A DNA stretch of 64,000 nt, taken from the NCBI RefSeq assembly GCF_037094685.1, contig NZ_CP146614.1:1178001-1242000 (forward strand). The letters run 5' to 3'. Below, piece by piece: positions 1-64,000 of the stretch. The DNA comes from Massilia sp. METH4 (GTDB lineage: Bacteria > Pseudomonadota > Gammaproteobacteria > Burkholderiales > Burkholderiaceae_D). The notes below the pieces were generated by a model, which saw nothing but the letters and a program-made list of their open reading frames with translations, did not search any database and had not been told where the DNA came from. Every line of letters begins with the position of its first letter. The first letter of the stretch is position 1. A program made the translations under genes and the position numbers.

Positions 1-22
1 CCTGTTATCGGAAGCTACAAGC

Positions 23-130
23 AAAAAAAAAGGCGACCGGGCAGACCTGCGAAAACCATGTTTCGTGAAACATGTTTCGAAAGTGTGCTCGGACGCCGTT
101 GTCCTGAAGCCACCCCGCCATTGGGGAGGC
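23..130 (-). terminator. Leader terminator candidate (T-tract plus GC-rich stem)
   Basis: On the minus strand a run of nine T (31 to 23) follows the GC-rich segment GCCCGGTCGCC. Two 5' partners are possible. One lies in the loop and 3' half of the second hexaloop hairpin (about 119-109), so the terminator and that hairpin would exclude each other. The other is GGCGTCC at 97-91, giving six pairs around one U.U mismatch. An inner dyad (57-74) would sit inside the large loop. The T-tract is seen directly; the choice of stem is inference, and the pairing is weaker than in a textbook terminator. Confidence 0.45.
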
Positions 131-162
131 TGTGCAATGTTCAGGAGATCGCCTTTGACCTC
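109..162 (-). promoter_or_regulatory. ANTAR-type dual hexaloop RNA leader
   Basis: Two hairpins with six-base loops are spaced 14 nt apart on the minus-strand transcript. The first (162-145) pairs GAGGUC with GAUCUC around loop AAAGGC. The second (130-109) pairs GCCUCCCC with GGGGUGGC, with one U.U mismatch, around loop AAUGGC. Both loops have A at position 1 and G at position 4, the signature of RNA targets bound by ANTAR antiterminators such as NasR and NasT. The pair starts only a few bases after the predicted sigma-54 start site and precedes a T-tract. The adjacent nasT encodes an ANTAR protein. The regulated operon should lie beyond position 1 to the left. Confidence 0.75.
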
Positions 163-175
163 TTGCCTTCTACTT

Positions 176-192
176 TGCAAAAGGTGTGCCAA
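176..192 (-). promoter_or_regulatory. Sigma-54 promoter for an operon leaving the left edge
   Basis: The minus strand reads TTGGCACACCTTTTGCA. The -24 GG (190-189) and -12 GC (178-177) are separated by exactly ten bases, matching TGGCAC-N5-TTGCW. Transcription would start near 165, just upstream of the hexaloop hairpins. Sigma-54 control fits nitrogen-regulated nitrate assimilation, as in Klebsiella nas operons. Confidence 0.8.
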
Positions 193-253
193 CCGTTTTG
201 CCCCGGTTAACCGGGGGGATGCGATGGGATGGGGAGGGAATCGGGGAGCGGCG

Positions 254-291
254 TGCAAGTTTGCGGTGCAGCGCCGCCCGCTAATGGTGCA
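254..291. promoter_or_regulatory. Possible NtrC enhancer sites
   Basis: TGCAAGTTTGCGGTGCA (254-270) resembles the NtrC dyad TGCACC-N5-GGTGCA, with a good right half and four of six positions in the left half. A second GGTGCA half-site lies at 286-291 with a poor partner. They sit roughly 95-120 bp upstream of the predicted sigma-54 start, a usual enhancer distance. Assignment is tentative. Confidence 0.35.
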
Positions 292-364
292 ATGCAGCGT
301 CCTGCATCGCTCGGCAACGGCGTGGCAATAAAGGCGATGGGTATTCGCGCTTTTTATGCCACGA

Positions 365-1549
365 TCAGTTGCCGGCCGACCCGCTACGCTGGTGGATCGG
401 GAACGATGCGGCGTAGCGGGCCGGGTCCGTTCCGTCCCACGTGCGGCCGTCGACCAGCGTGGAGGTGCGCAGCACGTCCGTGGGCACGGCCACGCCGGCC
501 ATTTCGGCCGCTTCGCGGTACAGGCGCAGCTGGGTGACGGATTGCGCCACCTGGAGGTAATCGGGGTCGGCCTTCAGCAGGCCCCAGCGGCGGAACTGGG
601 TCATGAACCACATGCCGTCCGACAGCCACGGGTAGTTCGCCTGGCCGTCCTGGTGGAAGCGCATCGGGTGCTCGTCCTGCCACGCGCCTTTCATGCCATT
701 CTCGTAGCGGCCGAGGATGCGGGGAAGGATCGCAGCCTTGTCCGTGTTCACGTACGGCACGGCGGCGATGATCTCGGCGGTGGCGCGGCGGTTTTCATCG
801 CTGGCATCGATCCAGCGGCTGGCCTCCAGCACGGCGGCGACCAGCGCGCGGCAGGTGTTCGGGTGTGCCCGCACGAAGTCCAGCGAGGTACCCAGCACCT
901 TTTCCGGGTGATCGGGCCAGATCTGCTGGCTGGTGGCGGCGGTGACGCCGATCCCTTCGAGCAGCGCCTGGTGGTGCCACGGCTCGCCGGCGCAGAAGCC
1001 GTCCATGTGCCCTTCCACGAGGTTGTAGACCATCTGCGACGGCGGCACGGTGATGGCCCGCACGTCCCGAAGCGGATGGATGCCGTGCGCGGCCAGCCAG
1101 TAATGCAGCCACATGGCGTGGGTGCCGGTCGGGAAGGTCTGCGCAAAAACATACTGCCGTGGCTCGCGGGCCATCAGCGCGGCCAGCGAGGCGCCGTCGT
1201 TGGCGCCCTGCTCGGCCAGGCGGCGCGACAGCGTGATGGCCTGCCCGTTGCGGTTCAGGTTCATCAGCACGGCCATGTCGCGCGGCTGGGCGCCGATGCC
1301 CAGCTGGGTGCCGTACACGAGCCCATATAACACATGGGCGGCGTCGAGCTCGCCCGTCATGAGCTTGTCGCGCACGCTGGCCCACGAGGTTTCGCGCGAC
1401 AGCACGATGCGAATGCCGTGCTTCTCGTCGAAGCCCAGCATGGCCGCCATCACGACCGAGGCGCAGTCGGTGAGCGGGTTGAATCCTATGTTGACGGTGG
1501 TTTTTTCGATCTGCATGACTGCTCCGGCCGGGTTGCATTGCGCATGCAT
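365..1549 (-). CDS. nasS: NasS-type cytoplasmic nitrate/nitrite sensor
   Basis: This is a periplasmic-binding-protein-fold protein of the NrtA/NasF group, but it has no signal peptide, which is the hallmark of the NasS sensor subfamily. In known systems NasS binds NasT and holds it inactive until nitrate or nitrite binds, then releases it to prevent leader termination. Recognisable features are the early segment MQIEKTTVNIGFNPLTDCA and the central HAMWLHYWLAAHGIHP region typical of nitrate-binding homologues. The ATG at 1549 overlaps the nasT stop as TGATG; a second in-frame ATG at 1516 directly before QIEKTTVNIG is an alternative start. Translational coupling with nasT supports a stoichiometric pair. 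Confidence 0.85.
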   Translation of the reverse strand: MHAQCNPAGAVMQIEKTTVNIGFNPLTDCASVVMAAMLGFDEKHGIRIVLSRETSWASVRDKLMTGELDAAHVLYGLVYGTQLGIGAQPRDMAVLMNLNRNGQAITLSRRLAEQGANDGASLAALMAREPRQYVFAQTFPTGTHAMWLHYWLAAHGIHPLRDVRAITVPPSQMVYNLVEGHMDGFCAGEPWHHQALLEGIGVTAATSQQIWPDHPEKVLGTSLDFVRAHPNTCRALVAAVLEASRWIDASDENRRATAEIIAAVPYVNTDKAAILPRILGRYENGMKGAWQDEHPMRFHQDGQANYPWLSDGMWFMTQFRRWGLLKADPDYLQVAQSVTQLRLYREAAEMAGVAVPTDVLRTSTLVDGRTWDGTDPARYAASFPIHQRSGSAGN

Positions 1550-2148
1550 CAACCCAGCAAATCCTCCACATCCAGTATCCGCTGGGCGATCTCGGCCAGC
1601 TTCAGGTTCTTGTTCATGGCCATCGTCCGCAGGCGCTGGTAGGCCTGGTCTTCCGTCATGCCGTGCCGGCTCATCAGGAGGCCCTTGGCGCGGTCGACGA
1701 CCTTGCGCTCGGCCAGCTTGAGCTTCGTGTCCTGCAGCTCGTGCAGTAGCTTCTGCTCCTTGCGAAAGCGCGCCAGCGCCACGGAAAGCACCGGCTTGAT
1801 GCGCTCGGGCTTCAGGCCGGCCACGATATAGGCCGATACGCCCGCCTCGATGGCCGCATCCATCGACGACTGGTTGTCGTCCTCGGTGAACATGACGATG
1901 GGGCGGCGCTCGTCGCGCGTGGCCACGACGATGTGCTCCAGCACGTCGCGCGCATCGGATTCGGCGTCGACGATGATCATGTCAGGCTGCAGGCGGGCGA
2001 TCTCCTCGGGCAGGTGGAAATCGGCGGGCAGCGACGCCACCAGCACGTAGCCGGCCTCATTGAGCCCGGCATGCAGCGCGGCGGCCCGCTGCGAGGCGTC
2101 GCTTTCATGGGGAGGGTGGACGAGAACGATGCGGAGATGGCGGCTCAT
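1549..2148 (-). CDS. nasT: NasT ANTAR-domain antitermination regulator
   Basis: The 199-residue protein has an N-terminal receiver-like domain (MSRHLRIVLVHP, with VDAESDAR around residue 60), a coiled linker (about 125-145) and a C-terminal ANTAR domain (about 140-195) with VVDRAKGLLMSRHGMTEDQAY. ANTAR domains bind tandem hexaloop hairpins in nascent RNA. Such hairpins lie just past the downstream nasS, so target and regulator are adjacent. The gene reads the same way as the ABC transporter upstream, with a 91-bp gap that may hold its own promoter. Family assignment is strong; nitrate as the signal follows from the NasS partner. Confidence 0.9.
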   Translation of the reverse strand: MSRHLRIVLVHPPHESDASQRAAALHAGLNEAGYVLVASLPADFHLPEEIARLQPDMIIVDAESDARDVLEHIVVATRDERRPIVMFTEDDNQSSMDAAIEAGVSAYIVAGLKPERIKPVLSVALARFRKEQKLLHELQDTKLKLAERKVVDRAKGLLMSRHGMTEDQAYQRLRTMAMNKNLKLAEIAQRILDVEDLLG

Positions 2149-2239
2149 GCCGTATTGCAGAGCAATAATTGTGCCAACTCAGCGAATAAACATCTTACGG
2201 TCGAGCTCGTGTCAGGGAGTCAGGCACGATGACACGAAC

Positions 2240-3115
2240 TCAGCCATTCGACCGCATGCCCCATCTTTGTACGGTGGTGCGCTCCAAAGTGGCGAACAGC
2301 AGGTGTTCGACGGCGAGGCCGATCAGGATCACGGCGGCGAGGCCGGCGAAGACCTTGTCGGTGTACAGCTCGTTGCGGTTCTGGAAGATGTACCAGCCCA
2401 GGCCGCCCTTGCCGGACGAGGCGCCGAACACGAGTTCCGCGGCGATCAGCGTGCGCCAGGCGAAGGCCCAGCCGATCTTCAGGCCGGAGACGATGGCCGG
2501 CAGCGCGGCCGGCACCAGGATCTGCACGACGAACGGCAGCCCCGCCAGCCCGTAGTTGCGGCCGGCCATCCGCAAGGTTGCCGGCACGGACTGGAAGCCG
2601 GCGTAGGTGCCCAGCGCCAGCGGCCACAGCACGGCGTGCACGATCACGAACACGAGGCTGGCATTGCCGAGCCCCAGCCACAGCATGGCCAGCGGCAGCA
2701 GCGCGATGGCCGGCAGCGGGTTGAACATGGCGACCAGCGTCTCCAGCAGGTCGCGTCCCAGCCGGGTCGACACGGCCAGCGCCGTCAGCACGAAGGCCAG
2801 CGCGATGCCGGCCGCGTAGCCCTGCACCAGCACGGCCAGCGACACCTCGACCTTTTCGACCAGTTCACCGGTGGCGATGCCTTCAAAAAAGGCGCGCGCC
2901 GTCTGCAGGAAGGTGGGCAGCAGCAGGTCGTTGTCCTGCCAGCGCGCGGCCAGTTCCCACAGCAGCGCCAGGCCGGCCAGCAGCACGGTCTTGCGCAGCC
3001 AGCCCTGCTGCCACAGCCGCTGGGCGGCCGGCAGGCGGCGTTGCAGCGACGCCGGCGCGGCGGGCGCCAGGTCGTACTGGAATTCCTGGCGGATGGGCGG
3101 GGCCAATGTACTCAC
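2240..3115 (-). CDS. ABC transporter permease, sulfonate/taurine/nitrate type
   Basis: This 291-residue inner-membrane permease belongs to the BPD_transp_1 (SsuC/TauC) family. The N-terminal cytoplasmic stretch is followed by a hydrophobic helix near residues 40-55 and several more, with an EAA-type loop near residues 195-220 (LKIGWAFAWRTLIAAELV). The GTG start (3115) overlaps the ATPase stop as GTGA, so translation is coupled. It forms the channel for the downstream-encoded ATPase and the binding protein. The exact substrate cannot be read from the permease. Confidence 0.85.
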   Translation of the reverse strand: MSTLAPPIRQEFQYDLAPAAPASLQRRLPAAQRLWQQGWLRKTVLLAGLALLWELAARWQDNDLLLPTFLQTARAFFEGIATGELVEKVEVSLAVLVQGYAAGIALAFVLTALAVSTRLGRDLLETLVAMFNPLPAIALLPLAMLWLGLGNASLVFVIVHAVLWPLALGTYAGFQSVPATLRMAGRNYGLAGLPFVVQILVPAALPAIVSGLKIGWAFAWRTLIAAELVFGASSGKGGLGWYIFQNRNELYTDKVFAGLAAVILIGLAVEHLLFATLERTTVQRWGMRSNG

Positions 3116-3948
3116 AGGGCGATCCTTTCTTCTTCATCGGGCCGCGGCACGGCCGGCGCCTCGCCGAACAGCAGGTGGTGGATGCGCTGGGCGGCTTGCT
3201 GGAACTCGGCACTGCCGGCGCTGTGCAAGCCGAACTGGTGGCTGTTGAGCTCCGCGCGTACGCGGCCCGGATGCGGCGACAGCAGCAGGATGCGGTTGCC
3301 CACCACCAGCGCTTCCTCGATCGAGTGCGTGACGAAGAGCAGCGTGAACGGCGACTCCTCCCAAAGCTTGGTCAGCTCTTCCTGCATGGTGCGGCGCGTG
3401 AGGGCGTCCAGCGCGGCGAAGGGTTCATCCATCAGCAGCACGGCCGGCTGCATCGCGAGCGCGCGGGCGATCGCCACGCGCTGCTTCATGCCGCCGGACA
3501 GCGTGTGCGGATACGCATGCTCGAAACGCTCCAGCCCTACGCGGGCGATCCAGTGCCGTGCGCGTTCCTGCGCCTCGGCGCGGCCGCAGCTCCTGGAGGC
3601 CAGCAGCGGGAACATCACGTTCTGCAGCACGGTCTTCCATGGCGGCAGCTGGTCGAATTCCTGGAATACGCAGATGCGGTCCGGCCCAGGCTTCGTGATG
3701 GCCTGTCCGGCAAGCGTGATCGTGCCGGCCGCCGGCGTGATGAAGCCGCCGACGGCTTTCAGCAGCGACGACTTGCCGCACCCCGATGGGCCCAGCAGCA
3801 CGAAGCGGTCGCCACTGAACACGTCGAAGTCGACATCCTGCGTGGCGCGCACGGCGTTGCCGCCGCTGCGATATTCGAGCGTGACACCGCGGGCGCGCAG
3901 CAATGCCTCGCTGTTCACCTGTGGGCGGACGACCTGGAGCGGCGCCAT
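3112..3948 (-). CDS. ABC transporter ATPase, SsuB/TauB type
   Basis: A 278-residue cytoplasmic nucleotide-binding subunit. Visible motifs are Walker A GPSGCGKSSLL (about residue 54), the Q-loop near VFQEFDQLPPW, signature LSGGMKQRVAIARAL, Walker B LLMDEPFAALDALT and the switch histidine in LFVTHSIEEAL. The sequence matches the SsuB/TauB/NrtD group. The ATG lies one base beyond the stop of the binding-protein gene, and its own stop overlaps the permease GTG, giving a tightly packed order of binding protein, ATPase, permease. Confidence 0.9.
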   Translation of the reverse strand: MAPLQVVRPQVNSEALLRARGVTLEYRSGGNAVRATQDVDFDVFSGDRFVLLGPSGCGKSSLLKAVGGFITPAAGTITLAGQAITKPGPDRICVFQEFDQLPPWKTVLQNVMFPLLASRSCGRAEAQERARHWIARVGLERFEHAYPHTLSGGMKQRVAIARALAMQPAVLLMDEPFAALDALTRRTMQEELTKLWEESPFTLLFVTHSIEEALVVGNRILLLSPHPGRVRAELNSHQFGLHSAGSAEFQQAAQRIHHLLFGEAPAVPRPDEEERIAL

Positions 3949-3949
3949 G

Positions 3950-4945
3950 TCAGCTCCCCTGCCCCACCAGCGGGTCGTCGAAGAAGTAGTCGCGCCAGCT
4001 GGCCGGCTTGTTCTTCACGGCGCCCACGCGATGCATGAACTGCGCCAGCGCGAGCGTGTTCTGCGGCGCGATCTTGAAGTGCACTTCCGGCGACTTGAAG
4101 ATCTTCAGCAGCAGGTTGCGGTCGACCTTGCTCTTGTTGACCTTCAGGTAGATGTCGGCCGCGCCTTCCGGGTTCTTCGCCGCGTAATCGGCCGCCTCGG
4201 CCAGGGCCTGCACGAAGGCGCGGTACGTCTTCGGATTCTCCTTGCGGTATTTCTCGGTGGCGTACAACACCGTCGACGACGACGGCCCGCCCTGCACCTC
4301 GTAAGAATTGAGCACCACCCGTGCGTTCGGGTTCTGCGCCAGCTCCTGCTCCTGGAACGGCGGCGCGCCGAAGTGGCCGGTGATCTCGGTGCCGCCCGCG
4401 ATGATGGCGCTGGCCGCGTCCGGATGTGGCAGGGTCTGGGTGATCTTGTCGAGGCGGGCATACTCCTTGTCGCCCCACTGTTTCGCGACGGCCATCTGCA
4501 GGATGCGCGACTGCACCGATACGGTGACCGCCGGCAGCGCGATGCGATCCTTGTCCGTGAAATCGGCGATCGACTTGATCTTCGGATTATTGCTGACGAG
4601 GTAGTACGGGAAACTGCCCAGCGCCGCCACGCCCCTCACGTTCTGGCGCCCTTTGGTGCGGTCCCACACCGTGACGAGCGGGCCCACCCCGGCACCGGCG
4701 ATATCGATGCTGCCCGACAGCAGCGCATCGTTGATCGCGGCGCCGCCGGAAAGCTTCTTCCATTCGACCGTCACGTCGACGCCATTCTGCTTGCCGTGTT
4801 TCTCGATGAGTTTCTGCTCCTGCGCAATGTTGAGCAGCAGGTAAGTCACGCCGAACTGCTCGGCGATGCGGATGGTGCCTTCAGCTTGCGCGCCGGCGGC
4901 CAGCACGAGCGCAAGCGCACCCGCGGCGATCTTCAATCGTTTCAT
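3950..4945 (-). CDS. Periplasmic substrate-binding protein, SsuA/TauA-like
   Basis: The ATG at 4945 gives a clean signal peptide, MKRLKIAAGALALVLAAGAQA, with cleavage before EGTIRIAE; an upstream in-frame start would add 19 residues before it and is unlikely. The mature protein has the NMT1/SsuA fold, with IRIAEQFGVTYLLLNIAQEQKL at the start and the ALLSGSIDIAGAGVGP pocket motif near residue 95. It should deliver an organic sulfur or similar anionic substrate to the permease pair. A TauD-family dioxygenase upstream suggests a sulfonate such as taurine, but substrate is inferred from context only. Confidence 0.82.
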   Translation of the reverse strand: MKRLKIAAGALALVLAAGAQAEGTIRIAEQFGVTYLLLNIAQEQKLIEKHGKQNGVDVTVEWKKLSGGAAINDALLSGSIDIAGAGVGPLVTVWDRTKGRQNVRGVAALGSFPYYLVSNNPKIKSIADFTDKDRIALPAVTVSVQSRILQMAVAKQWGDKEYARLDKITQTLPHPDAASAIIAGGTEITGHFGAPPFQEQELAQNPNARVVLNSYEVQGGPSSSTVLYATEKYRKENPKTYRAFVQALAEAADYAAKNPEGAADIYLKVNKSKVDRNLLLKIFKSPEVHFKIAPQNTLALAQFMHRVGAVKNKPASWRDYFFDDPLVGQGS

Positions 4946-4988
4946 GGTCTTCTTCTTTTCGAAATTTTTCAACCGGTGCCTGGGAGGA

Positions 4989-5053
4989 GTGATGGCGTGC
5001 ACGCCATCACCGCTTTATGGGCGCGGAGCATGCTCCGCGAAACCCCCATAAAG
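4989..5053. repeat. Two adjacent strong palindromes between tauD-like gene and binding protein
   Basis: GTGATGGCGTG/CACGCCATCAC (4989-5010) is a perfect 22-bp palindrome. CGCGGAGCA/TGCTCCGCG (5022-5039) is a perfect 18-bp palindrome nested inside a further CTTTATGGG/CCCATAAAG arm pair (5013-5053). A third dyad CCGGTG-N5-CACCGG lies near 5085-5102. In RNA the first two would form stable hairpins between the dioxygenase and transport genes. They could be mobile palindromic repeats, an mRNA-processing site or a partial terminator. Confidence 0.7.
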
Positions 5054-5113
5054 CCACCGGTCTTGGAGAAACATTTCCAAAAACCCGGTGCCTGTCACCG
5101 GTTGTCGGTTGGG

Positions 5114-6028
5114 TTAGTAAGGCACGTCGCCCTCGATCGTGGTGCGGTACAGCTTGCGGCGCTGGTCGGCGGGGCAGCCGGCGGCCAGGTGCATCAGCGA
5201 GCGGTTGTCCCAGAACACCATGTCGTGCGGTTGCCATTGGTGGCGGTACACGTGCTGCGGCTTCACGCTGTGCGCGAACAGTTCCTTGAGCAGCGCCTCG
5301 CTTTCATCCTCGGGGATGCCGACGATGCGGGTGGTGAAGTGCTCGCTGACGAACAGCGCCTGCCGCCCCGTTTCCGGATGCGTGCGCACCACCGGGTGCA
5401 CCACGGGCTTTACTTCGTCGATCTGCGCCTGCGTGAGGTTCGGGCGCCACGGGCTGCGGCGCTGCAGTTCGCCGTACTGCTTCAGGTAGCTGTGCTCGGC
5501 CTTTGCGTAGCGGACCTGGCTCTTCACCGCTTCGGGCAGCGTGTCCCAGGCGAGGTGCATGTTGGCGAACAGCGTGTCGCCTCCTTCGGCCGGCAGTTCC
5601 TGCGCATGCAGCATGGAGCCCAGGCTGGGCTTTTCCTTGTACGACAGGTCGGAATGCCAGAAGTGGCCGGCATCGCCCAGGCCGATCGGTTTGCCGTTCT
5701 CGACGATGTTCGAGACGACGAGGACTTCCGGATGCCCCGCCAGCTGGAAATTCCTCAGCACATGAATCTGCAAGGGGCCGAACAGGCGGGAGAAGTCCAC
5801 CTGCTGCTGCGGCGTGATGCGCTGGTCCCGGAACACCAGCACATGGTGCTCCAGGTGGGCGGCATGCAGCTGCAACAGAACCTTGCGGGAGAGTGGCCGT
5901 GCCAGGTCGAGGCCAATCACTTCAGCGCCAAGGGGACCATCGAACGGGCGAATGAGCGGCGTGTTTTCCGGAGAAACGGCGACACTCGGGACAGCACTTG
6001 GTACTGCGGCACTCAATACTGCGGACAT
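5114..6028 (-). CDS. TauD/TfdA-family Fe(II)/2-oxoglutarate dioxygenase
   Basis: The 304-residue enzyme carries the TauD facial triad: H125 and D127 in FWHSDLSY and H280 in NRSLMHLAAG, followed by R291/R295 for 2-oxoglutarate. Family members oxidise taurine, alkylsulfonates or related compounds, releasing sulfite. The ATG at 6028 has a GGAG ribosome site; an upstream in-frame extension adds an unlikely arginine-rich 22 residues. It leads the ABC transporter gene set, separated by a palindrome-rich 168-bp gap. Substrate could also be an aryl ether or sulfate ester, since the family is broad. Confidence 0.85.
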   Translation of the reverse strand: MSAVLSAAVPSAVPSVAVSPENTPLIRPFDGPLGAEVIGLDLARPLSRKVLLQLHAAHLEHHVLVFRDQRITPQQQVDFSRLFGPLQIHVLRNFQLAGHPEVLVVSNIVENGKPIGLGDAGHFWHSDLSYKEKPSLGSMLHAQELPAEGGDTLFANMHLAWDTLPEAVKSQVRYAKAEHSYLKQYGELQRRSPWRPNLTQAQIDEVKPVVHPVVRTHPETGRQALFVSEHFTTRIVGIPEDESEALLKELFAHSVKPQHVYRHQWQPHDMVFWDNRSLMHLAAGCPADQRRKLYRTTIEGDVPY

Positions 6029-6168
6029 GTGATGCGCTCCAGCTGACGGGGTTCGGAAGCTCGCCCGGCACCGCGCTTTCCACGGCCACGGCACCAGTCG
6101 AGTGAGGCCAGTCTATGCCGCGCGCATCATGATGAAAACGAATGCTTTTTGATATCGATATGAGATTT

Positions 6169-7665
6169 TCAAGCTCCCGGCGACTCGCCGTCGGCCAGCC
6201 GCTGCGCCGTTTTCAGGGCTTCGACAATCGCGGCGAATGCCGCATGGCGCGACTCGCGGTCCGGCACGCGCAGCGCGTAAGAGGGGTGGTACGTGACGAC
6301 CACCATGCGTCCGTCATGCTCGAACGGCGCGCCCATGTAGTCCTTCATCGTCACGCTGCCCGTCTGCAGGATCGACTTCAGCGCCGTGCTGCCCAGCGCC
6401 ACCAGCACGTCCGGACCGATCGATTCCAGCTCCGCCTCGAGCCAGTAGTGGCAGGCCATCACTTCCTTTTGCGCGGGCGTCTTGTGCAGGCGGCGCTTGC
6501 CGCGCGGTTCCCACTTGAAGTGCTTCACGGCGTTCGTCACGTAGACGGTGCGGCGGTCCATGCCCGCTTCGTCCATCGCCTTGTCCAGCAATTCACCGGC
6601 CGGGCCGACGAAGGGCTTGCCGGCCAGGTCTTCCTGGTCGCCCGGCTGCTCGCCCACCAGCATGATCTTCGCGCGGCGCGCGCCCTGCCCTCCCACCGCC
6701 TGCGTGGCGTTCTGCCACAGGTCGCAGCGCCGGCATTCGTCCAGCGAGCTCGGTTGCTGGCGCTCGGGCGCCGCCTTCTCGGACGAGATCGGAATTGTCG
6801 TGCCGCCGCGCTTGCCCACCGTGTCGAGCTGGCCCACCTTGCGGGCGCCAGCGGCAGCCTGCGTCACCATGTGCGGCACCACGGCCGCTTCGGGGAGGTT
6901 CTTCCAGAACCGCTGGCGGATATGGCCGTGCATGATGTCCGCATTCAGGCGGGCCGGATTGAAGATGCTGCGGTAGTAGGTGAGCCAGAGGGCTTCGCCG
7001 GCATCGTCGAAGTCGGCGGCGCTGCGCGCCAGCGCTTCGCCCGTGTGCAGCGTGGCGCCGTCCCACAGCACGGTGGCGTCGGGCGTGGCGATCATCCAGC
7101 TGGTCTTGCCCATGCGCCTGGCGAAGTGCCTGGCCACTTGCGGCAGCACGTCGTGCGCCGGTTCGAACCAGGCGACGAAACGCGGCTCGCCTGCTTCTTC
7201 AGGGCGCTCGCGGAAGCGCAGGTACGCATGCATGTCGTGTTCTTCGTGCCGCACGGCCTTCGCCATGTGGTGCAGGCGCGCCCCATCCTCATCCGCCATC
7301 GATATGACCTCGTGTTCTCCATGGTGCCAGCGCCACAGCACGCGGTACAGGAAGGCCCAGCGGTCGGGCGCGCGGTAGCAGGCGGCGCTCTGCAGCAGCT
7401 CCATCAGCTGCCGTGAAATACGGGGCGGTGGGTCCGAAGACATATCGGGGGTTTGAGCAACCACCTCATCAACTACCTTGCTTCCTGCTACCACTACCGG
7501 AGGCATGCCGCTCAGCAGGTCACCACCGCCATCCTGCGTAGACCATTGTACGGATTCGGGTGGCAGGCGGCGCACGATCAAGTCGCGCGCCGCGGCCCGC
7601 CATTCGTCGAACGACGTCGCGACGACGGGCTGGCCGGACCGCGCCAGCGCAACCACGTCCGTCAT
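6169..7665 (-). CDS. UdgX-type uracil-DNA binding/glycosylase protein with N-terminal DUF4130
   Basis: The 498-residue two-domain protein has a DUF4130-like N-terminal half (about 1-260) and a family 4-like uracil-DNA glycosylase domain (about 300-495). Visible motifs are the iron-sulfur CRRC pair (C311/C314), GEQPGDQED (338-346), KRRLH at 390-394 and the late YHPSYALR (H460). The KRRxH loop is the UdgX signature, whose histidine forms a covalent link to uracil sites in DNA in the mycobacterial enzyme. The start overlaps the radical SAM stop by four bases (ATGA), giving coupled translation. The upstream LexA box suggests damage induction. A purely hydrolytic glycosylase is the alternative, but the motif argues against it. 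Confidence 0.88.
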   Translation of the reverse strand: MTDVVALARSGQPVVATSFDEWRAAARDLIVRRLPPESVQWSTQDGGGDLLSGMPPVVVAGSKVVDEVVAQTPDMSSDPPPRISRQLMELLQSAACYRAPDRWAFLYRVLWRWHHGEHEVISMADEDGARLHHMAKAVRHEEHDMHAYLRFRERPEEAGEPRFVAWFEPAHDVLPQVARHFARRMGKTSWMIATPDATVLWDGATLHTGEALARSAADFDDAGEALWLTYYRSIFNPARLNADIMHGHIRQRFWKNLPEAAVVPHMVTQAAAGARKVGQLDTVGKRGGTTIPISSEKAAPERQQPSSLDECRRCDLWQNATQAVGGQGARRAKIMLVGEQPGDQEDLAGKPFVGPAGELLDKAMDEAGMDRRTVYVTNAVKHFKWEPRGKRRLHKTPAQKEVMACHYWLEAELESIGPDVLVALGSTALKSILQTGSVTMKDYMGAPFEHDGRMVVVTYHPSYALRVPDRESRHAAFAAIVEALKTAQRLADGESPGA

Positions 7666-8891
7666 GCCGCCTGCAACTCCGGGAACAGGGCCATTTGCTG
7701 GGGCACGTCGGCCATGGCTCGGCGCAGCGTGTCGGAGGGCGTGGTGTCCCGTGCCGGCCGGTAGTCGGCGGTGACGATGAAGGGCGCCACCTTCTTCATG
7801 CTGCACTTGAGCCGCGCCAGGTCGGCCCAGCGCACCTGCCGCATGCGGCGCAGCTCGACGATGCGCTGCGCGTTGCGCAGGCCGATGCCTGGAATGCGGG
7901 CGATCATCTGCGGTTCCGCGCGGTTCAGATCCATCGGGAAGTGCTCGCGATGCGCGAGCGCCCAGGCCAGCTTGGGGTCGATGTCGAGCGGCAGGTTGCC
8001 CGTCGACGGCAACAGTTCCTTCGCCTGGAAGCCGTAGCTGCGCAGCAGGAAGTCAGCCTGGTACAGGCGGTGTTCGCGCAGCAGCGGTGGCGGCGCGGAC
8101 GGCACGCTCTTCGGGCTTTCGGGAATGGGGCTGAAAGCGCTGTAGTACACGCGCTTCAGTTTGTAGCTGCCGTACAGCGTTTCGGCGGTGGTGAGGATGC
8201 GCGCGTCGTCGCTCGCATCGGCCCCCACGATCATCTGCGTGCTCTGCCCGGCCGGCGCGAACTTCGGCGCCTTCGGCTCGGCTTCCTTCTCGTCCAGCTT
8301 CAGGCGGATGCTGCCCATCGCCAGCTTGATCGTATGCACGCTCTTTTCGGGGGCGAGCTTTTGCACGCTGTCCTGCGTGGGCAGTTCGATGTTGACGGAC
8401 AGGCGGTCCGCATAGCGGCCGGCCGCCTCGATCAGGGCCGGGTCGGCGTCGGGAATCGTCTTCAGGTGGATATAGCCGCGGAACTGGTGCACTTCGCGCA
8501 GCTCGCGGGCGACGGAAACGAGCTGCTCCATCGTGTAGTCGGCGGACTGGATGATGCCGGAGCTGAGGAACAGGCCGTCGATATAGTTACGCAGGTAGAA
8601 GTCGACGGTGAGCTTGACGACTTCCTGCACGGTGAAGCGGGCGCGCGGTACGTTCGACGTGCGGCGATTCACGCAGTACTGGCAATCGTAGATGCAGAAA
8701 TTGGTGAGCAGGATCTTCAGCAGCGACACGCAGCGGCCGTCGGGCGTGTAGCTGTGGCAGATGCCCATGCCGTTGGTGGCGCCCAGGCCATCCTTGCCTT
8801 CGGACGAGCGCTTCGGCGCCCCGCTGCTGGCGCACGACGCATCGTACTTGGCCGCGTCGGCCAGGACTTCCAGTTTGTCGATCAGCTCCAT
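7662..8891 (-). CDS. Putative DNA modification/repair radical SAM protein
   Basis: A roughly 410-residue radical SAM enzyme with the cluster motif CIYDCQYC (CxxxCxxC) near residue 70 and a C-terminal helix-hairpin-helix, IPGIGLRNAQRIVELRR, that can contact DNA. This family is found paired with DUF4130/UdgX proteins and is annotated as putative DNA modification/repair; its chemical reaction is unknown. The ATG at 8891 is chosen; a GTG three codons upstream (8900) is equally possible. A LexA box ends 14 bp before the ATG, so transcription is probably damage-inducible. Confidence 0.85.
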   Translation of the reverse strand: MELIDKLEVLADAAKYDASCASSGAPKRSSEGKDGLGATNGMGICHSYTPDGRCVSLLKILLTNFCIYDCQYCVNRRTSNVPRARFTVQEVVKLTVDFYLRNYIDGLFLSSGIIQSADYTMEQLVSVARELREVHQFRGYIHLKTIPDADPALIEAAGRYADRLSVNIELPTQDSVQKLAPEKSVHTIKLAMGSIRLKLDEKEAEPKAPKFAPAGQSTQMIVGADASDDARILTTAETLYGSYKLKRVYYSAFSPIPESPKSVPSAPPPLLREHRLYQADFLLRSYGFQAKELLPSTGNLPLDIDPKLAWALAHREHFPMDLNRAEPQMIARIPGIGLRNAQRIVELRRMRQVRWADLARLKCSMKKVAPFIVTADYRPARDTTPSDTLRRAMADVPQQMALFPELQAA

Positions 8892-8904
8892 ATTCGGCAC
8901 CCAA

Positions 8905-8920
8905 CTGTACAGATATACAG
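8905..8920 (-). promoter_or_regulatory. LexA (SOS) box upstream of the radical SAM-UdgX operon
   Basis: CTGTACAGATATACAG is a perfect CTGT-N8-ACAG box and continues as AACTGT...ACAGTA, close to the proteobacterial consensus. It sits directly upstream of the operon start and would block transcription when LexA is bound. Confidence 0.85.
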
Positions 8921-8989
8921 TATAGCGGAGTCCTGTTCAGGGCACCGCAGGGGCGTCACGAATAGCGGGTCAGCAGCGGTTCAGCGTTG

Positions 8990-9121
8990 GTGTCAGCCAC
9001 CTTTTCCAACGGAGAACGTGGCTGACACTGGTTTTCTCGTGAGGTATCGGCGAGCACCGGGGAGAACCGGTGTCGTACACCTTTTCCTGGATGAGGCGCC
9101 CAGGAAAAGATGTCCGACACC
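8990..9121. repeat. Intergenic inverted repeats of the GTGTCxxxCAC type
   Basis: GTGTCAGCCAC (8990-9000) pairs with GTGGCTGACAC (9018-9028). A longer 22-bp arm starting GGTGTCGTACACC (9069-9090) pairs with 9100-9121 with two mismatches. They fill the gap between the repair operon promoter and carbonic anhydrase. The same core motif recurs at 28925-29027, so this is a dispersed family. Confidence 0.75.
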
Positions 9122-9159
9122 AAGCCTGCGTTGCCAAGGTGTCGGCACGGGCTTGCGCA

Positions 9160-9825
9160 TCAGGCGCTGTAGTTATTGCTCAGCCGGTCCTTCAGCTTTA
9201 CTTGCAGCTCCGGCAGTTCGCTGATCGTCATGCCCAGGTCGTGCAGATGGCCGTCGTTGATGCCGTACACCCAGCCGTGTACCGACACTTGCTGGCCGCG
9301 GTCCCAGGCGTCCTGCACGATGGTGGTCGAGCACACGTTGACCACTTGCTCGACCACGTTCAGTTCCACCAGCTTTTCGCTGCGCACGCGCTCGTCCAGC
9401 ACGGTACCCAGGTAGCGCTCGTGCTTCTGGCTTACGTCCTGCACGTGGCGCAGCCAGTTGTCGACGAGGCCCACGCGGGCGCCGGTCAGCGCGGCATGCA
9501 CGCCCTTGCAGCCATAGTGGCCCACGATGATCACGTGCTTCACCTTCAGCACCTCGATCGCGAACTGCAGCACGGAGAGGCAGTTCAGGTCGGAGTGGAC
9601 GACGACGTTGGCGATGTTACGGTGCACGAACACGTCGCCCGGCAGCAGGCCGAGCAGTTCATTCGCGGGGACGCGGCTGTCGGAGCAGCCGATCCACAGG
9701 TATTCGGGCGAGGCCTGGTTGGCCAGGCGCTGGAAGAATTCCGGGTCGCGCTGGACCATGGACTCGGCCCAGCGGCGGTTGTTGTTCAGGAGTTCCCGCA
9801 GGTCGGATGGCTTGGTGTCGCTCAT
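9160..9825 (-). CDS. can: Beta-class carbonic anhydrase
   Basis: The 221-residue cytoplasmic zinc enzyme interconverts CO2 and bicarbonate. The four metal/active-site residues are visible: C47 and D49 in IGCSDSRVPAN, and H103 and C106 in GHYGCKGV. Length and sequence match E. coli Can. The gene stands alone, with inverted repeats downstream and a GC-rich hairpin upstream (about 9849-9880). Confidence 0.95.
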   Translation of the reverse strand: MSDTKPSDLRELLNNNRRWAESMVQRDPEFFQRLANQASPEYLWIGCSDSRVPANELLGLLPGDVFVHRNIANVVVHSDLNCLSVLQFAIEVLKVKHVIIVGHYGCKGVHAALTGARVGLVDNWLRHVQDVSQKHERYLGTVLDERVRSEKLVELNVVEQVVNVCSTTIVQDAWDRGQQVSVHGWVYGINDGHLHDLGMTISELPELQVKLKDRLSNNYSA

Positions 9826-10074
9826 GATATTCCTTTCAGACGTAACAAAGCCGCCGGTTGCTCACTTGCAACGCGGCGGCCGCTTGTGCAACCGGCAGTT
9901 TACCCGAATAAAGGCCGGTCGGCCGAACGTACTATTTTGGTAGCGATCCCGAGTCGAGAGACTTCAGTACGCGCATCTCCGCTTCCTACGCGCGCCGCGG
10001 GACCTCGAGAAACCGTAATGAGCACCGTAAGCCAGCGGCTGGCGTTGCGCAACAGGTTATCGAGGCCCCACCAC

Positions 10075-11193
10075 TTATTCGAAGAAGTCCTTGACCTTGT
10101 CCATCCACGTCTTCGACTGCGGCGAATGCTTCGACCCACCCTCCGCCGTCGCGCGCTCGAACTCGCGCAGCAATTCCTTCTGCTTCTCGGTCAGCTTCAC
10201 CGGCGTCTCGACGGCCACGTGGCAGAACAGGTCGCCCGGGTAGCCGGAACGCACGCCCTTCACGCCCTTGCCCTTCAGGCGGAACGTCTTGCCGGACTGC
10301 GTACCTTCAGGCACGGTGAACGACACCTTGCCGGACAGGGTCGGCACTTCGATCTCGCCGCCCAGCGCCGCCTTGGCGAAGGAGATCGGCATCTCGCAGT
10401 GCAGGTCGTCGCCTTCGCGCTGGAACACCGGGTGCGGCTTGATGTGGATTTCCACGTACAGGTCGCCCGGCGGCCCGCCATTGGTACCCGGTTCGCCGTT
10501 GCCGGACGAGCGGATGCGCATGCCGTTGTCGATGCCCGCGGGGATCTTCACTTCCAGCGTCTTGTTGCGCTTGATGCGGCCGGCGCCCGAGCAGGCCGGG
10601 CACGGTTCCGGAATGATCTTGCCGGTGCCGTGGCACTTCGGGCAGGTCTGCTGGATGCTGAAGAAGCCCTGCTGCATGCGCACCTGACCATGGCCGCCGC
10701 AAGTGGAGCAGGTGACCGGCGACGTGCCGGGCTTGGCGCCCGAGCCGTGGCAGGTGTCGCACTTGTCCCAGGCGGGCACGCGGATCGTCGTGTCGTAGCC
10801 GTGGGCGGCCTGCTCCAGCGTGATCTCGAGGTTGTAGCGCAGGTCCGCGCCGCGGTAGACCTGAGGCCCGCCGCCGCGCCGGCCGCCGCCGCCGAAGATG
10901 TCGCCGAAGATGTCGCCGAAGGCATCGCCGAAGCCGCCGGCACCGAAGCCGCCGCCGCCCATGTTCGGGTCCACGCCGGCGTGACCATAGCGGTCATACG
11001 CCTCGCGCTTTTCCGGATTGGTCAGCATCTCGTAGGCTTCCTTGACTTCCTTGAACTTCTCTTCCGCCTCTTTGTTGTCCGGGTTGCGGTCCGGGTGGTA
11101 CTTCATCGCAAGCTTGCGATAAGCCTTCTTGATCTCTTCTTCGGAGGCATTTTTTGCCAGGCCGAGAATCTCGTAAAAATCACGCTTTGCCAT
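10075..11193 (-). CDS. dnaJ: Chaperone DnaJ (Hsp40)
   Basis: A full-length 372-residue DnaJ. The J domain (1-70) has YHPDRNP, followed by a Gly/Phe-rich segment (about 75-105) and four CxxCxGxG-type zinc motifs ([36 protein letters not shown]), then the C-terminal substrate domain. It delivers unfolded proteins to DnaK and stimulates its ATPase. It lies 234 bp downstream of dnaK, beyond a strong hairpin and T-tract, so dnaJ may need readthrough or its own promoter. Confidence 0.97.
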
Positions 11194-11328
11194 ATGCAGG
11201 CACCTAACTGAACTGAATAGAAGGGAGACTGTAACAGGGCGCGGATGTTATCGCCACCTGCCGCCGCCGCCCATCGATCGGCACGACGTTGGCGTTGTGA
11301 AACAGCCTCAAACCCATACCGGTTATGC

Positions 11329-11372
11329 AAAAACGCCGAGCGGGCACCGTACAACGGCCGCTCCGCTCGGCG
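11329..11372 (-). terminator. Intrinsic terminator after dnaK
   Basis: On the minus strand CGCCGAGCGG (11372-11363) pairs with CCGCTCGGCG (11343-11334), followed by five T. The ten-pair stem lies between dnaK and dnaJ and should lower dnaJ expression relative to dnaK. Confidence 0.75.
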
Positions 11373-11427
11373 GTGTCAGGAGAATCATGCCGACTTCTCC
11401 TGGCCGGTTTCCACGGCTATGCCAGAC

Positions 11428-13392
<1,965 letters not shown>

Positions 13393-13488
13393 GGTTTGTT
13401 CTTCCTCGTAAACGGATTAGTTTCTGAATAAGTCTTATATGCGGAAAAGCTTCTTACTTTTCAAGAGCTTGGAAGCGATTCGCCCGAA

Positions 13489-14043
13489 TCACTTCGGCTG
13501 GGCAGCCGTCACGATGGCGGGGCGCAGCAGACGATCGGCGATCGTGTAGCCCTTTTGCAGGACGGCGACGACGGTATTGGCTTCCTGCTCGGCGGGCACC
13601 ATGGCCACGGCCTGGTGGCGGTTCGGGTCCAGCTTGTCGCCGGGCGCCGGCACCACTTCGAGCAGCTTGTTGCGCTCGAACGCGGAGTTCAGCTGCTTGA
13701 GCGTCATCTCCACGCCTTCCTTGAGCGATTCGATCGACGGCGTTTCGACCTTCAGCGCCATCTCCAGGCTGTCCTTCACCGGCAGCAGTGCCTCGGCAAA
13801 GCCCTCGACGGCGAACTTGTGGGCCTTGGCCACGTCTTCCTGGGCACGGCGGCGGATATTGTCGCCTTCTGCCTTGGCACGCATGAAGGCGTCTTGCATC
13901 TCGGCCAGCTTCGCTTCGGCGGCGGCAAGCTGCTCTTCCAGGCTCGGGGTGGCTGCGGCCTCGGCGGGAGCCGCTTGCTGCGGCTGGGCCTGCTGCTGCG
14001 CTTCCTCGGGAATCGGGCTGGCCTGGTTTTCCTGGTCTTGCAT
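13489..14043 (-). CDS. grpE: Nucleotide exchange factor GrpE
   Basis: The 184-residue protein releases ADP from DnaK. An acidic, Gln/Ala-rich N-terminus is followed by a long coiled coil (about 35-90) and the beta-wing domain with the family signature [15 protein letters not shown] and [17 protein letters not shown]. The ATG at 14043 follows an AGGAG site; an upstream in-frame start is not needed. It heads the grpE-dnaK-dnaJ set and has a sigma-32-like promoter. Confidence 0.95.
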
Positions 14044-14098
14044 CGTTGGACTCCTACAATTCGTGTTTGTTTGACATTGCTCTTGCTGCACTGGCCGA

Positions 14099-14126
14099 AT
14101 CTGGGGATACCCCTTCTCATTTCAAG
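14099..14126 (-). promoter_or_regulatory. Sigma-32 (heat-shock) promoter for grpE
   Basis: The minus strand reads CTTGAA (14126-14121), then 14 bases, then CCCCAGAT (14106-14099), a close match to the sigma-32 consensus CTTGAA-N13-15-CCCCATNT. It lies about 55 bp upstream of the grpE ATG. Confidence 0.75.
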
Positions 14127-14279
14127 GGCATTGTGCGGACAGCGCTTGACAAGCGGCTGGCAAATCAGTGCCGGGCGAACCGGCCGACCTGTTATTTTAA
14201 CAGGCTGGCACTCGTCGCCCGCAAGTGCTAACAACGTGCAGGGAGATCAATGTTGCGCGATTGCTGCGCGGAGAATGGC

Positions 14280-15389
14280 TTACTCCGCTGCGCCCAGGGC
14301 AATGGCGCGGTCGCGGCCGACCGCTGCATCCCGTTCGCGCATGGCGCGCTGCGCGGGCGACACCATGGCCGGCCAGCCGATCATGTGCTGTTCGGCGATC
14401 TCGGCCAGCGCGGCGATCCAGGCCGGGCTCTCGTTCAGGCAGGGAATGTAATGGAAGTCCTTGCCGCCGGCGGAGAGGAAATCGTGCCGCACTTCCATCG
14501 CGATCTCCTCCAGCGTTTCCAGGCAGTCGCTGGTGAAGCCGGGACAAATCACGTCGATGCTGCGTACGCCTTCCTGCGCCAGCTTCTGCACGGTGGGCGC
14601 CGTGTACGGCTGCAGCCATTCGGCCTTGCCGAAGCGGGACTGGAAGGTGACGATATAGTCGTCGTCGCGCAGCTTGAGCGCGGCGGCCAGCAGGCGCGCC
14701 GTCTTGTGGCATTCGCAGTGGTAGGGATCGCCCAGCAGCAGGGTGCGCTTGGGCGTGCCGTGGAAGCTCATCACCAGCTTCTTCGCGCGGCCATGCTGCT
14801 CCCAGTGCGCCAGCACGTTCTGGCGCAACGCCTCGATGTAGGCATCGTGGTCGTGGTAGTTCTTCACGAGGCGCAGCTCGGGAATGTTGCGGATCTTGCG
14901 GTAGTGCCGGAACACGGCATCCCAGATCGAGCCGGTGGTGGTGCCGGAATACTGCGGATAGGCGGGCAGGACCACGATGCGGTCGCAGCCATCGGCCTTC
15001 AGCCGGGCCAGCACGTCCGGCAACGACGGCGTGCCATAGCGCATCGCCATCGCCACCGTCACGTCCTGGTGACCGCGCGCCTGCAGCGCCTCGTGCAGCA
15101 GCATCGCCTGGTTTTGCGTATGGATGCGCAGCGGCGAGCCATCCTCCGTCCAGATCGACGCGTACTTCTTGGCCGACTGGCCGGAACGGAACGGCAGGAT
15201 CACGCCGTTCAGGATGAACCACCACACCGCTTTCGGGATTTCGACCACGCGCGGGTCGGATAAAAACTGCTTCAGGTAACGGCGCACCGCGCCCCGCGTG
15301 GGCGCATCGGGCGTGCCGAGGTTGACCAGCACGATGGCGCTGCCGCTGACGGCGCCGTGCTGGTGGGGAGGTTCTTTCGCAAAGGCCAT
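14280..15389 (-). CDS. hemH: Ferrochelatase
   Basis: The 369-residue enzyme inserts Fe2+ into protoporphyrin IX, the last step of protoheme synthesis. The N-terminal AIVLVNLGTPDAPT motif, the central MSFHGTPKR segment with the metal-site histidine, and the late CPGFTSDCLETLEEIA stretch are all typical. It ends in an alanine/arginine-rich tail. It precedes grpE in the same orientation, separated by 236 bp that hold the heat-shock promoter. Confidence 0.96.
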   Translation of the reverse strand: MAFAKEPPHQHGAVSGSAIVLVNLGTPDAPTRGAVRRYLKQFLSDPRVVEIPKAVWWFILNGVILPFRSGQSAKKYASIWTEDGSPLRIHTQNQAMLLHEALQARGHQDVTVAMAMRYGTPSLPDVLARLKADGCDRIVVLPAYPQYSGTTTGSIWDAVFRHYRKIRNIPELRLVKNYHDHDAYIEALRQNVLAHWEQHGRAKKLVMSFHGTPKRTLLLGDPYHCECHKTARLLAAALKLRDDDYIVTFQSRFGKAEWLQPYTAPTVQKLAQEGVRSIDVICPGFTSDCLETLEEIAMEVRHDFLSAGGKDFHYIPCLNESPAWIAALAEIAEQHMIGWPAMVSPAQRAMRERDAAVGRDRAIALGAAE

Positions 15390-15635
15390 GATGACTCGTG
15401 ATGGGCAGGAAGGCGCCCATTATAGATGCGCAAACGCGGAACCTGTCGGTGCAGTCCGGAACGGCAAGAACAGACGGGCAGCATCAGGTGTTTCCTTGCA
15501 ATAACACCCCTAGGCAGATTGCGCAATAAAGTTTTAATTTGAAAGTTACAAAATAAATATTTCCAACGACATCCCTTGCACGATGCTTTTGCCACAGCTA
15601 TTATCCCGGCCTCTTTGAGTTAATATAAAATATAG

Positions 15636-17789
15636 ATGGCCCTCACCTCGCGTCAGTACAGCGCAGTGTTTTGCTTTTGCCTTGTCGCCCAGAAGTTCAA
15701 AATAACTACCGACAGCCATAAATTACTGCGAGAGAAGCGGGTCGATACAGACAAAAGCCCTGTCGACATTTTGAAGTCGCTCGCTGCGCAATATGGCCTC
15801 GCGGTGCGGCGTATCAGCCTCAGTGATCGCGAGAATAGCAGGCCGGCTACCCCATTTCTTTTCCAGAATACGCGCGGCGTTATTTCGCTGGCCACGGAAC
15901 GGAACGAGCACGGTTATATTGTCGTCAACCCTGGCCAGGCCGAGGGCCGGACCGTGCTGTCGCATCAGGAACTGATCGCGGCCAGTCCCGGCCATGTGAT
16001 GGAGGTTGTGGAAACTCGATGGACCCCGCCCGACAACCGTACGTTCGGTGTCTGGTGGCTGCTGGAACGGTTGCGGCCATATTCACAACTGGCCTGGAAG
16101 ATCGGCGTATCGGCGCTCGTGCTGCAACTGTTCGCCACGGCCCTGCCGCTCTTCAGCCAGGTGATCATCGACAAGGTCTTGTCGCGCAGCAACCCGTCAA
16201 TGCTGTATCTACTGGGCACGGGTATCGCAATCACGATCGTCTTCGAACTGGTGCTGGCGATCATTCGCACGAAGCAGCAGGCTTTCATCGCCAGCAAACT
16301 CGATATCGCGATCGGCGTGCAAATCCAGCGGCATCTTTTTCAACTGCCGCTGATATTTTTCAACAAACGCTCGGCCGGCCACGTCACCGGCGTATTCAAT
16401 GAACTGGATACGATCCGGCACTTCATCACCGGTCCGGGGATCAGCAGTGTCATCGATCTTGCATTTTTTGTCGTATTTATCCCGTTGATGCTGATGTACA
16501 GTCCGACACTGACCGCGATCACGGCGGTGGCGGCCGCGTTCATCCTGTTATTCGCCTATGCAATAAAAGGGCTGGAACGCAGTTATATGCGCGCCTCGTC
16601 CGATTACAACACCCGCTGCCATTCGCAAATGCTCGAGTGCATCGCCAATATGGAAACGCTGAAGACACTGGCGGCGGAAAACTATGCGGCGCGCAAATGG
16701 GAACAATCCTTTACCCGGCTCGTTATCGCCACGATGCGGAACGGCTCGCTGCAAGGCACGAGCATGGCGGTCAACGGCTTCCTGCAACGGGTTTGCACGC
16801 TGGCGATCCTGTGGTTCGGCGCCGAACTGGTCATCTCCGGAAGCATGAGTGCGGGCCAGCTGATCGCCTTCCAGATGCTGTCCTTCCGCGTGATGTATCC
16901 GCTGCAACGTCTGACCCATCTTTGGCACGAATGGAAGCGCGTCCAACACGCGGTGGAGCGGCTGACCGACATTATGGACAGCCCGCCGGAAAAAATCGAT
17001 ACGGACGACCGGATCACGGCGCTGCCGCCAGGCTCCATCAGTATGCAGAGCGTGACCTTCATTTATCCCGGCCAGCACGCGCCCACGTTGAAGAACATCA
17101 GCCTGCATTTCCCGGATGCGGCCGCCGTGGCCTTGATCGGCCGCAGCGGGTCGGGCAAGAGCACGCTGCTGAAACTTCTGCTCAGGCTGTACCCGCAAAG
17201 CGGCGGCTTGATCGAGTACGGCGCGACGGATGCCCGGCTGATCAATCCGACGCTGCTGCGCCGCCGGGTCAGCCTCGTGCTGCAGGAATCGCATCTGATG
17301 ACGGGCAGCGTGGCCGAGAACATCGCGTTCAAGGCGCCATGGGCGACGACGGAGCAGATCATCGAGGCAGCCACGTGCGTGGGAGCCCATGAATTCATCA
17401 AGGATCTCCCACATGGCTACAGCACGCTGTTGGGCGAGGGTGGCATCAACCTGTCGGGCGGCCAGCGCCAACGCATTGCACTGGCGCGCGCGATCCTGGA
17501 CGAGCCGGACGTCCTGATCCTGGACGAGGCAACGAGCGCCATCGATGTGTACGGCGAACAGCGCATCTACGCAAACCTGACCGGCAAGTTCCGGGACCGG
17601 AAACTGATCGTGATCACACACCGCCTGAGTTCCATCGTGAACTTCGACCTGATCCACATTCTGCATGCCGGCGAACTCGTCGGCAGCGGCACCCACCGCG
17701 AATTGCTCGACACCTGCCCGATCTACGCGCAATTGCATGCATCGACGACGGCGGAACGACAACTGGTGGAGCTGGCCAGCCATGAGTAA
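15636..17789 (+). CDS. Type I secretion ABC exporter, HlyB-type
   Basis: The 717-residue exporter has three parts. Residues 1-130 resemble a C39-like domain; CLVAQKFKITTDSHKLL aligns with HlyB, where the catalytic Cys is absent, so it should bind rather than cleave substrate. A six-helix membrane domain spans about 160-440. The ATPase follows, with GRSGSGKST, LSGGQRQRIALARA and VLILDEATSAID. The 246 bp upstream are unusually AT-rich and probably hold the promoter. It overlaps the HlyD-type gene by 8 bp. No TolC partner is in the cassette; the TolC-type protein at 29065-30375 could serve. Confidence 0.9.
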   Translation: MALTSRQYSAVFCFCLVAQKFKITTDSHKLLREKRVDTDKSPVDILKSLAAQYGLAVRRISLSDRENSRPATPFLFQNTRGVISLATERNEHGYIVVNPGQAEGRTVLSHQELIAASPGHVMEVVETRWTPPDNRTFGVWWLLERLRPYSQLAWKIGVSALVLQLFATALPLFSQVIIDKVLSRSNPSMLYLLGTGIAITIVFELVLAIIRTKQQAFIASKLDIAIGVQIQRHLFQLPLIFFNKRSAGHVTGVFNELDTIRHFITGPGISSVIDLAFFVVFIPLMLMYSPTLTAITAVAAAFILLFAYAIKGLERSYMRASSDYNTRCHSQMLECIANMETLKTLAAENYAARKWEQSFTRLVIATMRNGSLQGTSMAVNGFLQRVCTLAILWFGAELVISGSMSAGQLIAFQMLSFRVMYPLQRLTHLWHEWKRVQHAVERLTDIMDSPPEKIDTDDRITALPPGSISMQSVTFIYPGQHAPTLKNISLHFPDAAAVALIGRSGSGKSTLLKLLLRLYPQSGGLIEYGATDARLINPTLLRRRVSLVLQESHLMTGSVAENIAFKAPWATTEQIIEAATCVGAHEFIKDLPHGYSTLLGEGGINLSGGQRQRIALARAILDEPDVLILDEATSAIDVYGEQRIYANLTGKFRDRKLIVITHRLSSIVNFDLIHILHAGELVGSGTHRELLDTCPIYAQLHASTTAERQLVELASHE

Positions 17790-19116
17790 ATTTCCGCACC
17801 GTACTCCGCCGCTGGACCTGAGCGAGTTCACCGACGCCCGCGACGTGCTCGACGCCCGCCTGCCGGCCTCCTATCGCGGCTTGCAATACGCGATCGCGGG
17901 CTTGACGCTGGCCGCATTTGTCTGGGCATGCGTTGTGGAGACCGACGTGGTGGCCAGCGCCCCCGGCCGTATCGTGCCGGATGGGCACGTGAAGACCATC
18001 CAGGCGCCCGAGACGGCGATCGTTCGGTCCATCCACGTCAAGGACGGCAGCCTGACGCGCCGCGGCGACCTGCTGGTGACGTTCGACCCGTCCGTGAGCA
18101 ACGCCGACGTGGGCGCGATGCGGTCGCGGCATGAACTGCTCCGGTTCGAGATCGCCCGCGTCGAAGCGGAGATCGCAGGCACCGTGCCGGTGTACCCGCC
18201 GCTGGCCGCCTTGACCAATGCGGCGGCCGTGCAGGAAGAGCTGCGGCGCGCGCACGCGGCCAGCATGCAGGCGAAGCTGCGGCAGGCCGACACGGAGCTC
18301 GACAACGCGCGGCAGAACCGCCTTGCCCAGGAACAGGCCCTCACGTTCCTCGAGCAGTCGCGAGCCGCCGCCGCCGAACAGGAAGCCAGGTTCCGGCCAT
18401 ACGTTGGCCAAGCCATACCAATGGTCACGTATGTGTCGACCAAGGAAACCCTTCTCAGCAAGGAAAGGGAGTTGATCAGCAGCCGCGAAAAACTCAATGC
18501 GTCCGGCAACGACATCCGCAACCTGGAAGAGAAAAGACGCCTGTTGATCGAGGAAAACCGGGCCCAGCTCTTCGCCGAGCTATACGCGAAGCGCGCCGAG
18601 GCCACCACGCTCGCGGCCGAGCTGGAGAAGGCGTTGCGGGCGCAGCGCATCAAGGAATTGCGCGCACCGGTCGACGGCTTCGTCCAGCAGGTGGGGGTGA
18701 ACACGCTGGGCGCCGTGGTCGCGCCGGGGCAGAACCTGATCTCCATCGTACCGAGCGAAGCGCCGATCGTCGTCGAGGGATTGCTCTCCAGTGCCGACGT
18801 CGGCTTTGCCAAGGAAGGCCAGGAGGTGACAGTGAAGGTGGACGCCTACCCTTTCATGCAATACGGCGGCCTGAAGGGGAAACTTGAATGGATCAGTCCC
18901 GATGCGGAGAGCAGCAGCGACAAGACCAAGCCGCAGTCGGGCGGCTACCGCATCCGCGCTTCGCTGATGCAGCGCTCGCTGCACGATGCGTCGACCCTGG
19001 CGCTGAAGCCGGGCATGACGGTGGTGATCGACGTGAAAACGGACCGCCGAAAATTTATCCAGCTGTTCTTCCAGCCCATGTTGCGTTACTGGAAGGACGC
19101 AGCCCAACAACGGTAA
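17782..19116 (+). CDS. Type I secretion periplasmic adaptor, HlyD-type
   Basis: The 444-residue membrane fusion protein has one N-terminal transmembrane helix (about residues 35-53, YAIAGLTLAAFVWACVV), a lipoyl half-motif (GRIVPDGHVKTIQ and IHVKDGSLTRRGDLLVTFDP), a long periplasmic coiled coil (about 110-290) and the second lipoyl half with beta-barrel (LRAPVDGFVQQVGVNTLGAVV). It bridges the HlyB-type exporter to an outer-membrane channel. The ATG at 17782 lies inside the end of the exporter gene, indicating coupling. Confidence 0.92.
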   Translation: MSKFPHRTPPLDLSEFTDARDVLDARLPASYRGLQYAIAGLTLAAFVWACVVETDVVASAPGRIVPDGHVKTIQAPETAIVRSIHVKDGSLTRRGDLLVTFDPSVSNADVGAMRSRHELLRFEIARVEAEIAGTVPVYPPLAALTNAAAVQEELRRAHAASMQAKLRQADTELDNARQNRLAQEQALTFLEQSRAAAAEQEARFRPYVGQAIPMVTYVSTKETLLSKERELISSREKLNASGNDIRNLEEKRRLLIEENRAQLFAELYAKRAEATTLAAELEKALRAQRIKELRAPVDGFVQQVGVNTLGAVVAPGQNLISIVPSEAPIVVEGLLSSADVGFAKEGQEVTVKVDAYPFMQYGGLKGKLEWISPDAESSSDKTKPQSGGYRIRASLMQRSLHDASTLALKPGMTVVIDVKTDRRKFIQLFFQPMLRYWKDAAQQR

Positions 19117-19133
19117 CCAAGGAGGATGTGTTG

Positions 19134-19925
19134 ATGATTCAAAAGGCAGACAAGGATGGCCGCCGCTTCGGCATCGCGATGGTCGCATGGGCCGCCATGG
19201 CCTCTCTCCCCGCCGCGGCGCAAACGAACACTGGCGCGCGAGGCGATTACATCTACTCGTATGTCGAGCGGGTGGAAACGGCGGCGGGCGATTTGCAGGG
19301 CGAGACGACCGGCACGATCAGCATTGCACGGGGAACGAAGGACGCGGTCGTCTATATGGAACAGACGCCGTTGCGCCCGGGCTGCGGCGCCATCCCGGCC
19401 ATCGAATGGATCGGCAACGACTACGCGGCATTTTGCGGCAACCTCGGCGGCCGCCATTACACAAAGAAGCTCTTCAAGCTGTCGCCCATGCCCGCTCCTG
19501 TCGCGCAACTCGATTACTTCGACAGCCCGGCGAAACTGGTCGCCGATGCGGACGGGAAAGTGCGCACGCTGGTCCTGCGGCGCGACATCTTCGGTGACAA
19601 ATTGACCGGCCCGCATTACTTCCCCTTGGTGTACACCCTCGCCAGCGATGGCGCAACCACGGCTTTCGCCGTCGATTTCAAGAAAGGAGCGCAATACCAC
19701 TACCAGGGATATTTCAACCAACTGAAAAAAGAGAGAAACCCAGCAGCATATTTCCCCGAGATGCTCGCTGCGCTGATCGCCACCGGCGACCGGGACCTGA
19801 TTTGCGGCGAGCTCAAGAAATTGAAGACGCCCAAGTCCGGTCTGCCCGACCTGCAACGATGGCTGGAGCAACTGGCGACCGCAGGCTATCCGCGCTTCGA
19901 CACTCGACAATGTAAAGGAGCATAA
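19134..19925 (+). CDS. Exported protein of unknown function in the T1SS operon
   Basis: I do not recognise this 263-residue protein. It begins with a hydrophobic stretch ending AAAQ (about residues 14-30) that looks like a Sec signal peptide, so it is probably periplasmic. The mature part has four cysteines (in RPGCGAI, AAFCGNL, LICGEL and TRQCKGA) that could form two disulfides, and mostly soluble beta-rich sequence. The ATG follows a GGAGG site with 8-base spacing. It lies 17 bp after the HlyD-type gene and 5 bp before the lysozyme-like gene, so it belongs to the same transcript. It could be an assembly factor or an immunity protein for its neighbour; both are guesses. Confidence 0.75.
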   Translation: MIQKADKDGRRFGIAMVAWAAMASLPAAAQTNTGARGDYIYSYVERVETAAGDLQGETTGTISIARGTKDAVVYMEQTPLRPGCGAIPAIEWIGNDYAAFCGNLGGRHYTKKLFKLSPMPAPVAQLDYFDSPAKLVADADGKVRTLVLRRDIFGDKLTGPHYFPLVYTLASDGATTAFAVDFKKGAQYHYQGYFNQLKKERNPAAYFPEMLAALIATGDRDLICGELKKLKTPKSGLPDLQRWLEQLATAGYPRFDTRQCKGA

Positions 19926-19930
19926 GCTAC

Positions 19931-20548
19931 ATGGCATGTACCAACGCTATGAACATGAATGCCACGCAGAAGGATATGATGACCAAGATCGTCGATCATG
20001 GCGTGGCACGCGGATTCGACTCCCAGCAGATCAACCTCGCGGTGAAGGCAGCCTTCATCGAATCGTCGATGGGTATGCCCAACGCGATGGCAACGCGGCC
20101 CGGCACTTCCCACGTGGGGTTGTACCAGTACGATCCGGTAACGTGGAAAACGCAAAACCATAACGGCAGCATCACCAGCGTCGACTCCCAGATCGAGGCA
20201 TTTTACGACGACATCATCTATTACACCGGGCGCTACAACTCCCTGACGTCGGCCCAGCGTGGCAACCTGCCGCTGGACGAGTACATCTACGTCAAGCACC
20301 ACGACGGGCGCAACTATACCGATTTCAGCGGCGCGCCGGGACTGGGCATCTATCGCGGTACGTGTTTCCAGCCGGAGTTGCACGTCAACGAAAGTGGCGG
20401 CGAACCGCCTCCGGGCCACCCGAACCCCAACGCGCCCTACCTCTACTGGTGGTCGCCGGCGATCACGGACAAGACCGGAAAGGTAACGGTGCGCAACGTC
20501 GAACCGCTCGCGGCCGCGCCGACCGACGACGGCGACGGTTACTCCTGA
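19931..20548 (+). CDS. Leaderless lysozyme/transglycosylase-like protein, candidate T1SS substrate
   Basis: The 205-residue protein has no Sec signal. Residues 35-70 (NLAVKAAFIESSMGMPNA and HVGLYQYDPVTW) resemble the catalytic Glu helix and the GLxQ strand of lysozyme-like transglycosylases, with E44 as candidate acid. The second half is Pro/Tyr/Trp-rich and ends in the acidic tail TDDGDGYS. No RTX nonapeptides and no double-glycine leader are seen. The position directly after exporter, adaptor and periplasmic genes makes it the likely cargo. A peptidoglycan-targeting antibacterial effector is a reasonable inference; fold and function are untested. Confidence 0.6.
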   Translation: MACTNAMNMNATQKDMMTKIVDHGVARGFDSQQINLAVKAAFIESSMGMPNAMATRPGTSHVGLYQYDPVTWKTQNHNGSITSVDSQIEAFYDDIIYYTGRYNSLTSAQRGNLPLDEYIYVKHHDGRNYTDFSGAPGLGIYRGTCFQPELHVNESGGEPPPGHPNPNAPYLYWWSPAITDKTGKVTVRNVEPLAAAPTDDGDGYS

Positions 20549-20560
20549 TCACCCGATGAC

Positions 20561-20586
20561 AAAGCGCCGCCCCGGCGGCGCTTTTT
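20561..20586 (+). terminator. Terminator after the lysozyme-like gene
   Basis: AAAGCGCCGC and GCGGCGCTTT form a GC-rich stem with a very short loop, followed by TTTTTG. It lies only 15 bp before the JmjC-type gene, which therefore probably depends on readthrough. Confidence 0.8.
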
Positions 20587-20600
20587 GCGTAAGGACATGC

Positions 20601-21746
20601 ATGCTTAACTTGAAGATAACCGACCAGGAATTCCGCGACCGCTTCCGGGAAAAACAGTTCTACTTGTGCCCTGCCGCGGCCGAGACGGGAATGGTCGACT
20701 GGTCGTTCATCAACGACCTGCTCTACCTGATCGAACCGGCGCAACCGCGGTTCAAGATCATGTGCGACGGCCTTGTCGACGAGAGCAGCTATGCCGAGGA
20801 CATCGTCGAGGCCGGCCTCAGCCGCAAGCGGCTGCGCAAGGCGAGCTTCTATGACCTGATGCAACGCGGCGCTACCGCCGTGTTCAACCGGCTGGAATTG
20901 AGTTCTCCCTACATCCGCAAGCTCGCCGGCGCGGTGGCCGGCATCGCCGGCGGCAGCACGGCGGTGAACGCCTATCTGTCGTACACGGGAACGGGCACGT
21001 TCGGCAAACACTGGGACACGCACGACGTCTTCGTCATCCAGCTGTTCGGTTCGAAGCACTGGTCCGTGCATGAACCCACGTTCGAATTCCCGCTGCGGGA
21101 ACACACGAGCAAATACCGCAAGCAGGAGTGCCCCGAAGCGCCGGCGCTGGACACGGTATTGAAACCCGGCGACGTGCTATACCTGCCGCGCGGCTGGTGG
21201 CATGCGGCCACGCCCATCGGCGAGCCCTCCTTCCACATCACGGTGGGCTTGCACCAGCCGAAGATGATCGATTACGCGGCATGGTGCGTCACCAAGTACC
21301 TGCCTGATTTCGTTACCGCCCGCAAGACGGCCCATTTCGATCAGCCGGCCGATGGCGATATCGAGGAACTCGCGAAGATCCTCGCCGGCTTCATCGCCAG
21401 CCCGCACTACTACGAGGAGTTTATGCGCGAGATGCTGACCGAAGAGCGGGTGGCGACGCCATTCAACCTCGAACTGTTCACGTCCCAGCAGGGCGACCGG
21501 TTGGCGCCAGGCCGGAAAGTGCGCCTGACGGGCGAGATCAGAACGGAGCTCGGCCGGCAGTACATGCGGCTCAACGGCTCGCTGGACCGTCGCAGCCCGC
21601 AGGAACTCGCCATCCTCGGCTTGCTTTCTTCCCAGCGGGAACTCTCCATCGCGCAGATCGAAGCGGCACTGCCCGGCCACGCGCCAGACACGTTGCAGGC
21701 GGGCGTCAAGGCGCTGCTCAGGAAAGACGTCGTGGCGTTGGACTGA
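20601..21746 (+). CDS. JmjC/cupin-type Fe(II)/2-oxoglutarate oxygenase (ROXA/NO66-like)
   Basis: A 381-residue protein of the cupin_4 group, whose known members hydroxylate ribosomal proteins. Metal residues are visible: H137 and D139 in FGKHWDTHDVFVIQLFG and H201 in LPRGWWHAA. The C-terminal third (about 300-380) resembles the winged-helix part of ROXA-type enzymes. The ATG has an AAGGA site and starts 14 bp after the terminator T-run of the preceding operon. No other promoter is evident, so it may be expressed at low level with the secretion cassette. A housekeeping ribosomal oxygenase is the alternative; here the N-terminus and context differ from a usual stand-alone ycfD. Confidence 0.82.
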   Translation: MLNLKITDQEFRDRFREKQFYLCPAAAETGMVDWSFINDLLYLIEPAQPRFKIMCDGLVDESSYAEDIVEAGLSRKRLRKASFYDLMQRGATAVFNRLELSSPYIRKLAGAVAGIAGGSTAVNAYLSYTGTGTFGKHWDTHDVFVIQLFGSKHWSVHEPTFEFPLREHTSKYRKQECPEAPALDTVLKPGDVLYLPRGWWHAATPIGEPSFHITVGLHQPKMIDYAAWCVTKYLPDFVTARKTAHFDQPADGDIEELAKILAGFIASPHYYEEFMREMLTEERVATPFNLELFTSQQGDRLAPGRKVRLTGEIRTELGRQYMRLNGSLDRRSPQELAILGLLSSQRELSIAQIEAALPGHAPDTLQAGVKALLRKDVVALD

Positions 21747-21793
21747 GCACGGCGGGCACGCACCGCCATGCCTTGGGACGGGCCGCCCCGTGT

Positions 21794-23440
21794 TCAGCTG
21801 GCCAGCAGTTCGCGGGCGTGCTTGCGCGTGGTGGCAGTGATTTCCAGGCCGCCCAGCATGCGGGCCACTTCCTCGACCCGGGCCTTGGCGTCCAGCACCT
21901 CGATGCGCGAGGCGGTCTTGCCGTTGGCCAGCGTGCTCTTCGCCACCTGGAAGTGGCTGTTGCCCTGGCTGGCCACCTGCGGCAGGTGGGTCACGCACAG
22001 CACTTGCCGCTCCTGGCCCAGGCGCTTGAGCAGCCGGCCGACCACTTCGGCGACTCCGCCGCCGATGCCGCTGTCGACCTCGTCGAAGATCAGGGTCGGC
22101 ACCGTCGTCGCGTTCGACGTAATCACGGAAATCGCCAGCGAAATGCGCGCCAGTTCGCCGCCGGAAGCCACCTTGGCCAGCGGCCGCGGCACCACGCCGG
22201 CGTGGCCGGCCACCATGAATTCCACCTGCTCCAGCCCCTTCGCCGATGGCTCGCATGGATGCAGCGCCACTTCGAAGCGGCCGCCCGTCATGTTCAGGTC
22301 CTGCATGGCCTTGGTGACGGCGGCACCCAGCGCCTTCGCGGCGGCCGCGCGGCTGGCGGACAGTTTTTTCGCCACCGCCAGGTACTCTTCCTTCAGCTTC
22401 GCTTCCTGCTTGCGCAAGCCTTCGATGTCGGTCGCATCGGCCAGCTGGTTCAGTTGCGCGGCCAGCCGCGCGTGTTCGGCCGGCAGCTCGTCGGGATCGA
22501 CGCGGAACTTGCGGGCCGACGAATGCAGCGCCTCCATGCGCGCGTCCACTTCGCGCAAGCGGTCCGGGTCCAGCTCCACCTTGTCCAGGTACGTGTTCAG
22601 CGCATAGGCCGATTCCTGCAGCTGGATGCGGGCCGATTCGATCAGGTCGACGATGGGCTGCATTTCCGCATCCACCGACACGAGCTTGGACAGTTTCTGG
22701 TTCAGCGACCCCAGCTGCGACACGATCGGCTGCTCGTCCGATTCCGAGATCAGGGCCAGGGCCTCCTGCGCGCCTTCGAGCAGGCTGGCGGCATGCGAGA
22801 GCCGGCTGTGCTCATTGCCGATCTCGGTCCACTCGCCCGGCTTCGGCGCCAGCTTGTCCAGCTCGGCGACCTGCCACTCCAGCCGTTCGCGCTCGAGCAG
22901 CACGTTGGCGGCATTGGTCTCGAATTCCTCCAGCTGCTTCGCCAGCGCCCGCCAGGCCTTGTAGGCGGCGGCCACTTCCTTGCCGTTGGCGTCGGCCTGG
23001 CTGTCCAGCAGCTCGCGCTGCGCATCGGTCTTGAGCAGCGACTGGTGGGCGTGCTGGCCGTGGATGTCCACCAGCAGGTCGCCCAGCTCGCGCAACTGGC
23101 CGGCGGTAGCCGCGATGCCGTTGATATAGGCCTTGGAGCGGCCGGCATTGTCGATCACGCGGCGCAGCAGCGCACCGCCGTCCTCGGACGTGAACTCGTT
23201 CGCCTCGAGCCATTGCCGCGCCGCATCGGTGATCGCGAAATCGGCCGTGATGTCGGCCTTGGCCGCGCCTTCGCGCACCACGCTCGCGTCGCCCCGCCCG
23301 CCCAGGGCCAGGGTGAGCGCGTCGATCAGGATCGATTTGCCGGCGCCCGTTTCGCCCGTGAAGACTGTAAAGCCGGCGGAAAATTCCAGTTCGATGGAAT
23401 CGACAATGACGAAATCGCGGATGGACAGTGTACGCAGCAT
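21794..23440 (-). CDS. recN: DNA repair protein RecN
   Basis: The 548-residue SMC-like ATPase acts in double-strand-break repair. The N-terminal Walker A is GETGAGKSILIDAL (about residue 30). A long coiled coil occupies about 150-380. The C-terminal signature and Walker B appear as VASGGELARISLA and LIFDEVDSGIGG. It lies 24 bp downstream of nadK and, like E. coli recN, appears to be under LexA control through the box upstream of nadK. Confidence 0.97.
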   Translation of the reverse strand: MLRTLSIRDFVIVDSIELEFSAGFTVFTGETGAGKSILIDALTLALGGRGDASVVREGAAKADITADFAITDAARQWLEANEFTSEDGGALLRRVIDNAGRSKAYINGIAATAGQLRELGDLLVDIHGQHAHQSLLKTDAQRELLDSQADANGKEVAAAYKAWRALAKQLEEFETNAANVLLERERLEWQVAELDKLAPKPGEWTEIGNEHSRLSHAASLLEGAQEALALISESDEQPIVSQLGSLNQKLSKLVSVDAEMQPIVDLIESARIQLQESAYALNTYLDKVELDPDRLREVDARMEALHSSARKFRVDPDELPAEHARLAAQLNQLADATDIEGLRKQEAKLKEEYLAVAKKLSASRAAAAKALGAAVTKAMQDLNMTGGRFEVALHPCEPSAKGLEQVEFMVAGHAGVVPRPLAKVASGGELARISLAISVITSNATTVPTLIFDEVDSGIGGGVAEVVGRLLKRLGQERQVLCVTHLPQVASQGNSHFQVAKSTLANGKTASRIEVLDAKARVEEVARMLGGLEITATTRKHARELLAS

Positions 23441-23464
23441 GGGTCTCGAAGAAAGCCTTCTCGT

Positions 23465-24364
23465 TCAGATTTTTCCGTCAGTGGACGGGTACTCGTTCCA
23501 GTGCAGTTTTTCGCGCAGCGTGTTGTAGTAGCTCCAGCCTTCCGGGTGCAGGAAGGTGATCGCGTGCGGCGAACGGCGGATATGGATGCGGTCTTGCGGC
23601 ATCAGGCTGGCGAACGTCTGCATGTCGAAGTTCACCGTGATGTCGCGCCCGCGGTTGACTTCAATGACGATCTCGCTCGAATCCGGCAGCACGATCGGCC
23701 GGTTCGACAGCGCGTGCGGCGCGATCGGCACCATCACGATGCCGCCCAGCGTGGGATGCAGCAGCGGCCCGCCGGCCGACAGCGCATAGGCCGTGGACCC
23801 GGTGGGCGTGGAGACGATCAGGCCATCGGAGCGCTGGTTGTACATGAAGTGGTCGTCGACATCGACGCGCAGTTCGACCATGCCGGCGCCGGCCCCGCGC
23901 GAAACGACCACGTCGTTGACCGCCAGGCCGACGTGGATCGCCTTGCCCTCGCGCAGCACACGCCCTTCCAGCAGCGTGCGGCGCTCGGCCTTGTGCGTGC
24001 CGGCCAGGATGCGCGCCAGCACGGGCAGCATGCCATCGCGCGGGATATCGGTCATGAAGCCCAGCCGGCCCTGGTTGATGCCGATCAGGGGCACCTCGAA
24101 CGGCGCCAGCTGGCGGGCGATGCCCAGCATGGTGCCGTCGCCGCCCATCACGATCGCGCAGTCGCATTTTTCGCCGATGCCTTGCGCGCTCATCGCGGGA
24201 ATCTCGGGCATGTTCAGGTGTTCGGCCGTGTCGGTATCGAATACCACGCTGTAGCCGCCCGCGCCCAGGAAAGCGAGGACGTCGCGCACGGAATCCTCGA
24301 TGCCGGCCGTATTGGGCCGGACGACCAGCGCGATCGTGTTGTACATGGCAGGGGTGGCGGGCAT
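23465..24364 (-). CDS. nadK: NAD kinase
   Basis: The roughly 299-residue enzyme phosphorylates NAD to NADP with ATP. Visible motifs are GGDGTMLGIAR (about residue 75), the NE/D-containing LAVNDVVVSRG, and SDGLIVSTPTGSTAYALSAGGP. The ATG at 24364 is used; an ATG six codons inside (24346, MYNTIALVVRPN) aligns better with E. coli and may be the true start. It leads the nadK-recN pair. Confidence 0.95.
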   Translation of the reverse strand: MPATPAMYNTIALVVRPNTAGIEDSVRDVLAFLGAGGYSVVFDTDTAEHLNMPEIPAMSAQGIGEKCDCAIVMGGDGTMLGIARQLAPFEVPLIGINQGRLGFMTDIPRDGMLPVLARILAGTHKAERRTLLEGRVLREGKAIHVGLAVNDVVVSRGAGAGMVELRVDVDDHFMYNQRSDGLIVSTPTGSTAYALSAGGPLLHPTLGGIVMVPIAPHALSNRPIVLPDSSEIVIEVNRGRDITVNFDMQTFASLMPQDRIHIRRSPHAITFLHPEGWSYYNTLREKLHWNEYPSTDGKI

Positions 24365-24505
24365 AGGGAGCTCTTTGGCGGCAGATGGATCAGCATGATG
24401 CAGGCAAAACGCTTGCACGGCGAAGGGTAACCCATTTCGCCGTCGCTTCGCCATGCGGCAACGTGCCATGCAAACCAGCCGACGCACAAAGTGCGCTCAC
24501 GATTA

Positions 24506-24521
24506 CTGTATATTTAAACAG
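24506..24521 (-). promoter_or_regulatory. LexA (SOS) box upstream of nadK-recN
   Basis: CTGTATATTTAAACAG is a perfect CTGT-N8-ACAG site, extended to TACTGTATATTTAAACAGTA (24504-24523). It lies about 140 bp upstream of nadK and downstream of the DUF3667 stop, so nadK-recN is the target. Confidence 0.85.
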
Positions 24522-24568
24522 TATAAGCGGCGCTGGTCAGTTGTGCAAGACTTCAACGGGTCTGCAAA

Positions 24569-25498
24569 TCAGGCCGCCAACGCCACGCCGAGCGAGATGG
24601 CCAGCAGGATTGCCACGGCCAGCGACAGCAGGTGCAGCACCATCAGTACCACCCAGCGCCACGCCGTGCCGAACACGCCCTTGCGATACACGCGTTGCAT
24701 GGCCCACGGCAGGTAGCCCAGCAGCCAGCAGAACAGCAGGAACTTGATGAAGCCGTCCGGCATCGCGGCGAAGGCCGTAAACATCACGAAGGCGAAGGCG
24801 TTGGTGTGCAGCGCGAACAGCAGGTGTTCGCCATAGCGCCGGCCGGTGCCCAGGTAAAGGCCCTTCAGGTAGAGCGCGAACACGGGCATCAGGCAGAACA
24901 TGGCGTACGGCGCATAGCGGAAGAAGCCGCTCTTCAGCGCTTCGCCCTTCTCCTTGTTGCTCATGATGTCGAAGCGTTCGACCGTGTGCTGCACGGCCGG
25001 TGCCCACCGTTTCACTTCCGGCGACAGCGCGTCGCCGATCCGCACATTGTCTTCCCCCTCGCGCGTGGCGTCGCCGCCCGCGCTGCCGGCAACGACGGGC
25101 GGGCTGGCATCGACCGTCGTCCGGAACATCTCCGCACCCGAGAACTTGACCAGCGCGAAGAACAGGATCGACAGCGTGAGGTAGAGCCGCAGCGGCTCCA
25201 CATAGCGCCGGCGCCGCCCGGCCAGGTACTCGTTCGTCAGCGCGCCCGGCCGGAACAGCAGGCGCGCGAAGGTGCCCCACAGCTTGCCTTCCAGGGCCAC
25301 GTAATGGCTGATGAATTCATGCGCGAACTCCACGAAGCTCGGCATGTTCAGCCGGGTCTCCTGGCCGCAGCGAGGGCAATAGTTGTCGGACACGGCGGTG
25401 CCGCAATTGCGGCAATGCGCCGGCATGGCGTGGTGATCGGGTTCGGCGTTCAGGGCGGATTTCAAGCGATGGCTCTCTGGGCGGGTCCAGCCCTCCAT
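24569..25498 (-). CDS. DUF3667-type zinc-ribbon membrane protein
   Basis: The 309-residue protein starts with a short hydrophilic stretch, then a zinc ribbon CRNCGTAVSDNYCPRCGQ (about 27-44), a conserved EFAHEFISHYVALEGKLWGTFARLLFRPG segment and about five membrane helices toward the C-terminus. Function of this family is unknown. The ATG at 25498 follows GGAG; a later ATG (25426) directly before the zinc ribbon is possible. It stands alone. Confidence 0.8.
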   Translation of the reverse strand: MEGWTRPESHRLKSALNAEPDHHAMPAHCRNCGTAVSDNYCPRCGQETRLNMPSFVEFAHEFISHYVALEGKLWGTFARLLFRPGALTNEYLAGRRRRYVEPLRLYLTLSILFFALVKFSGAEMFRTTVDASPPVVAGSAGGDATREGEDNVRIGDALSPEVKRWAPAVQHTVERFDIMSNKEKGEALKSGFFRYAPYAMFCLMPVFALYLKGLYLGTGRRYGEHLLFALHTNAFAFVMFTAFAAMPDGFIKFLLFCWLLGYLPWAMQRVYRKGVFGTAWRWVVLMVLHLLSLAVAILLAISLGVALAA

Positions 25499-25628
25499 GC
25501 TAACGGCTCCATGACAAAAACACACCACGGAAATGTCATTTTGCAACACTTTCCGCCGGTCCAAACGGGCGACCGCGAATGGAGGGAATCGATAAGATGA
25601 GATTCAGACAAGTTTTGGAGGATGCATC

Positions 25629-25931
25629 ATGACCGATTCCAAGGAAACCCCGGACTCGAACACCCGGGAGCCGAACACGAAAGACCGCCAGGTCAACACG
25701 AACGTGCATATCGAGGATACGGCCGGCAAGCGCCTGCCGCACGAGCGCGACGAGTCGCCCGAGGGCACGCGCCACCATCCCGAGCGCACGCGCATCGAGC
25801 AGGCCGGCCGCGACATCGAGCAGGGTCTCGTCGATACCGACAACTACGGGCGCGATGCCGGCATCCAGAAGCCGGTGCCGGAAGGCGAAACGCCGGAAGC
25901 GGACCCGCTGCCGGTGATCAAGCGCGACTGA
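25629..25931 (+). CDS. Small hydrophilic protein, unknown
   Basis: A 100-residue, highly charged protein without hydrophobic segments or cysteines (start [20 protein letters not shown]). It has a strong GGAGG ribosome site, so it is probably real. The composition suggests an intrinsically disordered, perhaps stress-related protein. It lies 26 bp upstream of the sorbosone-dehydrogenase-like gene, possibly in one transcript. I do not recognise a family. Confidence 0.7.
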
Positions 25932-25957
25932 TTTCCCCACCGCGAACTGCAAGAGCC

Positions 25958-27286
25958 ATGAAACCTGTCCTCGTCATTGCCGCCCTGCTGGCCGCCGGCG
26001 CCGCGCTGGCCCAGAGCGGCCAGAACGCCCCCGCCGCCACGGCCCAGTACCCGGTTGGCTGGGGCCCCAATCCCCAGTTGCCGGAGCCGGAGAAGTCGCT
26101 GATTCCCACCGTGAACGTGGCCGCCGTCGATGCATGGAAAGGCGATGAGAAACCGGTCCCCGCGGCCGGCTTCACGGTCACGGCGTATGCGCGCAACCTC
26201 GACCACCCGCGCTGGCTCTACGTCCTGCCGAACGGCGACGTGCTGGTGGCCGAAACGAACGCGCCGCCCAAGCCCGAGGACAGCAAGGGCGTGCGCGGCG
26301 TGATCATGCAGCACATGCAGAAGAAGGCCGGGGCCGTCACACCGTCGGCCAACCGCATCACGCTGCTGCGTGGCGTGGACGCGAACGGCGCGGCAGAGGA
26401 GCGCCACGTCTTCCTGAAGAACCTCGCTTCGCCGTTCGGCATGGTGCTGGTGGGGCGCGACTTCTACGTGGCGAACTCGGATTCGGTGATGCGCTTTCCC
26501 TACGAGGAAGGCAAGACGGCCGTCACCGCCCGCGGCGTGAAGGTGATGAACCTGCCGGCCGGCCCGCTGAACCACCACTGGACGAAGAACATCACCGCGA
26601 GCCCGGACGGCAAGTTCCTGTACATGACCGTGGGGTCGAACTCGAACGTGGCCGAGAACGGCATGGACAAGGAAGAAGGCCGCGCCGCGATCTGGGAACT
26701 GGAGCGCGCCACCGGCAAGTCGCGCCTGTTCGCCACCGGTTTGCGCAACCCGAACGGCATGGCCTGGGAACCGAAGACGAAAACACTGTGGACCGTCGTC
26801 AACGAACGCGACGAGCTGGGCAACGACCTGGTGCCGGACTACCTGACGTCGGTGAAGGATGGCGGCTTCTACGGCTGGCCCTACAGCTGGTTCGGCCAGC
26901 ACGTCGATACGCGCGTGAAGGAACAGCGCCCGGACCTGGTGGCCAAGGCGATCGTGCCCGACTATGCGCTGGGCGCGCACACGGCGGCGCTGGGCCTGGA
27001 GTTCTACACCGGCAAGCTGTTCCCGGCCAGCTACCACGGCGGCGCCTTCATCGGCCAGCACGGCTCGTGGAACCGCAAGCCGCACAGCGGCTACAAGGTG
27101 GTGTTCGTGCCGTTCGCCGACGGCAGGCCTGCCGGCCCGCCGCAGGATATCCTGACCGGCTTCCTGTCGAAGGACGAGCGCGCGAAAGGCCGCCCCGTCG
27201 GCGTGGCGGTGGCCAAGGATGGCGCGCTGCTGGTCGCGGACGACGTGGGGAACACGATCTGGCGGGTGGTCCCGGCGGGCAAGTAA
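25958..27286 (+). CDS. Sorbosone dehydrogenase-like beta-propeller protein, exported
   Basis: The 442-residue protein has a signal peptide ([19 protein letters not shown]) and a six-bladed propeller of the PQQ-type glucose/sorbosone dehydrogenase superfamily. Typical segments are [58 protein letters not shown] and [25 protein letters not shown]. It probably oxidises sugars or aldehydes in the periplasm. No PQQ synthesis genes are in the window, so cofactor use is inferred. Confidence 0.85.
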
Positions 27287-27356
27287 GCTCACCGGCCGCA
27301 TTGTTTTCCGAACAAGCTTCGCGCTATATTCCTGCTTTTTCATAAAGCAGGAAGCC

Positions 27357-28301
27357 ATGAAGAAGTTGTTGCCCACGGCGCTGCTGGCGCTTGCCGCCGC
27401 CGGCCTGCCCGGCTGCTCGCCGGACGATGCACCGCCGCGCGCCGCCCCGGCCGCCCAGCCGCAGGCGAAGGCCCCGGTCGCCAGCAAGGACCCGTACGCT
27501 CCGCTGATGCAGGCCGTGTTCGGCGACGACTACCTGCCGGCCAAGGGCTATGCGATCGAGGGCGGCGCCGCGGCGGACGTGTCGCCCGCGCAGGACGGCG
27601 ACATGCCGCTGGTCCTGACCGCCACCACGAGCGCCGCGCTGCCCTCCGGCGACACGGCACTCGTGGTCGAGGGCAGTTTCCGGCGCCCCACCGGCGAGGA
27701 AATGCTCGGCGAAGTCGAGGGTTCGCCGGTGCACCTGTTCCTGCTGCGCCAGCGGGATGGCGTGTGGCACGTCGTCCGCCGGCACGAGAACATCGCGGAG
27801 AAAAGCCGCAACGGCACCGATATACGCTGGGTGACGCTGGGGCCGGGCAAGCCGGGACTGGCCATCGAAAACCATTGGCTCGGGCAGGGTTACACGGCCA
27901 CCTGGCTGTCGCTGTACGACCCGGCCGGCGAGCGGATGGCGAACCTGCTCGGCGACAGCCTGATGACCCGGTCGGACAACGAGGGGGCATGCGAGGACGA
28001 GTGCTGGTCGGGCGAGGCGAAGTGGCGCCTGGAGGCCGGTTCGGGGCGCGCCAGGAACGCGCCGTACGACGATCTCGTGCTGGAGATCACGGGCGAGGAA
28101 ACGCTGCAACCGGGTGACGGGGCGCAGGCGGACACGGACGAGGCGCCGCCACCGGCGCCCGAAACAGGCAAGTCGCCGCAGCCGGCGGGCGACGGCGCGA
28201 CGGTTGCGGCGAAACGCTCGCTGGCCGGCACGGCGCGCTATGCCTACCGCGACGGCAAATACCAGCTGGTGGAAGGAACGAACACGCTGCCGACGTTTTG
28301 A
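27357..28301 (+). CDS. Putative lipoprotein, unknown function
   Basis: The 314-residue protein starts with a lipoprotein signal, MKKLLPTALLALAAAGLPGC, with the lipidated Cys at 20. Residues 50-250 form one soluble domain with VASKDPYAPLMQAVFGDDYLPAKGYA near its start; the tail (about 255-290) is Pro/Ala/Gly-rich and low-complexity. No family is recognised. The gene follows the propeller gene by 70 bp. Confidence 0.75.
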   Translation: MKKLLPTALLALAAAGLPGCSPDDAPPRAAPAAQPQAKAPVASKDPYAPLMQAVFGDDYLPAKGYAIEGGAAADVSPAQDGDMPLVLTATTSAALPSGDTALVVEGSFRRPTGEEMLGEVEGSPVHLFLLRQRDGVWHVVRRHENIAEKSRNGTDIRWVTLGPGKPGLAIENHWLGQGYTATWLSLYDPAGERMANLLGDSLMTRSDNEGACEDECWSGEAKWRLEAGSGRARNAPYDDLVLEITGEETLQPGDGAQADTDEAPPPAPETGKSPQPAGDGATVAAKRSLAGTARYAYRDGKYQLVEGTNTLPTF

Positions 28302-28378
28302 ACACGGCAGGGGGTGTCCAGCAAACCCGGCGGAAAACGCCTACAATCGCCCCTTCGCATCCGATATGAAAGACAACC

Positions 28379-28789
28379 ATGCGCATCCTGCACACCATGC
28401 TGCGGGTCGGTGACCTGCAGCGCTCCATCGACTTCTACACCAAGGTGCTCGGCATGAACCTGCTGCGCACCAGCGACAACCCCGAGTACAAGTACACGCT
28501 GGCCTTCGTGGGCTATGGCACCAACCCCGACCACGCGGAACTGGAGCTGACCTACAACTACGGCGTGGACAGCTACGACCTGGGCAATGCCTACGGCCAC
28601 ATCGCGATCTCCACCGAGAACATCGTGGAAGCCTGCCAGGCCGTGAAGGCCAACGGCGGCAACGTGACGCGCGAACCGGGCCCGGTCAAGGGCGGCACCA
28701 CGGTGATCGCCTTCGTGACCGATCCGGACGGCTACAAGATCGAACTGATCGAGCGCTCGTTCGACGCCCAGGGTGGCGGCCTGCGGTAA
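28379..28789 (+). CDS. gloA: Lactoylglutathione lyase (glyoxalase I)
   Basis: The 136-residue metalloenzyme converts the methylglyoxal-glutathione hemithioacetal to S-lactoylglutathione. All four metal ligands are in place: H5, E56, H74 and E122. Sequence and length match E. coli GloA. A clear terminator follows. Confidence 0.97.
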
Positions 28790-28806
28790 TTTGCCGGGCG
28801 CCATGC

Positions 28807-28844
28807 AAAACGCCGGCTCGTGCGCTGCACGGCCGGCGTTTTTT
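28807..28844 (+). terminator. Terminator after gloA
   Basis: AAAACGCCGGC (28807-28817) pairs with GCCGGCGTTTT (28832-28842), followed by further T. It is an 11-pair stem with a 14-base loop. Confidence 0.88.
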
Positions 28845-28924
28845 ATTTCCAAGAACCGGGATCTGACCCTAATGTCGCTTAGATAGCAGTTTCGAGTAGA
28901 TTTCCTGCTAACGTTCGCGTGCCT

Positions 28925-29027
28925 GGTGTCGGACACCTTCAGGTGTCGGACACCGGTTTTCCTCGCCGAAGTCGGCAAGATCTAACGAAAACCGGTGTCC
29001 GACACCGAAAAGCCGGTGTCCGACACC
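28925..29027. repeat. Cluster of four GGTGTCSGACACC palindromes
   Basis: GGTGTCGGACACC occurs at 28925-28937 and 28942-28954; its reverse complement GGTGTCCGACACC at 28994-29006 and 29015-29027. GGTGTCGGACACCGGTTTTC (28942-28961) has a perfect 20-bp inverted partner at 28987-29006. The cluster lies between gloA and the convergent TolC-type gene and shares its core with 9069-9121. Confidence 0.85.
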
Positions 29028-29064
29028 CCAACGCAAGCGCCGGCGGCTTCTTCGAATTCCGCTG

Positions 29065-30375
29065 TCAGTTCGTCAGCAGCGCATTGATCGGCGCGAGGTC
29101 ATCCGCCTTCAGCGTGCCGGCGGCGGCCTTCAGCCGCAGGCCGTTCATGATCGTGTCGTAGCGGGCCTTGGCCAAGTCGCGCTGCGTGGAGTACAGCTGG
29201 CGCTGGGCGTTCAGCACGTCGATGTTGATCCGCACGCCCACCTGGTAACCCAGCTTGTTCGATTCCAGCGCGGACTGGCTGGACACCTCGGCCGCTTCCA
29301 GCGCCTTCACCTGCGCCAGCCCGCTATTCACGCCCAGGTAAGCCTGCCGGGCGCCCTGCGCCGCGGCGCGGCGGTTCGCTTCCAGGTCGTTGCGGGCCTT
29401 CTCTTCCAGCGCGATGGTTTCGCGCACCTTGCTGGTGACGGCGAAGCCATTGAAGATCGGCACCGTCCACGTCACGCCGATCGAGTTGCTGCGGTCGACG
29501 CCCATGAAGGAGCGGCTGTCGCGCGCGGAATTGGCCGTCAGGTCCACGGTCGGCAGGTGGCCGGCGCGGCTACGGCTGATTTCCCGCTTGGCGATTTCCA
29601 CGCTGAGGCGCTGCAGCGCCACGCTGAAGTTGTCCGCTTCCGCCGCCGAGATCCATGGCTCGATATTGGCCGGTTGCGGCGGTGCGATGGTGACGCCGGC
29701 GCGCAGCGTGGCCAGCGTCGCGGGCGCAGTGCCGATGATCTGCTGCAGGGCCGTGCGCGCCACTTCCAGCGCATTGATGGCGGCGAATTCCTGCGCCACC
29801 ACCAGGTCGTAGGCGGCCTGCGCCTCGTGGGTATCGGTGATCGTCTGCGTGCCCACCTCGAAGTTGCGCTTGGCGGACGCCAGCTGTTCGGTGGTGGCCG
29901 ATTTCTGCGCCTGGATCGACGCCAGGTTGTCCTGCGCAGTGAGCACGTCGAAGTAAGCCTGCGCCACGCGCACGATCAGGTCTTGCTGGGCCTGGGCGAA
30001 CTGCACCTCGGCCTGCGCCTGCACCAGCTTGCTCTGCTCGTAGCCCTGCCACGCCGCGTAGTTGAACAGCGGTTGCGACAGGGACAGCACGTAGCGGTTC
30101 TGGTGGCCGTCGGCGTCGCTCTTCAAGCCGGCCGGCGGCGTGTTCGAACCGTAGCTGCGCGCATGGGTCCCTTGCAGGAAGACGGAGGGCAGCAACTCGG
30201 AACGCCCCTGGGTGATCCGCTCCTGCCCCGCCGTCAGCGCGTTGCGCGCGCTGGCGTACGTGGCATCGTTTGCCAGCGCCTGCTGGTAAACCTGGATCAG
30301 ATCGGCCGCTCGTGCCGCCGGGGCGGCAAACGTGACCGCGCTGGCGATCAACACGGCGATGAGGGGTCTGTGCAT
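29065..30375 (-). CDS. TolC-family outer-membrane efflux/secretion channel
   Basis: The 436-residue protein has a signal peptide (MHRPLIAVLIASAVTFAAPAARA) and two OEP repeats. The N-terminal DLIQVYQQALANDATYASARN and the C-terminal VGVRINIDVLNAQRQLYSTQRDLAKARYD are typical of TolC rather than of lipoprotein NodT types. It forms the trimeric exit duct for tripartite pumps or type I secretion and could serve the HlyB/HlyD pair in this window, which lacks its own. The ATG at 30375 has a GGAG site. Confidence 0.92.
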   Translation of the reverse strand: MHRPLIAVLIASAVTFAAPAARAADLIQVYQQALANDATYASARNALTAGQERITQGRSELLPSVFLQGTHARSYGSNTPPAGLKSDADGHQNRYVLSLSQPLFNYAAWQGYEQSKLVQAQAEVQFAQAQQDLIVRVAQAYFDVLTAQDNLASIQAQKSATTEQLASAKRNFEVGTQTITDTHEAQAAYDLVVAQEFAAINALEVARTALQQIIGTAPATLATLRAGVTIAPPQPANIEPWISAAEADNFSVALQRLSVEIAKREISRSRAGHLPTVDLTANSARDSRSFMGVDRSNSIGVTWTVPIFNGFAVTSKVRETIALEEKARNDLEANRRAAAQGARQAYLGVNSGLAQVKALEAAEVSSQSALESNKLGYQVGVRINIDVLNAQRQLYSTQRDLAKARYDTIMNGLRLKAAAGTLKADDLAPINALLTN

Positions 30376-30446
30376 TGCGTTCTCCGTTGGACTTGTCAAA
30401 GGTATGTCAGTTGGTTTTCTTGTTTTCCCGGCCGCTTGCGGTTTTC

Positions 30447-30770
30447 TCAGTACTTCGGCATCGATTCGTCGACCTGTAGCGCCCAGGCGTGCACACCGCC
30501 CGTGAGATTGGTCACCTTCTGGAAGCCATGCCGTTCCAGGAACGCGGCAACCTGCAGGCTGCGCGCGCCGTGGTGGCAGATGCAGACGATTTCCGCGTCC
30601 TCGTCCAGGTCGTCGATGCGGGCCGGGATGGTCTGCATCGGCATCAGGGTCGACCCTGCGATATGGCAGGTGTCGAATTCCCAGTTCTCGCGCACGTCCA
30701 GCAGGAACGGGCGCGCGCGCTTGTCGTCGGCCAGCCAGGCGGCCAGCTCGGGGGCGGTAATCTGCTGCAT
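30447..30770 (-). CDS. Rhodanese-like sulfurtransferase
   Basis: A 107-residue single-domain rhodanese with the active-site loop CHHGARS containing the catalytic Cys, and the LLDVRENWEFDTCHIAGS motif at the N-terminal side. It lies 10 bp downstream of the methyltransferase gene and just upstream of the TolC-type gene, all in one orientation. GlpE-like thiosulfate activity is possible; the physiological donor is unknown. Confidence 0.9.
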   Translation of the reverse strand: MQQITAPELAAWLADDKRARPFLLDVRENWEFDTCHIAGSTLMPMQTIPARIDDLDEDAEIVCICHHGARSLQVAAFLERHGFQKVTNLTGGVHAWALQVDESMPKY

Positions 30771-30780
30771 GATGGATCGC

Positions 30781-31434
30781 TCAGAAAGTGAAGTGCGACG
30801 GCGTGACGGCGGCCTGCAGCGGCTTCACGTCGGTCTCGAACAGCTTTTTCGTGTCGTAGCTGCTCTCGCCCGTGCGGGTGATCAGGTGCGCGGACATCAC
30901 CGGCGATTCGCCGATGATCGCCAGGATGCGGCCCTCCGGCTTGACTTGCTGCAGCACGGTATCCGGCAGCACGGGCAGCGCGCCGGCGAACACGATCACG
31001 TCCCACGGCGCGCCGTTGGTCCAGCCCTGCGCGCCGTTGCCCAGTTCTACCGTCACATTGGTCACGCCATTGGCGGCCAGGTTCTTCTGCGCCTGTTCCT
31101 TCAGGCCCGGATCGATTTCGACGGCGGTCACGTGGCGGCCGCGGTGCGCCAGCAGGGCAGCCAGGTAACCGGTGCCGGCGCCGACCAGCAATACGTTCTC
31201 ATGCTTCTTCACGTGGGCGTCCTGCGCGATGCGCGCCTCGATCTTCGGGGTGAGCATCGCGGAACCGCCCGGCAGCGGAATGGAAATGTCGGCAAAAGCC
31301 AGGTTCTTGTAGGCTTCCGGTACGAAATTTTCGCGTTTGACGACCATCAACAGATCGAGGATATCGGTGTCCAGCACGTCCCAAGGACGAATCTGCTGTT
31401 CGATCATATTGAAGCGGGCTTGTTCGATATTCAT
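30781..31434 (-). CDS. Protein-L-isoaspartate O-methyltransferase family protein
   Basis: The 217-residue SAM-dependent methyltransferase has MIEQQIRPWDVLD at the N-terminus, GSAMLTPKIEARI, and the SAM motif VLLVGAGTGYLAALLAHRG. The usual Pcm active-site segment TISQP is replaced by GGSAMLTP, so it may not repair isoaspartate; many betaproteobacterial proteins of this form sit next to tolC. The ATG at 31434 is preferred over an upstream in-frame ATG (31470). Confidence 0.85.
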   Translation of the reverse strand: MNIEQARFNMIEQQIRPWDVLDTDILDLLMVVKRENFVPEAYKNLAFADISIPLPGGSAMLTPKIEARIAQDAHVKKHENVLLVGAGTGYLAALLAHRGRHVTAVEIDPGLKEQAQKNLAANGVTNVTVELGNGAQGWTNGAPWDVIVFAGALPVLPDTVLQQVKPEGRILAIIGESPVMSAHLITRTGESSYDTKKLFETDVKPLQAAVTPSHFTF

Positions 31435-31595
31435 CTTTTCGACTTTAGTGAAGGAATAAGAATCCGTCATTTTATCGTTGAACTGGTCTGGACGGGATAT
31501 TAACGATAACGACGGTATAAGGCGGAAAATTGCGACAGTCTGCAGTTTCGCGGGGTTGAACGACGGGAATATGACCGGCCGCCGGCGCCGGCGGC

Positions 31596-32225
31596 TCAGC
31601 CCGGCCTGGCCATGCCGCGTTCGACGAGGCCCAGGTAGGCATCCATGAACGCTTCCGCGTCGACCGGCCCGCAGCAGGGGTCGAAGCTGTGCGCCCACAG
31701 CATCAGCATCGTGACGGGGGCGGTGAGCACCCTCGTCATCAATTCCGCGTCGACCGGCACGAACTCACCCCGGTCCACGCCGCGCTGCACGATGGACGCG
31801 ATCAGCGCCGTGCCGCGCGCGATCACTTCCTCATTATAGAAACGGGCGATTTCAGGAAAATTACCGGCCTCGGCGACCATCAGCTTGGCGAGGCCGGAGG
31901 CGCGTGTGGAAGAAACGTCGGACCACCAGCGGCGCAGCATCGTGAGCAGCAGGTCCTTGCTGGCGGTGCTGTCGGCGGCCGCGACGTCGCTCTCGGCCCG
32001 GCCGATCACCACCACGATGTTTTCGCGCACGACGGCCTTGAACAGCTCTTCCTTGTTGTCGAAGTACAGGTACAGCGTGCCTTTCGAAACGCCGGCGCGG
32101 CGGGCCACGTCTTCCAGGCGAGTGGCGGCATAGCCGCGGTCCACGAACAATTCCAGCGCGGCGGCCAGGAGTTCCTGCGGGCGGGCCTCTTTGCGGCGCG
32201 CCCAGCGCGGCTTCGTGTCGGACAT
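31596..32225 (-). CDS. TetR-family transcriptional regulator
   Basis: The 209-residue repressor has an N-terminal HTH (about 15-60: ALELFVDRGYAATRLEDVARRAGVSKGTLYLYFDNKEEL) and a helical ligand domain. The gene precedes the pcm-like/rhodanese/tolC set in the same orientation, with a 161-bp gap, so it may control that set and an efflux function. Confidence 0.92.
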   Translation of the reverse strand: MSDTKPRWARRKEARPQELLAAALELFVDRGYAATRLEDVARRAGVSKGTLYLYFDNKEELFKAVVRENIVVVIGRAESDVAAADSTASKDLLLTMLRRWWSDVSSTRASGLAKLMVAEAGNFPEIARFYNEEVIARGTALIASIVQRGVDRGEFVPVDAELMTRVLTAPVTMLMLWAHSFDPCCGPVDAEAFMDAYLGLVERGMARPG

Positions 32226-32301
32226 GGTGGCAATAACTTACTTTCGGGTCATTAAATGATAGACCTGCACCATGGCAACGTCAAGGCGCGTACGCCTGCC
32301 C

Positions 32302-32523
32302 TCATGGGCGATGCGTGACGCGGCTGCGCTCGGGATTGGCGGAAAACTCGGCGCCGCGGCGCACCGTTTCCAGTTGCGCGGACGGGAATACCTGCTCGTG
32401 CTCGCCATCGTCGTCGTTCCAGCGGCATCGGATATCGTCGCCCCGTGTGCTGATGACGATCATCTGCTGGTGCCAGCCAATCGGCCGCACCGCGTCCCCT
32501 GCTTTCGGTCGTTCGCGATCCAT
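32302..32523 (-). CDS. DUF2158/YodC-type small protein
   Basis: A 73-residue protein with GDAVRPIGWHQQMIVI and RCRWNDDDGEHEQVFPSAQLE, matching the short beta-barrel YodC family of unknown function. The ATG at 32523 fits the family length better than the longer in-frame start. Confidence 0.75.
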   Translation of the reverse strand: MDRERPKAGDAVRPIGWHQQMIVISTRGDDIRCRWNDDDGEHEQVFPSAQLETVRRGAEFSANPERSRVTHRP

Positions 32524-32664
32524 GGTCAGTCCTTTCGTGTGAACTGCCATGCTATGCCACCTCGCGCCATCGTGACGTACCGAACGGTAATACCCAGGCC
32601 GGCGGACGTATCATCGCACCATCTTCTTGCCGGGAGACCCGCATTGCCGACCAGGGATCCACTC

Positions 32665-33885
32665 ATGCGGTTGCGGCGCATCCGCCGTATCGCCACCTGC
32701 CTGCTGGCCGCCATGGCCGGCCTGTTCCTGGCCGCCCGGCTGCTGCAGCCGCAGTACCCCTGGCTCGGCTTCGTGGCCGCGTTCGCCGAAGCGGCCATGG
32801 TGGGCGGCCTGGCCGACTGGTTCGCGGTCACCGCCCTGTTCCGCCATCCGCTGGGGCTGCCGATCCCCCATACGGCAATCATCCCGCGCAACAAGGACCG
32901 GATCGGCGCCAATATCGCCGAATTCCTCGAACATAACTTCATCACGCCGGAAGTGGTGCGAAACGAGCTGAAGGACGTGGATCTGGCGGGCGTCTGCGCG
33001 CGCTGGCTGGCACTTGAGGCCAACAACCGCGCGGTGGCCGAGCGCATCGTCGGCACGATCCCCGCCGTGCTGAACATGATCGAGGACCGCGACGCCGCCA
33101 GCTTCGTCGGCGGCACCCTCGCATCCAGCCTGAAGGACGTGAAGCTGGCTCCGCTGATGGGGCAAGTATTGCAGGTGCTGGTGGCGAACGGCCAGCATGT
33201 GCGGCTGCTGCAGAAGGTGCTCGGCCTGGTGGGCAACGCGCTGGAGGAAAACCGCGGCTATATCCGGCAGAAGGTGCACGACCACAGCCCGAAGTGGATG
33301 CCGAAGATGGTCGATGAAAAATTCTACGAGCGGCTGATGGATGGCATCCAGAGCATCCTCGACGACATGGCCGACGAACAGGGGGAATGGCGCGAGCGTT
33401 TCCAGAGCGCGATCGCCGAGCTGATCGAGAAGCTGGAACAATCGCCGCAGTACGAGGCGAAGCTGCGCGGCCTGCTTGCCCGTGGTATCACGCACCCGCT
33501 GTTCCGCGAATACGTCGCCGGCGTGTGGGCCGATATCCGCGCACGCCTGCACGCCGCCAGCGAATCGCCCGAATCGCGCCTGCTGCTGCGCACGCAGGCC
33601 GCGCTGCGCATCTTCAGCACCGCGCTGGAACAGAACGACACCGTGCGCACGAAGCTGAACGACTGGCTGAAGAGCTTCGCCACCGAGGCGATCGTGGAGC
33701 GCCGCAGCCTCATCGTCGCCGTGGTGCAGAAGGTGATCGACAAGTGGGATGCCGACACCATTGCTCAGAAGCTGGAGCTGCACGTGGGCAGCGACCTGCA
33801 ATTCATCCGCATCAACGGCACGCTGGTCGGCGGTGTGGTGGGCGTGCTGCTGTACGCGCTGTCACTGGGGCTGGGCCGCTTCTGA
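32665..33885 (+). CDS. DUF445 membrane protein
   Basis: The 406-residue protein has two N-terminal hydrophobic segments (about 10-60, with GLADWFAVTALFRHPLGLPIPHTAIIP), a long helical soluble body and a C-terminal membrane helix (LVGGVVGVLLYALSLGLG). This layout defines DUF445, a conserved envelope family of unknown role. ATG at 32665 follows AGGGA; an upstream TTG (32644) is possible. Confidence 0.85.
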   Translation: MRLRRIRRIATCLLAAMAGLFLAARLLQPQYPWLGFVAAFAEAAMVGGLADWFAVTALFRHPLGLPIPHTAIIPRNKDRIGANIAEFLEHNFITPEVVRNELKDVDLAGVCARWLALEANNRAVAERIVGTIPAVLNMIEDRDAASFVGGTLASSLKDVKLAPLMGQVLQVLVANGQHVRLLQKVLGLVGNALEENRGYIRQKVHDHSPKWMPKMVDEKFYERLMDGIQSILDDMADEQGEWRERFQSAIAELIEKLEQSPQYEAKLRGLLARGITHPLFREYVAGVWADIRARLHAASESPESRLLLRTQAALRIFSTALEQNDTVRTKLNDWLKSFATEAIVERRSLIVAVVQKVIDKWDADTIAQKLELHVGSDLQFIRINGTLVGGVVGVLLYALSLGLGRF

Positions 33886-33929
33886 GCAAGGTAGAATAGC
33901 CGGCTTCCCACTGTTGTTTGCCCCGTCCG

Positions 33930-34190
33930 ATGAACTGCCGCGACCATTGCGGTGCGTGCTGCACCGCCCCTTCGATCACCAGCCCAATCCCCGGCATGCC
34001 GAACGGCAAGCCGGCCGGCGTGCGTTGCGTGCAGCTCGATGACGACAACCGCTGCCGGATCTTCGGCAAGCCGGAGCGGCCGGCGTTCTGTGGTGGGTTG
34101 CAGCCTTCGGCCGAGATGTGCGGGGCGGATCGCGAGCAGGCGATGCTTTGGTTGGGGGAACTGGAGCGCATCACCGCACCGGTAGCCTAG
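33930..34190 (+). CDS. YkgJ-family cysteine-cluster protein
   Basis: An 86-residue protein with CRDHCGACC at the N-terminus and further cysteines in [19 protein letters not shown] and MCGADREQA. The spacing fits the YkgJ zinc/iron-chelating family. Its stop overlaps the convergent lacI stop by four bases. Confidence 0.85.
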
Positions 34191-35224
34191 GTAGTCTCCC
34201 GCTCCACGATCGTAAACCCCACATCCCTCACCGGCTCGGCCACGGTCAGCCCGTCGGCCCGCTGCATGATGTACTGCGCGGCGGTATGCCCGATCAGCGT
34301 GCCGTCGACGCGCACGGAAGTGAGCGCGGGATGCAGCTCGCGCGACATGGCCAGGTCGCCCAGCCCGATGATCGCCAGTTGCTCCGGCACGCGGATGCCC
34401 TGCACGTGCGCCTCGGTCAGCACGCCCAGCGCCACCATGTCCGAGCTGCAGAAGATGGCGTCCAGCGAAGCGTCTTTTGCCAGCAGTGCCCGCAAGCCTT
34501 CGCGGCCGCTGGCGACGGAGCTGGGGGCGGGCACCATGTGCGTCGGCACCACATCCGCGCCCAGCGCCTGGGCGGCGTTGGCGAAGGCCAGGTTGCGCCG
34601 GAGCGCGCGCTCGTCGTCGGCGCTGATGCAGGCGATGCGCCGCCGGCCCCGCTTGTGCAGGAACTGCGCGACGGCGGCGCCCACCTTTTCGTGCGAAAAG
34701 CCCACCAGCATGTCGACGGGCGTCGGCGTCAGGTCCCACGTTTCCACGACGGGGATGCCGCTGGCGACGAGCCGGCGCCGCGCCAGCGTGGAGTGCATGA
34801 TGCCTGTAAGGATTACGCCATCGGGACGGCGGCCGATGATCGTTTCCAGCAGCGCATCTTCGCGCGAGCCATGGTAGCCGGACTGGCCGAGCATCATCTG
34901 GTAGCCGTTGGCGGCCAGCGTTTCGGTGAGCGCCTGTACCGTTTCCAGGAACACGGAACCGGTAATGGTCGGTACCACGGCCGCCACCAGCCGGGAGCGG
35001 CGCGAGGCCAGGCCGCCGGCGAGCAGGTTGGGCACGTAGCCGGTGCGCTCGACGGCATCCTTTACCCGCTGGAGGATCTCGTCGGACACCGCGTCGGGCG
35101 TGTTCAGCGCGCGCGATGCCGTGATCGGCGCCACGTTCGCCAGCCGCGCCACGTCGCGCAAGGTCAGGCCCAGGCCCTTGCGGCGGCGGCGCCTGGTATC
35201 GTCGCCGTTGGAATCGTCGCCCAT
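34187..35224 (-). CDS. LacI-family transcriptional regulator
   Basis: The 345-residue repressor has an N-terminal HTH (about 20-40: [22 protein letters not shown]) with hinge [11 protein letters not shown], and a periplasmic-binding-like sensor domain typical of GntR/GudR-like members. It is the last gene of the GH2-GH3-gudD-lacI operon; TGATG overlap with gudD couples translation. It probably senses a glucuronate or glucarate derivative and binds the operator at 40637-40650, a form of autoregulation. Confidence 0.92.
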
Positions 35225-36564
35225 CAGCGCACCAGGCAGGGCCGTTTGCTGTCGAACTGCCAGCCGGGGACCAGGAATTGCATGGCGATCGCGTCGTTGC
35301 GCGCCCCCAGGCCCATGCCCAGGTAACGCTGGTGCGCCGCTTCCACCTCGGCCATGTCGAGCTCGACGCCGAGGCCCGGCTTCTTCGGCACGTCGACGAG
35401 GCCGCCGGCGATCTTCAAGGGCTCCTTCGTCAGGCGCTGGCCATCCTGCCAGATCCAGTGCGTGTCGATCGCCGTGATATTGCCCGGCGCCGCCGCGGCC
35501 ACGTGGGTGAACATGGCCAGCGACACGTCGAAGTGGTTGTTCGAATGCGAGCCCCACGTGAGGCCGAAGGCCTGGCACAGCTGGGCCACGCGCACGGAAC
35601 CCTGCATGGTCCAGAAATGCGGGTCGGCCAGTGGAATCGTCACCGATTGCAGGGCAATGGCATGGCTCATCTCGCGCCAGTCGGTGGCGATCATGTTCGT
35701 GGCGGTCGGCAGGCCCGTGGCGCGGCGGAACTCGGCCATCACCTCGCGGCCCGAGTAGCCGTTCTCCGGGCCGCACGGGTCTTCCGCATAGGCCAGCACG
35801 TCGCCCTTGTCGCGGCACAGCCGGATCGCATCCTTCAGCAGCCAGCCGCCGTTCGGATCGAGCGTGATGCGCGCCCCGGGGAAGCGCTCGGCCAGCGCGG
35901 TGACCGCCTCGATCTCCTCCTCGCCGCGCAGCACGCCGCCCTTCAGCTTGAAGTCGCGGAAGCCGTAGCGCTCGTACGCCGCCTCGGCCAGCGCCACCAC
36001 GGCCTCGGGCGTCAGGGCTTCTTCGTGGCGCAGCCGGCTCCAGGCGTCCGGCGCATCGGCCTCGCTGGCGTACGGCAGGTCGGTCTTGTTGCGGTCGCCG
36101 ATATAGAACAGGTAGCCCAGCATCGGCACCTGGTCGCGCTGCTGCCCTTCGCCCAGCAGCGCCGCCAGCGGGACGCCGAGGAACTGGCCGAGCAGGTCGA
36201 GCATCGCGCATTCGATCGCCGTCACCGCGTGGATCGCCACGCGCAGGTCGAAAGTCTGCACGCCGCGCCCGCGCGCATCGCGGCTGGCGAAGGCGGTGCG
36301 CGCCGAGTTCAGCACGGCGTTGTAGTCGCCGACCGGGCGGCCGACGATCAGCGCCTCGGCCTCTTCCAGCGTCTTGCGGATCGCCTCGCCGCCCGGCACC
36401 TCCCCGACACCCTGCCGCCCCGCACTGTCGGTGAGGATCAGCAGATTGCGGGTGAAGAACGGCGCATGGGCGCCCGAGAGGTTGAGCAGCATGCTGTCCC
36501 GCCCCGCGACGGGAATCACGCGCGCAGAGGTGATGACCGGGGTATCGTTCATGGTGTCTTTCAT
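35224..36564 (-). CDS. gudD: Glucarate dehydratase
   Basis: The 446-residue enolase-superfamily enzyme dehydrates D-glucarate (or L-idarate) to 5-keto-4-deoxy-D-glucarate. Key residues are visible: K206-x-K208 in FKLKGG, D236 in LDPNGGW, E261 in [11 protein letters not shown]290 in [10 protein letters not shown] and H340 in GSHSNNHF. Length equals E. coli GudD. The ATG overlaps the GH3 stop as ATGA; a second ATG lies four codons in. Its linkage to glycosidases suggests that released glucuronate is oxidised to glucarate. Confidence 0.95.
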
Positions 36565-38777
36565 TGCAGGTGCAGGGTGGTTTCCAGTCGGACGTCGTCG
36601 GAGGCGCTGCCGACCATCAGCTTGAATTCGCCGGGCTCGGCGCCCCATTTCAACTGGCTGTTGAAGAAGGCCAGCGTGTCGCGATCGATCGTGAACGTGA
36701 CGCGGCGCCGTTCGCCCGGTTGCAGGTGCACCTTGGCGAAGCCCTTCAATTCCTTCAGCGGGCGCACGACGGACGCCACCATGTCGCGGATGTACAGCTG
36801 CGCGATCTCGGTGCCGGCCACCTTGCCGCGGTTCTCCAGTTCGAACGACAGCGTGGCCGTCTGCCCCGCCCGCAGCACGGTGCGGTCCAGCTGCACGCCC
36901 GAGTAGCCGAATTCCGTATAGCTCTTGCCGTGGCCGAAGGCATAGCGCGGCGTGTTCGGCGAATCGATGTAGGCGGAGCGGTAGACGATGTCCTTCTCGT
37001 CCACGACGGGGCGGCCCGTGTTGTACTGGGCGTACGAGATCGGGATCTGGCCCAGGTTGCGCGGGAATGTCGCGGGCAGCTTGCCGGATGGGTTGTAGTC
37101 GCCGAACAGCACGTCCGCCACGGCATTGCCGCCCTCGGAGCCCGGGAACCACGCGTACAGGATCGCGTCGGCGTGATCGGCGATCTCGTTGAAGATCATC
37201 GGCCGGCCAGCGAACAGCACGGCGACGACCGGCTTGCCGGTGGCCTTCAGCCGCTGGAACAACTCCGTCTGCCGTCCGGGAAGGCCGATATCGGTACGTG
37301 ACTTCGCCTCGCCGCTCATGTCCCACGTTTCGCCGACGGCCAGCACGATCACGTCGGCCTTGGCGGCGGCGGCGACGGCCGCGTCGAAGCCTTCGGCCGT
37401 GGCGCAGCCGGGCGCGCACGCGGCCGCATGGCTGACCTGCGCACGAGGCGCTCCGTTGCGGATGCCATCCAGGACGCTGACGACCTCGCCGCGCACATCC
37501 GACACCACCCAGCCGCCTTCCAGGTCGCGCCGCGAATCGGCCAGCGGGCCGATGACGGCGATATGCCTGGCGTTCTTCGCCAGCGGCAGCACATTCCTCT
37601 CGTTCTTCAGCAGCACGAGCGACTTGCGGGCCACGTCGCGCGCGATGGCGCGGTGCGCGGGGTCGGCCAGCACCGCCTGCTCGCGCTGCGGGTCCGAGAA
37701 GCGGTACGGATCGTCGAACAGGCCCATCTCGAACTTCTTGCGCAGGATGCGGCGCACGGCGTCGTCCACGTTCTTCTGCGGCACCTTGCCATCCTTGACC
37801 GCCTGCGCCAGGTGGGCGATGTACGCCTCCCCTTCCATGTCCATGTCGCTGCCGGCATTGATGGCTTTCACGGCCGCGTCGGACAAGTCCTTCGCATAAC
37901 CGTGCAGCACCATCTCCTTGACGGATGCCCAGTCGGAGACGACGAAGCCCCTGTACTTCCACTCGCCTTTCAGGATATCGCGCTGCAGCAGGGCGCTGCC
38001 GGTGGCGGGCACGCCGTTCAAGGTGTTGAACGAGTTCATGAAGGTGGCCACGCCGGCATCGGCGGCCGCCTTGAACGGCGGCAGGTAGACTTCATGCAGC
38101 TGCTGCGGGCTCATGTCCACCGCGTTGTAGTCCCGGCCGGCAATGGCGGCGCCGTAGGCCGCAAAGTGCTTGGCGGTGGCCATCACACGGTCGGTCGCGC
38201 CCAGCGCCGCGCCCTGGAAGCCGCGCACGCGGGCGACGGCGATCTTCGAGCCGAGATGCGTATCCTCGCCGGCGCCTTCCATCACGCGGCCCCAGCGCGG
38301 GTCGCGGCCGATGTCGACCATCGGCGCGAACGTCCAGTGGATGCCGGCGGCCGCCGCCTCGCGCGCGGCCACCCGCGCCGATTGCTCGATCGCTTCCAGG
38401 TCCCACGATGCCGCCTCGCCGATCGGCACGGGGAACACGGTCCGGTAGCCGTGGATGACGTCCAGCCCGAACAGCAGCGGGATCTTCAGGCGCGATTGCA
38501 GCGCCAGCGCCTGCGCCTCGCGCGTTTCCTTCGCCCCCTTGATGTTGAGCACGGAACCCACGTTGCCGGCCCTGATCTCGGAATTCTGGCTGGCGCGCTT
38601 GGCCGCTTCCGGCCCCGTGGCTTCGGCGCCGGACAGCTGGTGCAGCTGCCCCACCTTTTCCTGCAAGGTCATGCGCTTGAGCAGCGCATCGACCTTGCGG
38701 TCGATTGCATCCTGGGCAAGCGAGAGAGCGGGCATCGCGATCAGCGACACGGCCAGCGCGGCGGGTCGTAACGTCAT
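36561..38777 (-). CDS. bglX: GH3 beta-glucosidase, BglX-like, periplasmic
   Basis: The 738-residue glycoside hydrolase has a signal peptide ([22 protein letters not shown]), the GH3 N-terminal domain with KH(F) pair [10 protein letters not shown] and nucleophile D282 in VVSDWASV, the C-terminal domain, and a fibronectin-III-like tail (about 650-730). It should remove non-reducing beta-linked sugars in the periplasm. It lies between the GH2 gene (10 bp) and gudD (overlap). Confidence 0.93.
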
Positions 38778-38787
38778 CAAGGGTCTC

Positions 38788-40608
38788 CTATTTATATTGC
38801 TGCTGTTTCTTGTCGTAGTAAGCCTTCAGCGTGTGGAAGGCCAGTTTTCGTTTGCCGCTCTGCGTGATCAAGCCCTTGCGGTTCCAGAAGTCCTGGTAGT
38901 AAGGGTGCGGGCGGCGCGGCGAGCGGAAGTCCACGAGGATCCAGGGCGTCATGCCGCGCAGGCCGGGAATGGCCTCGAGCATCCGGAACTGGTTCTTGTA
39001 GAGCTGGTCCTGGTATTCCTCGCTCCAGCGGGTGTCGGCATCGCCATGAAAACCGCCCAGCGCGTCGGCGCCGAACTCGGTGATGATCACCGGCTTGTCG
39101 TAGGGGATGTTGAAGTGGAAGTCCAGCATGTCCTTGTTGCTGGCCCAGTACCAGCCGGCGTACTCGTTGAAGCTGGCCAGGTCGAGCTTGTCGGCAAGCG
39201 GGTCTTCCACGGTCACTTCATTGCCGTTGCGGTGCACTTCCAGCGCGGCGCCGACGAGGCGTGTATCGTCCAGCGCGCGCACCGTGTCGGCCAGCTTGAA
39301 CATGAAGGCATTGCGCGGTTCGCTCACGGGCGTTTCGTTCCCGATCGACCAGACCACGACGCTGGCGCGGTTCTTGTCGCGCACCACCAGCTCCGTCAGC
39401 TGCTGCTGCGCGTTCTTCAGGGTTGCAGGGTTTTCCCACGAGATGGTCCAGTAGACCGGTACCTCGGCCCACACCATCAGGCCCATCTCGTCCGCCAGGC
39501 GTATCATTTCCTCGCTGTGCGGATAGTGGGCCAGCCGCACGTAGTTGCAGTTCATGTCCTTCGCCCATTGCAGCAGCATGCGCATGTCGCCGGTGCCGCG
39601 CAGGCGCCCGGGAATCAGCGGGTTCTCGTCGTGGATCGAGATGCCACGCCAGAACGTGGACTTGCCGTTCAGGAGGATGTCGCGGCCCTTCGTCGCGATC
39701 ATGCGAAAGCCGATGCGGTCTTCCACCTTGTCGCTGCCCGATGCGATCGTCACGCCATACAGCTTGGGGTCTTCCGGGGACCAGTAGCGCAGCTTGCCGA
39801 CGGGGATGCGGATGGCCGCGCGGCCGCCGGCGTCGGTGCGCACCCTGGCGGAGACGTTCGCCTCGGGGATCGTCACCGTGATTTCCTGGTTCACCTGGCT
39901 GCCGTCGAGCTGCACATACCCCTCGATGCGGCGCGCGTCGCCCCTGGCCAGCTGCACCTTGTAGTCGGCGATATAGGTCGACGGCACCTCGGCCAGCAGC
40001 ACGTCGCGCGTGATGCCGCCGTAGTTCCACCAGTCGGTGGAGACGGTGGGGATCTCGTCCTGGTGGCGCTTGTTGTCCGCCTTGACGATCACGGTGTTCT
40101 GCCCGGCGTTCAACTTGCCCGTGACCTCGAACTGGAACGGTGTGAAGCCGCCCTTGTGGCTGCCCAGTTTTTTGCCGTTCAGGTAGACGTGCGCTTCATA
40201 GTTGACGGCGCCGAAGTACAGGAAATAGCGCTTGTCCGCCTTCGGCGCGGCGGCGAATTTCTGCCGCATCCACACGGTGCCTTCGTAGAATTCCAGCCTG
40301 GCATCCTGGGAATTCCAGTCGCCGGGGATCGCCAGCGTGGGCGAGCCATCGAAGCTGTATTCGACCACGTCGCCCTTGTCCTTGGGCTGGCGGTCGTCGA
40401 AGTAGCCGCCCGTGCCCTTTTCCGATGCGTCGTAGGGTTTGCGGCGGTAATCGTAGTACCCGGTTTCATAGGGGTCGACGATGTGGTGCCAGCGTCCGTC
40501 CAGGTTCTGGTGCGTGCGGCCGTGGATGTTCTGCAGTGCCGGATCGGCGCACGCCGCGCAATGCCATGCCAGCGCGGCGGCCGCGATGGCGGAAAACCGG
40601 TTCAGCAT
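38788..40608 (-). CDS. GH2 beta-glucuronidase-like glycosidase, exported
   Basis: A 606-residue family 2 hydrolase with an N-terminal signal (MLNRFSAIAAAALAWHCAACA), sugar-binding and Ig-like domains (about 30-300) and a TIM barrel. Acid/base E425 lies in WSIGNETP and nucleophile E511 in ITEFGAD. The tandem WKGIS-like STFWRGISIHDENP motif is typical of glucuronidase/galactosidase members. Co-transcription with gudD favours glucuronide substrates. It is the first gene after the LacI-type operator. Confidence 0.85.
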   Translation of the reverse strand: MLNRFSAIAAAALAWHCAACADPALQNIHGRTHQNLDGRWHHIVDPYETGYYDYRRKPYDASEKGTGGYFDDRQPKDKGDVVEYSFDGSPTLAIPGDWNSQDARLEFYEGTVWMRQKFAAAPKADKRYFLYFGAVNYEAHVYLNGKKLGSHKGGFTPFQFEVTGKLNAGQNTVIVKADNKRHQDEIPTVSTDWWNYGGITRDVLLAEVPSTYIADYKVQLARGDARRIEGYVQLDGSQVNQEITVTIPEANVSARVRTDAGGRAAIRIPVGKLRYWSPEDPKLYGVTIASGSDKVEDRIGFRMIATKGRDILLNGKSTFWRGISIHDENPLIPGRLRGTGDMRMLLQWAKDMNCNYVRLAHYPHSEEMIRLADEMGLMVWAEVPVYWTISWENPATLKNAQQQLTELVVRDKNRASVVVWSIGNETPVSEPRNAFMFKLADTVRALDDTRLVGAALEVHRNGNEVTVEDPLADKLDLASFNEYAGWYWASNKDMLDFHFNIPYDKPVIITEFGADALGGFHGDADTRWSEEYQDQLYKNQFRMLEAIPGLRGMTPWILVDFRSPRRPHPYYQDFWNRKGLITQSGKRKLAFHTLKAYYDKKQQQYK

Positions 40609-40636
40609 CGTGTCCCCTTTATCGTTATCGTGTTGC

Positions 40637-40650
40637 TGGTACCGCTACCA
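40637..40650 (-). promoter_or_regulatory. LacI-type operator upstream of the glucuronide operon
   Basis: TGGTACCGCTACCA has perfect TGGTA/TACCA arms around CCGC (GCGG on the coding strand). It ends 29 bp before the GH2 ATG and has the central CG and arm spacing typical of LacI-family operators in glycan loci. The lacI gene at the operon end is the likely binder. Confidence 0.75.
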
Positions 40651-40752
40651 ATTTTTGTGAAAATAGTAAGCCGGGCTGGGCGGGAAGTCAAAGCAAAAAA
40701 TGCGGGGATGAAACGCCGGCCGGCAGCAGGGCTGCCGGCCGGTCGAAGGTTC

Positions 40753-41097
40753 CTACCTGGCAGCGGCAACGGGGGGCAAGCCCGGCGATGTGTCCCGCGT
40801 TTCCCACGCTGTCCAGCAGCAGGAAATCAGCAGGATCGCGACGAGCGTGCCGAGCGGCACGGCCAGCAGTGCGGGAAACGCGAAGGCCAGCGTGAGCAGG
40901 CGTGCCCAGTTATGCGCGTACCAGGCGCCCCATCCGATCAGCGCGTGGGCGAGCACGAGGCCGGCGACCACGCACGGCACGTGCCAGTCGATACCATTAT
41001 CGATGACGCGCGCCATGTACAGCAGGGCGAGGAGCAGCGCGATATAGAAGCCGGCAAAGGCGAAATGGGCACGGGCCGCCTTGATATGGTTGTGCAT
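40753..41097 (-). CDS. Small membrane protein, unknown
   Basis: A 114-residue protein with three or four predicted membrane helices (about 13-33, 40-60, 65-90 and a short C-terminal one: FAFAGFYIALLLALLYMARV and LLTLAFAFPALLAVPLGTLVAILL). No family is recognised. It stands alone between the glucuronide operon promoter and uppP. Confidence 0.65.
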   Translation of the reverse strand: MHNHIKAARAHFAFAGFYIALLLALLYMARVIDNGIDWHVPCVVAGLVLAHALIGWGAWYAHNWARLLTLAFAFPALLAVPLGTLVAILLISCCWTAWETRDTSPGLPPVAAAR

Positions 41098-41344
41098 AGA
41101 TGACCTCCTGGATTGGTGGTCAATTTTTGTTTATCCAGAAAGTTTCTTTCTTGATTCGCAACATTAAAAATCCTGATTCGTTTCCAATCCGCAACGACAG
41201 AGGTGATGCCGGCTTAACACGACCTTAATGGTCGCTCCTGCCCGGCCGCGGGTAGCCGGACCGTATATGTTGTCGAGGTCACAACGTGGTAAGCTTCGGC
41301 GCGCACTTTCCGCTGCGCATCCCGACACCTCCCTTACCCCACAC

Positions 41345-42178
41345 ATGGACATCATTCTCGCGTTGAAGGCCCTCACCATGGGCCTGGTCGAAGGTTTCAC
41401 CGAATTTTTGCCCATTTCTTCCACCGGTCACCTGATCCTGACAGCAAGCCTGCTGGACTTCACCGGCGAGAAGATCAAGGTGTTCGAGATTGCCATCCAG
41501 GGCGGCGCCATGCTGTCGGTGATCTGGGAGTACCGGGCGCGCATCGGCGCCGTGCTGGCGGGATTGACATCGGACCCGAAGGCGCGGCGCTTCCTGATGA
41601 ACGTGGTCATCGGCTTCTTCCCGGCCGCCCTGCTCGGCCTGTTCCTGAGCGGCTTGATCAAGCAAAAGCTGTTCGCGCCGGTGCCGGTCGCCGCCGCCTT
41701 CATCATCGGCGGCCTGGTGATCCTGTGGGTGGAGCGGCGCGCCCGCGAAAATCCGGTGTCGGTGCGCATCCAGTCGGTCGACGACATGTCGATGCTGGAC
41801 GCGCTCAAGGTCGGCTGCGCCCAGGCCTTCGCGCTGATTCCGGGTACGAGCCGCTCGGGCGCCACGATCATCGGCGGCATGATGCTGGGGCTGTCGCGCA
41901 AGGCGGCCACCGAATTCTCGTTCTTCCTCGCCATTCCCACGCTGCTGGCGGCCACGTTCTATTCCCTGTACAAGGAGCGGGCACTGCTCTCGGCGGCGGA
42001 CTTGCCGCTGTTCGGCGTGGGCTCGGTTGCCGCGTTCGTTTCCGCCTTCCTGTGCGTGCGCTGGCTGCTGCGTTACATCAGTACACATGACTTCACCGTC
42101 TTCGCGTGGTACCGTATAGTGTTCGGCATCGTGGTTCTTGCCACTGCCTATACCGGTACCGTCACCTGGGTCGACTGA
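41345..42178 (+). CDS. uppP: Undecaprenyl-diphosphate phosphatase
   Basis: The 277-residue membrane enzyme recycles the undecaprenyl carrier lipid for cell-wall synthesis. Both signature motifs are present: [15 protein letters not shown] (about 16-31) and [20 protein letters not shown] (about 165-185). Eight or so helices are visible. The 247-bp upstream gap is relatively AT-rich and should hold the promoter. Confidence 0.96.
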
Positions 42179-42222
42179 TCCAGCGCGCGGCCCGGGTCGA
42201 ATTGCCTCCCGGGTTATTATCA

Positions 42223-44043
42223 ATGGATCAACTGGACATTCCCCAACGCGCCCTTCACCTGCTCGAATCCGTCTTCGGCTATTCCGCCTTCCGCGGCCAG
42301 CAGGGGCAGATCGTCGAGCATGTAGCGGGCGGCGGCGACGCACTGGTGCTGATGCCGACCGGCGGCGGCAAGTCGCTGTGCTACCAGATTCCCGCGCTGC
42401 TGCGCGATGGCGTGGGCGTGGTGATCTCGCCGCTGATCGCGCTGATGCAGGACCAGGTGGATGCGCTGGCCGAAGTGGGCGTGCGCGCCGCCTTCCTGAA
42501 CTCCACGCAAACGTGGGAAGAAACGGCGCGCATCGAGCGCATGGTGCGCACCGGGGAACTCGACCTGGTGTACGTGGCACCGGAACGGCTGATGACGCAG
42601 CGCTGCTTCGACCTGCTGCAGGATTCGAAGATCGCCCTGTTCGCGATCGACGAGGCGCACTGCGTGTCGCAATGGGGCCATGATTTCCGGCCCGAGTACA
42701 TCAAGCTCTCGGTGCTGCACGAGTATTTCCCGAATGTGCCGCGCATCGCGCTCACGGCCACGGCGGACCAGCAGACCCGCGCCGAGATCGCGCACCGCCT
42801 CGACCTCACCAATGCGGCGCAATTCGTTTCCTCGTTCGACCGCCCGAACATCCGCTATTCGATCGTCGAAAAGACCAACGGCCGCAAGCAGCTGCTCGAT
42901 TTCATCAGCGGCGAGCATGCGGGCGATTCCGGCATCGTGTATTGCCTGTCGCGCAAGAAGGTCGAGGAAACGGCGGAATTCCTGAACGAGAACGGCATCC
43001 GTGCCCTGCCCTATCATGCCGGCATGGAGCACCCCAGGCGGGCCGCGAATCAGGCCCGCTTCCTGCGCGAGGAAAACCTGGTGATGGTGGCCACGATCGC
43101 CTTCGGCATGGGCATCGACAAGCCGGACGTGCGCTTCGTGGCCCACCTCGACCTGCCCAAAAGCATCGAGGGCTATTACCAGGAGACCGGCCGCGCTGGC
43201 CGCGACGGCATGCCGGCCAGCGCCTGGATGGCCTACGGCCTGCAGGACGTGGTGCTGCAGCGCCGGATGATCGACGAATCGGAGGCCGACGAAGATTTCA
43301 AGCGCGTGCTGGGTTCGAAACTCGACGCGATGCTGGGCCTGTGCGAAACGCTGTCGTGCCGGCGCGTGCGGCTGCTCGATTACTTCGGCGAGGCATCCAC
43401 GCCCTGCGGCAATTGCGACACGTGCCTGATCCCGCCGGTGTCGTTCGACGGCACGGTGCTCGTGCAGAAGCTGCTGTCGACCATCTATCGCGTGGACCAG
43501 CGTTTTGCCGCCACCCATGTGATCGAGGTGCTGCGCGGCGTGGAAACGGAGCGGATCAAGACGTGGCGCCACGACCAGCTCTCGGTGTTTGGCGTCGGGG
43601 CCGACCGCAGCGAACAGGAATGGCGCGCGATCCTGCGCCAGGTGATCGCGCTGGGCCTCGTCACCGTCGACCACGACCAGTACAGCTCCCTGAAGCTGAC
43701 CGATGCCGCCCGCCCCGTGCTGAAGGGCGGGCAGAAGGTGCAGCTGCGGCAGTACCAGAAACCCGTGAAGGTGAAGCGCAGCGCCGCGCCGAAGGGCTAC
43801 GTGGAGATGGATCTCGATTCGGAAGAACAGCGGATCTTCGAGCGCCTGCGCTCGTGGCGCATGAACGCCGCGCGCGAGCACAATGTGCCGGCCTACGTGA
43901 TCTTCGTGGATGCCACGCTGCGCGAGATCGCCAAGGCCAGGCCGACTTCGCTGGACGATTTGCGCGGCGTGTCCGGCGTGGGCGAGAAGAAGCTCGCTTC
44001 CTATGGCGAGGACATTGTTCGCCTGATCGGCGACCTCACCTGA
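42223..44043 (+). CDS. recQ: ATP-dependent DNA helicase RecQ
   Basis: The 606-residue helicase has Walker A PTGGGKSLCYQ, DEAH box AIDEAHCVSQWGHDF, motif VI QETGRAGRDG, the RQC zinc site (CRRVRLLDYFGE, CGNCDTC) and a C-terminal HRDC domain (about 525-600). It acts in recombination and replication-fork repair. It follows uppP by 44 bp. Four 30-bp tandem repeats begin two bases after the stop. Confidence 0.97.
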   Translation: MDQLDIPQRALHLLESVFGYSAFRGQQGQIVEHVAGGGDALVLMPTGGGKSLCYQIPALLRDGVGVVISPLIALMQDQVDALAEVGVRAAFLNSTQTWEETARIERMVRTGELDLVYVAPERLMTQRCFDLLQDSKIALFAIDEAHCVSQWGHDFRPEYIKLSVLHEYFPNVPRIALTATADQQTRAEIAHRLDLTNAAQFVSSFDRPNIRYSIVEKTNGRKQLLDFISGEHAGDSGIVYCLSRKKVEETAEFLNENGIRALPYHAGMEHPRRAANQARFLREENLVMVATIAFGMGIDKPDVRFVAHLDLPKSIEGYYQETGRAGRDGMPASAWMAYGLQDVVLQRRMIDESEADEDFKRVLGSKLDAMLGLCETLSCRRVRLLDYFGEASTPCGNCDTCLIPPVSFDGTVLVQKLLSTIYRVDQRFAATHVIEVLRGVETERIKTWRHDQLSVFGVGADRSEQEWRAILRQVIALGLVTVDHDQYSSLKLTDAARPVLKGGQKVQLRQYQKPVKVKRSAAPKGYVEMDLDSEEQRIFERLRSWRMNAAREHNVPAYVIFVDATLREIAKARPTSLDDLRGVSGVGEKKLASYGEDIVRLIGDLT

Positions 44044-44045
44044 AC

Positions 44046-44165
44046 GACTGTACGCGACGATCTCGCCTGTTCACCGGTCGATTACCACGATCGCCCCGGT
44101 TTAACGGTCGATTACCACGATCGCACCCGTTTATCAGTCGAGTGCCGCGACCTTACCCGTTCACC
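44046..44165. repeat. Four adjacent 30-bp tandem repeats
   Basis: Copies lie at 44046-44075, 44076-44105, 44106-44135 and 44136-44165. The middle two differ at only a few positions (both start GGTCGATTACCACGATCGC); the outer two are diverged. They fill the space between recQ and araC and overlap the araC stop by a few bases. There are no spacers, so they are not a CRISPR array. Confidence 0.85.
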
Positions 44166-45120
44166 GGGTGAGTGCAGTGCGCCACTGCCCCGGCGGCACG
44201 CCCGTGGCGGCCCGGAACCGGTGGCTGAAGTGCGGCATGTCTGCATAGCCGCATGCCTCGGCCACCTGCTGCAAGGGCAGTGTCCCCACTTTCAACAGCG
44301 TCTTGGCGCGGTCGATGCGCCGCGCCGCGATCCATGCCGAGGGCGGCAGGCCAAACGAGGTGCGGAACATGCGCGCCAGGTGAAATTCGGACAGGCATGC
44401 CTCTTCCGCCAGCCGGCCCAGCGTGATGGGCTCGTGCAGGTGGGCTTCGATCCACTCCGCCAGCCTGCGGCGCAGGTACGGGGCCAGTCCGCCCTTCAGG
44501 CGCAGGTCCGGGCGCAGGGCTGACTGGTCGTGCAGCAGCCGTGACAGCGCCTCGTGCGTGATCTCGTTGGCGCGCAGCAGCTGGTCGGTGCCGAGCCAGG
44601 GCGCGTCGAGCAGCGATTCGCAAAGGCGCGCCAGCTCGGGATTGTCGAAATACGTGCGGTCTTGCAGCATCAGCTCGCGCGGCTCGCGATCGAGCTCGAT
44701 CACCGCGCGGCGCGTGAAGTGTTCCGGCATGAAGTAGATATGCATCAGCCGCAGCGAGTCGCGCACCATCCAGCGCGACTCGTGCCAGTCCGGCAGCGAA
44801 CATAGCCGGTGCGGGGCGCCGAACTGCCCCGGCGCCCCGTTGCGCTCGACCCGGTAGCCACCGCCCAGGTAGCACGACAGCGTGTGGTGGCCGGGCTGGC
44901 TGTACGCGGTGAGGTGCTCGTCCGTATGGCGCTCCCATACCGCCGCCGCCAGGCCATCCCCGAACCAGGCAAAGCGCTCCAGCTTCGCATCCGTGCCGCA
45001 CATCGTGCGGAACACCGCATGGCCCATCGCATCCTCCGGCGCCGCCGCGAGCGCCTGCCGCGCCGCCCCGGTCAGGCGGTCTTCGGGGATGGCATCGGCA
45101 AGCGTGAATTCAGGAGTCAT
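44161..45120 (-). CDS. AraC-family transcriptional regulator
   Basis: The 319-residue protein has an N-terminal cupin-like sensor region and a C-terminal double HTH (about 215-315; RRLAEWIEAHLHEPITLGRLAEEACLSEFHLARMFRTSFG and GYADMPHFSHRFRAATGVPPGQWR). The ATG at 45120 follows an AGGAG-like context poorly, but the reading frame upstream is spurious. It is divergent from the EamA exporter at 45334, which it may control. Confidence 0.9.
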   Translation of the reverse strand: MTPEFTLADAIPEDRLTGAARQALAAAPEDAMGHAVFRTMCGTDAKLERFAWFGDGLAAAVWERHTDEHLTAYSQPGHHTLSCYLGGGYRVERNGAPGQFGAPHRLCSLPDWHESRWMVRDSLRLMHIYFMPEHFTRRAVIELDREPRELMLQDRTYFDNPELARLCESLLDAPWLGTDQLLRANEITHEALSRLLHDQSALRPDLRLKGGLAPYLRRRLAEWIEAHLHEPITLGRLAEEACLSEFHLARMFRTSFGLPPSAWIAARRIDRAKTLLKVGTLPLQQVAEACGYADMPHFSHRFRAATGVPPGQWRTALTR

Positions 45121-45254
45121 GGCGAAAAGTCTAGCACTTCGAACCCTCCAGCCGATCTTCCCGGCCGCGAAAAGCGCAAGACCAGACAACCGGTGTCCCG
45201 GGCCGGCAAGCAATATGGCCCCACCGGCCCCCTTCCCGACTGTTGCAAGAATTC

Positions 45255-45320
45255 GGGGACAGTCCCCGATTTTTTCACAACACTTTTGCAGGGGGACTGT
45301 CCCCAAATTTTTACAACACT
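45255..45320. repeat. Pair of GGGGACWGTCCCC palindromes in direct-repeat units
   Basis: GGGGACAGTCCCC (45255-45267) and GGGGACTGTCCCC (45292-45304) are each followed by a T-rich stretch and ACAACACTTT, so the unit of about 37 bp is repeated directly. It lies directly upstream of the EamA gene in the araC-eamA divergent gap. Confidence 0.8.
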
Positions 45321-45333
45321 TTGGCTTCTGGAA

Positions 45334-46239
45334 ATGAATGCTCTTCTTTATGTAACGACGGTGCTGATCTGGGGCACCACGTGGATCGCGATCAAGCTGC
45401 AGTTGGGCGAGGTGCCGGCGCCGGTGTCGATCGCGTGGCGGTTCTGGCTGGCGGGGGCGGTCCTGCTGGCCATCCTGGCGGTGACGAAGCAGCCGCTGTG
45501 GCCGCCGCGCCGGGCGTGGCGCTATCTCGTGGCGCAGGGGGCGGCGCTGTTCTGCTGCAATTTCCTGTGCTTTTACTATGCCAGCGCCCATGTGCCGAGC
45601 GGCCTGGTGGCCGTGGTGTTTTCGACCGCGCCGGTGTGGAATGCGATCAACGGCCGGCTGTTCATGGGCCGCGCGATCCGCGCCAGCGTGATGGGCGGCG
45701 CCGCGCTGGGGCTGGCCGGCATCGGCCTGCTGTTCCTGCCGCAGATGCAGGGGCACTGGAATGATGGCAGCATGCTGGCCGGACTGGGCCTCGCGCTGCT
45801 GGGCACCCTGTGCTTTTCGGCCGGCAACCTGCTCTCGTCGCGCATGCAGGCGCTGGGGCTGACGCCATGGCTGACGAACACCTGGGCGATGTTCATCGGT
45901 GCCGGCATCCTCACGCTCGGTGCGCTGGCGCTCGGCATGCCGTTCCGCTTCGAGCCGACCACGCAGTACGTGGGCTCGCTGCTGTACCTGGCGATTCCGG
46001 GGTCCGTGATCGGCTTCACGGCCTATCTGCTGCTGGTGGGGAGGATCGGACCGGACCGCGCGGCATATTGCACGGTGCTGTTCCCGGTGGTGGCGTTGAC
46101 GATATCGTCCGTGTACGAGGATTACCGCTGGAGCACCGCCGCGTTCGCCGGCCTGGCGCTCGTCATCGCCGGCAACCTGCTGGCCTTCCTGCCGGCGCGG
46201 GCAAAGGCGCCGGGTGCCGCGGCGGCAGCGGCGCGGTGA
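45334..46239 (+). CDS. EamA/DMT-family transporter
   Basis: The 301-residue inner-membrane protein has ten predicted helices and two EamA repeats; it starts LYVTTVLIWGTTWIAIKLQLGEVPAPVSIAWRF, the classical N-terminal signature. Members export amino acids, nucleobases or other metabolites. The ribosome site is weak and lies beside a repeat. Substrate is unknown; the divergent AraC gene may regulate it. Confidence 0.9.
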   Translation: MNALLYVTTVLIWGTTWIAIKLQLGEVPAPVSIAWRFWLAGAVLLAILAVTKQPLWPPRRAWRYLVAQGAALFCCNFLCFYYASAHVPSGLVAVVFSTAPVWNAINGRLFMGRAIRASVMGGAALGLAGIGLLFLPQMQGHWNDGSMLAGLGLALLGTLCFSAGNLLSSRMQALGLTPWLTNTWAMFIGAGILTLGALALGMPFRFEPTTQYVGSLLYLAIPGSVIGFTAYLLLVGRIGPDRAAYCTVLFPVVALTISSVYEDYRWSTAAFAGLALVIAGNLLAFLPARAKAPGAAAAAAR

Positions 46240-46242
46240 GGA

Positions 46243-46962
46243 TCACTTCTTCGTGAACACCAGGTCCCACACGCCGTGGCCCAGCTTCAGGCCGCGGTTC
46301 TCGAACTTGGTCAGCGGGCGGTAGGCCGGCTGCGGCGCGTAACCTTCGGCCGTGTTCTGCAAGCCTTCCTCGGCCGACAGCACTTCCAGCATCTGCACCG
46401 CGTAGTCTTCCCAGTCGGTGGCCAGGTGCAGGTAGCCGCCCTGCTCGAGACGGTCGACCAGCAGCTTCACGAACGGGCCCTGGATCAGGCGGCGCTTGTT
46501 GTGGCGCGCCTTGTGCCAGGGGTCCGGGAAGAATACGTGCACGCCGGCCAGCGTGCCCGGCCCGATCATGTTGTTCAATACCTCGACGGCGTCGTGCTGG
46601 ATCACGCGCAGATTGGTCAAGCCTTCCTCGCCGATCAGTTTCAGCAGGCTGCCCACGCCCGGCGTGTGCACTTCCACGCCGATGAAATCCTTCTCGGGCA
46701 TGTGCCTGGCGATGTGGGCCGTGGTCTGCCCCATGCCGAAGCCGATCTCCAGGACCACGGGCGCCTTGCGGCCGAAGGCGGCCTGCATGTCCAGCGGCGC
46801 CTTCGTGTATTCGATCATGTATTGCGGCCCCAGCTCGCTCAGCGCGCGCTCCTGCGCGGTGGACAGGCGGCCGGCGCGGGTGACGAAGCTCTTGATGCGG
46901 CGCTCGGTCGGGTCATACAGCATGGACCGCGCGGGGCCCTTGGGTGGGGTTTCGGAAGACAT
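46243..46962 (-). CDS. trmB: tRNA (guanine-N7-)-methyltransferase
   Basis: The 239-residue enzyme forms m7G46 in tRNA. The SAM-binding motif [17 protein letters not shown] and the signature [16 protein letters not shown] are clear, as is the C-terminal [17 protein letters not shown]. It is convergent with the EamA gene (3-bp gap). Confidence 0.96.
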
Positions 46963-47065
46963 GGAACTTTGCTGAAAAAAAGGGCGATTATAGCAGTTGC
47001 CGGGGGGACGGCCGCCGCTTCCAGTCTGCTACACTGCCGACTCAACTCACCTAACCGGAACGAAC

Positions 47066-48247
47066 ATGACGAACTCATGGCCGCTTCCCGTACAAGCCGT
47101 GCAGGCCCTGCCCTGCGTGCCGGACATTCTCTCCGTGATGGCCGAAATGACGGGATTGCGCTTCGTCTGCGTGGCGCACGTGACGCCCGACAGCTGGACC
47201 ACCTGCGCCGTGCTCGACCGGATCGGCTTCGGCCTGCAACCGGGCGATCCGCTCGACGTGAGCACCACGCTGTGCGACAGCGTGCGCAAGACTGACTCGG
47301 TGATCGTGATCGACCACGTCAGCGAGGACGACCTGTTCAGGGACCACACCTGCCCGCGCCAGTACGGCTTCCAGAGCTATATCTCGATTCCCATCCACGA
47401 CAGCGGCGGTGCCTTCTTCGGCACGCTGTGCGGCCTGGACCCGCTGCCGCTGACACTGTCCGAACCGAAGACGGTGAAGTCGCTGGAACTGTTCGCGCAA
47501 CTGATTTCCAAGCAGCTCGAGGCGGAAAAGCGGCATGCCGACAGCATTTCGGAGCTGACCGACGAGCGCGAGACCGCCCAGCTGCGCGAGGGCTTCATCG
47601 CCGTGCTGGGCCATGATATCCGCACACCGCTGTCATCGATCCTGCATGGCGCCGAGATCCTGCAGCAGCGCGCCGGCGACGACACCACGCTGGCGATCGC
47701 CCGCACGATCCAGCGCAGCGGCCAGCGCATCGGCCGCATGATCGACGACGTGCTCGATTTCGCGCGTGGCCGCCTGGGCGGTGGCATCGGGCTGCGCCGC
47801 GAAGCCGTGGCCGACCTGGGCGATGCGCTGGAGCAGACCATCGAGGAATGCCAGGGCGAACACCCGGGCTGCACGGTTGCCTGCGATATCGCCATTGCCG
47901 GCCCCGTGTGGTGCGACCGCGACCGCGTGACCCAGCTGCTGGCGAACCTGCTGGCCAATGCGCTGCGCTACGGCGAACCAGGCGTTCCGATCCGGGTGAG
48001 CGCGCGGCTCGAAGACGGCACCTTCCGCCTGTCGGTCGCCAACGATGGGGAAACGATCGCGCCGGAAAAGCTCGGCAAGCTATTCCAGCCCTACTGGCGC
48101 GACGACGACGGCCAGCCCCGCCGCGGCCTCGGCCTGGGCCTGTACATCGCATCCGAGATCGCCCGGGCCCACGGCGGCCGCTTGGACGTGGACTCGCATG
48201 ACCGTCACACGGTCTTTACCTATTCGGCTCCCGCCGGGCTGCGATAA
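47066..48247 (+). CDS. GAF-domain sensor histidine kinase
   Basis: The 393-residue cytoplasmic kinase has an N-terminal GAF domain (about 15-150; FQSYISIPIHDSGGAFFGTLCGLD), HisKA with phospho-acceptor H183 in LGHDIRTPLSS, and HATPase_c with the N-box LLANLLANALRYG, and GLGLGLYIASEIARAHGG. No membrane helix is seen, so it should sense a soluble signal. No response regulator is adjacent. Confidence 0.9.
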   Translation: MTNSWPLPVQAVQALPCVPDILSVMAEMTGLRFVCVAHVTPDSWTTCAVLDRIGFGLQPGDPLDVSTTLCDSVRKTDSVIVIDHVSEDDLFRDHTCPRQYGFQSYISIPIHDSGGAFFGTLCGLDPLPLTLSEPKTVKSLELFAQLISKQLEAEKRHADSISELTDERETAQLREGFIAVLGHDIRTPLSSILHGAEILQQRAGDDTTLAIARTIQRSGQRIGRMIDDVLDFARGRLGGGIGLRREAVADLGDALEQTIEECQGEHPGCTVACDIAIAGPVWCDRDRVTQLLANLLANALRYGEPGVPIRVSARLEDGTFRLSVANDGETIAPEKLGKLFQPYWRDDDGQPRRGLGLGLYIASEIARAHGGRLDVDSHDRHTVFTYSAPAGLR

Positions 48248-48276
48248 TAGCGGCCCCACCACTTTTCGAATGCACC

Positions 48277-48780
48277 GTGCAACAGGCCCTGAACATCGCA
48301 ATCATCATCGTGGCGCTGCTGGCGCTGTACTACCTGCTGAAGACCCGGCCCAAGCCTGCGCCATGGCAGGGCCGCCCGACCGGCGGTTCCTATACCCCGG
48401 TGCCGGAAGGCGAACCGGTGCGCCACTGGTCGGACGGCGGCCGCTTCGAGCTCGAGGTGGTGGGCGAGTCGCGCTACCGCGACACGATCGCCGCGCTGGC
48501 CGGCGAACACGGCGAAGCGAAGGCCGATGCGCGCCACCCGGCGCTGCTGCTGCCGGATGACGCCAATCCCTACGAGGACAAGGCCGTGGCCGTATTCCTC
48601 GCCGGCCGCATGGTCGGCTACCTGGCGCCCAAGGATGCGCTGGCCTTCCGGGAAATGCTCAGGCGCCACGAGATCGACGGCAAGCTTACCTCGACCGACG
48701 CCGCGGTGCGCGGCGGCGGCACGTGGGAAGGCAAGCGCCTGGCTTATTCGGTGTGGCTGGATGTATCGCTGAAAGGCTGA
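48277..48780 (+). CDS. Membrane-anchored HIRAN-like domain protein
   Basis: The 167-residue protein starts at GTG with one transmembrane helix (about 5-21: LNIAIIIVALLALYYLL), a short basic linker, and a C-terminal domain (about 55-165) with FELEVVGESRYRDTIAALAG, PDDANPYEDKAVAVFLAGRMVGYLAPKDALAFR. This matches HIRAN, a domain that binds DNA 3' ends in helicase contexts, but here anchored to a membrane without a helicase. Its stop overlaps the convergent next gene by 37 bp. Confidence 0.75.
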   Translation: MQQALNIAIIIVALLALYYLLKTRPKPAPWQGRPTGGSYTPVPEGEPVRHWSDGGRFELEVVGESRYRDTIAALAGEHGEAKADARHPALLLPDDANPYEDKAVAVFLAGRMVGYLAPKDALAFREMLRRHEIDGKLTSTDAAVRGGGTWEGKRLAYSVWLDVSLKG

Positions 48781-49052
48781 GCGGCCGTTATCGCGGCATC
48801 CTGCCGGGGGACGAGGATGCGCTCTTCGAGGTGGCCCCCGTCGATCAGCTCGCGCGCAAGGGCGCGCGCCTCGATCTCCGCCGCGTGTTCGCGCTTGAAC
48901 AGCGCCGGGGTTTCAATGACGATGGGCGGCTCGAACGTACGGCCCGTGTAACGATGCGCCTTGACGTGGATGCGGCCGCGATACCTTGCGGCCTCTTCTT
49001 CCGTCACATCGACGCTGTATACGTAACCCTTTACCCAGATATCTTCGGTCAT
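48744..49052 (-). CDS. Conserved-looking small protein, unknown
   Basis: A 102-residue soluble protein starting MTEDIWVKGYVYSVDVTEEEAARYRGRIHVKAHRYTG. No family is recognised. It runs into the end of the HIRAN gene on the other strand (37-bp overlap), and its last 15 or so residues may be a late addition. Confidence 0.55.
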   Translation of the reverse strand: MTEDIWVKGYVYSVDVTEEEAARYRGRIHVKAHRYTGRTFEPPIVIETPALFKREHAAEIEARALARELIDGGHLEERILVPRQDAAITAAQPFSDTSSHTE

Positions 49053-49147
49053 GCTACTTCGGCAACATGTGAAAGCGCGGATGCTAGCACGCGCGGCCAT
49101 GGCCGCGCGCACGCTTGCCGCCATGGCGGCAGAGTGACAGGCATGGA

Positions 49148-49330
49148 TCAGTGCAGCTTGCGCAGGTGCTCGCGCACGGCTTTCACACTCGGGCCCGCCT
49201 GCTTGACGGCTTCGCGCAATTCATCGGGCGAAAGGTTCAGCTCCTTCGTCCAGTAGCGCAGTTCCCACTCTTCGTTCACATTGATGCGGTTGCGGTCCTG
49301 TGGGCCGCGGTCTTGCAGATTGTCTGCCAT
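49148..49330 (-). CDS. DUF3606-type small protein
   Basis: A 60-residue protein (MADNLQDRGPQDRNRINVNE... with WELRYWTKELNLSPDELREAV) typical of DUF3606, a small helical family of unknown function common in soil proteobacteria. The longer upstream reading frame is not needed; the ATG has an AAGGAG site. Confidence 0.82.
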   Translation of the reverse strand: MADNLQDRGPQDRNRINVNEEWELRYWTKELNLSPDELREAVKQAGPSVKAVREHLRKLH

Positions 49331-49425
49331 GATGTTCTCCTTGAGTAAGGACGACTCGCGTCGTTCACGAAAGGATCGCGCGCTGCGCGTTGCCGGTCGG
49401 TTAGGTGACGCACCGTGGAGCAAGA

Positions 49426-50205
49426 TCAGCCGTCCAGCGCGCGGATATGCAGGCGGAATTCCTGCTGGTCCGGATAGGCGCGCAGCAATTCCAGCGGCGC
49501 CCTGCGCCGCCCGACCCACTCGCGCAAGCGCTCCTCGGCTTCCTGCGACGCGTGGGCGCCGAGCACGACGCCCGTCAACGCTTCCGGTTCGAATTCCACC
49601 AGGCCCGGCCCTTCATAGCGGATCGCCCGCCACTCGCCTTCATACAGCCAGTGCCGGCTCTTCATGAGGAAGGTCTTGGCGGCCATGTCGTCGTCGCGGT
49701 CGCGGAAGGGGTTGATCAGCTCGCGCCGCGATTCGTAGCCGATCGGCCGCGCATCGCGCAGGAAAGCGGCGTGCGGATCGAAGCGCAGGCAAAGGCCCTT
49801 GTGGCAATCGGCATAGTGCGACCACATCAGGATATGGTCGTTCTCGGAGGACAGGCACAATACGCCCACCTCCTCGGCCAGGATGCGCGAGTGCAGTTGC
49901 TGGATCTTCTGCTGCCCCTGCAGCGTGCGCAGGTCGGTATCGGGATCGGCCAGCGCCTTTTCCAGTTCGGCCTCGCATTCGCGCTCCGTCAGATGCGGCA
50001 TCCGCTGCGTGCACATGCGGTGGTAATACGCCTTCATCTCCTCGAGCGGCGCATCGAAGGTGAACGCAGGGCGCGAATCGAACGGATCGTTGAAGGTGCA
50101 CGGCGGCGCGAAGTAGATCGTGTTCTCGCACACGATCTGCCGCGCGAACTCGACGTCGCATTCGCTGGTGAAAGGCCGGTATTTGTAGAGATGTTCCGGT
50201 GCCAC
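49426..50205 (-). CDS. DUF2971 protein
   Basis: The 259-residue soluble protein starts at GTG behind a GGGAGGA site with MAPEHLYKYRPFTSE. LYKYRPF, FNDPFDSRP, VLCLSSENDHILMWSHYADCHKGLCLRFD are the conserved parts of DUF2971. Function is unknown; some members occur in defence or toxin contexts, but nothing here points to one. Confidence 0.85.
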   Translation of the reverse strand: MAPEHLYKYRPFTSECDVEFARQIVCENTIYFAPPCTFNDPFDSRPAFTFDAPLEEMKAYYHRMCTQRMPHLTERECEAELEKALADPDTDLRTLQGQQKIQQLHSRILAEEVGVLCLSSENDHILMWSHYADCHKGLCLRFDPHAAFLRDARPIGYESRRELINPFRDRDDDMAAKTFLMKSRHWLYEGEWRAIRYEGPGLVEFEPEALTGVVLGAHASQEAEERLREWVGRRRAPLELLRAYPDQQEFRLHIRALDG

Positions 50206-50326
50206 GATGATCCTCCCGCTGTGATCGAATCATCTTAGCGAAACGGGCAGGACGGCGCGCACGGCCTGCTGGCAGCCGTGCTGTAACGAAGCCTAGGGCT
50301 CGCGCGTAACCGGAAAGCGATGCCGG

Positions 50327-52339
50327 TCAGAACTTGGCGCGCACGCCGAACACGAAGCTGCGGCCCGGCAGGGGCGCGATATCCTTCAGCACCGAGGTGG
50401 AGACGCGGATCTCGTCATCGAGCAGGTTCTTGGCCAGCACGAAGTACGTAAGGTCATAGGCTCCTGCCTTCTGCGTATAGGACAGATTGGCGTTCAGCTG
50501 GTTGTAGCTGTCCGTGGGGGTCGTTTCGAACGATGCAAGGCGGTCCTGCCCGCGCGCATGCACGAGCGACAGACCGGCGCGCAGCGCATCCATCTTGTAG
50601 CCGATCGAGGCGCCGATACGGTCGGCCGGCTGCAGCGGCAGGCTGCCGCCGGCATCGAGCTTGCCCCGCGACCTGTCGGCGAACACGCGCCCCGACCAGC
50701 CGGCGCCATGCTCGTTATAGGTCAGCTCGGCCTCGGCCCCGCGGATCGTGGCATCGCCCTGCTCGAAGATGCGCTCGCGCAGCTCGTCGCCCGGGTTGCC
50801 CTCCTCGTCCAGCAGCACGCCCGTGACATTGCCGTAGATATAGTCGTTGACCTTGTTGCGGTACAGGTTCGCCTTCCACCGCACCAGGCCGCTGGTCTTC
50901 TGCACGGACAGCTCGACGTTGCGCGACACTTCCTTGTTGAAGTCGGGGTTGCCGATGTCGAACGTGACGGTGGCATCGTGCGGGCCGTGCGAATACAGCT
51001 CTTCGGTGGCCGGCGCGCGCTGCGCATAGGAGAACGTCAGGCCGGCGCCATAACCCTGCACGAACGGCCACAGCGCGCCGATCGAGCCGGACTTCAGGTC
51101 GAACGAACGCTCCAGCCCCGTGATCGGCTGGCGCTTTACGTGCTCGAGCCGGGCGCCGGCGGACAGGCGTACCGGGCCCAGGTCCTTTTCCTCGACGAGG
51201 AAGCCGGCCTGCGACGTGGAGCGCGTGGCGGGCACCGTATCCGGGCCGCCCTCCGCCGACAAGGCGGCGAAGTGCGTGTTCTCGGTCTGGATGCCGAACG
51301 TGCCGCGCCAGCCCGCCACCGGCAGGTGCGACAGTTCCACACGCGTCTCCGTCGAGCGGTTGGTGAACTGGACTTCGGGCGCGTCGTCCTCGCCCAGCTC
51401 GGCGTGCTCGTAGTCCGTATGGCCGGCCTTGAATTTCAGGTTCTCGAAGCCGGCGAACGGCGCCTTCACCAAGCCTTCGATGTCGTAGCGGGTCTGCTTC
51501 TGGTCGATGCGCGAACCCTCGGCGCTGGGGATGCCGTACAGATTGGTCAGGTGCGACACGGATGCGCCCACATAGCCCCAATCATCCACGTACGAACTGC
51601 CCAGCCCGACATTGCGTTCCCGCGTAAACGAGTTGGCGAGGCGGCCGGAGCCCGACTCGGGATCGCCGATCACGCGGGTGCCGGGAATCTTGTAGTCAGC
51701 CGCATTGCGCCAGTTGCCGTCGGCATGCAAGGCGAACTTGCCGATTGATCCGTCCAGCGTGCCGGACCCGTTCTTGCCGGTATCGACGGTGCTGTAGCGT
51801 GCCTCGGCCTGGCCGGTGAGCTTCGGCTCCAGCGCGGTCGGGATGCGCTCGTTGACGACGTTGACGAGGCCGCCGATCGCGCCCGAGCCGTACAGCAGCG
51901 CGGCCGGCCCACGCAGGATCTCGATCTGGTGCGCCACGGCGCCTTCGGCCGCCACCGCGTGGTCGTTCGACAGCCCGGACACATCCGACACCGCCATACC
52001 GTTCTCCAGCATTTTTACGCGCGGGCCTTCCATGCCGCGGATGATGGGGCGCGAGGCGCCGGCACCGAAGGCGGAAGCGGACACGCCCAGCTCCTGCGAC
52101 AGCGTTTCGCCCAGCGAGCTGCCGGCCTTGTCGCGCAGCTCGTCGCCTTGCAGCACCTTGGCCGGGGTAAGGATCTGGTCGCCCTCGGAGGTGCGGAAGG
52201 GGTTGGCGGTGACGACCACCTGCTGGATCGGCTGGGCCGCGCCTTGCGGGTCCGGCGCGGCGGCGTCGGCATTGGCGAAAGCGGAAGAAGAGATGGCGGC
52301 CAGGATGGCGCTGGCCAGCAGCGTGCGTTGCGTATTCAT
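50327..52339 (-). CDS. TonB-dependent outer-membrane receptor, ZnuD-like
   Basis: The 670-residue receptor has a signal peptide (MNTQRTLLASAILAAISSSAFA), a TonB box region (IQQVVVTANPFRT), a plug domain with RPIIRGMEGPRVKMLENGM and a 22-strand barrel ending in F. The plug motif GASRPIIRGMEGPRV and lack of ligand-specific inserts resemble ZnuD-type zinc/heme receptors. A small His-rich exported protein is encoded just upstream, which supports a metal substrate. No Fur or Zur site was found. Confidence 0.85.
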   Translation of the reverse strand: MNTQRTLLASAILAAISSSAFANADAAAPDPQGAAQPIQQVVVTANPFRTSEGDQILTPAKVLQGDELRDKAGSSLGETLSQELGVSASAFGAGASRPIIRGMEGPRVKMLENGMAVSDVSGLSNDHAVAAEGAVAHQIEILRGPAALLYGSGAIGGLVNVVNERIPTALEPKLTGQAEARYSTVDTGKNGSGTLDGSIGKFALHADGNWRNAADYKIPGTRVIGDPESGSGRLANSFTRERNVGLGSSYVDDWGYVGASVSHLTNLYGIPSAEGSRIDQKQTRYDIEGLVKAPFAGFENLKFKAGHTDYEHAELGEDDAPEVQFTNRSTETRVELSHLPVAGWRGTFGIQTENTHFAALSAEGGPDTVPATRSTSQAGFLVEEKDLGPVRLSAGARLEHVKRQPITGLERSFDLKSGSIGALWPFVQGYGAGLTFSYAQRAPATEELYSHGPHDATVTFDIGNPDFNKEVSRNVELSVQKTSGLVRWKANLYRNKVNDYIYGNVTGVLLDEEGNPGDELRERIFEQGDATIRGAEAELTYNEHGAGWSGRVFADRSRGKLDAGGSLPLQPADRIGASIGYKMDALRAGLSLVHARGQDRLASFETTPTDSYNQLNANLSYTQKAGAYDLTYFVLAKNLLDDEIRVSTSVLKDIAPLPGRSFVFGVRAKF

Positions 52340-52427
52340 TTGAAACTACCTCGGGTGTATGGAATGACGAGCTGCCGCCGCGCAGGCGGCTGCGCGGCGG
52401 CTAAAGCTTTTTTGTTACTTGTGCTGG

Positions 52428-52769
52428 TCAGGCCCGAGGTGGAGCGCGCGGCTGGAAGGCGCGGACGGCTTGCGCGGCGGCCGGCTGCGCTATGCGTTCT
52501 GCGGAAGGGTGGAAGCCGTTGCCGGCTATCCGGAAGTGGTGGTTCGGGACGCCATGCGCGTAGGCCAGCTGCTCGGCCGAGAGGCACTGGGCGCACAGGT
52601 GGTCCGCCGCCGGCGTCTGCGGGGCGCCGTCGTCCTGGCCCTGCAACTGCTCGGTGGCGATGCGCTGGACGTGCGTGTAGCCGTGCGCCAGTGCCAGCTG
52701 CTGGGAAACCAGGAGCAGCAGCGAGAGCAGCAGTTGGACGATCAGTTGACCGGGATGGCGCGGGGACAT
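52428..52769 (-). CDS. DUF2946-like small exported protein
   Basis: A 113-residue protein with an N-terminal hydrophobic segment (LIVQLLLSLLLLVSQQLALAHG) followed by CAQCLSAEQLAYA and several His (HGVPNHHFRIAGNGFH). This is the pattern of short exported DUF2946-like proteins encoded beside metal receptors. It lies 88 bp upstream of the receptor gene, probably in one transcript. Confidence 0.7.
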   Translation of the reverse strand: MSPRHPGQLIVQLLLSLLLLVSQQLALAHGYTHVQRIATEQLQGQDDGAPQTPAADHLCAQCLSAEQLAYAHGVPNHHFRIAGNGFHPSAERIAQPAAAQAVRAFQPRAPPRA

Positions 52770-52842
52770 GCGGCTGTTCGGGAGTGTTGGTTGGCTGGCC
52801 CGCTTGTCGTTACGGACCTGGCTGCTGCGAACATGGGGAATC

Positions 52843-52916
52843 TGGAGCGGGTGAAGGGGATCGAACCCTCGTCTTAAGCTTGGGAAGCTCCTGCTCTACC
52901 ATTGAGCTACACCCGC
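52843..52916 (-). tRNA. glyU: tRNA-Gly(CCC)
   Basis: The minus strand folds as a cloverleaf: acceptor arm GCGGGTG/CACCCGC, D arm GCTC/GAGC, anticodon loop TTCCCAA (anticodon CCC), T loop TTCGATC, and encoded CCA. The outermost anticodon-stem pair is G.A. It marks the left limit of the low-GC region. Confidence 0.93.
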
Positions 52917-53013
52917 GTACGGCGCATTTTACGCGGCTTTGTGCCGGGTTGACAACGTGGGGGATGGTCAATGCTCTTGAGCACAAGGTATACCGATTCG
53001 TTGTTGTGATCGT

Positions 53014-53319
53014 TCATCGCTGGGTACATATGTCGCGCATCTTGTCCGTTACGGCGTCGGAGATGTGGTATAGCCGCGTTCTTGCCGGCTCCGGGTGCGC
53101 GTCAGCGCTCGAGTAGAGTGCAGTCGACATATCGAGCATGACCTCTACCAATTTTTTGGGGAGCGTTGCAGAACCTTCATACAACTTGGCCAGCTTGTCC
53201 AGCTCGCGCAAAAAACCATCGACTTCAGCTGGCTCGGGCACTTTTCGTTCTCGCACCAGTAAGAAAACCCGCTCACTCCGCGCAAGAAATGTTTCAATCT
53301 GCTCTTCCATACAGTCCAT
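53014..53319 (-). CDS. Small protein at the island edge, unknown
   Basis: A 101-residue helical, charged protein (MDCMEEQIETFLARSERVFLLVRERKVPEPAEVDGFLREL). No family is recognised. It is the first gene after tRNA-Gly. Start could be the later ATG at 53310. Confidence 0.5.
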   Translation of the reverse strand: MDCMEEQIETFLARSERVFLLVRERKVPEPAEVDGFLRELDKLAKLYEGSATLPKKLVEVMLDMSTALYSSADAHPEPARTRLYHISDAVTDKMRDICTQR

Positions 53320-53389
53320 ATGCCTTATCTGGGCTCGGCGTACCATCATGCCCACTACAAGATGCCGTTCCGCTCAGTGCCCCCATCCG

Positions 53390-53893
53390 TCAATGATTTG
53401 AAAATACCACGAGCTTGCCCTCGGGGTACCTCCCGTGCCACCCGCAGGGGAAGCCGTTGCTCAGATATACCTTCAGCATCTCCTGCCAGAGGCGTGGGAA
53501 GTATTCGTTCGAATAGCAGTTCAGTAAGACGTTCATGTCACGCCACATCAACTCGTGCAGGACGCAGCTCACATTCCCGCTCAATTTGACATCCGCGCCA
53601 TGGAAGTTCTTTTCGGTCAATCCAAAGCAGCGGTTCTTCATGAGGTTGTGGTCGATCCAGCTATTCCATTCGAAGCTGTTTGGGAACAATGTACTTGAAT
53701 CGCTGACCGTCTCCCAGTTATCGAACTCTTCGAAAGAATCATCTACTGCGTACCTCAGTGCCAACCCGCCGTCCTTCAGAACAAGCTTGTTTGACGGATC
53801 GCCGTCAAACGGCCTGTCGAAGTAGGATTGGCGCTCCAGGAACGCGATCAAGGGCGCCGCGCTGACGATCACGTCTTTCCAATGTTTTTTCAT
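53390..53893 (-). CDS. Putative immunity-type protein, unknown family
   Basis: A 167-residue soluble protein starting MKKHWKDVIVSAAPLIAFLERQSYF behind an AGGAAG site. It ends GWHGRYPEGKLVVFSNH. The same C-terminal pattern recurs in a decayed copy at 59111-59200, so it belongs to a family that is duplicated in this locus. Immunity function is inferred from position among other immunity-like genes. Confidence 0.65.
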   Translation of the reverse strand: MKKHWKDVIVSAAPLIAFLERQSYFDRPFDGDPSNKLVLKDGGLALRYAVDDSFEEFDNWETVSDSSTLFPNSFEWNSWIDHNLMKNRCFGLTEKNFHGADVKLSGNVSCVLHELMWRDMNVLLNCYSNEYFPRLWQEMLKVYLSNGFPCGWHGRYPEGKLVVFSNH

Positions 53894-53951
53894 TCTTCCT
53901 GGGGTATATATTCCATGCGCCCTAAAGGACGCATATTTGCTGGTCGCCCGA

Positions 53952-54341
53952 TCACCCAACAGTGAAGTGGCAATCGGTGTCATCGAATATGCGGCCCAGG
54001 TACGTCACCACCTCCTCGAAGTCGATGCACCCTTCAGCCAAGACCACGTCGATTTCCTTGATTTCGCCGCAATATTGGTTAGCCGGCGCCAGCGCAAGAA
54101 CGAGGCGCTCTCTGCTCAGCAAGACGTGCCGGATTCCACCATAACCGGACATCGACCGGTCGTTCAGCTCCAGGAAATAGCTGTTAAGCTCACCATTCAC
54201 TTCCTCGGCATCCTGCTCCACCACGCGTTGCACGATGATGTAATTGCCGGGCTCCTTTTCGCTATCGGCGAACCCAACTATGAATGCCTCTTCTTCTTCC
54301 TTCGCGAAACCGCAGCGCGCGGTAAAGGCCAGTCTTTCCAC
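53952..54341 (-). CDS. Imm10-family immunity protein
   Basis: The 129-residue protein starts at GTG behind AGGA. EEAFIVGFADSEKEPGNYIIVQR and SMSGYGGIRHVLLSRERLVLAL match the Imm10 family, which neutralises nuclease-type polymorphic toxins. No toxin for it is adjacent, so it is an orphan. Confidence 0.75.
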   Translation of the reverse strand: MERLAFTARCGFAKEEEEAFIVGFADSEKEPGNYIIVQRVVEQDAEEVNGELNSYFLELNDRSMSGYGGIRHVLLSRERLVLALAPANQYCGEIKEIDVVLAEGCIDFEEVVTYLGRIFDDTDCHFTVG

Positions 54342-54398
54342 GTATCTATCCTGGGTTGATGATTGCGAACGTGCTATGTCAACGTACAGCTCGCCTCT

Positions 54399-54644
54399 TC
54401 AGCGAAGCCTCGACGGAGCGTGTCGGCTGAGCCAGCGCCGCAGCCGTAATGCGTGATCGGGACCGAAGACCGACGCCGTCCCGGCAGTACTCGCCAACTC
54501 CGGCTCAAGGTCAAGAAAGTCGTCGAATTCGACGTAGTAGTTCAAGCACCGGATAATTTCATTGTCAGAAGCGGATGGCTTTTGCCTGACCGCGAGATCG
54601 ACAACGTCCTGCAAGTGCTCGCGCAAGTAGCCAGGCGTCGCGCC
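54399..54644 (-). pseudogene. N-terminally truncated DUF7716-like immunity gene
   Basis: The open frame begins directly after TAA with GATPGYLREHLQDVVDLAVRQ and ends RHAPSRLR. ASDNEIIRCLNYYVEFDDFLDLE aligns with PTPEQLLEAFTFYVDNDAFIEF at the end of the intact gene at 59266-59574. Only the C-terminal half remains and the only start is TTG (54626). Confidence 0.6.
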
Positions 54645-54821
54645 TTAGAAACCCGGAATGCTTGATCTCCTGGTGGACCTTTGGAGTGGTGCAGGCTTGT
54701 GGGCGAATGCTCAAACTCATGCTCGGGCTGGTGGCATAATGCGAGGGCATGACGAGCGCGATGAAAGCCCAACAATTATGTCACCAAGCGGCCACCCTTC
54801 GTAGAGCCTAGCCGAAGTAGA

Positions 54822-55235
54822 TCAATCGATAGTATAGAAGAACGGCAGCTCAAATGGATCGGTCCCAGCTTCATCTTCTTCGCTGTCGCACCATATTTCA
54901 AAGGGATTACCCAGAGGATCGATAATCCTTGCATAATAACCGCCCCGGTGATTACACGCCATGTCAAATACTGCTCCACGCTTGTATAACTCTGTGCAGT
55001 AAGTCGGAAAATCCCTTTCGATATGAAAGGAAAACATCGGCAACCTTCGACTGTCAGGCGGAAGTATTACACTGTCGCTACGCGCATACATGAGCAGCAA
55101 ACCAACCGTCTTGTTCGGAATCGGCAAAAAAAACAGACCTTCATTCTCCTCGAACCGGAGGATATCTTTGTAGTATGAATTGACCGTTTCGTAAGTCTCG
55201 GCAGTTACGGGAATTATGATGTTAACGGTTGTCAT
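54822..55235 (-). CDS. VOC (glyoxalase-fold) superfamily protein
   Basis: The 137-residue protein starts MTTVNIIIPVTAETYETVNSYYKDILRFEENEG and contains MFSFHIERDFPTYC and ARIIDPLGNPFEIWCDSEEDE, the layout of one VOC domain pair. Metal-binding residues are not complete. An ATG five codons upstream (55250) is an alternative. Role in the island is unknown; VOC proteins can be resistance or immunity proteins. Confidence 0.75.
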   Translation of the reverse strand: MTTVNIIIPVTAETYETVNSYYKDILRFEENEGLFFLPIPNKTVGLLLMYARSDSVILPPDSRRLPMFSFHIERDFPTYCTELYKRGAVFDMACNHRGGYYARIIDPLGNPFEIWCDSEEDEAGTDPFELPFFYTID

Positions 55236-55344
55236 AGTGGACTTAGGCATACTTAAGGTACTTGATTTCGAATCACAGTAGTGGCCACTGCCAACACCAC
55301 TGCTCACGCACACGCGTAAGGAGGAGCGACGATATCGCGTCGCT

Positions 55345-55545
55345 TTAGTAGCGCTGCAATCTGACTTCTGCTATATCAAACTGCAAGCGCTTGAACGACG
55401 GGGCATCTGCTGCACCGAGCCGAGTCGATCCATGAGCGATTGCAGGCATTTTGAATGCATCGAAATTCAGCGTTTTCGTCGATAAAAAATCTGTCCCATC
55501 GCCCGCTCCGTTTAGACCCTCGGCGTCGTACTCGCACAGGCACAA
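55345..55545 (-). pseudogene. Short remnant ORF, unknown
   Basis: The frame opens directly after TGA and its only start is TTG (MCLCEYDAEGLNGAGDGTDF). It ends LQFDIAEVRLQRY, which looks like the C-terminus of a longer protein. The 338 bp between the VOC gene and the fragment at 55574 hold nothing else I can support. Confidence 0.3.
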
Positions 55546-55573
55546 AATTAATCAGCTTTGGTGAAGAAGGCTT

Positions 55574-55721
55574 TTATCTCGTATATGTCGTTTTGGCGAA
55601 AGCAAGGCGCGCAAATGAAAGACTAGACTCCCATCCCGTTTTATACACACCGCGATCAGCTACTTCAAAAGGGATGTCATCGATTATAACAGCCGAATCC
55701 GGAACAAATGAAAACCGCGAA
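55574..55721 (-). pseudogene. C-terminal fragment of the YMR-tail immunity-like family
   Basis: After the stop of the intact copy (55725) the frame resumes inside the same gene: SFVPDSAVIIDDIPFEVADR and the end TTYTR with TAA at 55576-55574. It matches the C-terminal half of 55725-56060. It has no start codon and is a duplication remnant. Confidence 0.7.
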
Positions 55722-55724
55722 CGC

Positions 55725-56060
55725 TTATCTCATGTAGGACGTATTGACCAGGGACAGGTCACCGAGACGATAAATATAAACGATAGCCATGCCGTTCCTG
55801 TACATTCCGCGATCAGCTATCTCGAATGGAATCCCGTTTACAAAATAAGCCGGATCCGGGAGGAAGGAAACAGCCGCGTAGGATTGGTCGTCATTCACAC
55901 TAATCGCAATCTTATAGTTGCTCAACGACCACTCTCCTTTGGATTTCCTGCGGAATTCTTCAAGGGCCAGCGGAAATGTTGGCAATACCTCCCCTCTAAA
56001 AGAAAAGTCGGAAGGGTATTTCGTTACTAAATGATCCCATTTTTCCTTCTCATCTGGCAC
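55725..56060 (-). CDS. Immunity-like protein (YMR-tail family), intact copy
   Basis: A 111-residue protein starting at GTG behind AGGAGG (MPDEKEKWDHLVTKYPSDFSFRGEVLPTFPLALEEF) and ending DLSLVNTSYMR. Two damaged relatives flank it (55574-55721 and 56262-56620). No named family is recognised. Repetition in a toxin-immunity locus suggests immunity, by inference. Confidence 0.65.
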   Translation of the reverse strand: MPDEKEKWDHLVTKYPSDFSFRGEVLPTFPLALEEFRRKSKGEWSLSNYKIAISVNDDQSYAAVSFLPDPAYFVNGIPFEIADRGMYRNGMAIVYIYRLGDLSLVNTSYMR

Positions 56061-56261
56061 AAGGGCCTCCTAAATAGCGCATTATCAAATTGCACTCCGC
56101 ACTTTCCTGAAACAAGGGCGGAAGTTTTTGTAATGCCATCCTGGCGGCCTTTCTGTTTTATAATCAGAAGCTAGCCATCGTTGGCAAACCTGCTCCCTGC
56201 TATCGATTCCCTGCACAATCCATGGCAAGGGAAGCAATTGACGAGTTCGTGTGTACGGCGT

Positions 56262-56620
56262 TTATCTCATATACGTGGTCTTGACCAAAGCAAGGTCTGC
56301 CAACCGATAGATATAGACAACGCCCATCCCGTTTTTATACATTCCACGATCAGCCACTTCAAAAGGAATACCATCAATGCTGCAAGCTGGATCTGGAACG
56401 AACGAAATTGCCGCATACGATTCGTCTTTGCTGACGCTAACGAAATCTTGTAGTTATCCAAAGGCCAATTTCCTTTTGATAGCGCATTGAAATCATGCAT
56501 GGCTAGTGGGAATATCGCCAACACTTTGCCTCTGAACGTAAAATCTCTGGGGTAGTGATTCAATAGATTCAGCAACTCTTCGTCTTCAAAAGACACAAAA
56601 TCCTCCACTGACCTGATCAT
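56262..56620 (-). pseudogene. Frameshifted copy of the YMR-tail immunity-like family
   Basis: MIRSVEDFVSFEDEELLNLLNHYPRDFTFRG matches the intact copy in frame 1 up to NYKISL. One base is then missing near TCGTTAGCGTC, and the match continues in another frame with SVSKDESYAAISFVPDPACS to DLALVKTTYMR and TAA at 56264-56262. A single-base sequencing error would also explain it. Confidence 0.75.
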
Positions 56621-56684
56621 CGGAGACTGCAAGGGGGACAACGTCCCTTGGACAGTTAGGCAGCCTTGGCATTTCGCTGCATAG

Positions 56685-57005
56685 TTACCTGGACGCGTCT
56701 TTGACAAGCCAGGCCAATGCCTGTTTTGTGGCCACGACGTCGCAGGCTTCAATGTCCGAAAGGGGATGGTCCCAGTCGCCATCTCGAATAAGTACGCAAC
56801 GAAAGCAGCCATTCCTGTCAAAAGAGGGGCGCCAGCCGACATCGATGATGGCTCCACCTGGATACGTGATCTGCAACATGTCTTCCTTCAGAAAATCGAT
56901 ATGATCGTCCACTTTGAAATCATCCGGAAGTAACGATATATCGTCGAACTCTACCGTGCCGCTTCGGATATCGATGTCCCAAAATGTTTTCTCTTTCTCG
57001 TCCAT
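56685..57005 (-). CDS. Small immunity-like protein, unknown family
   Basis: A 106-residue acidic protein: MDEKEKTFWDIDIRSGTVEF, then ITYPGGAIIDVGWRPSFDRNGCFRCVLIRDGDWDHPL. The pattern of an Asp-rich start and DVGWxPxFD is seen in small proteins beside RHS genes, from memory. The ATG at 57005 is chosen; the longer upstream frame overlaps other remnants. Confidence 0.6.
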   Translation of the reverse strand: MDEKEKTFWDIDIRSGTVEFDDISLLPDDFKVDDHIDFLKEDMLQITYPGGAIIDVGWRPSFDRNGCFRCVLIRDGDWDHPLSDIEACDVVATKQALAWLVKDASR

Positions 57006-57179
57006 ACAAGTATCCTGCCTGTTCACTGCTGCCTTCAATTGGAAAGTTAGCGATTGCATCTTCGAGATCCCCATTGGTAACAATGTTCGACTCGTCCATC
57101 CACACCGGGTCCTTGCAGTAGCGAGACTAAGAAATTTTCCCCAGGCCCTGGACCGCCGACATGAATGAATTAGCACTCC

Positions 57180-57812
57180 CTAGGTCACCTGCGCGAAGAA
57201 CAGGCCAGGACGGCTCTCACTCTTCCCCAAGTATAAGTAGCCCGTAGCATCCGGCAATCCGAACACATCCGAATATTTTTCGGGGAAATCCGAGCTCCTG
57301 ATCTGCAACGCGAATTGAAGGCCGGCCAGATCCAGCCGCTCATTCTGGAGAAAGCTAGGCCCGCAGCCAATATACGATCCGCAGTCGTTGTCGACCACAG
57401 GGTCCTCGCTCAGGTCCATTCGATACGCTGGAATACTGTCGGGCTGGAATATTTCCTGACCTCGCGCGTGCATGATGACTTTGGTCGTCCCAGACTCGAT
57501 ACAGGCAAGCTCCTGCTGGTCACCATGGTATGAAATCTGGTCAAGGAAGTAATCGTCCTGGGAGTAGTAGGAAAAGACCGATATGAATATATCTGGGGGC
57601 AACTCAACACTGGCATGCTTGCCAATGAAGGCACCTGGAATGGAAGCGACCAGCAAGAGCGGGGAACCGTCCGGGGCAACCGGCCAGTCACAGATCTCGC
57701 CGATGAGTGCTCCGCCACCGATTCGGGCGTCACGGGGGTTAGTGGATGGCACAATGAAAACCAGTCTGCGGCCCTTGTTGTCCGGTGTTCTTGTCGAGGC
57801 GATCGAGCGCAT
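57180..57812 (-). CDS. DUF1963-like protein
   Basis: The 210-residue protein contains GGGALIGEICDWPVAPDGSPLLLVASIPGAF near the start and ends ATGYLYLGKSESRPGLFFAQVT, as in YwqG/DUF1963 proteins that occur as immunity candidates in toxin loci. The ATG at 57812 has a weak purine-rich site. Confidence 0.65.
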   Translation of the reverse strand: MRSIASTRTPDNKGRRLVFIVPSTNPRDARIGGGALIGEICDWPVAPDGSPLLLVASIPGAFIGKHASVELPPDIFISVFSYYSQDDYFLDQISYHGDQQELACIESGTTKVIMHARGQEIFQPDSIPAYRMDLSEDPVVDNDCGSYIGCGPSFLQNERLDLAGLQFALQIRSSDFPEKYSDVFGLPDATGYLYLGKSESRPGLFFAQVT

Positions 57813-57887
57813 CTCTTGCCTGCCTTTCCTTAGACTCTTTATCCGCGCTCGGGTACCCGACCTTCCCTGGGCTTCTTGATTGCCTTG

Positions 57888-58460
57888 CTATTCTGAGCCG
57901 CGGACGCCATTGCGCAGGAATTCCACGCCCTTGATCCCTGCACTTCTGCAGGCCTGGACGAATTGTTCTGAAACGACAATCGTCATCGGATCCTCCTTGC
58001 ACCTTACAATTGTATGGGACTTCAACCCGTCATCCACGAATTCCATTCGCGAAAACTTTATTGGACCACCCGGATCGCTTCTAAAGAGCGGCGTGTAGGC
58101 AGAATTTTTCATGTCAATACACTCTACCAGATGAGCGATATTCGCTATATGGTATCCCAGAAGCTTCTTGCCGGCCACATACACATCAGCTTCGATAAGC
58201 TGAACGTCCTTGGCAGCAACAGTTCGCATCAGTTCAGCGAACTTTAGGCTGACGAAATCCCCACCATCGGACATGAGAAAATCAAGCCGCGACAATCGTT
58301 CATCGCCGATCTGCCGATCGAGCCTGAACACGGGTGGAGTCTCCAGGCTTTCAAACCTCTTCCCTGCGTGGAACAGCAGATAATTCGGCGAACCGCCGTG
58401 ATCGTAGTTGAACCAATAGCTTTCAGGATAATCATCACTGATGGATAAGACGTAATACAT
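57888..58460 (-). CDS. Imm11/DUF1629-type immunity protein
   Basis: The 190-residue protein starts MYYVLSISDDYPESYWFNYD and ends VVSEQFVQACRSAGIKGVEFLRNG, the signature end of the DUF1629/Imm11 family. The ATG at 58460 is preceded by an in-frame GTG. No partner toxin is adjacent. Confidence 0.72.
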   Translation of the reverse strand: MYYVLSISDDYPESYWFNYDHGGSPNYLLFHAGKRFESLETPPVFRLDRQIGDERLSRLDFLMSDGGDFVSLKFAELMRTVAAKDVQLIEADVYVAGKKLLGYHIANIAHLVECIDMKNSAYTPLFRSDPGGPIKFSRMEFVDDGLKSHTIVRCKEDPMTIVVSEQFVQACRSAGIKGVEFLRNGVRGSE

Positions 58461-58548
58461 CACGGGCCTTTTACCGATTGGGTGTCACGAACTGAGGGAG
58501 ACCATGTCAACCGTCCTGAGCCTGTATCGCTCTTCAGCAAACCTTGTT

Positions 58549-59025
58549 CTACATCGTCGCGGTGCATGGCATCACATGTCGAGTCGGCCTCCCAGAGCAT
58601 GCATCAAAGTACCAGATAAGGAAGTCGTTGAAGGAGGACCAGTCTGGCGTCGCCTGTCCACTCATGAATAATCGATAGCTCCCAAGCTCGAAATCGTAGA
58701 CCGCCATATCTTCTATATTGTAGAGATACATGCCCTCGCTTTCGTCCGATGTAAGTGCCAGATATTTCTCCGGGAGCCGATAACGATCGCGAGCATACTC
58801 AGTTTGGTCCGGAACAGCAGGAATTTCCGGACCCACGATATCCAGTAACTCTGCGACAGAGCGAGGACTGATGAAGGTGCCTTGGTACTCGAGGTAGAAC
58901 TCGCCGAACTCTGTTCCGGGGTCGACCCCAAGTGTATGCAGCACGCTCAATGCTTGCTGCCGGTCATGCCGGAGTATGTCGCCTTTGTACGTTGCCAGGT
59001 ACGCTCTCACTATTGCCGGGATCAT
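58549..59025 (-). CDS. SMI1/KNR4 (SUKH)-type immunity protein
   Basis: The 158-residue protein has MIPAIVRAYLATYKGDIL, IPAVPDQTEYARDRYRLPEKYLALTSDESEGMYLYNIEDMAVYDFE and WSSFNDFLIWYFD, the SUKH fold pattern that binds and neutralises diverse nuclease toxins. The ATG at 59025 follows AAAGG. Confidence 0.78.
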   Translation of the reverse strand: MIPAIVRAYLATYKGDILRHDRQQALSVLHTLGVDPGTEFGEFYLEYQGTFISPRSVAELLDIVGPEIPAVPDQTEYARDRYRLPEKYLALTSDESEGMYLYNIEDMAVYDFELGSYRLFMSGQATPDWSSFNDFLIWYFDACSGRPTRHVMPCTATM

Positions 59026-59110
59026 GTGCAACCTTTGTATCTGCCTTTTAATTAGGGGCCGTGTAAGTAAAACGCTGCCGGTGTGCTGAACCTCCTGGCT
59101 TCAAAAGTTC

Positions 59111-59200
59111 TCAGCGGTTCGTAAAGACGCAGAGCTTGCATTCGGGTAGCCGCCGCGCCAATCGGAGGATAGATATGCGCCTGGCAGGCCACAAAATGCA
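59111..59200 (-). pseudogene. Decayed C-terminal copy of the 53390 family
   Basis: One frame reads AYLSSDWRGGYP and an adjacent frame continues CKLCVFTNR with TGA at 59113-59111, matching VYLSNGFPCGWHGRYPEGKLVVFSNH of 53390-53893 through a frameshift. The rest of 59026-59265 holds nothing else I can support. Confidence 0.45.
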
Positions 59201-59265
59201 ACCACCCTTGTTGTATATACGCTGTTCTGCAAAGCGGTCATTCATATTACGTTGCGCTGACTTTC

Positions 59266-59574
59266 TTAAAACTCAATGAACGCGTCATTATCAACATAAA
59301 AAGTGAATGCCTCTAATAACTGCTCAGGAGTTGGCTCATCGATTTGCGCCTTAGCGTTGCATATCACATCTTCTATTCCGGCTGCGTCAATCGTCACCGA
59401 CGCGCCTAGTTGATCAACAATGGCTGGAATATGATCATCTGAACCAGGATTAGAGTGTTTATCTCTCTTGGCGAAAATACCTTCCGTTTCCAATGTCCAC
59501 GGTTGATCCGGGAGGTAGAACCAGCCACTATATCGATCTTCTTGAACTAAGACATCTTTCAGTTTTACGAGCAT
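59266..59574 (-). CDS. DUF7716-like immunity protein
   Basis: The 102-residue protein starts MLVKLKDVLVQEDRYSGWFYLPDQPWTLETEGI and ends PTPEQLLEAFTFYVDNDAFIEF, typical of DUF7716. A GGAGG site lies 13 bases upstream of the ATG, so an in-frame TTG at 59586 cannot be excluded. A truncated relative lies at 54399-54644. The following 291 bp (59575-59865) are AT-rich and show no gene. Confidence 0.72.
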   Translation of the reverse strand: MLVKLKDVLVQEDRYSGWFYLPDQPWTLETEGIFAKRDKHSNPGSDDHIPAIVDQLGASVTIDAAGIEDVICNAKAQIDEPTPEQLLEAFTFYVDNDAFIEF

Positions 59575-59865
59575 ACTTACTATCAATCCTCCATAAATAA
59601 CACACCCGTTTGCAGCTCTTAAAGCCTCCTCGGCGCTTTGGATGCAGATTTTGCGTCTATGTCCACTATCAGCTGGTTCTCACCAGTTAGTAACGAAACA
59701 GATTTGGGAATTCCTCTGGACCTACGCTCCTCTAGACGGCGCCTGGAAAATCCCTACTGATTAGTTCGAATTGAGGTACTTCCGCTGGTCGCTGCCAGCA
59801 TAAAACCCCTACTTGAGCTATAACCATGCCATCACCACAATAGGCTCGTTTTTAGCTGTAAAATA

Positions 59866-60528
59866 TTAGCCTTTCCTCTCCCAAACAAGCCCTTCAGACG
59901 TGACCGATTCTAATTTTCCATCAGCTGCGTAGTGCATTTCATATTCTGTTTGAAAATCAAACGGTGCGGTTACCATTGAAGCCGACGCGACCCTATTTTT
60001 ATCGTCGTAATAATATACTGTTATCGAATAAGCAGCTCCCGCACCCACGTTAATATACACCCGATGGATATCGTTTAGGTAGTACAACCGCCCCAACCCA
60101 ACCAAAGAAGGCGGCTTCTTTGAAGAATGCTCTTTATTGCTGTAAAAATCGATGCTCTGTATCAGTCTTTCGGCATCCCGACTATCGAAGAAGGTCACCA
60201 TTAATGGTGAACTTTGTGAGCTTGACGGAACAACAGTTGCTACATGGACGTCGTTTATGAAACCAGAGCTATACACATTCTTAAGTCTCGCGTCATATAT
60301 TGAAGAATACTTCTTTTTTAACAGTCTTCCAGGATCGAGCCCATCCATTTCAGAAGAGTACGGAGGGTCGTCGAATAGGGGACCAGTGGAATATTGCCAG
60401 AGCTCCACACTCTCCAATGACCGATAATGATCCATCAGCAAATCTATGTCTTTTGCATTTTTTTGGTATTCGCTCCTCAATAACTTCAAAGAGTCCATTA
60501 GGTCTGAATTATCGAATATTCTAATCAC
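59866..60528 (-). CDS. Candidate cognate immunity protein of the RHS-AHH toxin
   Basis: The 220-residue protein is the first gene after the RHS stop (33 bp) and has the low GC of the toxin tip. GTG at 60528 follows GGAAAA; TTG at 60540 is an alternative. It reads VIRIFDNSDLMDSLKLLRSEY, then a mixed alpha/beta body ending ESVTSEGLVWERKG. I recognise no family. Position directly behind the nuclease tip is the usual place of the cognate immunity gene. Confidence 0.65.
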   Translation of the reverse strand: MIRIFDNSDLMDSLKLLRSEYQKNAKDIDLLMDHYRSLESVELWQYSTGPLFDDPPYSSEMDGLDPGRLLKKKYSSIYDARLKNVYSSGFINDVHVATVVPSSSQSSPLMVTFFDSRDAERLIQSIDFYSNKEHSSKKPPSLVGLGRLYYLNDIHRVYINVGAGAAYSITVYYYDDKNRVASASMVTAPFDFQTEYEMHYAADGKLESVTSEGLVWERKG

Positions 60529-60561
60529 AGTATTTTCCAAACTTTATGAGAGGGATCTACG

Positions 60562-63500
60562 TTATCTCGAGCAACAGCAGTCGAATGTCCTCTTCCACTC
60601 ACCACTTTCCATTCGAGCGCCAATATCTCTTAGTACGTTTTCTACATTAACGCCTCTATTTCTCGCGTTTCTGAGTATCTGGTATATCAGTTTGTCATTG
60701 AGATCACTGTGAACGTGCGCACCTGAGTGACGGTTCCCTTGTGCAATTGCTGCGGTCTTACCTGGATGGTTTCCCTTTGCCTCTTGTGACGGGTTAGTAC
60801 CCCAAAGACGTGCCCCATTTGAAGCACTATCTATATCGATTTCTTCAAGTTGCAGGATCCTACGTGCCCCCTGCACATGAAGATTTTTCTCGCAGTTTTC
60901 CTGCACGATATGGTGTGGCGTCTTTTCCGGAGGAACTGGTCTCCCCGCCCTTCTAAGATTACGTCTCAGCCTATCAGCATTCAGTCCCAACGGATCTGTC
61001 CATACGACCGGATTAGGACTATAAGTATAAGAATTCACTCCTCCGACCAAGCCAATTGGATCCTGCGTTACGAATCGACCGCAGTCCGGGTCATAAAACC
61101 TGTTTCGATTATAAAAAAGATTTGTCTCGTCATCGTGGTATTGCCCTTGGAATCGGAGCGGCTGAGAATGGGACGGCATATTACCACCACGCCAGCACAA
61201 ACTTCCCCATGAACGGTATTGTGCCGCCCAGATAACTGAACCTTGTGCATCCATTAACTCAAGCGGCGTACCCAGATGATCACACTGATAATGGAATATT
61301 CTTTCGGCAGCGAAGGTTTTGTTGTGCTCTATTCGTTGATATTGACTTTTATCTCGATACTCAGCTGCGAAGTTGTTACCACTTTCCGCCACGAATGTTT
61401 CGCCGAGTGACATTCGTGCGTGTTTCACCGGTTGCAAATTGGATAAGAAATATAACTGAGGCTTAGGGGTAACGTGACAATTGTCTGCCGACTCAACCTT
61501 TGCCATCGGTACAAAACTCTCCGGCTCATACAAATAGGTGACCGTCTTGTCCTCAACAATCTCCTGCACCATCACATCGCCATCCCACACGAACAGCGTT
61601 AGCTTGCCCGTATGCGCCTGCCCAATCGCCGGTGGCTCCTCCCCCTCCGCCCACCGCTGCTCATCGACCCGCTTGGCAATCCGCCGCCCGAATGCATCGT
61701 AGCTGTACCGCGCAACGATCCGTGAAGTGGCAAACGTCCGCACCGCCATCGTCATCCGGTTCTCAGAATCGTAAGAGAACGTGAGCACCCCTTCCTCGTT
61801 CGCGACCGTGGCAATCTTCGGCCGCTTGACCACCGTATTGCCCTGCACATCGTACTCATAGGCATAGCCCATGTACTGCCGCAGCAGGTTATGCGTCACC
61901 TTCGCGATGCGCGGGGGTCGCGTGCCAGCGGTTGGCTGCTCATCGAGCTCACGCAGCACCTGGCGCGTATCGATCGGGGCAGCAGCGGTCTCCGGATCGA
62001 GCAGGTTACCGGCCGGGTCGAATGCGAACGTCTCCGTCAACCCCGGCTGCACGGCCGACAGCAGTTGCCCCAGCGGATCGTAGGTGTAGCGGATGCTCCC
62101 GCGCACCTTGTCATCGATGTGCACCAGATTGCCGAAAAGGTCGTATTCGTAGTGCCGTTCGCGCAGGCGTTCACGGCCACGCTCGAGTGTGAAGCTGGAC
62201 AGCCGCGATTGCGGATCGTAGCTGCGCCGCTCGGTGAGGCGTTCGCTGCCGCTACCCAGCTCGCGCACGACTTCGCGGTGCAGGTGATCGCGCTCCAGGT
62301 CCACGATCGTTTTGCCATTCCACAGCGTGCCGTGCCAGTGGCCGCTGCCGTAGCGCAGGATGTCGATGCGGCGGCCGTTCGGCATGATCGTCTGGATGCG
62401 GTTGCCCAGTTCATCGTAGGCGTGCGTCATCGCGAACGCCGCAATGGGCTCGACCTCCTGGCCGGGCAGCGGTGGCGGTCCGGGGGAGTACGCCATGCGT
62501 TCGTCGATCAGTTGGCCCACGGCGTCATATAGGAAGCGGTTCTTGGCTTCGCGCGTGGACGTGGCGATCAGGCGGCCCAGCGGATCGTAGGCGTAGCGCA
62601 CGGCGCCGTCGGTGGTGCTCTTCGCCAGCAGGCGGCCCAGCGGATCGCGGGCGAAGTCGGCGCGCACGCCGGCGCTTTCCGTGGCGACCAGGTGCCCGGC
62701 GGCGCTGTAGACGTACTTCGTCACCTTGCCGTCGAAGCCCGTCTCGCTGGTCAGGCGGCCTTCGGCATCGTAGCTGAAGAAGTACGATTCGTCGTTGCCG
62801 TTGATGAGCTCCGTCACGCGCAGCGCCTTGTCGTACCGGTAGCCCAGCCGCTGTTCCTTCGCATCGATGCGCTCGACCAGCAGCCCGTGCCCGTCGTAGC
62901 GGTAGCGCATGCGCTGGCCCTTGGCGTCGGTGTGCGCCAGCAGGTTGCTGTCGGCATCGTAGTCGAAGCGCTCCGTCGTGCCGTCGGGCTGGATGATCTC
63001 CACGACGCGGCCGACGATGTCGTAGCGATAGGCGGTGACGTTGCCCATCGCGTCCACCTGCTCGGCCACGCGGTTGGCGGCGTCATAGCGGTAGCTCGAC
63101 GTAAAGCCGGAGCAGTCGGTGTACGAGGCCAGCCGGCCCGCGTCATCGTAGCCCAGGCGTTTCGTGCCGCCCTTCGCATCGGTCACCGTGACCAGGCGGC
63201 CCTTGTCGTCGTACGCATACCCCGTGCGGCGGCCCAGCGCGTCGGTGCGCTCAACCAGGCGGCCGGCGCCGTCGTAGCGGCTGTGCGTGGCGTGGCCCAG
63301 CGCGTCCGTCACCGTGACCGGCAGATTGGCGCTGTCGTAGTCGATCCGCGTGACGTGGCCCTGCGCGTCGGTGACGGTGACGAGGTTGCCGGCGGCATCG
63401 TAGGCGTAGCGGGTTTCGGCGCCGTCGGCGTCGATGTCGGCCAGCAGCATGCCGTCGCGGTCCCATGCGCGGCGGCCCAGCGAGCGCGGGCTGCCGTCGG

Positions 63501-64000
63501 AGCCGATGCGGCGCACCTTGGTCGCCAGCCAGTTGGCATCGAATGTGTATTCGAGCAAGCCGCCGTCCGGCTCGGTCACGCGCGTGGTGTCCTCGTCGAG
63601 GTAGGCGATGGCCACTTCGTTGCGGCCGTCCGCCGTCGTGGTGCGCACGGCGCGCGCCTGGTAGCTGTTGTGGATGCCGATCGGGTTGCGGGCGATCAGC
63701 GCCGCGTCGTCCAGCGCGATGCCGGCCCAGCGCTCGCGCAGGAAGGCGAGGCTTACCCAGTGCAGGCCGTGCGCGAAGCCGGAATATGTGGTGTAGCGCA
63801 CCAGCAGGTGGTGCTCGTAGCCGTAGGTACGCGACTGCCCGGCGATGGTGGTTTGTTCGACGAGGTCGCAGCGGCGCGGCAGGGCGTCGAAGGTGCCGGG
63901 TACGGCATCGGCCGGCGCCGGCGCGTCCGCCTCGTAGCGGTAGCGGGCGTGGCAGATGCGCGTGCCGTCCGGCAGTACCTGGTCGACCTGGCCGATGCGT
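60562..64000 (-). CDS. RHS-repeat polymorphic toxin with C-terminal AHH-type nuclease (5' end outside window)
   Basis: The frame is open to the right edge, so at least 1,145 residues are present and the N-terminus is missing. Many YD/RHS repeats (for example YAYDAAGNLVTVTDAQGHVTRIDYD) form the shell. The core ends with DPDCGRFVTQDPIGLVGGVNSYTYSPNP and DPLGL at about 60982, where the variable tip starts. The 139-residue tip has EKTPHHIVQ, DSASNGARLWG and GNRHSGAHVHSDLNDKLIYQIL, matching AHH nucleases of the HNH/endonuclease VII group. GC falls inside the core near 61510, so both the last core segment and the tip look recombined. Export is probably by T6SS or a similar system, which is not in the window. 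Confidence 0.9.
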   Translation of the reverse strand, partial: RIGQVDQVLPDGTRICHARYRYEADAPAPADAVPGTFDALPRRCDLVEQTTIAGQSRTYGYEHHLLVRYTTYSGFAHGLHWVSLAFLRERWAGIALDDAALIARNPIGIHNSYQARAVRTTTADGRNEVAIAYLDEDTTRVTEPDGGLLEYTFDANWLATKVRRIGSDGSPRSLGRRAWDRDGMLLADIDADGAETRYAYDAAGNLVTVTDAQGHVTRIDYDSANLPVTVTDALGHATHSRYDGAGRLVERTDALGRRTGYAYDDKGRLVTVTDAKGGTKRLGYDDAGRLASYTDCSGFTSSYRYDAANRVAEQVDAMGNVTAYRYDIVGRVVEIIQPDGTTERFDYDADSNLLAHTDAKGQRMRYRYDGHGLLVERIDAKEQRLGYRYDKALRVTELINGNDESYFFSYDAEGRLTSETGFDGKVTKYVYSAAGHLVATESAGVRADFARDPLGRLLAKSTTDGAVRYAYDPLGRLIATSTREAKNRFLYDAVGQLIDERMAYSPGPPPLPGQEVEPIAAFAMTHAYDELGNRIQTIMPNGRRIDILRYGSGHWHGTLWNGKTIVDLERDHLHREVVRELGSGSERLTERRSYDPQSRLSSFTLERGRERLRERHYEYDLFGNLVHIDDKVRGSIRYTYDPLGQLLSAVQPGLTETFAFDPAGNLLDPETAAAPIDTRQVLRELDEQPTAGTRPPRIAKVTHNLLRQYMGYAYEYDVQGNTVVKRPKIATVANEEGVLTFSYDSENRMTMAVRTFATSRIVARYSYDAFGRRIAKRVDEQRWAEGEEPPAIGQAHTGKLTLFVWDGDVMVQEIVEDKTVTYLYEPESFVPMAKVESADNCHVTPKPQLYFLSNLQPVKHARMSLGETFVAESGNNFAAEYRDKSQYQRIEHNKTFAAERIFHYQCDHLGTPLELMDAQGSVIWAAQYRSWGSLCWRGGNMPSHSQPLRFQGQYHDDETNLFYNRNRFYDPDCGRFVTQDPIGLVGGVNSYTYSPNPVVWTDPLGLNADRLRRNLRRAGRPVPPEKTPHHIVQENCEKNLHVQGARRILQLEEIDIDSASNGARLWGTNPSQEAKGNHPGKTAAIAQGNRHSGAHVHSDLNDKLIYQILRNARNRGVNVENVLRDIGARMESGEWKRTFDCCCSR

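Follow-up and report, generated by a model that had tools for sequence, protein, structure and literature searches.

The minus strand at the left end of the DNA that we analysed, a window of 64,000 nt from Massilia sp. METH4 (G000:C1:1178001-1242000), encodes a leader RNA in which a sigma-54 promoter is followed by three tandem hexaloop hairpins (H1, H2 and H3) and a predicted terminator. This is probably a NasT-controlled leader of an operon of the order narK-nirB-nirD-like-nasA-like, with H2 and H3 as the working pair and H1 as an extra recruitment hairpin. Three points are new: a third hexaloop hairpin close to the promoter, the occurrence of this hairpin in several groups of Proteobacteria, and a corrected switch, in which H3 and not H2 competes with the terminator. 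No three-hairpin ANTAR leader was found in print in the open-licence literature.

Table 1 Features of the leader and its surroundings. Positions are those of the window unless the left stretch, L002, is named; position 18001 of L002 is window position 1.
Feature	Position	Strand	Evidence and remarks
Candidate NtrC-like site 1, TGCACCATTAGCGGGCG	275..291	-	one mismatch in 8 to GCAC-N7-GTGC
Candidate NtrC-like site 2, TGCACCGCAAACTTGCA	254..270	-	one mismatch in 8
Sigma-54 -24/-12 box, TTGGCACACCTTTTGCA	176..192	-	exact match to TTGGCACRNNNNTTGCW
H1 hexaloop hairpin, GAGGTC-AAAGGC-GATCTC	145..162	-	6 pairs, -5.9 kcal/mol; place and covarying stem kept in relatives
H2 hexaloop hairpin, GCCTCCCC-AATGGC-GGGGTGGC	109..130	-	eight positions, one T-T mismatch, -12.8 kcal/mol; covarying stem
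H3 hexaloop hairpin (antiterminator), GGAC-AACGGC-GTCC	91..104	-	-4.0 kcal/mol alone; near-invariant in relatives; shares the 5' arm of the terminator
Terminator hairpin	32..97	-	outer stem 97-87 with 42-32, inner stem in between; -31.0 kcal/mol
T9 tract of the terminator	23..31	-	sequence
nasS, nitrate/nitrite sensor	365..1552	-	PF13379 NMT1_2, 319.6 bits; named from its place beside the ANTAR gene and the nitrate genes
nasT, ANTAR antiterminator	1549..2148	-	ANTAR PF03861, 77.9 bits, residues 141-192
Second sigma-54 box, TTGGCACAATTATTGCT, directly 5' of nasT	2161..2177	-	exact pattern match
NarK-family gene	L002 16677-17999	same as leader	TIGR00886, 289.6 bits, below the cut-off of 311.7
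NirB	L002, after the NarK-family gene		1378.8 bits, above cut-off
NirD-like ORF, 116 aa	between NirB and the NirB-like flavoprotein		by place and eye only
NirB-like flavoprotein	L002, after the NirD-like ORF		
Nitrate-reductase-type subunit	L002, after the flavoprotein		best models Fdh-alpha (497.3 bits) and NasC (454.8 bits), both below cut-off

The promoter pattern, TTGGCACRNNNNTTGCW, has six exact sites in the 6.88 Mb genome, compared with none for a backward control pattern, and two of the six are found here, one 5' of the leader and one 5' of nasT. Given the usual sigma-54 spacing, the transcript presumably starts near 165, and H1 is expected at about +4 to +20. H1 and H2 are separated by 14 nt, and H2 and H3 by TTCA. 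The loops of all three hairpins are AANGGC and C:G-closed, and 162-91 is the sole place on either strand of the window where three A1/G4 hexaloop hairpins with C:G closure and a stem of at least 3 lie within 80 nt. H2 and H3 thus form the two adjacent A1/G4 six-base-loop hairpins that define an ANTAR leader, with H1 as a third. NtrC sites have the consensus GCAC-N7-GTGC, and both candidate sites are weak; in a scan of 13 other leaders, run without a chance control, site 1 had counterparts in three congeneric leaders (L018, L020 and L022) and site 2 in two (L020 and L022).

A first-pass annotation of this DNA had read the region as a NasT-type antitermination leader behind a consensus -24/-12 promoter, and the present data support this, with NasT binding itself suggested by analogy. 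The box, the run of nine T and the ANTAR regulator and sensor encoded alongside were all recovered. The two A1/G4 hexaloop hairpins that it described are H1 and H2, with the loops AAAGGC and AATGGC, the stems and the spacing as given there, but H3 had been overlooked.

Folding places the switch at H3. The segment 110-23 folds at -31.0 kcal/mol (z -4.11), a value equalled by none of 200 shuffles; for the longer segments 172-23 (150 nt) and 172-1 the z values were -3.40 and -3.44, with one and none of 200 shuffles, respectively, equalling the fold. H3 and the terminator share 97-91, and they cannot both form because the predicted 5' arm of the terminator, 97-87, lies inside H3 and consists of its loop and 3' arm, while H1 and H2 stay intact beside the terminator. 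The last hexaloop hairpin therefore overlaps and excludes an intrinsic terminator, as in other ANTAR leaders. Since 110-23 folds at -31 kcal/mol and H3 alone at only -4.0, the default would be termination, and H3 would need help to form. Of 185 distinct leaders (the named leaders, introduced below, being those among the matches listed), 167 were predicted to have a terminator that pairs with H3 at its loop and 3' arm, which makes H2 and H3 the canonical ANTAR pair. The window leader itself sits among the 18 of 185 that failed this overlap test, because an early run of T stopped the script; folded in full, the stretch does give the terminator. A generic terminator scan of 1-400 gave no match, its 8-nt loop limit being unsuited to the outer stem and mismatches breaking the simple run. 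A match to mir-335 (21.2 bits, cut-off 64) was put down to a chance resemblance of the long terminator hairpin and rejected.

The leader is flanked by the genes that a NasT/NasS system requires. Both nasT and nasS lie upstream of its promoter, and the match to a receiver domain in NasT is weak and below cut-off. Two ANTAR proteins above cut-off were found in the genome, NasT (80.4 bits) and a second protein (41.2 bits; G000:C1:2784494-2784652, in an open frame of 220 aa). The leader continues past the left edge of the window, and nitrogen genes had been predicted there from the window alone. On inspection, the left stretch carries them: the start codon of the NarK-family gene is 2 or 11 nt beyond the edge, and the NirB, NirD-like and nitrate-reductase-type genes follow, so that nitrate/nitrite assimilation genes are indeed downstream of the leader.

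The sigma-54 box of nasT ends 13 nt before its ATG (window 2148-2177, minus strand). In the relatives compared, a GGC-N7/8-TTGC box was found 5' of nasT in 17 of 17 distinct ATG-start regions (for example in L114; 17 of 27 aligned starts, those on ATG, were used) and in 0 of 17 control stretches; the box ends 12-15 nt before the ATG in 16 of the regions, and in the remaining one the distance is 25 nt. With the usual sigma-54 spacing, the nasT mRNA would presumably start at or just before the start codon and be leaderless. Farther upstream of nasT (window 2240-6094, minus strand) lie a sulfonate/taurine-type ABC transporter set and a TauD-family dioxygenase, with NCBIfam scores below the curated cut-offs.

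To follow H1 in relatives, we used a covariance model of H2 and H3 built from six leaders (R1), which has no H1 column. At E ≤ 0.001, R1 had 63 matches, spread over 59 of the 145 family genomes, and an A1/G4 hexaloop hairpin (at least 4 pairs, within 60 nt) lay upstream in 57 of the 63, compared with 3.2 in shuffles that keep base composition only; the related genomes counted here and below are not independent. In the class, R1 matched 22 of 370 genomes, and a loose test found any upstream hexaloop in 13 of 23 matches (1.1 expected), about five of which (L046, L048, L050, L052 and L058) we take for H1 on the grounds of their loop and position. Four R1 matches (L064, L065, L067 and L097) were judged non-leaders; they are included in the totals of 63 and 23 and were left out of the loop-sequence and terminator-overlap tests. 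A phylum search gave matches in 18 of 397 genomes, with 13 new loci that are not included in the H1 counts.

A named pattern scan gave at least 120 loci, of which 115 were usable (hereafter, named leaders). Among the matches listed, a strict H1 (C-AANGNN-G) was present upstream in 41 of these 115, compared with 0.27 expected from shuffles that again preserve just the base composition and none in a control stretch farther upstream, and a looser form in 52 (5.2 expected, 9 in the far-upstream control). By group, with names taken from the record titles and again among the matches listed, strict H1 was found in Oxalobacteraceae (15/15), Rhodospirillales (3/3), Neisseriales (3/4), Gallionella/Sulfuricella/Hydrogenophilales (3/4), other Comamonadaceae (8/18), Variovorax (2/20), Rhodoferax (1/8) and the rest (6/27), and in none of the Pseudomonadaceae (0/12) or Enterobacterales (0/4). 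The closest of the named leaders compared, from Pseudoduganella umbonata (L114), has the same three hairpins and a NarK gene downstream, and is 77% identical to window 420-1 over 315 columns.

Two tests of H1 kept the feature under test out of the choice of hairpins. When loops were chosen by loop sequence alone, 107 of 197 leaders had one, 86 of them distinct (named leaders among the matches listed). Pair 1 is fixed by the search pattern in this test; stem pairs 2, 3 and 4 were formed in 85, 84 and 83 of the 86, where independent columns would give 55.7, 54.0 and 60.7. Stem pairs 7-9 were formed about as often as expected, and when the stem was shifted by one base, position 2 was still paired in 79 of 86. 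In leaders with a recognised sigma-54 box, the segment from promoter to H2 was also folded without any rule on the loop. Of 149 distinct segments, 73 had an A1/G4 hexaloop (45/55 in the R1 set and 28/94 in the named set, the latter among the matches listed), and in 70 of these 73 the loop was 32-36 nt past the -24 TGG (named part among the matches listed).

All three stems covary. In an alignment fitted to a second model, R2 (86 loci, 62 of them from the family and 24 from the named scan, the latter picked for having H1; 81 distinct rows), the covariation score was 0.487, compared with 0.160 ± 0.008 for shuffles and at most 0.097 for slid versions, and two-sided changes were seen in 14 of 18 pairs; being fitted to the structure, this alignment leans towards it. 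The outermost H1 pair was unformed in 36 of 75 rows. The distance from TGG to the base of H1 had a median of 29 (quartiles 29-30), and in 88 distinct three-hairpin leaders the median linkers were 4 nt between H2 and H3 and 15 nt between H1 and H2 (named leaders among the matches listed).

H1 is nevertheless absent from part of the set. Two congeners (G060 and G140; leaders L029 and L031) have no H1, and their sigma-54 box lies 31 nt before H2, close to the usual distance from box to H1 (median 29). Among the matches listed, two-hairpin leaders without H1 account for 12 of 12 usable Pseudomonadaceae leaders, where 42-44 nt separate the box from H2, and for 4 of 4 from Enterobacterales; such two-hairpin relatives retain H2 and H3. 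In several leaders of Variovorax, Rhodoferax and other Comamonadaceae (L101, L111, L145, L180, L182 and others), a hairpin at the place of H1 has UUCG, GCAA or another loop; some of those listed as GCGA or ACGA are hexaloops in which the fold adds one more A-U pair. As H1 is missing in the two congeners, in Pseudomonadaceae and in Enterobacterales, and replaced by other loops in most Variovorax, it appears to be dispensable and accessory.

Two Rfam families resemble the window leader. It aligns end to end with narK RNA (RF03032) at 20.1 bits, below the gathering cut-off of 43.2, and, promoter included, with P11 (RF00625) at 15.2 bits, below the cut-off of 70; filing it under either family was therefore rejected. 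The RF03032 structure has one hairpin and no H1, whereas the window leader has three. RF03032 gave no match at E ≤ 0.001 in the genome of the window; among class genomes it was above cut-off in 2 of 276 and reached E ≤ 0.001 in 13 of 276. Both above-cut-off places in the class (L063 and L060) are also R1 matches, and a third above-cut-off match comes from Pseudomonas resinovorans (L203), at a different place from the pattern match of that locus. All three (L060 1471-1541, L063 1475-1541 and L203 3385-3457 on the minus strand) start on GGCA...TGCT, which is sigma-54 -24/-12-like, and carry a second hexaloop hairpin (CGAC-AAAGGC-GTCG, GGAC-AAAGGC-GTCT and CGAC-AACGAC-GTCG) that is unpaired in the Rfam structure. 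We therefore read narK RNA as an ANTAR leader with two hexaloop hairpins together with its sigma-54 promoter, an identity suggested by the three-hairpin leader; the phrase 'narK RNA' was not found in the open-licence literature. The P11 model, which we take to be NalA, has an H3-like GGAC-AAAGGC-GUCC before its terminator and no H1 marked. The P11 cut-off was reached by none of six Pseudomonadaceae loci, and the likeness to P11 and NalA thus comes from the model and from a published description. According to a review, NalA is a sigma-54- and NtrC-dependent nirBD leader in Pseudomonas under the control of NasT and NasS (PMC12830290).

The published ANTAR operon leaders compared here are built on two hairpins. 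Those of eut, nasF and amiE share C:G-closed A1/G4 hexaloops, the last of which overlaps an intrinsic terminator (PMC3369931, PMC3369936, PMC7496416), as P2 of the dual eut hairpin does (PMC3369931); they have two hairpins, and the window leader three. SELEX with NasR likewise yielded C:G-closed A1/G4 loops (PMC7496416). In Paracoccus denitrificans, nasTS adjoins the nas operon, as in the window; the hairpins of the nasA leader, of which two (HI and HII) were named and mutated as opposed to three in the window, are required for expression, and NasT binds the leader (PMC5424462, PMC3795266). A dual motif with one further hexaloop next to it, as in the window, is described for EutX/rli55, which is a small RNA that sequesters EutV, whereas the window has an operon leader with three tandem hairpins (PMC8934654). 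Natural eut linkers are 5-12 nt, and induction was reduced with 3 or 14 nt (PMC3369931); for actinobacterial ANTAR targets, 2-25 nt were accepted (PMC8164766). A reason for caution is the report that a Bradyrhizobium narK operon with predicted NasT hairpins is up, not down, in a nasT mutant (PMC6759348).

By analogy with this published work on NasT, NasR and EutV, we infer that nitrogen limitation would act through NtrC to drive transcription from the sigma-54 promoter. When nitrate is absent, NasS would hold NasT, and the transcript would stop at the terminator 97-32 and its T9 tract. With nitrate or nitrite, NasS would release NasT, which is consistent with P. denitrificans, where nitrate frees NasT from NasS and the freed protein is reported to form an oligomer of around 130 kDa, a size that roughly fits a hexamer (PMC3795266). 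The freed NasT would bind the A1/G4 hexaloops, and closing of H3 within the working pair of H2 and H3 would remove the 5' arm of the terminator and permit read-through. Our own proposal for H1 is that it recruits NasT earliest and so raises the odds of reaching H3 before the terminator forms. Quite possibly, and we put this forward tentatively, the leader is a relay-type ANTAR switch, in which NasT loads onto the promoter-placed 5' H1 during leader synthesis and passes via H2 to the terminator-blocking H3, or in which oligomeric NasT spans all three; a freed oligomer might reach across more than two hairpins. A precedent for the relay is the argument, in one study, that an ANTAR dimer binds one hexaloop at a time, a recruitment hairpin and then an antiterminator hairpin (PMC8934654). 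The expected position of H1 near the start of the transcript would agree with such an earlier recruitment hairpin; against this role, the H1-H2 linkers (median 15 nt, 14 here) are longer than the 5-12 nt of eut.

Alternatively, the leader could be an ordinary dual-hairpin NasT leader, with H2 and H3 as the pair and H1 as a 5'-terminal stem, unbound by NasT, with a protective role for the transcript or a spacing role for the promoter. The very constant distance of H1 from the promoter is as expected for a 5'-end stem, and the long H1-H2 linker, the existence of two-hairpin leaders, and the UUCG, GCAA and other non-ANTAR loops at the same place in several Comamonadaceae all fit this reading. However, the loop, where present, is mostly a C:G-closed AANGRC, which a plain stem does not need; the 84 six-base loops found with no loop rule include 29 AACGGC and 16 AATGGC (named part among the matches listed). 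We thus regard a purely structural H1 as unlikely. It is far more doubtful still that H1 is a decoy or threshold element that ties up NasT, such that more of it is needed before H3 is held: the sequestration of EutV by EutX/rli55, with its extra hexaloop beside a dual motif, offers a precedent only (PMC8934654), and H1 occurs once per leader, in cis and immediately 5' of the working pair, with nothing here to suggest inhibition. The pairing proposed in the first-pass annotation, H1 with H2 and a terminator stem from the 3' half of H2, can practically be set aside, as the longer stems of H1 and H2 favour it but the outer terminator stem (97-87/42-32) draws on H3 and leaves H1 and H2 intact, the H3 overlap recurs in the 167 of 185 leaders (named part among the matches listed), and it is H2 and H3 that two-hairpin relatives keep.

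For the preferred reading, with H2 and H3 as the pair and H1 as a recruitment hairpin, the variation among relatives is of use. Whether ANTAR proteins act on paired hairpins as one dimer on both at once (PMC3369931) or by successive binding from a recruitment to an antiterminator hairpin (PMC8934654) is still a matter of debate. A conserved three-hairpin leader, together with close relatives that keep the promoter, H2, H3 and the terminator without H1, provides natural variants for testing ANTAR models. If the relay holds, the presence of H1 in some lineages and its absence from others would amount to natural variation in how sensitive the switch is, and a comparison of such lineages could reveal whether ANTAR dimers hold two hairpins together or move between them.

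Within the Massilia genome the leader appears to be a single copy: R2 gave one match at E ≤ 1, the window leader, and R1 found no leader of its type at a good score outside the window, its second-best match having an E of 0.026. The H2-H3 pattern with GGACAAAGGCGTCC was also seen outside Proteobacteria, in two Syntrophomonadaceae loci (L168 and L201) and in Caldatribacterium (L202), where neither a sigma-54 box nor H1 was recognised. In some relatives, a second similar leader occurs in the same region (L087, L092 and L093; L195 658-725, L163 643-708 and, on the minus strand, L146 5263-5328). In L087, L092 and L093 this second leader precedes a gene for a NasS-like nitrate-binding protein and has H3 in the form AGAC-AACGAC-GTCT; those of L087 and L093 carry an H1-like hairpin, which in that of L092 has G as the first loop base.
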